Shown piece after piece: positions 1-41,878 of a DNA stretch of 41,878 bases. This DNA comes from Kiritimatiellia bacterium (GTDB lineage: Bacteria > Verrucomicrobiota > Kiritimatiellia > CAIQIC01 > Lenti-01): assembly GCA_017527155.1 (NCBI GenBank), contig JAFXQI010000009.1:1-41878 (forward strand), read 5' to 3'. Position 1 is the first letter of the stretch, and each line of letters begins with the position of its first letter. The position numbers and the translations under genes are program-made. The notes beneath the pieces were generated by a model. That model ran no database searches, was not told the origin of the DNA, and worked only from the letters and a program-made list of their open reading frames with translations.

Positions 1-563
1 ACGGCCCGCCCCCCCTCCCTCCGCCCGCCCCCCCTGCCGCCCCCGCCCCCCCCGCGCCCCCCGCCGCCCCCACGGCAACCGCCTCCGCCACGGCAACCGC
101 ACCCGCAACGCCCCCCGGCACCCCCGCCAAAGGCCTCCGCATCCCCGGCGCCACCGTCACCCTCACCGGCGACGGCGCCTGGCGCGTCCAATACACCGAC
201 GCCGTCTTCGTCTCCTCCGACAAAATCTCCATCGAAGGCATGAAGGCCCTCAAAGCCACCGCCGCCGCCCTCCTCAAACTCCCCGACGACGTCACAATCA
301 CCATCCACGGCCACACCGACGACATCCCGCCCCCGCCCGACGCCACCGGCCCCTACCGCACCAACGCCGACCTCGCGACCGCCCGCGCCGCCGTCGCGCA
401 GGAACACCTGAACGTCTTCTGCAAGCGCCAATCCCGCTTCACGTTCCAAGTCGCGCCCCCCTCCTCCTCCCCGGCCCCCTATCCCAACGACACCCCTGCC
501 CACCGCCGCCTCAACCGCACCATCACCCTCCGCATCGTCCCCTCCTCCACCTCCCCCTCCTGA
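1..563 (+). CDS. OmpA/MotB-like C-terminal domain protein (5' partial)
   Basis: The reading frame is open from the window edge (first full codon at base 3) to a TGA at 561-563, so the N-terminus is missing. The visible 186 residues begin with a Pro/Ala-rich linker of about 45 residues, followed by an OmpA-like peptidoglycan-binding domain. Its recognisable parts are a strand ending in TITIHGHTDD, which is the family GHTD signature, a helix with the usual N..L...RA pattern (TNADLATARAAV), and the closing R-L-N-R-T-I-T-L-R-I strand. Such domains bind diaminopimelate-type peptidoglycan and tether an outer-membrane or flagellar/motor protein to the wall. An internal ATG at 240 would split the domain and is not a credible start. 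The full architecture cannot be told from this fragment. The cysteine at about residue 140 within the domain is unusual. Confidence 0.75.
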   Translation, partial: GPPPLPPPAPPAAPAPPAPPAAPTATASATATAPATPPGTPAKGLRIPGATVTLTGDGAWRVQYTDAVFVSSDKISIEGMKALKATAAALLKLPDDVTITIHGHTDDIPPPPDATGPYRTNADLATARAAVAQEHLNVFCKRQSRFTFQVAPPSSSPAPYPNDTPAHRRLNRTITLRIVPSSTSPS

Positions 564-591
564 CCCCTCACGCCCCCCCCCGCGATTGCGC

Positions 592-620
592 TTGAGGACG
601 GGACCGGTTTGCGCTATGGT
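592..620 (+). promoter_or_regulatory. Candidate sigma-70 promoter of the rib operon
   Basis: TTGAGG at 592-597 and TATGGT at 615-620 are separated by 17 bp and lie immediately before the FMN riboswitch. Transcription would start near 627, at the base of the riboswitch P1 stem. The call rests on box similarity and position only. Confidence 0.6.
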
Positions 621-624
621 CCTT

Positions 625-737
625 CCCGTCTTCAGGGCGTGGTGCAATTCCCGACCGGCGGTGAGAGTCCGCGAGCCACTTGTGGCCGACAAGGTGCGAT
701 TCCTTGACCGACAGTAGAGTCTGGATGGAAGAAGGCA
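625..737 (+). promoter_or_regulatory. FMN riboswitch (RFN element)
   Basis: The segment carries the conserved RFN blocks in order: AGGGCGTGGTGCAATTCCC then ACCGGCGGTGAGAGTCCGCG, a variable hairpin, GGTGCGATTCC, then CCGACAGTAGAGTCTGGATG. The P1 stem closes TCTTC (629-633) with GAAGA (728-732). It precedes ribBA with an 84-base spacer that can hold the expression platform. FMN riboswitches shut down riboflavin genes when FMN is plentiful. Here the downstream operon also holds nusB and ftsY. Confidence 0.96.
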
Positions 738-821
738 CGGCGGCGCGTCCGCCATCCCCACTTCCAGCCGGCCAGACGGGGGGCGCCGCATCCGGGGGAC
801 GGAAAGGCATCGGAAACCACA

Positions 822-2048
822 GTGGAACCAGACAAGGCATTCTGCACCGTCGAAGAGGCGGCCGGCATCCTGCGCGGCGGCGGCATGGTGCTCGTCACCG
901 ACGACGAACACCGCGAGAACGAGGGCGACCTCGTGGCGGCCGCCGCCGGCTGCACGCCGCAGACGATCAACTTCATGGCCACCCACGGCCGCGGCCTCAT
1001 CTGCGTGCCGATGGAGGCCGACCGCCTCCGCGCCCTCGGCCTCGAACGCATGGTGCCCCCCGACGAACGCGACCGCTACCGCACGGCCTTCACCGTGACC
1101 GTCGACGCCCGCGTTGGCACCACCACCGGCATCAGCGCCGCCGACCGCGCCCTCACCGCGCGCAAGCTGGCGGACCCGGCCGCAACCCCCGCCGACTTCA
1201 TACGCCCGGGCCACATGTTCCCGCTACAGGCGGTGTCCGGCGGCGTCCTGCGCCGCACGGGCCACACGGAGGCGTCGGTGGACCTGATGCGCGCGGCGGG
1301 CCTCCCGCCCGCGGCGGTGATCTGCGAGGTGATGAAGCCGGACGGCACGATGGCGCGCCTCCCCGATTTGCAGGCGTTCGCGGCGGAGCACGGCCTCCGC
1401 ATCCTCACCGTGGCGGACCTCGTCGAGTGGCGCCGCCAGCGCGAAAAGACGGTGCGCCGCGCCGCCACCGCGCACCTGCCCACGGCCTACGGCGACTTCG
1501 TCCTCCACCTCTACGAGGACCTCGTGACCGGCGCCGAGCACCTGGCGCTCGTCAAGGGCGACCCCGCGGCGGCGACCGCCGACGCCGGCGCGCCCGCGCC
1601 GCTGGTACGCATCCATTCGGAGTGCCTGACGGGGGATGTCTTCGGCTCCGCCCGCTGCGACTGCGGCTCCCAGCTGCACGAGGCGATGCGCCGCATCGAA
1701 GCCGCCGGCACGGGCGCCGTCCTCTACATGCGCCAGGAGGGCCGCGGCATCGGCCTCGCCGCCAAGATCCGCGCCTACGCCCTCCAGGAAAAGGGCCTCG
1801 ACACCGTCGAAGCCAACCTCGAACTCGGCTTCGCTCCCGACCTGCGCGAATACGGCACCGGCGCCCAGATGCTCCTCGACCTGGGCATCGTGCGCCTGCG
1901 CCTGCTGACCAACAACCCCCGCAAGATCGCCGGCCTGCGCGGCTACGGCATCGAAATCGCCGAGCGCGTGCCCATCGTCATCCCCCCGACCCCCGACGAC
2001 GCCCGCTACCTCGAAACCAAGAAACAGAAGATGGGCCACCTCATCTGA
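822..2048 (+). CDS. ribBA: Bifunctional DHBP synthase / GTP cyclohydrolase II
   Basis: This cytoplasmic enzyme makes both branch precursors of riboflavin: 3,4-dihydroxy-2-butanone 4-phosphate from ribulose 5-phosphate, and diamino-ribosylamino-pyrimidinone phosphate from GTP. In its 408 residues the N-terminal RibB half shows [10 protein letters not shown] (27-36), the [10 protein letters not shown] segment (128-137) and HTEASVDL (148-155). The RibA half starts near 218 and has the zinc-binding cysteines C268, C279 and C281 (HSECLTGD...ARCDCG) and the RQEGRGIGL substrate loop (304-312). The length is normal for RibBA. The start is GTG at 822; no ATG lies before the conserved N-terminus. It is the first gene after the FMN riboswitch, and ribH follows after 17 bp. 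Confidence 0.95.
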
Positions 2049-2065
2049 ACGCAAAGGAGAACCGC

Positions 2066-2536
2066 ATGGACTGCCAGGAATACACCGGAATGCTCGACGC
2101 CAAAGGCCTCCGCTTCGGCATCGTCGCCAGCCGCTTCAACGACCTCTTCACGGGCCAGCTCCTCAAGGGCGCCCTCGACTGCCTCGCCCGCCACGGCGCC
2201 GCGCCGGCGGACATCGCCGTCGCGTGGGTGCCGGGCGCCTTCGAGCAGCCCCTCGCCCTCAAGCGCCTCGCCGCCTCCGGCAAGTACGACGCCCTGGTCG
2301 CCCTCGGCGCCGTCATACAGGGCTCCACCGCCCACGCCGGGCTCATCAACGCCCAGGTCACCCGCGCCATCGCGCAGATCGCCCTCGACAGCGGCATTCC
2401 CGTCATCGACGGCATCGTCGCCGCCGAGAACCTCGACCAGGCCGTCGAGCGCTGCGGCTCCAAGGCCGGCAACCGCGGATGGTCCGCCGCCCAGACCGCC
2501 ATCGAGATGGCCAACCTCCTCCGCCAACTCCCCTAA
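2066..2536 (+). CDS. ribH: 6,7-dimethyl-8-ribityllumazine synthase
   Basis: It condenses the RibBA/RibD products into lumazine, the penultimate step of riboflavin synthesis; family members assemble into pentamers or icosahedral shells. The 156-residue protein has the family landmarks SRFND (22-26), VPGAFEQPLALKRLA (55-69), GAVIQGSTAHA with catalytic His90, and the C-terminal AGNRGWSAAQTAIEMANLL helix region. The ATG at 2066 is preceded by AAAGGAGA at 2053-2060. It sits between ribBA and nusB, with 15 bp to nusB; ribH-nusB adjacency is common in bacteria. The riboflavin synthase alpha gene (ribE) is not in this window. Confidence 0.95.
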   Translation: MDCQEYTGMLDAKGLRFGIVASRFNDLFTGQLLKGALDCLARHGAAPADIAVAWVPGAFEQPLALKRLAASGKYDALVALGAVIQGSTAHAGLINAQVTRAIAQIALDSGIPVIDGIVAAENLDQAVERCGSKAGNRGWSAAQTAIEMANLLRQLP

Positions 2537-2551
2537 GGAAAGGACCGCCCC

Positions 2552-3145
2552 ATGGGACTCCGCCACGACGCCCGCGAATGGGCCCTCCAATTCCTCTTCC
2601 AGTCCGAATTCAACCAGGACGCCTCCCTCGACAAGGCCTTCCAGCTCTTCTGGCAGTTCCAGGACGAGTGGGCGGCCGCCTCCCCCTCCGAGGCCGCCGC
2701 CTCCGCCAAGGACCCCGCCGACAGCGCCCACGCCGCCAAGGGCCGCGCCAAGGCCCGCCGCTTCGCCGAAGAACTCGCCCGCGGCGTCATCGCCCACCAC
2801 AAGGAAATCGACCCGCTGATCGAAAAATACGCCGAGAACTGGGAAATCGACCGCATGGGCATCGTCGACCGCAACGTCATGCGCATCGCCGTCTACGAAA
2901 TGCTCCACCGCGACGACATCCCCCCCGTCGTCTCCATCAACGAAGCCGTCGACCTCGCCAAGGCCTTCTCCTCCGTCGAATCCGGCAAATTCGTCAACGG
3001 CATCCTCGACCGCGTCCGCATGGGCCTCGACCGCCCCGCCCGCGACGCCGTCGACGAGCGCAAGGTTTCGCCCGCCTCGCCGTCCCGCGCCCCGGCGGAC
3101 CCGCCGGAGCCCCCCGCCGCCCCCTCCGAGGAGCCCGCCCCGTGA
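2552..3145 (+). CDS. nusB: Transcription antitermination factor NusB
   Basis: NusB binds boxA RNA with NusE (S10) during rRNA antitermination. The all-helical fold is visible: an N-terminal RHDAREWALQFLFQSEF helix and the C-terminal signature from IDRMGIVDRNVMRIAVYEML through INEAVDLAKAFSSVESGKFV to NGILDRV. The protein has 197 residues, longer than the usual 130-160. The excess is an Ala-rich insert at about 48-68 and a Pro/Ala/Glu-rich tail of about 40 residues after the conserved core. The last codons overlap the ftsY start by 4 bp (GTGA), so translation of the two is probably coupled. It belongs to the rib operon. Confidence 0.92.
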   Translation: MGLRHDAREWALQFLFQSEFNQDASLDKAFQLFWQFQDEWAAASPSEAAASAKDPADSAHAAKGRAKARRFAEELARGVIAHHKEIDPLIEKYAENWEIDRMGIVDRNVMRIAVYEMLHRDDIPPVVSINEAVDLAKAFSSVESGKFVNGILDRVRMGLDRPARDAVDERKVSPASPSRAPADPPEPPAAPSEEPAP

Positions 3146-4035
3146 GTTCCTGGTTCGCCGGCCTCAAGAAAACCCGCGACCGCATCGCGGGCGCCCTGCG
3201 CAGCGTCTTCGGCGGCGGCGCCCACCCCGCGCCCGAAACCGTCGAAGAACTCACCGACCTGCTCGTCATGGCCGACGTCCCCATGGCGCTCATCCGCGAA
3301 CTCATCGCCGAATGGGAAAAAGCCTCCACCCGCTCCGAGCCCCCCCGCGACACCTTCCGGCGCGTCCTCCTCGGCGCCCTCGAAGGCTCCGGACCGCCCG
3401 ACTGGGCCTCCATCCCCGCGCCCGGCGTCGTCCTCCTCGTCGGCATCAACGGCTCCGGCAAGACCACCACCGCCGCCAAACTCGCCCGCCTCGCCCAGCG
3501 CGCCGGCAAGCGCCCCCTGCTGGGCGCGGCCGACACCTTCCGCGCCGCCGGCTCCAGCCAACTGCGCATCTGGGCCGACCGCCTCGGCTGCCCCTGCGTC
3601 GGCGGCCCCACCGGCGCCGATGCCGCCGCCGTCGCCTACGACGCCGTCGACTCCGCCCTCGCGCGCCATTGCGACCTGGCCATCATCGACACCGCCGGCC
3701 GCATGCACACCCGCGAACCCCTCATGCGCGAACTCCAAAAGACCCGCGCCGCCATCGCCAAACGCCTTCCCGGCGCCCCCCACCACACCTGGATCGTCCT
3801 CGACGCCATGCTCGGCCAGAACGCCGTCTCCCAGGCCCGGCTCTTCCACGAAGCCACCCCCCTGACCGGCGCCGTCATCACCAAACTCGACGGCTCCTCC
3901 AAGGCCGGCTTCCTCTACTCCGTCCGCCGCGAACTCGGCATCCCCATCCTCTACGCCGGCCTCGGCGAAGGCGAAGACGACCTCGCCCCCTTCGACCCCG
4001 CCTCCTTCACCGACGCCCTCCTCCAGGACGCCTGA
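3142..4035 (+). CDS. ftsY: Signal recognition particle receptor FtsY (NG domain only)
   Basis: FtsY is the membrane-associated GTPase that docks SRP-ribosome complexes at the Sec translocon. The 297 residues consist only of the N and G domains; the long acidic A domain of E. coli FtsY is absent, as in many phyla. Visible motifs are the P-loop GINGSGKTTTAAKLA (101-115), DTFRAAGSSQLRIWADRLG (131-149), DTAGRMHTREPL (183-194), the TKLDGSSKAG specificity motif (247-256) and the FtsY-typical closing GLGEGEDDLAPFD (273-285). Translation starts at GTG 3142, overlapping nusB, and the N-terminal SSWFAGLKKTRDRI helix fits the lipid-binding start of short FtsY proteins. ribD begins 6 bp downstream. Confidence 0.94.
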   Translation: MSSWFAGLKKTRDRIAGALRSVFGGGAHPAPETVEELTDLLVMADVPMALIRELIAEWEKASTRSEPPRDTFRRVLLGALEGSGPPDWASIPAPGVVLLVGINGSGKTTTAAKLARLAQRAGKRPLLGAADTFRAAGSSQLRIWADRLGCPCVGGPTGADAAAVAYDAVDSALARHCDLAIIDTAGRMHTREPLMRELQKTRAAIAKRLPGAPHHTWIVLDAMLGQNAVSQARLFHEATPLTGAVITKLDGSSKAGFLYSVRRELGIPILYAGLGEGEDDLAPFDPASFTDALLQDA

Positions 4036-4041
4036 GCCCCC

Positions 4042-5202
4042 ATGTTCCCCAAGCCCCCCCCGTCCCGTTCGTCCCGTCCGTCCCGGTTGTCCCGGTCGTC
4101 CCGGTCGTCCCGTCCACTCCCCTCCGACTCCCCCTGGATGACCCGCGCCCTCGCCCTCGCCCGCCGCGGCGAAGGCCTCACCCGCCCCAACCCCCCCGTC
4201 GGCGCCGTCATCGTCAAAGACGGCCGATGCATCGGCACCGGCTGGCACCGCCGCGCCGGCGGCCCCCACGCCGAAGTCTACGCCCTCCGGCAGGCCGGCG
4301 AAGCCGCCCGCGGCGCCACCCTCTACGTCACCCTCGAACCCTGCTCCACCTACGGCCGCACCCCGCCCTGCTGCGACGCCATCCTCCGCTCCGGCATCGC
4401 CCGCGTCGTCGCCGCCATGCCCGACCCCAACCCCGCGCACGCCGGACGCGGCTTCACCCTCCTCCGCAAAGCCGGCGTATCCGTGACCGTCGGCCCCTGC
4501 CGCACCGAAGCCGAGCGCCTGCTCGCCCCCTTTGCCACCCACCAACTCCTCCACCGCCCCTACGTCACCCTCAAACTCGCCACCACCCTCGACGGCCGCA
4601 TCGCCGACTCCTCCCGCCGCTCCAAATGGATCACCTCCGCCGCCGCGCGCGACCACGTCCAGAGCCTCCGCCGCGCCTCCGACGTCATCTGGGTCGGCGC
4701 CGGCACCCTCCGCGCCGACAACCCCTCCCTCCTTCCCCGCCCCCCCCGCGGACGCGCCCCTTGGCGCCTCGTCACCGCCCTGGAGCACCCCGTCCCCCTC
4801 GACGCCCAACTCTTCACCGATGCCTCCTCCGCCCGCACCATCCTCGCCGCCCCCCGCGGATGGCACCCCGACCAGGCCGACGCCCTCCGCGCCCGCGGCA
4901 TCACCGTATGGGACGACCTCCCCCGCACCCCCGCCCGCTTCCTCCCGGCCCTCCTGACCCGGCTCGGAACCCTCGGCGCCCTCCGCGTCCTCTGCGAAGG
5001 CGGCGGCCACCTCGCTTCCGCCCTCGTCCGCGCCGGCCTGGTCGACGAACTCCTCCTGATCCTGGCCCCCAAACTCCTCGGCGGCCCCGTCGGCGCCATG
5101 GGCCCCACCGCCTGGCCCATCGCCCGCGCCCCCCTCTTCACCCTCCAAGAAACCCTCCCCCTCCCCCCCGACCTCCTCCTCCGCTACACCCCCGCCCCCT
5201 GA
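4042..5202 (+). CDS. ribD: Riboflavin biosynthesis deaminase/reductase RibD
   Basis: It carries out two consecutive steps of riboflavin synthesis: pyrimidine deamination (N-terminal zinc deaminase) and NADPH-dependent side-chain reduction (C-terminal). With the ATG at 4042 the protein has 386 residues. The deaminase zinc site is HAEVYAL (H76) with PCSTYGRTPPCC (C101, C110); the reductase begins with KLATTLDGRIA near residue 187 and contains SKWITS and the GAGTLRADNP loop. Residues 8-25 are Ser/Arg-rich because the DNA here is a 9-bp tandem repeat (4062-4115). The family-like N-terminus DSPWMTRALALARRGEG begins only at about residue 29, so the true start may instead be TTG 4087 or ATG 4138. 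It is the last gene of the rib operon. Confidence 0.93.
   Translation: MFPKPPPSRSSRPSRLSRSSRSSRPLPSDSPWMTRALALARRGEGLTRPNPPVGAVIVKDGRCIGTGWHRRAGGPHAEVYALRQAGEAARGATLYVTLEPCSTYGRTPPCCDAILRSGIARVVAAMPDPNPAHAGRGFTLLRKAGVSVTVGPCRTEAERLLAPFATHQLLHRPYVTLKLATTLDGRIADSSRRSKWITSAAARDHVQSLRRASDVIWVGAGTLRADNPSLLPRPPRGRAPWRLVTALEHPVPLDAQLFTDASSARTILAAPRGWHPDQADALRARGITVWDDLPRTPARFLPALLTRLGTLGALRVLCEGGGHLASALVRAGLVDELLLILAPKLLGGPVGAMGPTAWPIARAPLFTLQETLPLPPDLLLRYTPAP
4062..4115 (+). repeat. 9-bp tandem repeat inside the ribD 5' end
   Basis: GTCCC recurs at 4062, 4071, 4080, 4089, 4098 and 4107, an exact 9-bp period in six units of the form GTCCCGTTC or GTCCCGGTC. The period is a multiple of three, so copy-number change would keep the ribD frame. 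Confidence 0.9.
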
Positions 5203-5517
5203 CCCCGCCCCGTCCCCCCCCCTCCTCGCCCTCTCCCCGTCCCCCTTGTTTCCTCCATTCGCGATATCAAGGAAAATACACCTATTTCGCCCGCATTTTC
5301 ATCATTCTTCCCCCCATGAAAAACACGTTCCCAAAAGTCGCCCCGCCAGCGCAATTCCCGGGATAGTGTGCCCCCCTCATGATGTCGCCATCTTTTCAAC
5401 ACCGGACGCGCGGAAGCGCGTCCCTCCCCCATGCCGTCCCGTACGAAACGACGGCGCCCCGCCATCGGCTGTGCATATGGCACGCACGCGGGATGCGCGG
5501 AGCGCTTGCCCCCCCCT
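5203..5517. other. Convergent intergenic region with repeat copies
   Basis: The 315 bp between the ends of ribD and tatD hold no gene. They contain a degenerate copy of the AT-rich box (from 5263) followed 53 bp later by an ATGAAAAACAC at 5316, which would open a 16-codon Pro-rich ORF. They also contain one GCGC palindrome at 5404-5423. No canonical terminator with a T-run is seen; the palindrome may serve both directions. Confidence 0.55.
5404..5423. repeat. 20-bp GCGC palindrome (dispersed family)
   Basis: GGACGCGCGGAAGCGCGTCC is an 8-bp perfect stem with a GGAA loop. It is followed by CCTCCCC as in the other copies at about 11438-11640, 20797-20861 and 34977-35084. Confidence 0.85.
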
Positions 5518-6288
5518 TCAGGGGAAGAGGCGGAGGAACGCGGAAGTGGTCAACGCCGCGAAATCGGCGAGAGGCATTGCGAGGATTCCGGCCCAGATGG
5601 CGGCGGTGGACGGAAGCTGGGCGGGTTCGGAGAAAGGAACGGCAGGCGGCGGCATGTCGGGGGCATCGGTTTCGACAAGGAAATGGCCGGAGATGGCGGC
5701 GGCAGCAACCCGGCGGACACGGCGGTTGGCGGGATTCGCCAACGCCCCCCCGAGAGAAATGCAGACATTGTGCGCGGCGAGGGCGGTGAGGGCATCAGGC
5801 GAGCCACCGTAGGCGTGGAGGAGAACCCCGGCCGGATGGGGAGGTTGCGAGAGGAGAAAATCCAGCAACGGCGGCCAAGCCCGTCGTCCGTGGAGGGAAA
5901 TGGGACGGCGGAGGGCGACGGACAGCTCCCACTGGATGCGGAAGGCCGCCCACTGTTCCTCTCCCACCCCGCCGGGGAGGGCTCCATCCAGCCCGGCTTC
6001 GCCGATGCCTGCGCGGGGATGGGCAAGGAGAAGGTCCCGGAGTCGCCCGGGCCATCCGGGGGCGGCCCCGGCTGCATGCCAGGGATGGAGGCCGAACGAG
6101 ACGCGGACCGCAGTCCCCCCCGCGAGCGGAGTCCCTTCGAGGGCGGCCGTGGAAGCCCAGTCGGCCTCGGAGGTGGCATTCACGTGGATATGGGCAACAT
6201 CCGCTTCGCGGGCCCGCCGGAGCACGGCGTCAAGATGCGGCGCGAGGCGCGGGTCCTGGAGATGGCAATGGGCGTCGGCGTAGGTCAT
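5518..6288 (-). CDS. TatD family metal-dependent hydrolase
   Basis: This is a predicted TIM-barrel metal hydrolase of the TatD family, members of which act as 3'-5' exonucleases/DNases or D-aminoacyl-tRNA deacylase-like enzymes. The 256 residues carry all the usual metal ligands: DAHCHL (H7, H9), GLHPW (H68), GEAGLD (E97), SLHGRRAW (H133), LLHAYGG (H158) and ETDAPDM (D208). The length is normal. The ATG is at 6286-6288 on the complement. It lies 58 bp downstream of lepA in the same direction, so it is probably the last gene of the pgk-lepA-tatD transcript. The substrate cannot be predicted. Confidence 0.88.
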   Translation of the reverse strand: MTYADAHCHLQDPRLAPHLDAVLRRAREADVAHIHVNATSEADWASTAALEGTPLAGGTAVRVSFGLHPWHAAGAAPGWPGRLRDLLLAHPRAGIGEAGLDGALPGGVGEEQWAAFRIQWELSVALRRPISLHGRRAWPPLLDFLLSQPPHPAGVLLHAYGGSPDALTALAAHNVCISLGGALANPANRRVRRVAAAAISGHFLVETDAPDMPPPAVPFSEPAQLPSTAAIWAGILAMPLADFAALTTSAFLRLFP

Positions 6289-6346
6289 GTCGGATGCCGG
6301 GAATTGTTGCCGTGCGGAAGCCCGGAATGCCCTCCCGCAGCCCCGG

Positions 6347-8242
<1,896 letters not shown>

Positions 8243-8283
8243 GGGGCGGGGATGGCGGAGCGGGGCGGGGGCGGGGCCTGGGG

Positions 8284-8323
8284 CCCTAGAAATCTAGGTT
8301 TCTAGGAATCTAGGTTCCTAGGG
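8284..8323. repeat. CTAG tetramers with exact 8-bp period
   Basis: CTAG occurs at 8286, 8294, 8302, 8310 and 8318, separated by AAAT, GTTT, GAAT and GTTC. The whole 40 bp is close to self-complementary and can form a hairpin between pgk and lepA. Confidence 0.9.
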
Positions 8324-8362
8324 CTTGGGTGGCCCCGGGGGGCCCCCGGTGGCTCCGGGCAA

Positions 8363-9607
8363 TCAGCGGTCGTTGAGGGCCGCGACGCCGGGGAGTTCCT
8401 TGCCTTCGAGGTATTCGAGGGAGGCGCCGCCGCCGGTGGAGATGTGGGTCATCTTGTCGGCGAGGCCGCTGCGGTTGACGGCGCTGACGGAGTCGCCGCC
8501 GCCGATGACGCTGGTCGCGCCGCTGTCGGCGACCGCCTGGCAGACGCCGAAAGTGCCCGCCGCGAAGGGCGCCATCTCGAAGCAGCCCATGGGGCCGTTC
8601 CAGACGACGGTCTTGGCGGAGCGGATGGCGTCGGAGTAGAGCTTGACGGTCTCGGGGCCGATGTCGAGGGCCATCCAGCCGGCGGGGATGTCGTCGCCGA
8701 CCACCTGCGTGGCGGCGTCGGCGGCGAACTTGTCGGCGGCGACGTTGTCCACGGGCAGCAGCAGCTTCTTGCCGTTGGCGGCGGCCTTGGCGATCATCTC
8801 GCGGGCGTAGTCGAGCTGGTCGGGCTCGCAGAGGGAGGCGCCGACGTCGTGGCCCTGGGCCTTCAGGAAGGTGTAGGCCATGCCGCCGCCGATGATCAGC
8901 GTGTCGACCTTGTCGAGGAGGTTGTTGACGACGGCGAGCTTGTCGCTGACCTTCGCGCCGCCGAGGATGGCGACGAACGGGCGGACGGGGTTCTCGACGG
9001 CGTTGCCGAGGTACTGGATTTCCTTCTCCATGAGGAAGCCGGCGACGCTGACGGGGATGTACTTGCAGATGACCGCCGTGGAGGCGTGGGCGCGGTGGGC
9101 GGTGCCGAAGGCGTCGTTGACGAAGATGTCGCCGTAGGAGGCGAGCTTCCTGGCCATTTCCTTCTGCTTCTCCTTGAGCTCGGCCTTCTTGGCCTTGACC
9201 TCGTCGTCGGTCATGCCCTCGGCCTTCTTGACCTTGGCCTGTTCCTGCTTGTAGAAGCGGGTGTTTTCGAGGAGGAGGACTTCGCCGGGCTTGAGGGCCG
9301 CGACCTGGTCGTCCGCCGCCAGGCAGTCGGGCGCGAAGGCGACGGGCTTGCCGAGCAGCTTGGCGAGGTGTTCGCCGACGGGCTTGAGGGAGAAGTCGGC
9401 CTCGTAGCCCTTCTCCTTGGGGCGGCCGAGGTGGCTCATGAGGACCAGGCTCGCGCCGTGGTCGAGGATGTAGCGGATGGAGGGGAGCGCCTTCTGGATG
9501 CGGGTGTCGTCGCTGATGACGCCTTCCTTGATCGGCACGTTGAAGTCCACGCGCATGATGACGCGCTTGCCGGCCAGTTCGACGTCGTTGAGGGTCTTCT
9601 TGTTCAT
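8363..9607 (-). CDS. pgk: Phosphoglycerate kinase
   Basis: This glycolytic enzyme transfers phosphate from 1,3-bisphosphoglycerate to ADP in the cytoplasm. From the ATG at 9607 ([11 protein letters not shown]) the protein has 414 residues; the SD AAAGG lies about 8 bases upstream, and the open frame further upstream is not coding. Visible motifs are RVDFNVP near 19-25, [44 protein letters not shown], the nucleotide-binding GPMGCFEM and the C-terminal [20 protein letters not shown]. After ENTRFY there is a Lys/Glu-rich helical insertion of roughly 25 residues ([20 protein letters not shown] and following). It is the first gene of the minus-strand group with lepA and tatD. Confidence 0.96.
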
Positions 9608-9663
9608 GTGTCTGCCTTTGGGTTGGATGGGGGCCGGCGGCGGCCGGCCGTTGTTTTCCGTCC

Positions 9664-9691
9664 TTTTTACCCGCCCCGCCGGGATTTTCAA
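9664..9691 (-). promoter_or_regulatory. Candidate promoter for pgk
   Basis: On the minus strand TTGAAA (9686-9691) and TAAAAA (9664-9669) are 16 bp apart, about 57 bp before the pgk start codon. The boxes are moderate matches in an otherwise GC-rich stretch. Confidence 0.45.
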
Positions 9692-9833
9692 GGGGAAACG
9701 CGCGCCGGGTCGCGTGGATTCCGGAACCGGACCCGCGATTTGACTCCGGACGCCCGACGGCGGACCGTCCTTCCGCCTCCCCGGGACCTCGCGCCCCGCC
9801 CCAGCCCGCCCCCGCGTCGGCAGCCGCCGTCGG

Positions 9834-11201
9834 TCACTTGCGCGCGGCGGAGGCGGGGATCGGCGAGCGGGTGCGGCGGCCGTTGAACAGGATCGAGGCC
9901 ATCACCGCCAGCGCCAGGAGCGGCTGGTAGTACAGGCTCCTCAGCAGCGCCAGCGAATCGACGTTCATGTCCAGTCCCTTCGCCACCCCCAACGCGATCA
10001 GGATCTGCGCGCCGTACGGGATCAGCCCCTGCACCACGCACGAGGCCGTGTCCAGCACCGACGCGATGCGGACCGGCTCCGCCTTGAACTTGTCGGCGCA
10101 TTCCTTCGCGATCGGCCCCGCGATCACGATCGCCACCGTGTTGTTCGCCGTGAAGCAGTTCACCGCCGAGACCAGGAAGAACACCCCCAGCTCGCACGTG
10201 CGCGGGCCGCGGATGACCTTCGAGATCCGGTCCGTGAGCCACCGCACCCCCCCGTTCGCCTGCACCGACTTGAACAGCCCGCCCGCCAGCAGCGCGACGA
10301 TCAGCGTCTCGCCCATCCCGAGCGTCCCCTTCCCCAGCAGGTCCATCGCGTCGAAGAACCCGAACTTGCCCAGCGCCCCGCCGATCGCCGCCGCCAGCAC
10401 CGTCCCCGAGAACAGCAGCGCCATCACGTTGAACCCGAACAGCGCCATCACCAGCACGAAGACGTACGGCAGCACCAGCACGAAGTGCTCCCACGTCACC
10501 GCCGGCGCCGCGACCGCCCCCGTCGACGCGGCCGATCCGCTCGCGGCGTAGATGAACAGCGCCACCAGCGCCGCCGGCGCCGCGATCAGGCCGTTCGCCA
10601 TGAACTTGTCCTTCATCCGCACGCTCTGGGTGCGCGTCGCGGCGATCGTCGTGTCGGAGATCATCGAGAGGTTGTCCCCGAACATCGATCCGCCGATCAC
10701 CGCCCCCATCAGCAGTGCCGGGGGAAGCCCCAGCGGCCCCGAGAAGCCCAGCGCGATGGGCGTGACCGCCGCGATCGTCCCGCACGAGGTCCCGATCGCC
10801 AGCGAAATCAGGCACGAGACCAGGAACACCCCCGCGACCATCAGGCTCTCCGGAATGCACGCGCGGGCGAGCACCACGGCCGCGTCCACGGCCCCGGAGC
10901 CCTTCGCGATCGTCGCGAACGCGCCCGCCAGGACGAAGATCAGGCACATGATCATGATGTTGGGCTCGCCCATGCCGCGCGCGTACGTCTCGACCTTGGC
11001 GTCGAGGGGGCGGCGGCCGACGAGCAGCGAGACCGCGGACGCCACGAGGAACGCCACCGGCATCGACACCTTGTACCACGGCATTTCGTACCCCAGGTGC
11101 CCCGCCAGGAGCGAGAGCCCCACGTAGAACGCCGCGAACACGGCGAAGGGCAGCAGCGCGAACCCGTTCGGCCGGGGGGAGGAGGATGGATCGTTGGACA
11201 T
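9834..11201 (-). CDS. NhaC-type Na+/H+ antiporter family protein
   Basis: This is a polytopic inner-membrane protein of the NhaC/ArsB-like ion transporter superfamily, expected to exchange Na+ and H+ or a small organic ion. From ATG 11201, with AAAGGAAA a few bases upstream, it has 455 residues and about 11-12 hydrophobic segments. Family-type stretches are [37 protein letters not shown], a typical NhaC core, a long cytoplasmic loop with [11 protein letters not shown], and the second repeat [20 protein letters not shown] followed by the [18 protein letters not shown] helix. The open frame extends further upstream through the 81-bp repeat array, but that part is repeat-encoded and is not protein. 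Substrate specificity cannot be read from the sequence. It appears monocistronic. Confidence 0.85.
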
Positions 11202-11233
11202 GGCGTTTCCTTTCGTTTCCTTGGAACCGTTCC

Positions 11234-11262
11234 AGTCTAGTCCATCGCCCGCCGGATTGCAA
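11234..11262 (-). promoter_or_regulatory. Candidate promoter of the antiporter gene
   Basis: Minus-strand TTGCAA (11257-11262) and TAGACT (11234-11239) have a 17-bp spacer and end 33 bp before the ATG at 11201. Confidence 0.55.
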
Positions 11263-11437
11263 CGGCGGTTGCGCCCACGCCCTCCCCTCCCGCCGGGGGC
11301 ATCTCCGCCGTTTCCTGCGGACAGGACCGAAAAGGGAAATCTCCGGATGGGCCTGCACCTGCCTGCATCGTCCCGGGCCCCATCCGACGGCGCCCTTGCC
11401 GTCGTCCGTGTGCATGCCCCGTGCCAGAAGAGCGCCC

Positions 11438-11640
11438 GGGGGAGGGTCGCGCTTCCGCGCGACCAGGCGCTTTCCATTGCGGACGCGCAGAAGCGCGTCC
11501 CTCCCCGCGGAGAGCGCCGGGGGAGGGTCGCGCTTCCCCGCAACCTGGCGGCTTCCATTGCGGACGCGCAGAAGCGCGTCCCTCCCCGCGGAGAGCACCG
11601 GGGGAGGGTCGCGCTTCCGCGCGACCTGGCGGCGGGACGT
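11438..11640. repeat. 81-bp tandem repeat of GCGC palindromes, about 2.5 copies
   Basis: Units start at 11438, 11519 and 11600. Each contains GGTCGCGCTTCCGCGCGACC-like and GGACGCGCAGAAGCGCGTCC-like palindromes and the joints GGGGGAGG and CTCCCCGCGGAGAG. Since 81 is a multiple of three, long false reading frames run through it on both strands. It occupies most of the 538-bp region between the antiporter start and the gene ending at 11740. Confidence 0.92.
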
Positions 11641-11674
11641 GCCTTGAACACGGCAGGATGCACCCACCACCACC

Positions 11675-11706
11675 AAAAAACCGGCCCCGGAAACCCGGGG
11701 CCGGTT
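11675..11706 (-). terminator. Rho-independent terminator of the 1030-residue protein gene
   Basis: On the minus strand a GC stem (AACCGGCCCCGG pairing with CCGGGGCCGGTT around 11681-11706) is followed directly by six T residues (11675-11680 complement). It lies 34 bp after the stop codon at 11740. Confidence 0.88.
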
Positions 11707-11739
11707 GTCGCCGTCAGGCGGTTGGGATGGGGCTCGTCC

Positions 11740-14700
11740 TCACTTCTTCTCGAAGATGAGGCGGATGACGGGGTTGTCGATCGAAGGCGTGAACTTCATG
11801 TCGGGCCATTCGACCTCGTTGTCCAGCTCTTCCACATCGACGAAGGCCTTCGCCTCGCCGTTCCACTGCAGAACCTTCGCCCGGACGCTGTTGAACTGCT
11901 CCGCGAACTCCTGGGTCACCATCCCGGAGAACCCGTCGGCGAAGGAAACCGTCTCCATCGTCGTGCCGTCGATGACGGGGGCGTCGGCCGTGATCGTGAA
12001 TTCGAAGTTGGCGGCGGGCTCCGTTGCACCTTCGGCCGTGGCGTAGATCTTGGCCTTGCCGGGGCCGACGATGGTCACGTTGAACCACTTCTGGTCGGGC
12101 GAATCCACCGTGATGGACACGGAGTCGTCGGGGACGGTCAGCACGCCCACGTCTTCGGAGGAAATCGTGTACGTCCCGTACTTCGAGACCGACGCCGTCA
12201 GCGCCAGCCAGATTTCGCCCGCGCTCACCGGATACTCCCAGTTGTCGCTGGAGAGCGTCACGTAGGTGCCGGAGACCGTCACGTTGTACTCGATCGGATC
12301 GACCGTGGTGTCGGCGGGCGTCGCCTTGATGACGAAGCTGTCGCCCTCGTTCGCCTCGGAGAGAATCACGGCGAAAGACTCTTCCAGCTTGCCGGTCAAA
12401 TCGACCGAGGCAGTGGAGAGGCTCAACGCCCCGTCGGAGGGTTCGACAGTGAGGGCCACCTCGCCGATGTCGTCGGTCGTCGCGGAAATCGCGAACTTGT
12501 ACTCGCCCGCGGCGTCCGGATTCCACACGCCGGCCGCCCAGCCGATGGCGCGCTCCACGACCGGCTCTTCGACCTGCTGAATGGCGAGGGAGTTGAAGAC
12601 GAGGTTGTTCTCGTCGCCGTTGCCGCCCTGCCAGGAGTAGAACTGTGCGGCGTCGACGGTGCCGGCGAAGGAGGTGATGCCTTCCTTGGCCACGATTTCG
12701 TCACCACGGGCGAAGGAGAGCGTGTAGCTGGAGCCGTCGGCCGCCTTCTTGAGGGTGATGGTGATGGCGTCGGTGCCGTACTCCCAACCGAGGTTGGTGG
12801 CGTCCTCGTCGCCGTCGAGTTTGTAGAAGTAGCCGTCGTTGTTGTAGAAGAACTCGGCGCGGGGATACCATTCGCCTTCCCAGACGCCCATGAACTTCAC
12901 GCCCTTGGTCCCGTCGCGGTAGTTCGGGGAAACAACCACGGAGAAGGCCTGGCCGTTGTCCAGCGGGTTCGCGAACGGGCGGCGGAGCTGGATTTCCGCA
13001 CCGTCGGCGCCGTTGGCGTAGAGGGCGAACGCCTGGCCTTCGGTAAGGGCGGAAGGATCGGGAGCCGCGGTGACGACCACCGCGCCGGCGAACGTGCTTT
13101 CGCCGTCGGCGTTCTTGTAGACTTCGTCCCAAGGCAGGAACTTGTCGGTGCCTTCGCCGACACTGGCGTAGTTGAGGTCGCCGAGATCGTACAGCGAGGC
13201 GTCGTCGTAGGCGACGTAGCCGCTGTAGTCCGGGGCTTCGGTGATGGAGACCGTGATCGGCGCGATGTCGGTATCCAGGGCTTTGTCGTCGATGACCGAC
13301 AGCGTGACATCGCCTTCCTTGAGCGCCGTGACCTTGAACTCCAGCGTGCCGGATTCCGTCAGTTCCTGCGCGTCCGAGGGTTCGATGGAGACCAGGTCTT
13401 CGTTGTCGGCGACCAGCTGGAAGGTATCGGATTCGATGTCGCCCGCAAGCGTAACGGCCAGCGTGTAGGTTGCTTCGTTGCCCACGCGCAGGGAGGTCGG
13501 GCCGCTGAGGGTGGCGCCGGCCTGCGGAACCGTGAAGCCGTACTCCGTCATCGGAATGCCGGCGAAGAGCACTTGGGCCGTGGCCTTGCCGCCGCCGATG
13601 CCCGTCACCGTCCACGCGGCATACATGCCGTTCTCGCCCTGCGCCCAATCCTGCTTGGAGGCAATCCCGATGACCGATTCGTCGGAACTCGCCACCGTCA
13701 CCAGGCTGTTGTCGAAACCAGCATCCTCGAAGAAGGGGCTGTCCACGTAGAACGTCCTCGCTTCGTCGACATCCACGTTCCACGGATCCTCGACGCCTTC
13801 GTCCCAGGGATTGCACGAGTAGGACGGACCCTTGACTTCGAAACTGTCTCCGGCGATGCCTTCCGCGCTCGCCTGGATCGCCGCAACGTTCCCGTTGCCC
13901 TGGACCGCGGCCGCGACAACGAAAGTGACGCTGGACTCGCCGTCCGGAATCGTCACCGTGTCGGGAACCGCCGCGAATTCCGGATAGCTGCTCGTCAGCG
14001 CGACTTCCAAATCGCCGTCGGTGGACTTGCGGGTGAGCGTGAACTCAAGATCGGCAGTGGCCTTGGTGACCGCCCACGGCCCCTCCAGCTTCAGCGTGTC
14101 CGCCGGGGGAATGCCCTCGATCTTCAGGTCGTTGACGTAGAACGCGTAGTTCTCCACGTCCGCGCCGTCGTTCCATTCCCAGCCGCCGGCGTAGAGGCCG
14201 ATGCCGGTGAGCTTGGAGGAGGTCTCGACCTTCGTCGAATACTCCAGGTCTTCGACGCCTTCCTCGGTGGAGGTGCGCTTGATGGCGATCTCGATGCCGT
14301 CCTCAAGCTGGGACACGGTCACTTCGGAAACCGCGTGCGGGGCCCAGTTGTTGGCAATGACGACCCCGTTGACGGAATACTCGTTGTCGCCGGACAGGTT
14401 GATGACGTTGGCGATCTTGTCCGAGTCGTCGTGCCCGCCGTTGGCGAAGAGGTCGAGGCCGCGGTTGCCGCCGCAATAGGCGCAGGTGAACCGGAAGGTG
14501 AGGACATCGCCGGGATTCAGCGCATCGAAGCCGCGGTAGCCGTTGCAGTAGCCCCAGTGGTCTTCGACGCCGTCCTGGGCGAAACGGAAGGACACGCCGT
14601 TTTCGGAATTGATGTCGCCGCAGAGGCCCGCAGCCGAATCGGCGAGGGTCGGGGCCGCGTTCCAGAATTCCCAGGCACCGAAGCCGGAGCCCAGATTCGC

Positions 14701-14832
14701 GCCGCTGACGAACGTTTCAGCCGTGTAGTTCGCGGCCGAATCCTCGGCCAGAACGTCCGCTGTGCTTTGCGTAGCCGCACCGGCGCAGGCCATAGCGGCC
14801 GCCAATGCCAAACCCAACCATTTCCGTTTCAT
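11740..14832 (-). CDS. Large secreted/surface beta-rich protein, function unknown
   Basis: The 1030-residue protein begins with a clean Sec signal peptide (MKRKWLGLALAAAMACAGAA, cleavage probably near residue 20-27) after the SD GAGGAGA, so it is exported. The mature part is strongly acidic and beta-rich. Residues of about 45-235 and 560-760 look like two lectin/LamG-like modules: each is rich in Trp/Tyr/Gly and ends in a strand of the type VNDLKIEG or FNSLAIQQ. Between and after them are Ig- or Calx-beta-like repeats with PDTVTIPDGESSVTFVV, GNEATYTLAVTLAGD, SVDLTGKLEESFAVILSE and VPDDSVSITV. No catalytic motif, sorting tail or membrane anchor is seen; it ends in RLIFEKK. A frame upstream of 14832 is open but lacks sense. 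A role as surface or extracellular adhesin-like protein is inference. Confidence 0.8.
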   Translation of the reverse strand: MKRKWLGLALAAAMACAGAATQSTADVLAEDSAANYTAETFVSGANLGSGFGAWEFWNAAPTLADSAAGLCGDINSENGVSFRFAQDGVEDHWGYCNGYRGFDALNPGDVLTFRFTCAYCGGNRGLDLFANGGHDDSDKIANVINLSGDNEYSVNGVVIANNWAPHAVSEVTVSQLEDGIEIAIKRTSTEEGVEDLEYSTKVETSSKLTGIGLYAGGWEWNDGADVENYAFYVNDLKIEGIPPADTLKLEGPWAVTKATADLEFTLTRKSTDGDLEVALTSSYPEFAAVPDTVTIPDGESSVTFVVAAAVQGNGNVAAIQASAEGIAGDSFEVKGPSYSCNPWDEGVEDPWNVDVDEARTFYVDSPFFEDAGFDNSLVTVASSDESVIGIASKQDWAQGENGMYAAWTVTGIGGGKATAQVLFAGIPMTEYGFTVPQAGATLSGPTSLRVGNEATYTLAVTLAGDIESDTFQLVADNEDLVSIEPSDAQELTESGTLEFKVTALKEGDVTLSVIDDKALDTDIAPITVSITEAPDYSGYVAYDDASLYDLGDLNYASVGEGTDKFLPWDEVYKNADGESTFAGAVVVTAAPDPSALTEGQAFALYANGADGAEIQLRRPFANPLDNGQAFSVVVSPNYRDGTKGVKFMGVWEGEWYPRAEFFYNNDGYFYKLDGDEDATNLGWEYGTDAITITLKKAADGSSYTLSFARGDEIVAKEGITSFAGTVDAAQFYSWQGGNGDENNLVFNSLAIQQVEEPVVERAIGWAAGVWNPDAAGEYKFAISATTDDIGEVALTVEPSDGALSLSTASVDLTGKLEESFAVILSEANEGDSFVIKATPADTTVDPIEYNVTVSGTYVTLSSDNWEYPVSAGEIWLALTASVSKYGTYTISSEDVGVLTVPDDSVSITVDSPDQKWFNVTIVGPGKAKIYATAEGATEPAANFEFTITADAPVIDGTTMETVSFADGFSGMVTQEFAEQFNSVRAKVLQWNGEAKAFVDVEELDNEVEWPDMKFTPSIDNPVIRLIFEKK

Positions 14833-14976
14833 AGTGTATTCTCCTCGCCGGTGCAGAACCCTTCCACACCGATTGCAAACCATGATGCCACTGTCGGGGG
14901 AGGGCTTCAAGCACAAAAGCCATTTGACGCGCGCGCAAGGTGCCTCTCCGTTTTTCCTCTTCCTCGGCTCCCCCCC

Positions 14977-15052
14977 GTGGTGGGGCGAGCTCTCCGAGCG
15001 AGCCGCGTGGGGGGGGAAGATTGCGGCTCGCACGGAGTGCTCGCCCCACCAC
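14977..15052. repeat. 76-bp imperfect inverted repeat (hairpin)
   Basis: The outer arms GTGGTGGGGCGAGC (14977-14990) and GCTCGCCCCACCAC (15039-15052) are perfectly complementary. Inner GCGAGCCGC and GCGGCTCGC continue the stem around a G-rich loop. It looks like a mobile hairpin or REP-type element. Confidence 0.85.
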
Positions 15053-15193
15053 CGGGAGGGCTTTTATGGGGGGGGGGCCGGGGATGGGGTCGTTCATGGG
15101 AGGGAGCGTGTGGGTAAAAGGGGGGAATTTGTCTGGTTTTTCCGTAATTGCAAACGTGGAACGGGCGGCGGGCGGTGGCGCCGCTTTCGCCTT

Positions 15194-15223
15194 TTGACAT
15201 CGGGGGGGCGGGCGGGCTATAGT
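15194..15223 (+). promoter_or_regulatory. Strong sigma-70 promoter for uracil-DNA glycosylase
   Basis: TTGACA (15194-15199), an 18-bp spacer and TATAGT (15218-15223) form the best promoter in the window. The start point is expected at about 15230-15231, which coincides with the ATG at 15231, so the mRNA is probably leaderless. Confidence 0.8.
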
Positions 15224-15230
15224 CGGGGCC

Positions 15231-16067
15231 ATGAAGACGATCGCCGCCCAGATGCGGGAATACCTGGAATACCTCAAGGAGCAGGGCATCACCCACGTGC
15301 CGGCCGGGCTCAAGTCCCCGCCGCCCCCCCGCCGCCGCCGCGCGGCGGAGCCAGCCGCCGCCCCGGCCGCGACCCGGCCGCCGGCGCGGTCTGCTGTCCC
15401 CCCGCCCCCGCCGCCGCGTCCGGCCCCGGCCCCCGCCCCCGCCCCGGCGGCGTGGGAACCCCCGTCGGCCCCCATCCCCTCCCGCGCCCCTGACGGCCAT
15501 CCGGACACGCTGGAGAGCCTGGCGGCCGCCATCGCGGCGTGCAAGGGGTGCCCCCTCGCGCCCACCCGCCACAACACCGTCCCGGGTCAGGGGTGCCTGA
15601 ACCCGGACATCATGTTCGTCGGCGAGGGCCCCGGTGCGGACGAGGACGAGCAGGGTCTCGCCTTCGTGGGCCGCGCGGGGCAGCTGCTGACCAAGATGAT
15701 CAACGCGATGGGCTACACGCGCGAACAGGTCTTCATCGGCAACATCGTCAAGTGCCGCCCCCCCGGGAACCGCACGCCGACGCCGCAGGAGATGGCCTGG
15801 TGCATGCCGTACCTCAAGCGGCAGATCGCGGTCATCCGCCCCAAGCTCATCGTATGCCTCGGCTCCACGGCCGTGAAGGGCCTCACCGGCGACATGACGG
15901 GCATCACGCGCATACGGGGGACGTGGCGCGAGTTCGAGGGGATCCCCGTCATGCTGACGTTCCACCCCGCCTACCTCCTGCGCAATCCCGCCGAAAAGGG
16001 CAAGGTCTGGACCGACCTGAAGGCCGTCCTCGCCCGCCTCGGCAGGAAGCCGCCGTCGGGCGGTTGA
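15231..16067 (+). CDS. Family 4 (type) uracil-DNA glycosylase, Fe-S cluster
   Basis: It removes uracil from DNA to start base-excision repair. The 278-residue protein has an N-terminal helix (1-24), a low-complexity Pro/Ala/Arg linker of about 60 residues, then the catalytic domain from residue 92. The four [4Fe-4S] ligands typical of family 4 are C104 and C107 (CKGC), C175 (VKCRPP) and C191 (AWCMPYL). The active-site motif VGEGPGADEDEQG (130-142) leads into FVGRAGQLL, and HPAYLLRNP (245-253) supplies the second motif. The N-terminal helix plus Pro-rich spacer is a common addition in this family. No SD precedes the ATG, in keeping with a leaderless start. The next gene begins 16 bp after the stop. 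Confidence 0.93.
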   Translation: MKTIAAQMREYLEYLKEQGITHVPAGLKSPPPPRRRRAAEPAAAPAATRPPARSAVPPPPPPRPAPAPAPAPAAWEPPSAPIPSRAPDGHPDTLESLAAAIAACKGCPLAPTRHNTVPGQGCLNPDIMFVGEGPGADEDEQGLAFVGRAGQLLTKMINAMGYTREQVFIGNIVKCRPPGNRTPTPQEMAWCMPYLKRQIAVIRPKLIVCLGSTAVKGLTGDMTGITRIRGTWREFEGIPVMLTFHPAYLLRNPAEKGKVWTDLKAVLARLGRKPPSGG

Positions 16068-16083
16068 GTTCCCCCACCCCGCC

Positions 16084-16851
16084 ATGGCCGTCTTCAACCA
16101 CCTCGTCGCCGTGACCGTCACCCCGCTGATGGCGGGATTGCTCCTGGTGCTGCTGGCGGCGGTGCTGGGGTGGCGCGCCGCGCGGGGCAGCGGCCGGTGC
16201 CGCCGCTGGGCGGGACGGACCGCGCTGGCCGCGGCGGCCTGGCTCTGGTTCTGGAGCACCCCGCTCGCGTGCTGGCTCCTGGGACGGGGCTTCGATGCGG
16301 CGTATCCGCCTGTCGCCGCGGAAGATGCACCGGCGGTGGACGCCATCGTGGTGCTGGGCGGCGGGGTCTCGTCGGGCGAAGAGGCGGGGTTGCCGTATCC
16401 CGACCTCAATCCGGCCGGCGACCGCGTCTGGCACGGCATCCGCCTCTACCGGGCCGGAAAAGCCCCGCGGATCGTCGCGACGGGACTGGATCCCTCGCTT
16501 TCCACCGGACCGCTCCTGCGGGATGCCGGCGTGCCGGACGCCGCCGTCACCTTCCTCGACGGCCCGCGGAACACCGAAGAGGAATCCCGGGCGGTCGCCG
16601 CCCTCCTGCCGCCGGGGAGCCGCATCCTGCTGGTGACGTCCGCCGCGCACATGCGCCGGGCGCTGCTGCTCTTCCGCCACGCGGGGCTCGACGCGGTCCC
16701 GGCGGCAACCGACCACGAGACCTCGGTCCGCTGCAAGGATGGCTTCTATCCGGGCTGGCTCTGCCCGGATTCCGGCAGCCTCGACACCGCCTGCCGCCTT
16801 TTCAAGGAACACTACGCCTACTGGGGCTACCGCCTGCTCCGGGGCTTCTGA
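16084..16851 (+). CDS. YdcF/ElyC-like DUF218 membrane protein
   Basis: The 255-residue protein has two N-terminal membrane helices (about 9-30 and 45-67) followed by an extracytoplasmic or cytoplasmic DUF218 domain. That domain shows DAIVVLGGG (86-94), the DRVWHGIRLYRAGKAPRI helix (113-130), RNTEEESRAVAALL (162-175) and VTSAAHMRRALLLFRHAGL (184-202), all typical of the SanA/ElyC/YdcF family. E. coli relatives affect envelope integrity and undecaprenyl phosphate use; the biochemical activity is not settled. The C-terminal KEHYAYWGYRLL motif also matches family members. It is probably co-transcribed with the glycosylase gene upstream. No terminator is obvious downstream. Confidence 0.85.
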   Translation: MAVFNHLVAVTVTPLMAGLLLVLLAAVLGWRAARGSGRCRRWAGRTALAAAAWLWFWSTPLACWLLGRGFDAAYPPVAAEDAPAVDAIVVLGGGVSSGEEAGLPYPDLNPAGDRVWHGIRLYRAGKAPRIVATGLDPSLSTGPLLRDAGVPDAAVTFLDGPRNTEEESRAVAALLPPGSRILLVTSAAHMRRALLLFRHAGLDAVPAATDHETSVRCKDGFYPGWLCPDSGSLDTACRLFKEHYAYWGYRLLRGF

Positions 16852-16960
16852 CACCCGCCCGCCCCCCTCCGCCCCCCTCTCTCCGGGCTCTTGCCAGCCC
16901 CATTTGGGATTACGAAAAACATTGTTGCAATTCGGCCAGAACCAAGGGAAACGCGAGGCC

Positions 16961-17058
16961 GCACATTTCCGGCGCAGTCCTTCGGCATCACTGGCGCCGG
17001 CGGGCAGGGACTGCCCGCCCTACCCTTCCCCCCACATGGAAAATCGCAAGGTTTTCAC
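16961..17058 (+). repeat. Partial copy of MITE-like element
   Basis: CAGTCCTTCGGCAT, GGCGGGCAGGGACTGCCCGC, CCTACCC and then ACATGGAAAATCGCA...TTTTCACC align with about 29140-29232. The left terminal repeat is missing here. Confidence 0.75.
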
Positions 17059-17243
17059 CTGACACCGCCAATGAGTGCGGCCACAAAGCGGCCAACGGCA
17101 CCTGCAAACTCCCGGACATCCCCTCCCCGGCCCCCCCCTACCCCGAGCGCCCCTCGCCGTAGCCAGAATCCAAGGCCGGGAATTCCAGATCCGCATTCGT
17201 TGCACACAGCGGAGATGAGTCCGCTGCGGCACGCAACGCACGC

Positions 17244-17272
17244 TTGCCAAGCCACCGCAAAACGGGTAGCGT
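17244..17272 (+). promoter_or_regulatory. Candidate promoter of the TIM-barrel/gmd operon
   Basis: TTGCCA (17244-17249) and TAGCGT (17267-17272) have a 17-bp spacer and leave a leader of about 35 bases before the ATG at 17313. Confidence 0.5.
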
Positions 17273-17312
17273 GGTCTGGAAGTGAAACGTTGCGGACATA
17301 CTGGGTGAGGCC

Positions 17313-19237
<1,925 letters not shown>

Positions 19238-19285
19238 CAGGCGCGCGCCCTGCGGGCGCAGTGACAAGCGAATCGTGACAAGATG

Positions 19286-19316
19286 CGGTCCGGCCTTTGG
19301 CCGGACCGTGTTTTTT
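19286..19316 (+). terminator. Rho-independent terminator after gmd
   Basis: CGGTCCGGCC (19286-19295), a TTT loop and GGCCGGACCG (19299-19308) form a perfect 10-bp stem, followed by TGTTTTTT. Confidence 0.93.
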
Positions 19317-19444
19317 GGGACAGCGGGCCGATTCGGAGCCGCGCCCGCCTTCCATGGCACGGGGCACCGCCGCGACGCGCTCCGCGGCCCGGGCCGGACG
19401 GTCCGCCTTCCGGTAAAACGCTTCCGCGCCCCGCCCTCTTTTCG

Positions 19445-19474
19445 TTGGCGCCGGCCCGCCCCGCGCGCGATACT
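19445..19474 (+). promoter_or_regulatory. Candidate promoter of glgC
   Basis: TTGGCG (19445-19450) and GATACT (19469-19474) have an 18-bp spacer, with the ATG at 19512. The boxes are moderate matches. Confidence 0.45.
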
Positions 19475-19511
19475 CCCCCTTGAACGGAATGCACAGAAAG
19501 GACGGCAAGCG

Positions 19512-20750
19512 ATGGACATGAACATGGTCGGCGTGGTACTCGGCGGTGGCGAAGGCAAGCGGCTCCAACCCCTCACCCGCGACCGGTGCAAACCGGCCGT
19601 CCCGCTCGCCGGCAAGTACCGTCTCGTCGACATTCCCGTCAGCAACTGCATCAACTCCGGCATCCGCCGCATCAACATCCTGACGCAGTTCAACTCCGTC
19701 TCCCTGCACCAGCACGTCCAGAACACCTACGTCTTCGACCGCTTCCACGACGGCTACGTCCGCATCCTCGCCGCCCAGCAGACCCCCGGCGCCGAGCGCT
19801 GGTTCCAGGGCACGGCCGACGCCGTCCGCCAGTCCCTCCGCTACGTGATGGACCACAACCCCGACCACGTCCTCATCCTCTCCGGCGACCAGCTCTACCG
19901 CATGGACGCCCGCCTCGTCCTCGAAGAGCACATCGCCAACCACGCCGACGTCACCGTCTGCTGCAAGGCCGTCCCCCGCTCCCAGGCCGGCGCGCTGGGC
20001 ATCATGCAGGCGGACGCGAAGGGCCGCGTCGTGCGCTTCGTCGAGAAGCCCGGCGACACGCCCGTCCTCGACGAACTGCGCGCGCCCGGCGACGGCCCCG
20101 AGCGGTACTTCGCCAGCATGGGCATCTACATCTTCAACACCAAGACGCTCCTCGAAGTCCTGGACAACGACGAAACCGACTTCGGCAAGAACATCATCCC
20201 GGCGGCCATCCGCGACCGCAACGTCCACCGCTACCTCTTCCGCGGCTACTGGCGCGACATCGGGACCATCCGCGCCTTCTGGCAGGCGAACATGGAACTG
20301 ACCGGCCCGCTGCCCGAGTTCAACCTCTACGACCCGCGCGCGCCCCTCTACACCCACATGCGCTTCCTGCCGCCCTCCAAGATCAACTGCTGCGACCTGA
20401 ACCGCGCGCTGCTCTCCGAAGGCTGCATCATCTCCGGCCACCGCATCCTGAGCAGCATCATCGGCGTGCGGGCCATCGTGGGCGAAGGCAGCGTCCTCGA
20501 GCACACCGTCATGATGGGCGCCGACTACTACGACCACGAGCGCACCGACAAGACCCACACGGTCCCGCTCGGGGTGGGCCGCGACTGCTTCATCCGCAAC
20601 GCGATCATCGACAAGAACGCGCGCATCGGCGACGGCTGCTACATCACCCCCGACGGCAAACCCGACGGCGTCCACGACCTCTACACCGTCCAGGACGGCA
20701 TCATCGTCATCCCCAAGAACACCGTCATCCCCCCCGGCACCCGCCTCTAG
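19512..20750 (+). CDS. glgC: Glucose-1-phosphate adenylyltransferase
   Basis: GlgC makes ADP-glucose from glucose 1-phosphate and ATP, the committed step of bacterial glycogen synthesis. From ATG 19512 (AAAGGA about 10 bases upstream) it has 412 residues. The N-terminal nucleotidyltransferase fold shows GGGEGKRLQPLTRDRCKPAV, followed by GKYRLVDIPVSNCINSG, then GTADAVRQ and LSGDQLYRMD; VRFVEKPGD and the GYWRDIGTIRAFWQANMEL segment complete the substrate site. The C-terminal left-handed beta-helix contains GCIISGHRILSSIIGVRAIV and VMMGADYYD. The frame is open upstream to 19275, but that stretch includes the terminator of gmd and is not coding. It stands alone; no other glycogen gene is nearby. 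Confidence 0.94.
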   Translation: MDMNMVGVVLGGGEGKRLQPLTRDRCKPAVPLAGKYRLVDIPVSNCINSGIRRINILTQFNSVSLHQHVQNTYVFDRFHDGYVRILAAQQTPGAERWFQGTADAVRQSLRYVMDHNPDHVLILSGDQLYRMDARLVLEEHIANHADVTVCCKAVPRSQAGALGIMQADAKGRVVRFVEKPGDTPVLDELRAPGDGPERYFASMGIYIFNTKTLLEVLDNDETDFGKNIIPAAIRDRNVHRYLFRGYWRDIGTIRAFWQANMELTGPLPEFNLYDPRAPLYTHMRFLPPSKINCCDLNRALLSEGCIISGHRILSSIIGVRAIVGEGSVLEHTVMMGADYYDHERTDKTHTVPLGVGRDCFIRNAIIDKNARIGDGCYITPDGKPDGVHDLYTVQDGIIVIPKNTVIPPGTRL

Positions 20751-20796
20751 AGCGGTTACGTTATTCTGTAGCGCCCCGGACGTTTCCCCACCACAA

Positions 20797-20861
20797 GGTC
20801 GCGCGGAAGCGCGACCCTCCCGATGCGCTCTCCACGGGGAGGGACGCGCTTCTGCGCGTCC
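20797..20861. repeat. Pair of GCGC palindromes
   Basis: GGTCGCGCGGAAGCGCGACC (20797-20816) and GGACGCGCTTCTGCGCGTCC (20842-20861) flank CTCTCCACGGGGAGG. They belong to the same family as the copies at 5404, 11438-11640 and 34977-35084. Confidence 0.9.
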
Positions 20862-21218
20862 GCAGTGGGAAATGGCTGGTGAGACAACGGATTGCGGCCA
20901 CACTGTTTCTGAAATCGCTCTGGGGATTACGGGGACAGACCCTGTATAATTCAGAAGGAGAAGCGATTGGATTGCATCGCCGGAGCGTTAGCGCAGGCAT
21001 CGGACAAATCGGAGTTTCTCTTCTTCCTCCACCGGCAAATCGGAGTTTCATCCTGTTTCCCCAAGGTTTTCCAGTCCGCGAAGCGGTTTTCATGTTTTTC
21101 AATGTAGAACATCCCCGGCTGTTCCCACCGGCAAATCGGAGTGTGTTGTCTTTTCACCCAGTCCCCCTTTGTACAAACCGGAGATACGCCCTCCGCCCAA
21201 CCGTAGCCCCTTTCCGCC

Positions 21219-21247
21219 TTGACGCGCAGTGTCTTGGCAACTATATT
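21219..21247 (+). promoter_or_regulatory. Strong promoter for the DUF4143 ATPase gene
   Basis: TTGACG (21219-21224), a 17-bp spacer and TATATT (21242-21247) are near consensus and end 34 bp before the ATG at 21282. The TTG inside the -35 box opens an in-frame extension that cannot be translated from this promoter. Confidence 0.75.
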
Positions 21248-21281
21248 CACGGCGAATTTCGATTCCGATTCCAGATTTGCC

Positions 21282-22547
21282 ATGAAATACACTCCCCGCG
21301 CCATCGAACCCCACCTCCGCCGCCTCGCCGCCGCCCACAAGGCCGTCCTCGTCACCGGCGCTCGCCAGGTCGGAAAATCCACGCTGCTGCGCCATCTCTT
21401 TCCCGACCGCCGCTACGTCACGCTCGACGACCCCTTCCTGGAGGAACAGGCCAAAACCGACGGACGCTTCTTCCTCTCGCTCAACCCGCCGCCCGTCACC
21501 GTGGACGAAATCCAGCGCGCGCCGGAGCTGTTCCGCCACGTCAAGATGCTGTGCGACGAATCGGACGCTCCCGGACAGTTCCTCCTGACCGGCTCCCAGC
21601 CCTACCACCTCATGCAGGGCGTTTCGGAATCGCTTTCCGGCCGCGTCGCGGTGCTGGAACTGCACGGCCTCTCCCTGCGCGAGCGCCGTTCCGATTCCTT
21701 CGCCGAACGATTCGTCCCCACCGAAGACTACCTCCGCCGCCGCGCCGCCACCGCCGCCCCGCTCGCGCCCGCCGACCTCTGGCGCACCATCCACCGCGGC
21801 TCGTTCCCCGGCCTCCCCGGCGACGCCCGCGACTGGTCCGCGTTCCATGCCGACTACCTCCGCACCTACGTCGAACGCGACGTCCGCGCCCTCGACGCCG
21901 TTCAGGACCTCTCCGCCTTCCGCCGTTTCGTGGTCGCGGCCGCCGCCCGCACCGGGCAGATGCTCAACCATTCCGCCATCGCCTCCGAAATCGGCAAGGA
22001 CCTCGGCACCGTGAAGCGCTGGATGTCGCTTCTGGAAGCGGCCGGACTCGTCATTCTGCTGGAAGCGTTCGCACCGTCGGCCCTGCGCCGCGCCATCCGC
22101 ACGCCCAAGCTCTACTTCCTCGACACCGGCCTCGCCGCCTACCTCACCCGCTGGCTCACCCCCGGGACCCTCGCCGCCGGCGCGATGTCCGGCCCGCTCT
22201 TCGAGACGTTCGCCGTCTCGGAAATCGTCAAGTCGTTCGCCAACGCGGGCCTCGACTGGCGGCACCATCTCTCCTACTACCGCGGCCGCGACCGCCGCAA
22301 ACTCACCCGCGGCGGCACCGAGCGGGAGGTCGAATCGGAAATTGACCTCGTCATCGAGGAAGACGGCGTGCTCTACCCCGTCGAAATCAAGCGCTCCTCC
22401 TCCGTCACGGCCGACGCCGCGGCGGCGTTCCCGACCCTCGACGCGGTGTCCGGCCGGACGCGCGGCACGGGTGCGGTGCTCTGCCCCTGTCCGCAACCCG
22501 CGCGGCTCCGCGACAACCTCTACGCCGTCCCAATCTGGTACGTCTAG
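21282..22547 (+). CDS. AAA ATPase with DUF4143 C-terminal domain
   Basis: This 421-residue protein has the AAA_14/DUF4143 layout. The N-terminal segment MKYTPRAIEPHLRRL is typical; the Walker A motif is GARQVGKST (26-34), Walker B is VTVDEIQ (72-78), and the sensor is LLTGSQ. A winged-helix-like middle follows (MLNHSAIASEIGKDLGTVKRW). The DUF4143 part contains KLYFLDTGLAAYL and a restriction-endonuclease-like motif E-IDLVI-EEDGVLYPVEIKRS (about 355-375). Such genes are abundant, mobile and often solitary in gut bacteria and archaea. A link to defence or toxin-antitoxin behaviour is suspected for the family but unproven. Repeats upstream and its own promoter fit recent acquisition. The open frame upstream of 21282 is not used. 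Confidence 0.88.
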   Translation: MKYTPRAIEPHLRRLAAAHKAVLVTGARQVGKSTLLRHLFPDRRYVTLDDPFLEEQAKTDGRFFLSLNPPPVTVDEIQRAPELFRHVKMLCDESDAPGQFLLTGSQPYHLMQGVSESLSGRVAVLELHGLSLRERRSDSFAERFVPTEDYLRRRAATAAPLAPADLWRTIHRGSFPGLPGDARDWSAFHADYLRTYVERDVRALDAVQDLSAFRRFVVAAAARTGQMLNHSAIASEIGKDLGTVKRWMSLLEAAGLVILLEAFAPSALRRAIRTPKLYFLDTGLAAYLTRWLTPGTLAAGAMSGPLFETFAVSEIVKSFANAGLDWRHHLSYYRGRDRRKLTRGGTEREVESEIDLVIEEDGVLYPVEIKRSSSVTADAAAAFPTLDAVSGRTRGTGAVLCPCPQPARLRDNLYAVPIWYV

Positions 22548-22593
22548 CGCCACCCGCCTGCTCCTTCGCGATTTCGTCGCTCCCCGGTATCCC

Positions 22594-23259
22594 CTAGAAG
22601 AGAGCGCCCATGCCGACGAAGAAGCGGTTGCCGGCCATGTCGAGTTCGCTTTCGGGATGGGACCCGTCGGCTCGGTAAACGTAGTTTTCGCAGACGATGT
22701 CGATTTTCCCGAATTCGCGACGGTATTCTGCAAAAAGGAATATATGTTCATATACACGCCAGCGGGCACCGGCAAAGAGGCTGCAGGTGCCAACCAACTG
22801 ATCCTGATGCCACTTGTCTCCGCCGTAGAGGCCGTAATCGTCCTTGTAGTCGAGATCGAACCCGTGAACCGTGCCGCCGCCACCGGCGTAGAAGGTGAGG
22901 GCGCTGGAAATGCGTAGGGGGACATAGAGGTCGAGACCGAACTGCCGATCGTCGGCCTTGCATTCCGTGTCGTCCATCATGGCCCAGGCGAGGGAAAAGG
23001 TTCCGCCGATGCCGACATGGGCTGTGGAATTGACATATTCACCGCCGAAAGCGAATCCGCCGCCGTGCATGGGTTTGCCAAGATCCTTGACCTTGAATTG
23101 GGTGTAGTAGAACTGTCCGAAGCCGAAGCCTTCCTTCTGCCACCATTGGTTTTCGGTGAAATCGGGGGAGGACACGGAGGAGACACCCGGCTGGGCCAGG
23201 GTGGCGGTGGCGGCGACAAAGGCGACAAGGCCCGCCAGAGGGAGAGAGAAGCGTTTCAT
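22594..23259 (-). CDS. Small outer-membrane beta-barrel protein
   Basis: The 221-residue protein starts at ATG 23259 with AAAGGA upstream and a signal peptide (MKRFSLPLAGLVAFVAATATLAQ, cleavage near residue 22). The mature part shows alternating amphipathic strands rich in Gly, Tyr and Phe (GFGFGQFYYTQFKV, HGGGFAFGGEYV, GIGGTFSLAWAMMD, FYAGGGGTVHGFDLDY, FAGARWRVYEHIFLFAEYRREF) and ends in a terminal aromatic residue (RFFVGMGALF), as expected for a BAM-assembled barrel of about 8 strands. Function is unknown. It is the last gene of a six-gene co-directional cluster of lipoproteins, 17 bp from its neighbour, so it is a plausible outer-membrane partner of them. Confidence 0.72.
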   Translation of the reverse strand: MKRFSLPLAGLVAFVAATATLAQPGVSSVSSPDFTENQWWQKEGFGFGQFYYTQFKVKDLGKPMHGGGFAFGGEYVNSTAHVGIGGTFSLAWAMMDDTECKADDRQFGLDLYVPLRISSALTFYAGGGGTVHGFDLDYKDDYGLYGGDKWHQDQLVGTCSLFAGARWRVYEHIFLFAEYRREFGKIDIVCENYVYRADGSHPESELDMAGNRFFVGMGALF

Positions 23260-23276
23260 TCGTGGTTCCTTTCTGT

Positions 23277-24281
23277 TCAGTTTTTGTAAATCATGGCGAC
23301 GGAAACGGCCCATTCCCGGTCGGCGGCGGCTTCGAGGAGAGCGCGGTCCTCGGCATTGCGGATGGCCTCCGGCCCCTCCGCCGCGGGAGCAAAGCGCACG
23401 GTCCCCTCGACGGACGACTCGCCGTTCGCGACGGCGGCGAGGTTGAACACGGCCTCTTTCCGGCCCTCCTCGACGGCGATGGTCTCGACGTAGCCCAGCG
23501 ACGGGAGTCGCAAGGTCACGGTGTAGGGGCCGGACACCCGGCGACGGGTCTGGGACACCTTCGACTCCACCGGAGTCGGCTCGAGCTTCTCGGGGTCTCC
23601 GATGACGTAGGTGCAGTACTTGTGGAAGCCGAAGAATCCAGCGTGGGAGCAACTGCTGGCAATTTCCCGCTGGGGGTGTGCCTTCTCATCCTGCCAAGTC
23701 CAAGCCCCGATCCGCTCTCGATCTTCGGCGGAGAACTTGGCCAACAGGCGTGTCTTGCCGTCTTGGGCAAGCATCCAATGGTGGGTGGAGCATTCATATT
23801 TTCCAAAGAACGGCACGCACAGCAGGGAGTTGGGTAGCATAAGAATCCCAAACAGCATCATTTTTGCGGCTTCATCGTTGGAGTTGGATTGGTAGTGTCC
23901 CCCGCCCGTGTGCGTCCAGCCCGCCAGAGGCATGAGGGAGTTGCGGGGGCGATAAATGGATTCGGCCTCTCCCGGAAAGATGCCGAAGGCCAGGCGTTTG
24001 CATTTTTCGAGGGAGACTTTTTCGTGGTGCAGCACCTGGGGTTGCACGCTGGTGACCACGCCGGCCAGGCCGATGGCCACGGACCCGTCCTGGGCGTCGG
24101 CGGGGGTCACGGCGGGCTCGGGTTCATAGGACTTCTCGGGGAGGTCCCAGGCGGCGCGCACGTCGGTGGAATACTCGGTGGTGAACGTTTCCGATCCCAC
24201 CGGGAAGGAGACGCAACCGGCACAAAGCCAGGTGGCGGCGGCAATGGCCGTGAGGCAGGGGGCGGGGAGGGTGCTTTTCAT
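23277..24281 (-). CDS. Lipoprotein of unknown function, paralogue of upstream gene
   Basis: The 334-residue protein begins with a lipoprotein signal (MKSTLPAPCLTAIAAATWLC, then AGC with C23 as lipidation site). It is clearly related to the product of 24334-25821. Shared blocks in the same order are VAIGLAGVVTSVQ, KRLAFGIFPGEAES, a hydrophobic stretch before CVPFFGKYECS, the HAGFFGFHKYCTYVIGDPE segment, and GPYTVTLRLPSLGY followed by AVFNLAAV. It lacks the long C-terminal extension of the paralogue. A hydrophobic segment near residue 145 (MMLFGILMLPNSLLCVPFF) could insert in a membrane. I do not recognise a named family. ATG 24281 has AAAGGAAC upstream; the gap to the upstream gene is 52 bp. 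Confidence 0.7.
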   Translation of the reverse strand: MKSTLPAPCLTAIAAATWLCAGCVSFPVGSETFTTEYSTDVRAAWDLPEKSYEPEPAVTPADAQDGSVAIGLAGVVTSVQPQVLHHEKVSLEKCKRLAFGIFPGEAESIYRPRNSLMPLAGWTHTGGGHYQSNSNDEAAKMMLFGILMLPNSLLCVPFFGKYECSTHHWMLAQDGKTRLLAKFSAEDRERIGAWTWQDEKAHPQREIASSCSHAGFFGFHKYCTYVIGDPEKLEPTPVESKVSQTRRRVSGPYTVTLRLPSLGYVETIAVEEGRKEAVFNLAAVANGESSVEGTVRFAPAAEGPEAIRNAEDRALLEAAADREWAVSVAMIYKN

Positions 24282-24333
24282 GGGGTGTTCCTTTCTGTTG
24301 GGGTTCCGTTTCCTGAATCGTCGTGGCAGGGAG

Positions 24334-25821
24334 TCATTGGAGGGCCTCGAACTCGACTGTGAGGAGTCCATCTTCGAAGCGCTCCTGGCGGCTGCGGTAG
24401 GTCGCGCCGGGCGGCGGAGCCTTGCCGACCTCGAGCGCCACGTTCTTCTCCGCGACGATGGCGGAAATGTTGTCGCGGGCCCAGGACTTGGCCTCGGCGG
24501 CGGGCATGCCGCCGGTGATGCGGAGACGGACCCATCCGCGGCGGGATTCCGGATCGTAGTGCCAGCCATCCTCGACCGGGCGTGCGGAGAAGGCGCGTCC
24601 CTCGCACATCAGGGTCCGGCCGGCGTTTTCGGTGACGAAGCGGAGGTTTTCCCTGATGGTCTGCGGGGACTCACCCGGGTGGCGGGAGAGGAAATCCTGG
24701 CGCACCAGATCGCGCACTTCCGCCTCGACGAGGCGACGGATGTCGAAGGTGCGCGTCGTGTCGAGGATTTCCACGCACACGGTGTAGAAACCACCGTCGC
24801 CGGGCTGGATGCCGGTGACTTTGTAGGGGCGTTGCGGCGGGGTCGGGGCTGGGGTCGAGGCGGGGGCGGAGACGGAGACGGGGATGCGGATGACGGTGGG
24901 TGCGGGAGGAGGCTTGGGCGGCGGCGGGGCCCGGAGCGTGACGTCGAAGGAATGGCTCTCCGCGGCGGCCTTGCCCAGAGCCAGGCCCACCCAAGGTTCG
25001 GAGGCGGCGGCTGGGCTCTGGACGGGCCTGAAAGAGACGAAGGCGCGGACGGTCCGGTCCCGGGTCACGGCGGGCAGGGAGAACACGGCCGTTCCGTCCC
25101 TCCCGGAACGTACCGGCGCGGGGCGGTGGCCGAGATCGGGAATGGAAAACTCGATTTCAAACGGTCCCGGGACGGCGACGGCCGTCCGGGTACGGACATG
25201 GGGCGGCTCGGCGCGGAAGGGGCCGTCCACGGGGCCTTCACGGACGCTCACCGTGTACTTGTGGATGCCGAGAAGGCCCACGTGCGCGTAGGCGTTGAGG
25301 TTCTTCGACTTCGTGCAGTCGTAGGACCCGAACGGCCCTTCCAGCAGGAGTGCATGGAGGGTTCCCAGGGGGACGAACGGGAGGCCCACGGCGAATGCCG
25401 CCGGGTAGCCGCGCGGGAAACACGCCGGGGGGTCCGCCCCGACCGGCGCGCAGTACTGCTCCGCCGCTGCCGGAAAAAAGCCGAAGGACAGCCGGCGCTG
25501 TTTCGTGATGGTTGTCGTCTGCTCGTGGCTGGTCCGCTCGTACTCCTCGCGCACGTCCGCCACCAGCCCGACCGAAACCGCCTGCGCCCCGGCCGGCGCA
25601 TGCGTCATCTTCACGGCCGTCACCTCGGACCGCGAAGGGGAGCAGGCCGTATTGTGGATGGTACGCGTCTGCCGTTCCACGACCGGAGCCCCCACGTCCA
25701 CCGCACGGCACCCGCAGAGTAGCAACAACGCCGCCGCCACCCTCGCCGCCGCGGCGAAAAGCGACCTTCCCGCCCGTGCCGGGCGGTCAGCGGGGGCTCC
25801 CGTTGGACTCGGTCGGCGCAT
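24334..25821 (-). CDS. Lipoprotein of unknown function with extra C-terminal domain
   Basis: The 495-residue protein has a basic N-terminus of about 27 residues, a hydrophobic core and a lipobox-like LLLLCGC (C38). The N-terminal half shares ordered blocks with the product of 23277-24281: VSVGLVADVREEY, RRLSFGFFPAAAE, GSYDCTKSKN, HVGLLGIHKYTVSV and GPFEIEFSIPDLGH. After residue about 285 come a Pro-rich linker (PPPPKPPPAP...) and a C-terminal domain of about 160 residues (DIRRLVEAEVRDLVRQDFL, TLMCEGRAF, WVRLRITGGM). That domain loosely recalls LPP20/FlgT-type lipoprotein folds; this is weak inference. The ATG at 25821 lies 4 bp after the stop of the preceding gene, so the two are co-translated. 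Confidence 0.68.
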   Translation of the reverse strand: MRRPSPTGAPADRPARAGRSLFAAAARVAAALLLLCGCRAVDVGAPVVERQTRTIHNTACSPSRSEVTAVKMTHAPAGAQAVSVGLVADVREEYERTSHEQTTTITKQRRLSFGFFPAAAEQYCAPVGADPPACFPRGYPAAFAVGLPFVPLGTLHALLLEGPFGSYDCTKSKNLNAYAHVGLLGIHKYTVSVREGPVDGPFRAEPPHVRTRTAVAVPGPFEIEFSIPDLGHRPAPVRSGRDGTAVFSLPAVTRDRTVRAFVSFRPVQSPAAASEPWVGLALGKAAAESHSFDVTLRAPPPPKPPPAPTVIRIPVSVSAPASTPAPTPPQRPYKVTGIQPGDGGFYTVCVEILDTTRTFDIRRLVEAEVRDLVRQDFLSRHPGESPQTIRENLRFVTENAGRTLMCEGRAFSARPVEDGWHYDPESRRGWVRLRITGGMPAAEAKSWARDNISAIVAEKNVALEVGKAPPPGATYRSRQERFEDGLLTVEFEALQ

Positions 25822-25825
25822 CGGA

Positions 25826-26698
25826 TCAATTCTTCGCGTCCCGGAAGCGTTGCAAGGTTTCCTCGGGGAGCCGGTTGAGGAAATCCACGAGCGCCTTGCC
25901 GACGTGCCAGACGTCTTGTAGCCGGACCGTCCACCGGAAGGACGGATCGGTCTCCCGGTCCGATTGGTACACCGTGAAACGGCCCCGCGGCGTCACAACA
26001 TCGACGGCGGTTCCGCCCGGAACGGCCCGTTCCGTGCCCTCCACGGCGATTTGCCGCACCAGCTCGTCCTCCATCTGCGTGAAGGTCGTCTTGGGGATGG
26101 GCATTCCCTCGTCGTCCCGCAGGCCGGAGAGGTAGATCGTGACGTCGCGGACAGGGGGGGCCTTTCCGGGAAGCACCCGGTAGATGTCCGACACCACGCG
26201 AATGACAATCTTCCGTTCCGCGGGAAGCTTGTAGTCCCGGAACACGCTTGGATACATGGTCCTGATGAACGAATACTTGTCGAGTCCCTCCCATTTCTTC
26301 CCGGTGGCCATCATGAGTTCCTCGTCCTCCCGTCCCAGCTGTTTCCAAAAGAAGTCCTCGCCGAGGCGTTCCTCCAGAAAGGCATAGCGGGCCACCGCGA
26401 GGTCGCCCAAGGTGATGGTGGCCGGATCATACCCGTCCATGGCCTCCGCGATTCTCCCGCGAAAACCGTCATCAAGGTCGATCCACGGCGTGTCATCCCC
26501 GGAGTAGTGCTCGTCGAAATTTATCAGGGCGATTGACGGCAGGTGGTAAAGATGGAAAGGACCGGCCGCGGTCACGCGGGGGGAGGGTTCGATGTCGGCG
26601 GGATTGATGGTGGTCCACTGTGCCGGCAACTTCGTCACGCACCCGGAGCAGAGCAGCAGTCCGGCCAGGGGCACCAACGGCAAAGCGGAACGGTTCAC
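25826..26698 (-). CDS. Lipoprotein of unknown function
   Basis: The 290-residue product starts at GTG 26698, overlapping the upstream LpoB-like gene by 4 bp (GTGA), and has a lipoprotein signal ending in LLLCSGC (C20). The mature part is mixed alpha/beta: a conserved-looking HLYHLPSIALINFDEHYSGDD, a helical region with AVARYAFLEERLGEDFFWKQL, a strand KIVIRVVSDIYRVL, and a C-terminal strand-turn-helix (WTVRLQDVWHVGKALVDFLNRL). No family is recognised. Tight coupling to the LpoB-like gene and to the next lipoprotein suggests one complex at the outer membrane or wall. It may sense or bind an envelope component, but nothing in the sequence proves this. Confidence 0.68.
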   Translation of the reverse strand: MNRSALPLVPLAGLLLCSGCVTKLPAQWTTINPADIEPSPRVTAAGPFHLYHLPSIALINFDEHYSGDDTPWIDLDDGFRGRIAEAMDGYDPATITLGDLAVARYAFLEERLGEDFFWKQLGREDEELMMATGKKWEGLDKYSFIRTMYPSVFRDYKLPAERKIVIRVVSDIYRVLPGKAPPVRDVTIYLSGLRDDEGMPIPKTTFTQMEDELVRQIAVEGTERAVPGGTAVDVVTPRGRFTVYQSDRETDPSFRWTVRLQDVWHVGKALVDFLNRLPEETLQRFRDAKN

Positions 26699-27195
26699 GG
26701 CGTTCCCTCCTTGGCGATTTCGTCACTGCCGGTCCAGACGTCGAGATCGGCGGCGGTGTCGTGAAGGCGGAAGGTGACGCGGTGGGTGACACGGCGGCCG
26801 TCGGGCAGGTCGCGGTAGGCCCCGCGGAGAATGTAGTCGCACGCATCCGGATCGCCGGAAAGGATGAACCGTCCGCTGGCGCGCAGGGCCGTTTCGATGT
26901 CGTTGCGGAGCGCGTCGAGCGCGGTGGCGTTGCGGGTGGTCGAGAGATTTTCGATGTATGCCACCTGCAGCAACGGCGTCCCGCCGCGCGCTGCCACCTT
27001 CGCCGCGTAGTGCCGGGCGAACACCGGGTCGGCCAGCATCGCGTTCACCAGCCGCTGGCCCGCGGGAACCGTCTCCGCCCGCGTGTACGCCGCCGTCGAT
27101 ACCGGGTTGTACGCCCCCGAATCCACGTACGGCCCCCTCGCGCACCCCGCCGCCAGGAACGAAATCCCCAACAGGCAAACCAACTCTCTTTTCAT
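26695..27195 (-). CDS. LpoB-like penicillin-binding-protein activator lipoprotein
   Basis: The 166-residue lipoprotein (signal MKRELVCLLGISFLAAGC, C18) resembles the LpoB family, outer-membrane lipoproteins that reach through the wall to activate class A penicillin-binding proteins. The family pattern is visible: a short N-terminal spacer, a helix with GQRLVNAMLADPVFARHY, a strand LLQVAYIENLSTTRN, the helix ALDALRNDIETALRASGRF, then CDYILRGAYRDLPDGRR, and a closing strand LDVWTGSDEIAKEG. LpoB of E. coli has a longer disordered linker, whereas here it is about 20 residues. ATG 27195 has AAGGAG upstream; the open frame before it encodes the GACAATT repeat. A genuine PBP1b-type partner is not present in the window. 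Confidence 0.75.
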   Translation of the reverse strand: MKRELVCLLGISFLAAGCARGPYVDSGAYNPVSTAAYTRAETVPAGQRLVNAMLADPVFARHYAAKVAARGGTPLLQVAYIENLSTTRNATALDALRNDIETALRASGRFILSGDPDACDYILRGAYRDLPDGRRVTHRVTFRLHDTAADLDVWTGSDEIAKEGTP

Positions 27196-27215
27196 TTCCG
27201 TCTCCTTCTGTTTCA

Positions 27216-27283
27216 GACAATTACGACAATTTCCGACAATTTTTTCCTTGTCGGAATTGTTTTTCAAAGTTGTCATAATTGTC
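27216..27283. repeat. AT-rich GACAATT inverted repeat
   Basis: GACAATT occurs three times on the plus strand (27216, 27225, 27235) and its complement AATTGT(C) follows. ACAATTTCCGACAA pairs with TTGTCGGAATTGT with one bulge, and an outer GACAATTA pairs with TAATTGTC. The 68 bp lie in the 98-bp gap before the LpoB-like gene and could act as a hairpin in the mRNA. Confidence 0.8.
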
Positions 27284-27293
27284 GTGAATAATC

Positions 27294-28556
27294 TCACTCC
27301 GCCAGCTTTCCCGCACGGTCCAGCAGCTGCTCCGTCGAGGGCCCCGCCGACACGTTCATCTCGCCCGACGGCAACCCCAGCGACGGCAGCGACGCGTTCT
27401 GCAACGAAACCGACTGCGGCATCCCCTCGATGCGCGTGTGGCTGGTGGTCAGGTACTGGCCGTAGCCCCGGGCGACAATCTCGCGCACGAGGTCGTCGGT
27501 CGCCCCGCTCTTCTCCATGCGGTCCATCGTCGCGGCGAAGAGGGCGTCCTTCTTGCGCAGGGCATTGCCTTCCGCGGTGAGCGCCAGATGGATTTCAAAG
27601 GTGGTTTCGTCCTGGACCTTGACCACATCCTTGAACCCCACCAGTCCCGGATACGCCACTTCGAGGTTGTGCAGCCCCTTCGTGACGGCAAATGCCCGCG
27701 CCTCCGGCCCCGCCGTGCCGTAGCTCACGCCGTCGATCCGCACGTTCGCCCCGGGCACGTTCGCCGAGAAGGCCACCCGGACCGCATCCGCCGCAGGGGG
27801 CGGCACCGCGCCCGCCTTCGCGTACTCCTCCTGCAACGCTTTCGCGGCCGAGAACGCGGCCTCCTTCGCCACCTCGCTCCACGTATTCGCCGCCTTGCGC
27901 CCGAACGCCAGCGCGCTGGACTCCTTCTTGCTGCGGGCGGCGGCGGTCACCGACGCCACGCCCTCGCCGCCCGGTACCGCCTTTGCCGACAGCGTGAACT
28001 CCAGCACCGCCTGCACCCCCGGGTCCGTCCCTCCGATTTCCCGCACGCGGGCCGACGTCACCGACGCCGTCAGCAGCACCGGCGCATCCAGGTTCTCCGC
28101 CAGCCGCACCGCCGAACTCTCCGGCATCGTCTCCCCCCACGGCCCCGTGTTCTGTTCCGCGCCGATGGCGTCGTGCGGATTGACGACCGCGAAACTTCCC
28201 GCCCCCAGCGCCGTCTGCAGCCAATCGCCGAGCGTCGCGAGCGCGAACGGCGTCGCCGCCGCCCCCGTGTGGTTCTGGACAACCAAGACCGCCTTCGTCC
28301 GCGCCCCCTGCGGCACCGTTGCGGGAGCCGTTCGCACCTCCACCCCCGCCACCGAGGTCGCAACCGGCGCCGTCCCCACCGGCACCGGTACCGCCGTCGC
28401 CCCTGCCGCCGTCGCGGCCGGCAACGCCACCGGCTGGACCGCAATGGGCCTCGCCGGGATTGGCTCGGTTCCCGTGCGGCATCCCGCCGCGCAAAAAACC
28501 ATCCCCGCCAGCGCCAGCGCGCCCGCGATGCCCGATATCGCATGTCTTCTTTTCAT
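27294..28556 (-). CDS. CsgG-like lipoprotein with PEGA domain
   Basis: The 420-residue protein has a lipoprotein signal (MKRRHAISGIAGALALAGMV, then FCAAGC with C26) and an Ala/Pro/Val-rich linker to about residue 80. A region of about 85-240 resembles the CsgG/LpoB superfamily fold (TKAVLVVQNHTGA, a helix with LGDWLQTALGAGSF, ESSAVRLAENLDAPVLLTAS, VLEFTLSAKAV). A PEGA-type beta-sandwich follows (VAFSANVPGANVRIDGVSYG, then GLHNLEVAYPGLVGF). The C-terminal 85 residues contain the helix LRKKDALFAATMDRMEKS. CsgG proteins form outer-membrane export pores, but this protein could equally be a soluble-faced scaffold. ATG 28556 is preceded by GAAGGAGC. It is the first gene of the lipoprotein cluster. 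Confidence 0.68.
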   Translation of the reverse strand: MKRRHAISGIAGALALAGMVFCAAGCRTGTEPIPARPIAVQPVALPAATAAGATAVPVPVGTAPVATSVAGVEVRTAPATVPQGARTKAVLVVQNHTGAAATPFALATLGDWLQTALGAGSFAVVNPHDAIGAEQNTGPWGETMPESSAVRLAENLDAPVLLTASVTSARVREIGGTDPGVQAVLEFTLSAKAVPGGEGVASVTAAARSKKESSALAFGRKAANTWSEVAKEAAFSAAKALQEEYAKAGAVPPPAADAVRVAFSANVPGANVRIDGVSYGTAGPEARAFAVTKGLHNLEVAYPGLVGFKDVVKVQDETTFEIHLALTAEGNALRKKDALFAATMDRMEKSGATDDLVREIVARGYGQYLTTSHTRIEGMPQSVSLQNASLPSLGLPSGEMNVSAGPSTEQLLDRAGKLAE

Positions 28557-29027
28557 GGTCCTTGCTCCTTCCGTCCGGCTCCCCGCACCGGAACGGGACC
28601 ATGAAAAAAAGGCCTCTTGTTCCATGTCCTCCTTCGGGGCTCGTAGGAAAGGCCTTTACTGAAAACACGGTAAGAGGCGCGCCATGTGGCGCGCTTGTCT
28701 TGCACGTGCCGTTCAGAGAATTGTCCTACGATTCCGAAGGAACGACGCTTGTGCAGAAAGCGATTGGGTTGAAATGTCCATCCGCCTTCCCGCTTCCGCG
28801 TTTCAGCGAACGTCTGTCATCCTGCCTCAATCCCCCCCCTCTTACAAGCCGAATCTTTTGGGGACCGGCCTGAAGATGGCGCATCTCCACATTGTGCAAT
28901 GGGATGCGACGAATTCGGACAAGACCGGACGCAAGGAACTCCGATTTTTCCTGTAAAACGGAATGACTGGCAACCAGGACGAGGGAGTTGCCCGGCGAAA
29001 AACGTGCCTGCTTGTTCGCGCGAAGCC
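28557..29027. other. Non-coding region upstream of the lipoprotein cluster
   Basis: Nothing convincing is encoded here. It contains the palindrome GCGCGCCATGTGGCGCGC (28677-28694) and a GGAACTCCGATTTTTCCTG stretch near 28938, partly matching the AATCGGAGT repeats at 21005-21142 in reverse. A promoter for the minus-strand cluster must lie here, but I cannot identify one with confidence. Confidence 0.45.
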
Positions 29028-29232
29028 GGGTAGGGCGGCGAGTCCCCTCGCCGCCGGAAGCTGGACCGAGCAATGGGATGCCGTTGGACACGCGGATGCC
29101 ATGCGGCCGGAAGCCGGAGGAAACAGGCATCCGCGCATCTCCAGCGCTGTCCTTCGGCATTCCTTTCCCCGGCGGGCAGGGACTGCCCGCCCTACCCTGC
29201 ACATGGGAAACCGCATGGATTTCACCGGGGTG
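29028..29232. mobile_element. MITE-like element with hairpin terminal inverted repeats
   Basis: The left end GGGTAGGGCGGCGAGTCCCC (from 29028) and the right end, whose complement reads GGGTAGGGCGGGCAGTCCCT (29171-29197), are inverted repeats of about 27 bp, and each can itself fold. The unit is 170 bp between the repeats, and homology to the partial copy at 16961-17058 continues to about 29232. It has no coding capacity. Confidence 0.6.
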
Positions 29233-29316
29233 GGGGCACGGGTGCGTCGCGGCGGCGCCCCGCCGTCGGCGGGCGGAGGGGACAGGGAAGGGGCGCGCGG
29301 AGGGGGGGGTGATGTT

Positions 29317-29377
29317 CATGGGCGGGAGAGAGGGGGAAAAACGGGGAAAACGTCAATGTTTTTCGTAATCTCAAATG
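29317..29377 (-). repeat. Box-ATGAA module, minus-strand copy
   Basis: The box GAGATTACGAAAAACATTG lies at about 29353-29372 (complement), and ATGAAC starts at 29319, 51 bp after the GATTACG start. Other copies: box from 5263 with ATG 5316; box near 15149 with ATG 15097 (minus); box from 34841 with ATG 34891. A truncated box is at 16901-16925. Confidence 0.75.
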
Positions 29378-29424
29378 TGGGTGCGAAGGGGAGCGGAAGG
29401 GGGGGGCTGGGGGGGGCGGACGGG

Positions 29425-30828
29425 TCAGGCCTGGAGGCCGGAGGTGAGTTCGAAGACGGCCATGAGCATGCTGATGGCGACGAAGCCGACGCCGGCGGCG
29501 ATGAAGAGCATCATCACGGGTTCGAGGATGGTCGTGAAGACTTTCACCGCGCGGTCGAGTTCGGCGTCGTAGCGCAGGCCGATGTGGTCGAGGGCGCCCG
29601 TGATGTCGCCGCTTTCTTCGCCGATCGCCAGCATGTCGGTCAGGAGGCGCGGGAACACGCCGTTCTGGGCCAGGGGACGGGAGATGCTGGAGCCGTCGGT
29701 GACTTTGTCGCGGGCGTCGCGGATGGCGTGGGCGATGTGGACGTTGCCGACGGTGTCTTCGACGATGCTCAGGGCCTGGAGGACCTGGACGCCGTTGGCG
29801 AGGAGGGTGCCCAATGTGTGGGCGAAGTTGGCGAAGGCGTTGGCCTTGACGATGTTGCCGATGGCGGGGAGGCGCAGGGCGACGCGGTCTTTCCAGTCGA
29901 TCCCCGCCGGGGTGCGGAGGGCACGGCGGATGAGCCAGACGAGGAGGGCGATGCCGCCGGCGATGGCCCATCCGTATTTGACGAAGGCGGCGCTGATGCC
30001 GATGAGGACGCGCGTGGGGAGGGGAAGCTGTCCGCCGAGGTCTTCGAACATCTGGGAGAAGGTCGGGATGACGAAGACCATCATGAAGATCATGGCACCG
30101 AAGCCGATGACGGCGACGATGCAGGGATAGACGAGGGCCATCCCGACTTTTTCGCGCGCGGCGAGGACGCGGTCGTAGTGGCCGACAAGGCGTTCGAGGA
30201 CGCTCGGGAGCTGTCCGGAGGCTTCGCCGGCGCGCACCATGCTGACGTACAGGGTCGGGAAGCTCTCGGGGTATTTGGCCAGGGCGCTGGAGAGGGAGGC
30301 GCCCGCGACGATGTCGTCGCGCAGGGCGGTGACGATGGCGTCCTGGGCCTTGCCGGTCTTGCGGGTGGAAAGGGAGTGCAGGGCGTTGCCGAGGGTCATG
30401 CCGGAGGTGAGCAGGTCGGTGAGTTCGCGGGTGAAGAGTTGGAGTTCCTTGAGCTTCATCTTGGGCCGGCGGGGGGCGCTGCCGAAGGTGAAGAGGGAGG
30501 TGCCGGTGGTGGAGGAGGCGGTGCTGGCGGCGGACTTGGTCTTGGCGGCGCCGGGGCGGCGTCCGCGGAGGGAGGAGGGGAGGGGTTTGGAAGGGGCCTT
30601 GGCGGGGAGCTTGGACGGGGCTTTGGCGGCGGGGGAGGAGGGGGAGGCGGATGCGGCGGGTGCCGGGGCGGCGGAGCCCGCGCCGCCGCCCGCGTCGTCG
30701 CGGATGGTGATGGGGACGAGGCCGCGGCGGGTGAGGAGGGCCATGGCGGCGCGCTTGTCGGCGGCGTCGAGGGTGCCCTCCTGGCGGGCGCCGTCGCGGG
30801 ATTTGGCGGTGTAGCGGAAGGTGGCCAC
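29425..30828 (-). CDS. Type II secretion / type IV pilus inner-membrane platform protein GspF/PilC
   Basis: This is the polytopic platform protein that couples the assembly ATPase to pseudopilin or pilin assembly. The 467-residue protein starts at GTG 30828 with the usual N-terminal FRYTAKSRDGARQEGTLDA. Next is an unusual Ala/Ser/Pro/Lys-rich linker (about 46-122), then two T2SSF domains: LFTRELTDLLTSGMTLGNAL (131-150) with SFPTLYVSMVRAGEASGQLP, and NFAHTLGTLLANGVQVLQAL with LLTDMLAIGEESGDI. Membrane segments lie near VGMALVYPCIVAVIGFGAMI and WAIAGGIALLVWLI, with another at the C-terminus. It is an orphan here: no GspE, G or D gene is nearby. It may be translated with the BrkB gene 11 bp upstream. 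Confidence 0.9.
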   Translation of the reverse strand: MATFRYTAKSRDGARQEGTLDAADKRAAMALLTRRGLVPITIRDDAGGGAGSAAPAPAASASPSSPAAKAPSKLPAKAPSKPLPSSLRGRRPGAAKTKSAASTASSTTGTSLFTFGSAPRRPKMKLKELQLFTRELTDLLTSGMTLGNALHSLSTRKTGKAQDAIVTALRDDIVAGASLSSALAKYPESFPTLYVSMVRAGEASGQLPSVLERLVGHYDRVLAAREKVGMALVYPCIVAVIGFGAMIFMMVFVIPTFSQMFEDLGGQLPLPTRVLIGISAAFVKYGWAIAGGIALLVWLIRRALRTPAGIDWKDRVALRLPAIGNIVKANAFANFAHTLGTLLANGVQVLQALSIVEDTVGNVHIAHAIRDARDKVTDGSSISRPLAQNGVFPRLLTDMLAIGEESGDITGALDHIGLRYDAELDRAVKVFTTILEPVMMLFIAAGVGFVAISMLMAVFELTSGLQA

Positions 30829-30839
30829 CGGTCAGGCTT

Positions 30840-32180
30840 TCATTTCGCCGCCGGGAGGCGCGAGTCGCACAAGTCGGCGAGGGTGCAGGCGCCGAGGCCG
30901 CGCGCGACGTCGTTTTCCATGCGGGTGAGCAGGCGGCCGCAGTCGGTCTTGGAGGCGAGGCCGTCTTCGAGGACCTTGGGGATGCCGCCGAAGGAGGTGA
31001 AGGTCTTCACGAAGTCGTGGACGGGCACTTTGTCGAGGCGGCAGTTGACGACGAAGCCGGAGTCGCTGTCCTCGTCCTTGACGAAGTAGCCGATCTGCAC
31101 CAGCACGTCCAGGACCGACCGGACGAGGCGGATGGGCACGCGGTAGCGGGTGGAGAAGGCCGCGGGGTTGAAGCGGTTGTGTTGCTCCTCGGCCTGGACC
31201 TGGCCCGCTTCGCGCACCATCATGAGGGCGACGAGGACGCGGGTGCGGAGGCTGGCGGTGTCGGCGGCGTTGCCTTCGAGGTAGTAGGAGTCGGCGTTCT
31301 GCAGGGCGTAGGCGAGCTCGACGCCGAGCAGCAGGATGACCCACGTGACGTAGAGCCAGAACATGAAGACCGGAATCGCCGCGAACGCGCCGTAGATGCG
31401 GCTGCGCGCCGCGACGCCGATGGACATCACCATGAACAGGCGCATCCACGCCAGGAACGCCGCCGTCGTCACCAGGCTGCTGAACACCGCGGATTTCCAG
31501 TGGACGGTCGTGTTCGGCACGAACGAGTACAGGCACCAGACCGCCACCCAGACGAGGCCGAAGAGGTAGATGGCCTGGAGCCACGTCGTGGCGGCGCCGC
31601 CGAAGAACTGCTGGCTGATGACCAGCCGCGCGCGCAGGGTGCCCGCCAGGATGAGGAGCGTCGGGACGAGGACCAGCACGCTCGTGTAGCTCATGATCTG
31701 CTTGGCGATGGAACGGTTCTTGCGGACGTTCCACACGCGGTTGAAGCTCTGCTCGACGTTCGCCAGCAGCAGGATCGCGGTGAGCGTGAAGAACGCCGCG
31801 CCGATGGTCCCCAGCGCGGAGACGTTGATGCCCTCGACCATCTCGATGAGCTTTTCGACGAACTGCTGGAACTGCTCCGGCATCTGCGCGAGCCACGCCG
31901 ACGACTTGATCGCCTGGAGCCGCTCCTCGCCGTAGCCGGCGCCCTTCAGGAAGGCGAACGCCACGGTCAGCACCGGCACCAGCGACGTCATCGTCACGAA
32001 CGTCAGCGACGAGGCGTGGATGAACAGGTCGTCGTCCATGTAGCCGCGGAAGAGCAGGTACACCACGCGCACCGCCTTCGCCAGCAGCCCCGGCTTGCCC
32101 TCGCCCTCCGCGATCTCCCACGGCTGGAGCGCGCGCTTCACGAAGGTCGTCGCGTTCGTCCAGCGTTCTTTCATCGTCAT
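30840..32180 (-). CDS. YihY/BrkB family membrane protein
   Basis: This 446-residue inner-membrane protein belongs to the YihY/BrkB (formerly RNase BN) family, of uncertain function, possibly a transporter. Hallmarks are FIHASSLTFVTMTSLVPVLT, GTIGAAFFTLTAILLLANVE followed by QSFNRVWNVRKNRSI, a central region with VPNTTVHWKSAVFSSLVTT, and YGAFAAIPVFMFWLYVTWVI with LLLGVELAYAL. About six membrane helices are evident. A C-terminal extension of roughly 130 residues contains a winged-helix-like segment (IRLVRSVLDVLVQIGYFVKD), found in some family members. ATG 32180 (MTMKERW) has GAAAGGACC upstream and overlaps the AI-2E gene stop by 4 bp (ATGA), so the two are coupled. Confidence 0.88.
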   Translation of the reverse strand: MTMKERWTNATTFVKRALQPWEIAEGEGKPGLLAKAVRVVYLLFRGYMDDDLFIHASSLTFVTMTSLVPVLTVAFAFLKGAGYGEERLQAIKSSAWLAQMPEQFQQFVEKLIEMVEGINVSALGTIGAAFFTLTAILLLANVEQSFNRVWNVRKNRSIAKQIMSYTSVLVLVPTLLILAGTLRARLVISQQFFGGAATTWLQAIYLFGLVWVAVWCLYSFVPNTTVHWKSAVFSSLVTTAAFLAWMRLFMVMSIGVAARSRIYGAFAAIPVFMFWLYVTWVILLLGVELAYALQNADSYYLEGNAADTASLRTRVLVALMMVREAGQVQAEEQHNRFNPAAFSTRYRVPIRLVRSVLDVLVQIGYFVKDEDSDSGFVVNCRLDKVPVHDFVKTFTSFGGIPKVLEDGLASKTDCGRLLTRMENDVARGLGACTLADLCDSRLPAAK

Positions 32181-33673
32181 GATCCGGTCCTTTCGGTTTC
32201 GGCGGGTTCCGGCAAGGCCCCCTCCGGGTCGCCGCGCGGCTTCGTCAGTTCCTGCAGCAGGTCGCGTCCCAGCGACAGCACCACCGGGCCCAGGAACAGC
32301 CCGATGAACCCGAACGCCAGCGTACCGCCCACCACCCCCATCAGCGTCACCGCGAAGGGCAGCGACCCGCCGTCCGCCGGCTCCGCCGGCGCCGCGCCCG
32401 TCCCCTCGTCGCCGCCGCGCCCGTGCCGGTCGCTCCAGCGGTGCACCGCCCCCGCCAGGAACGGCATCGCCACCGACAAGCCCCCCGCCGCCAGCAGCAG
32501 CCAGATCCCGTTCATCACGTGCCCCAGCGCGAACTTCCACACCGCCCCGCCCAGCAGCCCCACCACGCCCGCCGCCGGGAACGCCGCGAACCCCACCAGC
32601 CCCGCCACCACCGCGCCCAGCCACCACGGGACCCCCGTCAGCGCGAACACCGCCCCCACGAGCACCCCCACCGCCACGCCCAGCGCCGTACGGCGCCGCC
32701 GCCGCGCCGGCAGCCGCCGGAGCCACCCGCCGAAGCCGCCCCCGCCGCCCGATATCACCGCCGCGCGCGCCAGCGTGTCCACGCCGCTGATGACCACCCC
32801 GCCGTACACCAGCAGCCCGATCGCCGCCCCCACGCGCCCCGCCGCAAACAGCCACAGCCCCGCCGGCACCCATACCAGCGGCGGCCCCATCGGCACGAAG
32901 CCCAGCACGAACACCCCCGCCGCCAGCAGCCACTTGTTCGGCACCCCCGCCACCCAGAACCCCAGCACCGCCGCCAGCCCCTGCGCCGACGCCGCCGCGA
33001 TCGCCCCCAGCACCACCACCCGCAGCGTGCGCGCCATCTTGCCGCGGAGCCGCAGCATCACCGGCCCGCCGATGCGCTCCGCCAGCCGCGCCAGCTGGTC
33101 CGACACCGCCTCCCCGTGCACGTAGAACGCGAACATGAACACGAAACTGAACCCCACCTGGAACAGCGCATGCCCCGCCGAAACCCCGCTGCGCACCAGC
33201 CAGTGCAGCGCCACCCGCGACGCCTCCGTCCCCCACTTCACCAACTGCTCCGTGTTCGTCGAGAGGCCCAACAGCGCCTGCTTCGCGTCCTCCGCGTAGG
33301 GGGCGAACCACGGATGCGCCTTCAGCGCCTGCACCACGGCCGGGACCCCGTCCGTGCGCAGCTCCCGGGCATTCTCCAGCAGCCAGGCCGCGAGCTTCAC
33401 CGCCGACGACGCCAGCAGCCACACCGGCACCACGAGGCAGACCGTCACCACCGCCGTCATGAGCGCCGCGGCGGACACCGCGCTGTTGCCGACGACCTTC
33501 ACCCGCACCCACCGGTACACCGGCCACGACGAAAACACCAATATCCCCGCCCAGAGCATCGATGACAGGAACGGCCGGAGCACCGCAAAGCACACCGCCG
33601 CCACCGCCGCCACCAGCAGCACGATGGCGACGCGTTCGAGCACGTCACGGTTTTTCAGGAGCGAAGCATCCAT
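32177..33673 (-). CDS. AI-2E (YdiK/PerM) family transporter with internal insertion
   Basis: The 498-residue membrane protein matches the AI-2E/UPF0118 family, which includes YdiK, TqsA and Na+/H+ antiporters. N-terminal helices include RPFLSSMLWAGILVFSSWPVY; then follow the soluble middle (SFVFMFAFYVHGEAV) and the FVLGFVPMGPPLVWVPAGLW core. In YdiK-like proteins the segment ending in a TLDNVIRP..I-type helix leads directly to the last pair of helices. Here VDTLARAAVISG (298-309) and LPFAVTLMGVVGGTLAFGFI (438-457) are separated by about 128 residues with three or four extra hydrophobic stretches flanked by basic residues (ARRRRR) and an acidic loop. Substrate unknown. ATG 33673 is the most upstream good start. 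Confidence 0.85.
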   Translation of the reverse strand: MDASLLKNRDVLERVAIVLLVAAVAAVCFAVLRPFLSSMLWAGILVFSSWPVYRWVRVKVVGNSAVSAAALMTAVVTVCLVVPVWLLASSAVKLAAWLLENARELRTDGVPAVVQALKAHPWFAPYAEDAKQALLGLSTNTEQLVKWGTEASRVALHWLVRSGVSAGHALFQVGFSFVFMFAFYVHGEAVSDQLARLAERIGGPVMLRLRGKMARTLRVVVLGAIAAASAQGLAAVLGFWVAGVPNKWLLAAGVFVLGFVPMGPPLVWVPAGLWLFAAGRVGAAIGLLVYGGVVISGVDTLARAAVISGGGGGFGGWLRRLPARRRRRTALGVAVGVLVGAVFALTGVPWWLGAVVAGLVGFAAFPAAGVVGLLGGAVWKFALGHVMNGIWLLLAAGGLSVAMPFLAGAVHRWSDRHGRGGDEGTGAAPAEPADGGSLPFAVTLMGVVGGTLAFGFIGLFLGPVVLSLGRDLLQELTKPRGDPEGALPEPAETERTGS

Positions 33674-33728
33674 GTCCCCATCCTTCTACCACACCCCGCC
33701 CCCCCATTGCACGGGTTTTCCGCGCCCC

Positions 33729-34550
33729 CTACCGCCCGACACCGCTCCCGAGCACCTCCGCCCACGGGTCGCCGCCATCCCCCTCCGGCGCCGGATCGAA
33801 GGCGCCGCCGGGTTCTGCGAGTCCCAGATAGCGGCGGTGGGCGAACTCGTCCCCGGCGGGGACGCCGGTGGTGAGCGTAAACCCGCCGTCAGGGGTTTCG
33901 GCAAGTCGGATCCACTTCCCGTCCGCAAGGAAATCGACGGTTCCGCCCTCCGGGTCGATGCGGTAGATGCTGTGGGGGCCGCCGGGCCGGCGGACGTCGA
34001 CGGCGACGGCGAAGCACCCGGAATCGAGCGCGTAAACCGCAAGCCCCGCGTCCCCCCCTGGCTCCAGACCGAGACGAATGCGCTGCCCGGAGGGGAATAC
34101 TATCCTCTTGTCGTAGCGGTCGCGGAAAGGGTTTGCGGGCCGGCACTCGATGGCGAACGGCATCGGCGCGTCCCCCGGCGTCGATGCCCACGGAATGCCC
34201 CCCGGCGTGCGGGAGGCGACCTCCCAGGCCAGGAAGTCGGCGCAGATGCCCCCGACCCCCGCCAACACCACCGCCACGGCGCCCAGCAGCAGCTGCACCA
34301 CCGCCCGTCCCCACCGCCTTCCCAGCAAGGACCGCACGAACGCCGCCACCCCGGCGACGGAGAGCAGCAGCACCAGCCCCAACGCCGCCCATCCGAGCCC
34401 GTCCTCCGCCCACCGGCCGCACCAATGCCGCACGGGCGCCGCGACGATGGCCGCGCCCAGGAAAACCACCACGCCCCCCAACCACGCGACCGCGGGGAAC
34501 CAGGCCGAGTCGAGAAGGAGGCGGAAAAACCGGTTTTGCGGAGTTTTCAT
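33729..34550 (-). CDS. Membrane protein of unknown function
   Basis: The 273-residue protein starts at ATG 34550 (MKTPQNRFFRLLL); a weaker ATG 12 bp upstream is possible. It has three to four N-terminal membrane helices (AWFPAVAWLGGVVVFLGAAIV, LGWAALGLVLLLSVAGVAAFV, AVVQLLLGAVAVVLAGVGGI) and a C-terminal soluble part of about 160 residues. That part has beta-rich repeats around RIRLGLEPGGDAGLAVYALD, SIYRIDPEGGTVDFLADGKW and IRLAETPDGGFTLTTGVPAG, consistent with a small extracytoplasmic beta domain. I do not recognise a family. The SD is weak; the promoter at 34561-34589 leaves almost no leader. The longer open frame upstream runs through the FSNHWK-type palindromes and is not coding. Confidence 0.65.
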   Translation of the reverse strand: MKTPQNRFFRLLLDSAWFPAVAWLGGVVVFLGAAIVAAPVRHWCGRWAEDGLGWAALGLVLLLSVAGVAAFVRSLLGRRWGRAVVQLLLGAVAVVLAGVGGICADFLAWEVASRTPGGIPWASTPGDAPMPFAIECRPANPFRDRYDKRIVFPSGQRIRLGLEPGGDAGLAVYALDSGCFAVAVDVRRPGGPHSIYRIDPEGGTVDFLADGKWIRLAETPDGGFTLTTGVPAGDEFAHRRYLGLAEPGGAFDPAPEGDGGDPWAEVLGSGVGR

Positions 34551-34560
34551 GGCGGGAAGC

Positions 34561-34589
34561 ATTTTGCGGCAGGCGGACCGTGGCGTCAA
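34561..34589 (-). promoter_or_regulatory. Candidate promoter of the 273-residue membrane protein gene
   Basis: On the minus strand TTGACG (34584-34589), a 17-bp spacer and CAAAAT (34561-34566) end 10 bp before ATG 34550. The start point would fall at about 34553, giving a near-leaderless mRNA. Confidence 0.5.
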
Positions 34590-34614
34590 GGGGCATTTCC
34601 GGCAGGGCGGAAGA

Positions 34615-34707
34615 TTTTCCAATGATTGGAAACTTTTTTTCCAATGGTTGGAAAAACTGCCCCGATTTTTCCAATGATTGGAAAAAATGTTTCCAATGGT
34701 TGGAAAA
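34615..34707. repeat. Array of four TTCCAAT-ATTGGAA palindromes
   Basis: Units at 34615-34632, 34637-34654, 34667-34684 and 34690-34707 read TTTTCCAATGATTGGAAA or the ATGGTT variant. The two centres alternate (GATT, GGTT, GATT, GGTT). Spacers are short (4, 12 and 5 bp). Confidence 0.93.
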
Positions 34708-34835
34708 CGTTTCCGCCCGCCCCCGCCGCCGGAACGGGCCTGTCCCGAAAACGGGACGAGAGGGCGCACCCCTGCCCGGGGCCGTCATTCCTTCATCGCC
34801 CCACCGGCGGGCGGGGGCGGTCGGTCCGGAACACT

Positions 34836-34930
34836 TTTGAGATTACGGAAAACATTGACGTTTCCATCGATTTGACCCCATTCCGGCACCATGAACGACA
34901 GCCCCCTGCGGGGGGGGGGAAGGAAGTGAG
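34836..34930 (+). repeat. Box-ATGAA module, plus-strand copy
   Basis: GAGATTACGGAAAACATTG spans 34839-34857, and ATGAACGACAG starts at 34891, 50 bp after the start of GATTACG. The ATG opens a 12-codon frame ending in TGA at 34927-34929. Confidence 0.75.
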
Positions 34931-34976
34931 CTTGCCATCGATTGTGGCGCGGAACGGGCGCGTTCTTTTCCCGATA

Positions 34977-35084
34977 GGACGCGCGGAAGCGCGTCCCTCC
35001 CCGGGGAGAGCGGTTATGTGGACGCGCGGAAGCGCGTCCCTCCCCGGGGAGGGCGCGGCGGGAGGGTCGCGCTTCCGCGCGACC
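34977..35084. repeat. Three GCGC palindromes
   Basis: GGACGCGCGGAAGCGCGTCC at 34977-34996 and 35020-35039 and GGTCGCGCTTCCGCGCGACC at 35065-35084, separated by CCTCCCCGGGGAG stretches. They follow the giant gene and may help end its transcript. Confidence 0.93.
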
Positions 35085-35131
35085 GTGCGGGGGGGAAACG
35101 TCCGGGAAGCAGCAGAAAACCTGAAACCGCC

Positions 35132-38100
35132 CTACCGGTCGAAGAAGGGGATGCGGAGGCGGTAGACGCGGGTGGAGGGGGTGCGGGGGGTGCGCCAGGT
35201 GGTGTTGGTGGAGGTCGCCTTGAGGGTCGCGGCACGGGTCCAGGCGGCCGGATTGGTGGTGAGCAGGGCGGAAAGGTCCGCGGATTCGATGTAGTAGGTG
35301 CCGCTGGGGACGCTCCGGAAGGTGTAGGTGGCGTTGGTGCCGGCAAAGGTCTGGTCTTTCCAGCCGACGTAGTCGTCGCCGGAGGTGGGGTCGGTCCCCG
35401 CCACCCACTCGGAGTAGTTGTCGAAGCCGTCGCCGTCGGGGTCGTCGCCGGATTGGGATTTTTCCTTGTAGGCGGGGGATTTGCGGCGGGCGATGTAGTC
35501 CCAGTCGTCGCCCACGCCGTTGTTGTCGGCGTCCCACGGGACGGTGATGGCGATGTTGGTGGTTGCGGTGGAGGCGCCGTCGGTGGCGGTGAAGGTGGCG
35601 GTGAGGTGGAGGTCGTCGGTGCGGCTGCCGTCGGACGGGGCGCCCATGGTCCAGGTGAACATGCCGGAGGTGGGGTCCCAGCCGGGGGTGCCGGACCAGT
35701 AGTTGCCCAGCGGCAGTTCGGTGGCTTCGACGGGCAGGGGGGTGCCTTGCCAGTCGGCGGCGGTGACGCGGAAGCTGGTGGTGGTGCCGACGGGGATGGT
35801 CTGGATGCCGGGAGGGGTGACGGAAATCGTCGGCGGGTCGTGGCGGGCGGTGCCGTTGGCGAAGGAGATGCCGTAGGCGAGGGAGCCGCTGCCGGTGACG
35901 TCGATCTGCCGGACCTGCGGGGCGTTGCGGAGGTTGACGGTGTTCCAGGCGGCGCCGTCGGGTTTGTCGGTGGCGGCGGTGTCGAGGGTGCCCTTGGTGA
36001 CGCGGAGGGTGGCGGTGACGGTGGTGGCGCCGCCGGAGGTGGTGAGGGCGAGTTGGTTGTCGCCGGGTTTTTCGGAGAGGCGGGCCTGTCCGCCGAGCAT
36101 GAGGGTGGCGAGGTCGGGGGAAAGGCCGTTGCGGACGCGCAGGGCCTTGCCGGCGGCGCTGTAGTTGACGGCGAGGGTGGCGGTGGCGGCGTCGGCGAGG
36201 GTGACGGTCTTGGTGAGGCCGCCGCTCTTGAAGGTGAGGCTGCCGGTGCCGGGGGTGACGGTGAAGATGTCGGCGACGGTGCTGGCGGTGCCGACGGCGA
36301 GGTCTTTCATGGCGGTGCCGCGGGTGGAGTCGGCGCCGGCGGACTGGGTTTCGTAGCCGGTCTCGGGCTGGGCGGCGAAGTTGCCGACCATCTGCCAGAC
36401 GTTGGTGCCGTCTTTGTACCAGGCGCCGGTCATGAGGCCGCCTTCGGCCTCGAAGAGGGCCATGACGGCGTTGTTGCGGAGGATGTACTCGTCTTCGCCG
36501 TCGAGGTCGACGTCGCGGGCGAAGGCTTCGAGCCCGGTGTTGCGCCCGGCCCAGTCGTCGACGGCGGCGTAGGCGGCGGCGAGGCGGGTGCGGGACTGGG
36601 CGCGCCAGGCCATGGACATGAGGCCCATCTGGCGGAATTTCCATTCCTGCGCCCAGTCGTCCCAGTACCAGCCGGTGGCGGGGTTGATGTATTCGCCGTA
36701 GGACCAGCGGGAGAGGTCGGAGTTGATTTCTTCGTGGAAGGCGGTCTCGAAGGCGGAGGCGAAGATGGTGGCTTCGGCGAGGGCCTTGACCTGCGCGTTG
36801 CGGATGCCCGAGACGGCGGCCCAGGCGTCGTGGAGGATGCCGTTGGTGCGGGTGCCCCAGACGGCGGCCATGGGCTGGCCCTGGCGGATCTCGAATTGTT
36901 TGCCGGAGAGGGTTTCGTGGCGGTCGGAGCCGTAGAACCAGTTGTCGTAGGTGCCGTTGCAGGCGTGGTGGACCCAGTCCTGCATGGCCATGCCGTTGGT
37001 GGAGGCGAGGTTGTGGTCGGCGTGGTTGCCGGAGAGGACGGGGTCGTCGAGGGCGGCGTCGAGGGTCACGACCTGGATCCAGGGGTGGTTGGCGATCCAG
37101 CGGAGGTTGCGGTCGTAGGCGTCGGCGTTTTCGGAGCCGGCGAAGTCTTCCCACATGTAGAAGATGGAGGAGATGGCGGGTTCGCCGGTGCGGGCGCGGC
37201 GCAGGAAGAGGCGGCGCAGGTCGCTCGCGAGGCCGCCGTCGGTGTTGGCGTAGCGGAAGCCGCTGGCGGCGGTGGAGAGGGCGAAGGCTTCGGCGCTCTT
37301 CCACTGGCCGGGGGAGGACTCGATCCAGTACTGCTGGATCTTGTAGGCGTCGTTGCCGAGGGCGGTCTGGCGGCCGAACCATTCGAGGAGGTGCGGGGTC
37401 TGGTCGACGAGGGTGGCGCGGTAGCCGAGGTTGCCGATGCGGAGGAACCAACCGGCGTCGGCGACGCGTTCGGGGGACCAGAGGACGGTTCTCGAGACGA
37501 CGTTGGAGCCGCCGCCGTAGATTTCGTCGAGGACGTCGCGGGCGCGCTCGACGTTGGCGGTGTTGAAGTCGTCGGGGAAGTAGAGGGGGATGTGGTCGGA
37601 GTAGGTGGAGCCGAGGAGGGCGAGGGCGCCGGAGGCGACGCCTTTCCTGATGGCGGCGTTGAGGGCGGGGCCGCTGTACCAGGCGTTTTCGGTGCCGACT
37701 TCGGCCCACTGGAGGGCGATGGCGAGGGTCGGGGTGACGTGGAGGTTCAGGGGGCAGTTGGTGTAGATGTTGTGGATCTGGATGGGGCGGTCGTAGCCGG
37801 CGCCGGCGCCGTTGTTGACGAGGGCCTGGATGGCGTTGCCGGGCTCGACGGCCTGGTTGCCGTGGGAGACCATGGCGAGCTTGGCGTGCTGGTTGCGGTT
37901 GTTCCAGGCGTGGTCGCTGGCGGTGCGGGAGACGCAGGTGGAGTAGAGGCCGTGCTGGTTGATGTAGTTCCAGTCGTTCCAGTAGTCGGAGCAGAGCCAG
38001 TCGTCGCCGATGGTGTCGGCGAAGTCGTTGAGGCCGCCCTTGTCGCCGGAGCCGCCGTCGTCGCTGGTGAAGTCGCGGGTGGTGTAGACCTGGAACATGA

Positions 38101-41100
38101 GTTTGTCGGGGTCCTGGAGGCGCCAGCCGGCGTCGACGAGGACCTGGCGGTCGATGGCCCAGACGACGGTGTCGAGCTCGGCGTTGAACCAGGCGCCGCG
38201 GAAGCCGCCGGTGGGCTTGCAGGCGGTGCCGTCCTGAACGTAGAGGCAGCCGTTCTGGGAGTCGTAGACGCCGGAGACGGCGTTCCACTTCATGGCGGTC
38301 TTGCAGTTGACGTCGTCGGGGAGGTCGTCGAGGCCGTTGCCGTAGTTGCCGAAGTTGATGGCGACGTAGACGTTGAGGGCGTTGTCTTCGGCGAAGGCCT
38401 GGAGGTCGTCGAAGTCGACGCGGAAGTAGAGGTTGCCGTCCTCGGCGCCGCCGTCGCGGAAGTAGAAGGCGACGATGTCGCGGGAGGAGTCGAAGCCGTC
38501 GCCGAAGCGGTAGATGTCGGCGGAGTTGCCGCCCTGGTTGTAGTCGTCGAGGGCGACGAGGTCGTCGAGGGTCCACTGGGTGGCCTCGGTGTAGAAGGCG
38601 TTGCCGTTGACGGAGCCGATGGGGTCGCCGGGGCCGACGGTGATGGCGCCGGCGACAACGGGTCCTTCGCGGTTGTCGCTGGAGCGGGGGTTGGTGCCGC
38701 CGAGGTATTCGGCCGCGTTGTCGTAGGGAATCTTCAGGCTGCCCTGGAGATAGGTGTCGTTGTCGGGGTTGCCGGAGGGGCCGTGGGTGGGGTCGTCGGT
38801 GAAGCGGCCGGTGCGGAAGTCGTAGACGCCGTTGTTGAGGGGGTCGAGCTGGTAGTTGGCTTCCCAGCCGTCGGGGAGGCCGTCGTGGTCGGTGTCGGCG
38901 CAGAGGGGGTCGGTCTCGGCGATGACGAGGCGCGGCCAGCCGTTGGTCTGCCTGGAGCCGGAGGCGCCGGCGGCGGGGTTGGTGACGTTGTAGGCGGCGA
39001 AGAGGGCGCCGTAGTCGATGGCGCGCGAACCGAGGGGTTTGGCCGCGAGGGTGGAGGCGGAGTTGGCGCTGGAGTTGTTGTCCACGAGCGCGCCGATGGC
39101 GGCGAGGTCGTCGGGGCCGAGCGGGACGACGGGGCCGTTCTCGGAGAAGACGAGGCCGATGTCGGTCCAGCCGTCGAGGTCGGTGTCTTCGCCGTAGCCG
39201 TCGGCGAGGCCGTCGGCGTCGGAGTCCCAGATGCAGGGGGAGGTTTCTTCCCAGGTTTCGCCGGCCATCTTGCCGTCGGGCCAGGCGCGGTCCCAGTAGG
39301 GGTCCCAGTCGCCGGGGAGGGGCGCGCCGTCGCCGTCGGTCCAGCCGTTGCGGTTGGCGTCCTCGACGCCGTCGGGGAGGCCGTCGCCGTCGCTGTCGGG
39401 GTTGCGCGGGTCGGTGGTGGAGCCCTTGACGAGGGCGAGGCGGTCGCCGCCTTCGGTGGAGGAGGTGACGCCGGGGACCTTGCCGTAGAGGCTCTCGCAG
39501 GAGTTGTAGAAGGGCGGGTCGCGGTCCCAGACGAAGTTCGGCCAGCCGTCGCCGTTGGTGTCGGTGGCGGGGTCGGTGCCGTCGGGGGCGGTGCGGTAGC
39601 CGAGTTCGAGGCCGTCGGGGAGGCCGTCGCCGTCGGAGTCGGGGCAGTCGGGGTCGGACTTGCCGGTGGAGTGGTAGTCGAAGATCTTCTCCTGCGTCCA
39701 GTACTCGGATTCGCCCGTGGGGATGCCGAGGTTCTCCTGCTCGCGCTTGTTGCCGGCGCCGTCGTCGTCCCAGTCCACGTCGTTGGTGGAGGCGTTGTGG
39801 ACGAGCTGGCGGAAGCGGATGGTGGCGGTGCGGAAGGCGCCGTTGGTGGGGACGGAGTACTTGCCGGAGGCGTTGTCGGCGGTGACGGTCGCCTGGATGC
39901 GGTAGGTGCCGGCGTTGGTCGCCTGCCAGGCGAAGGTCCACGCCTTGCTCGTGCCGTTGCTCTCGATGGAGACGGTGCGCAGGCAGTCGTTGGTCGGGCG
40001 GCTGGTCCACGTCGCGGAGATGGCGGCGCCGTACTCGGGCGGGGAGACGAACTGGAGGTCGAGGCGCGTCGCCTCGGCGTCGGTCAGCACCACGATGGGC
40101 GTCTCGCGCAGGGCGCGGTTTTCCGGCTTGGCGGCCTCGACGGAGTCCTCCATGGTGATGACGTACTTGACGCCGTCGCTGTCGGTCTCGGGCGGGGTCG
40201 TGATGATGCACGTCGGGAGGAGCGGGCCCTTGTGGGTGACCATGCGGGTGACGGACTTGGAGTAGCCGGCGTTCTCGAACTCGACGGTCAGGGCGTAGCG
40301 CCAGCCGTCGATGCCGTTGTAGACGTTGGGCATGTTGAAGGTGACCTGGTTGAAGGCGTCGCCGCTCCCCTCCCAGGGCTTCCAGTGGTGCGTGAGGTTG
40401 ATGTCGCCGTTGGCCACCTGCTCGCCGCGGTTGGTGCTGCCGTTGGAGGTGGCGTTGACGTAGACGCGGAACTTCGACGCGGCTTCCTCGTCGTTCAGGC
40501 CGGAGACCATGCGCTGGGTGAAGTTCACGCGGACTTCCCAGCCGGCTTCGACCATCGTGCCGTCCTGGTCGGGCCAGTCGATGTACAGGATTTCGGCGGG
40601 GCCGCGCGTGTCGGCGACCTTCTTGAGCTCGGCGACGTGCAGGGCTTCCAGGTCGTCCTTCGCGGGGTCGGTCTTGGACCACGATTCGACGGGCGCGGAC
40701 GAGACTTCGCGCAGGCGGACGCGGATGGTCGCGGTGCCGCTGCTCGGGATGCGGCTGTAGGTCCAGCGCCAGATCTTGGTCAGTTCGGTGTCCTGCGCGT
40801 CTTCCTTGGTCCAGGGCGAGATCTGGGTCGCACGGGCCCATTCGACGCCGTTGGTGGTGGAGCCGTTGCCGACCGTGTCGTTGGAGTCGTCGGAGTCGGT
40901 GACGTGCACCCAGACTTCGTCCACGGTGTTGTCGGTCTTGAAGACCATGCCGTACTCGGTCTCGGTGAAGGTCGGCCGCGTCTCGGCGGGGTACATGAAC
41001 TTGCCTTCGGGCGTGTGCAGGTCGAGGTAGAACGTCTGCCGGAAGGTGTTGGCGATCTCGGCGCCGTCGGTGCGGTTGAGGAGCATGCGGGCGGTGACGA

Positions 41101-41878
41101 GGTGGAAGCCGTCCTTGAAGCCGTTGGTCCAGCTCGTGTAGTCGTTGTGCTTGTGGTACTGCTGGGTGGTGAAGTCGAGGCCGGGGACGGTCCAGAGGCT
41201 CATCATGACCTTCTTGTCGCGGATCGCGTCGGCGTTGCCGGGCCAGACGGTGCCCCAGCCGTTGCCGCCGTAGCCCATTTCGCGGAAGGCGGACACCTTG
41301 TAGCGGAGGGTCGCGCCGGAGGGCACGGAGCCTTCGGGGAGGTCGAAGCGCCACCAGCTGCCGGACTCGGTGTCGCACTGCCAGCCGCCTTCGACCGCGC
41401 GGGTCGCGGAGTTCGCGGGGACGCCGCCGCCGCCTTCGGGCCAGTGCTCGCCGTCCACGGTGTAGTACAGGAACGCGCGGGCGCCCTGGGCGTGGGCGGT
41501 CTTGGCCCACACCGTCGCGGACGTGCCGGTGCGGGAGAACTGCGGCTGCACGCCGTAGTCGCGGTCGTCGCCGCCGCCGCCGCCGGGGGTTATCGTGCCC
41601 GTTCCGCCGCCGGTGTTGCCGCCGGTGCCCGGAGTGTCTGTGCCCGGGGTGTCTGTGCCTGGAGTGTCTGTGCCCGGTGTGTCGGTGCCTGGAGTGTCGG
41701 TGCCGGAGCCGCCGCTGCCGGAACCGCCGTCTGCTGCGCTGCCGCTGCCTGCGAAGACTACCTTTTCGTAGTAGTTCACGTCCTCAATCATCTGTTGCAG
41801 CAGGGTGTTGTAGCGCTGCTGTTCGTCGGTCAGGGCGTAGGCATTGGCAATCATGAGCAGGTGGGCGTACTCGTTGTC
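35132..41878 (-). CDS. Giant secreted multidomain protein with GH57-like barrel (5' partial)
   Basis: The frame is open to the window edge, so the N-terminus is missing; an internal ATG at 41854 is not the start. About 2,248 residues are visible. In order: a helical segment; a Gly/Ser and five-fold GTDTP linker (about residues 42-90, from a 15-bp DNA repeat); beta-rich modules (90-720); a run of calcium-type repeats such as DPDCPDSDGDGLPDG and DADGLADGYGEDTDLDGW (735-1000); a glucodextranase-like module (about 1085-1260); and a probable GH57-type barrel (1350-1610) with NLHVTPTLAIALQW and WSPERVADAGW, whose Glu could be the nucleophile. Ig-like repeats follow, then a GFDNYSEWVAGTDPTSGDDY tail. 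It likely acts on a polysaccharide outside the cell. The GH57 call is tentative. Confidence 0.78.
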   Translation of the reverse strand, partial: DNEYAHLLMIANAYALTDEQQRYNTLLQQMIEDVNYYEKVVFAGSGSAADGGSGSGGSGTDTPGTDTPGTDTPGTDTPGTDTPGTGGNTGGGTGTITPGGGGGDDRDYGVQPQFSRTGTSATVWAKTAHAQGARAFLYYTVDGEHWPEGGGGVPANSATRAVEGGWQCDTESGSWWRFDLPEGSVPSGATLRYKVSAFREMGYGGNGWGTVWPGNADAIRDKKVMMSLWTVPGLDFTTQQYHKHNDYTSWTNGFKDGFHLVTARMLLNRTDGAEIANTFRQTFYLDLHTPEGKFMYPAETRPTFTETEYGMVFKTDNTVDEVWVHVTDSDDSNDTVGNGSTTNGVEWARATQISPWTKEDAQDTELTKIWRWTYSRIPSSGTATIRVRLREVSSAPVESWSKTDPAKDDLEALHVAELKKVADTRGPAEILYIDWPDQDGTMVEAGWEVRVNFTQRMVSGLNDEEAASKFRVYVNATSNGSTNRGEQVANGDINLTHHWKPWEGSGDAFNQVTFNMPNVYNGIDGWRYALTVEFENAGYSKSVTRMVTHKGPLLPTCIITTPPETDSDGVKYVITMEDSVEAAKPENRALRETPIVVLTDAEATRLDLQFVSPPEYGAAISATWTSRPTNDCLRTVSIESNGTSKAWTFAWQATNAGTYRIQATVTADNASGKYSVPTNGAFRTATIRFRQLVHNASTNDVDWDDDGAGNKREQENLGIPTGESEYWTQEKIFDYHSTGKSDPDCPDSDGDGLPDGLELGYRTAPDGTDPATDTNGDGWPNFVWDRDPPFYNSCESLYGKVPGVTSSTEGGDRLALVKGSTTDPRNPDSDGDGLPDGVEDANRNGWTDGDGAPLPGDWDPYWDRAWPDGKMAGETWEETSPCIWDSDADGLADGYGEDTDLDGWTDIGLVFSENGPVVPLGPDDLAAIGALVDNNSSANSASTLAAKPLGSRAIDYGALFAAYNVTNPAAGASGSRQTNGWPRLVIAETDPLCADTDHDGLPDGWEANYQLDPLNNGVYDFRTGRFTDDPTHGPSGNPDNDTYLQGSLKIPYDNAAEYLGGTNPRSSDNREGPVVAGAITVGPGDPIGSVNGNAFYTEATQWTLDDLVALDDYNQGGNSADIYRFGDGFDSSRDIVAFYFRDGGAEDGNLYFRVDFDDLQAFAEDNALNVYVAINFGNYGNGLDDLPDDVNCKTAMKWNAVSGVYDSQNGCLYVQDGTACKPTGGFRGAWFNAELDTVVWAIDRQVLVDAGWRLQDPDKLMFQVYTTRDFTSDDGGSGDKGGLNDFADTIGDDWLCSDYWNDWNYINQHGLYSTCVSRTASDHAWNNRNQHAKLAMVSHGNQAVEPGNAIQALVNNGAGAGYDRPIQIHNIYTNCPLNLHVTPTLAIALQWAEVGTENAWYSGPALNAAIRKGVASGALALLGSTYSDHIPLYFPDDFNTANVERARDVLDEIYGGGSNVVSRTVLWSPERVADAGWFLRIGNLGYRATLVDQTPHLLEWFGRQTALGNDAYKIQQYWIESSPGQWKSAEAFALSTAASGFRYANTDGGLASDLRRLFLRRARTGEPAISSIFYMWEDFAGSENADAYDRNLRWIANHPWIQVVTLDAALDDPVLSGNHADHNLASTNGMAMQDWVHHACNGTYDNWFYGSDRHETLSGKQFEIRQGQPMAAVWGTRTNGILHDAWAAVSGIRNAQVKALAEATIFASAFETAFHEEINSDLSRWSYGEYINPATGWYWDDWAQEWKFRQMGLMSMAWRAQSRTRLAAAYAAVDDWAGRNTGLEAFARDVDLDGEDEYILRNNAVMALFEAEGGLMTGAWYKDGTNVWQMVGNFAAQPETGYETQSAGADSTRGTAMKDLAVGTASTVADIFTVTPGTGSLTFKSGGLTKTVTLADAATATLAVNYSAAGKALRVRNGLSPDLATLMLGGQARLSEKPGDNQLALTTSGGATTVTATLRVTKGTLDTAATDKPDGAAWNTVNLRNAPQVRQIDVTGSGSLAYGISFANGTARHDPPTISVTPPGIQTIPVGTTTSFRVTAADWQGTPLPVEATELPLGNYWSGTPGWDPTSGMFTWTMGAPSDGSRTDDLHLTATFTATDGASTATTNIAITVPWDADNNGVGDDWDYIARRKSPAYKEKSQSGDDPDGDGFDNYSEWVAGTDPTSGDDYVGWKDQTFAGTNATYTFRSVPSGTYYIESADLSALLTTNPAAWTRAATLKATSTNTTWRTPRTPSTRVYRLRIPFFDR
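41624..41705. repeat. 15-bp tandem repeat encoding GTDTP units
   Basis: GTGTCTGTGCCCGG-type units of 15 bp recur about five times and encode, on the minus strand, the (GTDTP)n linker of the giant protein. Copy number may vary between strains. Confidence 0.9.

Follow-up and report, generated by a model that had tools for sequence, protein, structure and literature searches.

What would a run of lipoprotein genes that includes an LpoB-like member do in a bacterium of the class Kiritimatiellia? The question is posed by six genes (g1 to g6) that ORF calls place in one direction on the minus strand (28556-22594) of the 41,878-nucleotide stretch of DNA analysed here (the window; Table 1). We tentatively favour a reading in which they make up a second copy, rare and diverged, of an envelope operon that occurs throughout the class; this copy was probably acquired horizontally and would encode a scaffold for outer-membrane and wall assembly. 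Throughout, G000 denotes the window's genome, G001 a genome of the same genus, G002 one of the same family and G233 one from another family of the class.

Intergenic distances from g1 to g6 are 98, -4, 4, 52 and 17 bp, the negative value being a 4-bp overlap of the g2 stop with the g3 start. All six reading frames are intact, and g1 to g5 can be taken as real genes because homologues occur in an independent genome. Lipobox cysteines were found in g1 (AAG-C26), g2 (AAG-C18), g3 (CSG-C20) and g5 (CAG-C23), and in an atypical lipobox of g4 (LCG-C38); none of the five lipoproteins has Asp at position +2. The sixth product (221 aa) has no lipobox. An earlier note on this DNA had described six co-directional genes with an overlap, gaps and a hairpin-bearing 98-bp gap, and five lipoprotein signals followed by a barrel with a terminal Phe. 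Coordinates and RNA folding agree with the first description, and the lipoboxes of g1 to g5 and the barrel-like, Phe-ending g6 with the second. An AAA_14/DUF4143 ATPase gene (window 21219-22547, plus strand) is convergent with the cluster, and an ATPase of similar appearance is encoded near a g4 homologue elsewhere (L077:3261-4601).

Table 1. Features of the cluster, in window coordinates
Feature	Position	Strand	Description
g1	27294..28556	-	lipoprotein: CsgG/PelC/FlgT-fold N-domain (predicted) and PEGA domain
g1-g2 intergenic region	27196..27293	-	nested inverted repeats on GACAATT motif
g2	26695..27195	-	short LpoB-like lipoprotein
g3	25826..26698	-	lipoprotein, no family match; GTG start; adjoins g4 here and in G233
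g4	24334..25821	-	lipoprotein: Ig/FN3-like N-domain and new C-terminal domain (CTD)
CTD of g4	24337..24747	-	about 135 aa; may comprise two beta-alpha-beta-beta units
g5	23277..24281	-	lipoprotein; paralogue of g4 N-terminal domain without CTD
g6	22594..23259	-	small outer-membrane beta-barrel-like protein, signal peptide, C-terminal Phe

Folded as RNA, the 98-bp gap between g1 and g2 reached -30.9 kcal/mol (z -4.9), and none of 200 shuffles was equally stable. The gap holds three copies of a ACAATTNCGACAA-type repeat, one with a mismatch, against 0.04 expected in the window, and a pattern search of the relatives' loci returned no copies of the GACAATT motif. A terminator was rejected, the hairpin being terminator-like on the opposite strand only. 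The repeats are a possible operator, attenuator or processing hairpin.

Relation of the cluster to a class-wide operon

The same genome carries a canonical copy of the operon (G000:C35, locus L022), in which genes for a COG3014-like lipoprotein, a PEGA protein, YcfL (DUF1425), LpoB and an LA_2272-repeat protein all run in one direction. YcfL scored 84.5 bits with PF07233, LpoB scored 149.9 bits against a cut-off of 110.55, and the first gene is tentatively labelled COG3014-like. These genes recur, in varying order, in other genomes of the family and throughout the class. In the window cluster, the PEGA and LpoB-related genes are likewise close and co-directional. The PEGA domain of g1 (aa 264-327, about 27576-27767) scored 24.5 bits against a Pfam cut-off of 20.8, and a profile of the whole PEGA protein matched in 130 of 288 class genomes, the match in the weakest of them spanning little beyond the PEGA domain itself.

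The arrangement recalls the Enterobacteria, where ycfL directly precedes lpoB (E. coli b1104-b1105): the window cluster has an LpoB-related lipoprotein, and YcfL lies near LpoB in the canonical operon of the class. However, the window copy has a shortened LpoB and adds the PEGA protein, g3, a CTD lipoprotein, g5 and a barrel, and a UB2H partner for it was not found. Neither YcfL (DUF1425) nor LA_2272 was detected in the window copy with Pfam, NCBIfam or locus comparison; the VC2662/LA_2272 surface-repeat family thus belongs to the canonical operon of the class but is missing here. Our literature search found no paper on LpoB with DUF1425 or on LpoB with a PEGA domain.

The closest relatives of g1 and g2 were in G233, with 57% and 64% identity (the latter on G233:C68), against 46% and 31% in the same-family G002. 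In the same-genus G001, g2 to g6 were unmatched and g1 had only a weak match, at the canonical operon. Besides g1 and g2, G233 keeps the g3-g4 adjacency and g5, as seen on two contigs of one fragmented genome. The gene-neighbourhood comparison that the earlier note had proposed thus found the grouping again in other genomes, with the g3-g4 order and a g5 relative in G233. This subtype of the cluster was seen in two genomes, a rarity that may reflect sampling, as the searches cover species representatives; most of the genomes are fragmented assemblies. Together, sequence matches and gene order demonstrate that g1 and g2 share their ancestry with the canonical operon, and that CTD lipoproteins co-localize with PEGA/LpoB genes. 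These comparisons make the window cluster a paralogue, now diverged, of the recurrent LA_2272/YcfL/PEGA/LpoB operon.

The LpoB-related and PEGA lipoproteins

As g2 is related to LpoB, it could activate a class A PBP in the manner of LpoB, in which case the cluster would directly control peptidoglycan synthesis. The match to TIGR02722 (LpoB) had an E of 3e-7, but its 30.6 bits fall below the cut-off of 110.55, and the 19 bits with PF13036 (LpoB) also miss the cut-off of 22.3. Alignment and split profile matches indicate that about 35 residues are gone from the middle of the LpoB core, where helices are missing, and split LpoB matches in both the window and G233 mark this shortened form as common to the two. 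A PDB search with the g2 profile gave nothing significant, and no g2 relatives were found in viral contigs. The HMM comparison with the LpoB and CsgG families placed g2 as LpoB-related, with both LpoB cut-offs missed and no CsgG Pfam match for any of the six genes.

In E. coli, UB2H is the docking domain for LpoB, and PBP1B without UB2H loses crosslinking to LpoB (PMC3060616). No UB2H match at E<=0.001 was found in G000, a genome of 114 contigs, with a UB2H model that is weak at such distance. The genome does have one bifunctional transglycosylase/transpeptidase, which favours an activator, but this single class A PBP and sole transglycosylase detected (G000:C105; L128:1539-4277) is PbpC-like, with BiPBP_C. 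Moreover, G001 (96% complete) carries an LpoB gene within its canonical operon, yet no transglycosylase was detected in that genome, nor in three more family members. LpoB itself, under stringent cut-offs, has been described as restricted to enterobacteria (PMC3060616).

Because g2 scores below the LpoB cut-offs, no UB2H was found and the sole transglycosylase is PbpC-like, direct activation of PBP1b by g2 looks unlikely, and direct control of peptidoglycan synthesis by the cluster is a reading we likewise consider unlikely. For the wall-synthesis control proposed in the earlier note, a PBP1b-type partner was not found in G000. Across this class of Verrucomicrobiota, LpoB is encoded in an operon together with YcfL and a PEGA protein, in at least one genome with no detectable UB2H partner, which calls into question the role of LpoB-related lipoproteins outside Enterobacteria.

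The PEGA lipoprotein g1 raised the alternative of export. AF2 modelling of g1 (pLDDT 70.4 on average, with 80-96 for most of the core and about 55-66 along one stretch) predicted a CsgG-type alpha/beta fold for its N-domain (aa 85-251, about 27804-28304), which matched CsgG and PelC (both Z 13.7) and FlgT (Z 12.4). In sequence, g1 matched no CsgG or PelC family in Pfam or NCBIfam, and a PDB search with its profile gave no significant match. In the PelBC export complex, twelve PelC lipoproteins make a ring (PMC12141448), and g1 could form a comparable CsgG/PelC-like ring for polymer or protein export, the outer-membrane channel being supplied by g6 or an unlinked porin. However, structure comparison places LptE, TolB and GNA1162 in the same fold, so that a pore is not implied. 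Genes for a synthase, an export ATPase or a large porin are also missing from the cluster, whose barrel-like product g6 measures 221 aa. A PEGA domain and a helical tail set g1 apart from the PelC/CsgG/FlgT-M lipoproteins, and no curli, Pel or flagellar genes are found in the window cluster. We therefore hold an export ring to be quite unlikely: of the export pore in the earlier note, a predicted CsgG-type fold in g1 stands as its sole support, and that fold is common to many non-pore lipoproteins.

Profile comparison shows a weak relationship between LpoB and the PEGA proteins, and g1 and g2 appear to have a common CsgG/PelC/LpoB-type fold. At four loci (L084, L085, L095 and L096), some PEGA-family chains also match the LpoB profile, and a second PEGA gene adjoins.

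Accessory lipoproteins and the C-terminal domain of g4

The earlier note had matched three of the lipoproteins to no known family. Searches of Pfam and NCBIfam indeed gave no match above chance for g3, g4 and g5, but all three have relatives in G233, and g4 and g5 are paralogues with 29-35% identity across aligned stretches. For g3, a single-sequence search found no match among the 288 class genomes, and sensitive phmmer then ruled out an orphan: a collinear homologue lies directly upstream of the g4 homologue in G233 (L082:606-1436), the relationship being this one homologue at 27% identity, backed by synteny. The G233 homologue of g5 (L081:3224-4273, 33% identity) is likewise without the CTD. 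No clear homologue of g6 was found at the operon loci examined, its single weak match in the family lies on another contig, and its conservation does not follow the rest of the cluster. Its resemblance to the small barrels of OMP_b-brl (PF13505) consists of the terminal Phe and a weak match (E 3e-5, 24.7 bits) under the curated cut-off of 28.7.

In the AF2 model of g4 (pLDDT 84.6), the N-domain (aa about 66-300) is predicted to be Ig/FN3-like with an inserted hydrophobic helix pair. With VIA, the best matches of the g4 model were Ig-like domains at Z 7.7, a value under the tool's caution level that points to a common Ig-like sandwich only. Foldseek gave no match below 1e-3, and its hits to pore-forming toxins and complement (TM about 0.1 or below) were dismissed as an artefact of long strands.

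An iterated search from the g4 C-terminus gathered 35 open frames with differing N-terminal parts, including Ig-like ones and some that we labelled Sel1-like by eye. CTD lipoproteins, defined by a C-terminal domain of about 135 residues near PEGA/LpoB genes, include g4 and not g5. Across the class, the CTD profile gave 45 matches in 25 of 288 genomes, on 29 contigs. A PEGA gene lies on the same contig in 22 of the 29, and one further contig has a COG3014-like gene at its end. As the seed loci of the profile were partly picked near PEGA genes, the fairer figure comes from the non-seed contigs, where PEGA was present on 6 of 10, against about 1.6% per contig expected by chance from a simple size estimate. 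Neither Pfam nor NCBIfam contained a match for the CTD, and a PDB sequence search gave nothing credible, marginal hits to SufS (E about 0.04) being taken as chance. Profile comparison found the CTD unrelated to the LpoB and PEGA profiles. The two halves of the domain align with each other (hhalign P 2e-5, probability 77%), and the domain may therefore be a tandem duplication. Tandem expansion of CTD lipoproteins was also observed, with five consecutive genes in G281 (L085:8549-14684) and seven across two contigs in G233 (L081/L082).

What is genuinely new here is the recurrent g4 CTD, which lies outside the searched family libraries, and its linkage to PEGA/LpoB-type operons. To this extent the undescribed machine of the earlier note survives, whereas the overall arrangement is that of a recurrent operon in diverged form. 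A bolder reading takes CTD lipoproteins as a new diversifying outer-membrane module, in which a PEGA/CsgG-fold ring would present interchangeable lipoproteins via the duplicated domain, forming a machine unlike LpoB-PBP1b or known exporters; this we consider rather doubtful. Defined genes and one domain from outside those libraries are now available for testing.

Origin and possible assembly of the window copy

In the cluster GC3 ranges from 0.73 to 0.88, compared with 0.87-0.96 for those neighbouring genes that were measured in frame; the glgC and YihY rows, which are out of frame, are left out of the comparison. This lower GC3, the greater closeness to G233 than to G002 and the near-absence from G001 suggest a putative horizontal acquisition of the window copy. 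Alternatively, the cluster might be a paralogue that arose by duplication, is decaying or neutral, and persists by chance with no function of its own. Its presence in very few genomes would fit such a history, as would the missing YcfL and LA_2272, the shortened LpoB and a g5 with no CTD. Yet no frame is broken, and g2 retains its high identity across two families together with the same deletion, with the CTD-less g5 also common to both, which suggests purifying selection on such a form. We therefore regard neutral retention as improbable, the least probable of the readings weighed here.

For the assembly scaffold that we prefer, fold and gene linkage were computed and the lipid anchors read off lipoboxes, and from these we infer ring, contacts and role. 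Most likely, the cluster encodes a lipoprotein assembly that is anchored in the outer membrane and has an accessory module of variable make-up. In such an assembly, g1 and g2 would be held at the inner leaflet of the outer membrane, forming a ring or heteromeric scaffold there, from which g4 and g5 would project via their Ig-like modules. The g4 CTD could serve as a docking or specificity module, carried by lipoproteins that differ between genomes, and g6 may fix the assembly in the outer membrane. Its likely task would be to coordinate outer-membrane and wall assembly, rather than to activate PBP1b directly.

Elsewhere in the window, an FMN riboswitch (624-740, plus strand) scored 102.8 bits against a gathering threshold of 66.2, and the gene downstream of it (822-2048) is ribB/ribBA-like, a name read from the sequence with no search behind it. 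At the other end, a very long open frame of more than 2240 aa (35132-41878, minus strand; GC3 0.95) may extend past the window end.
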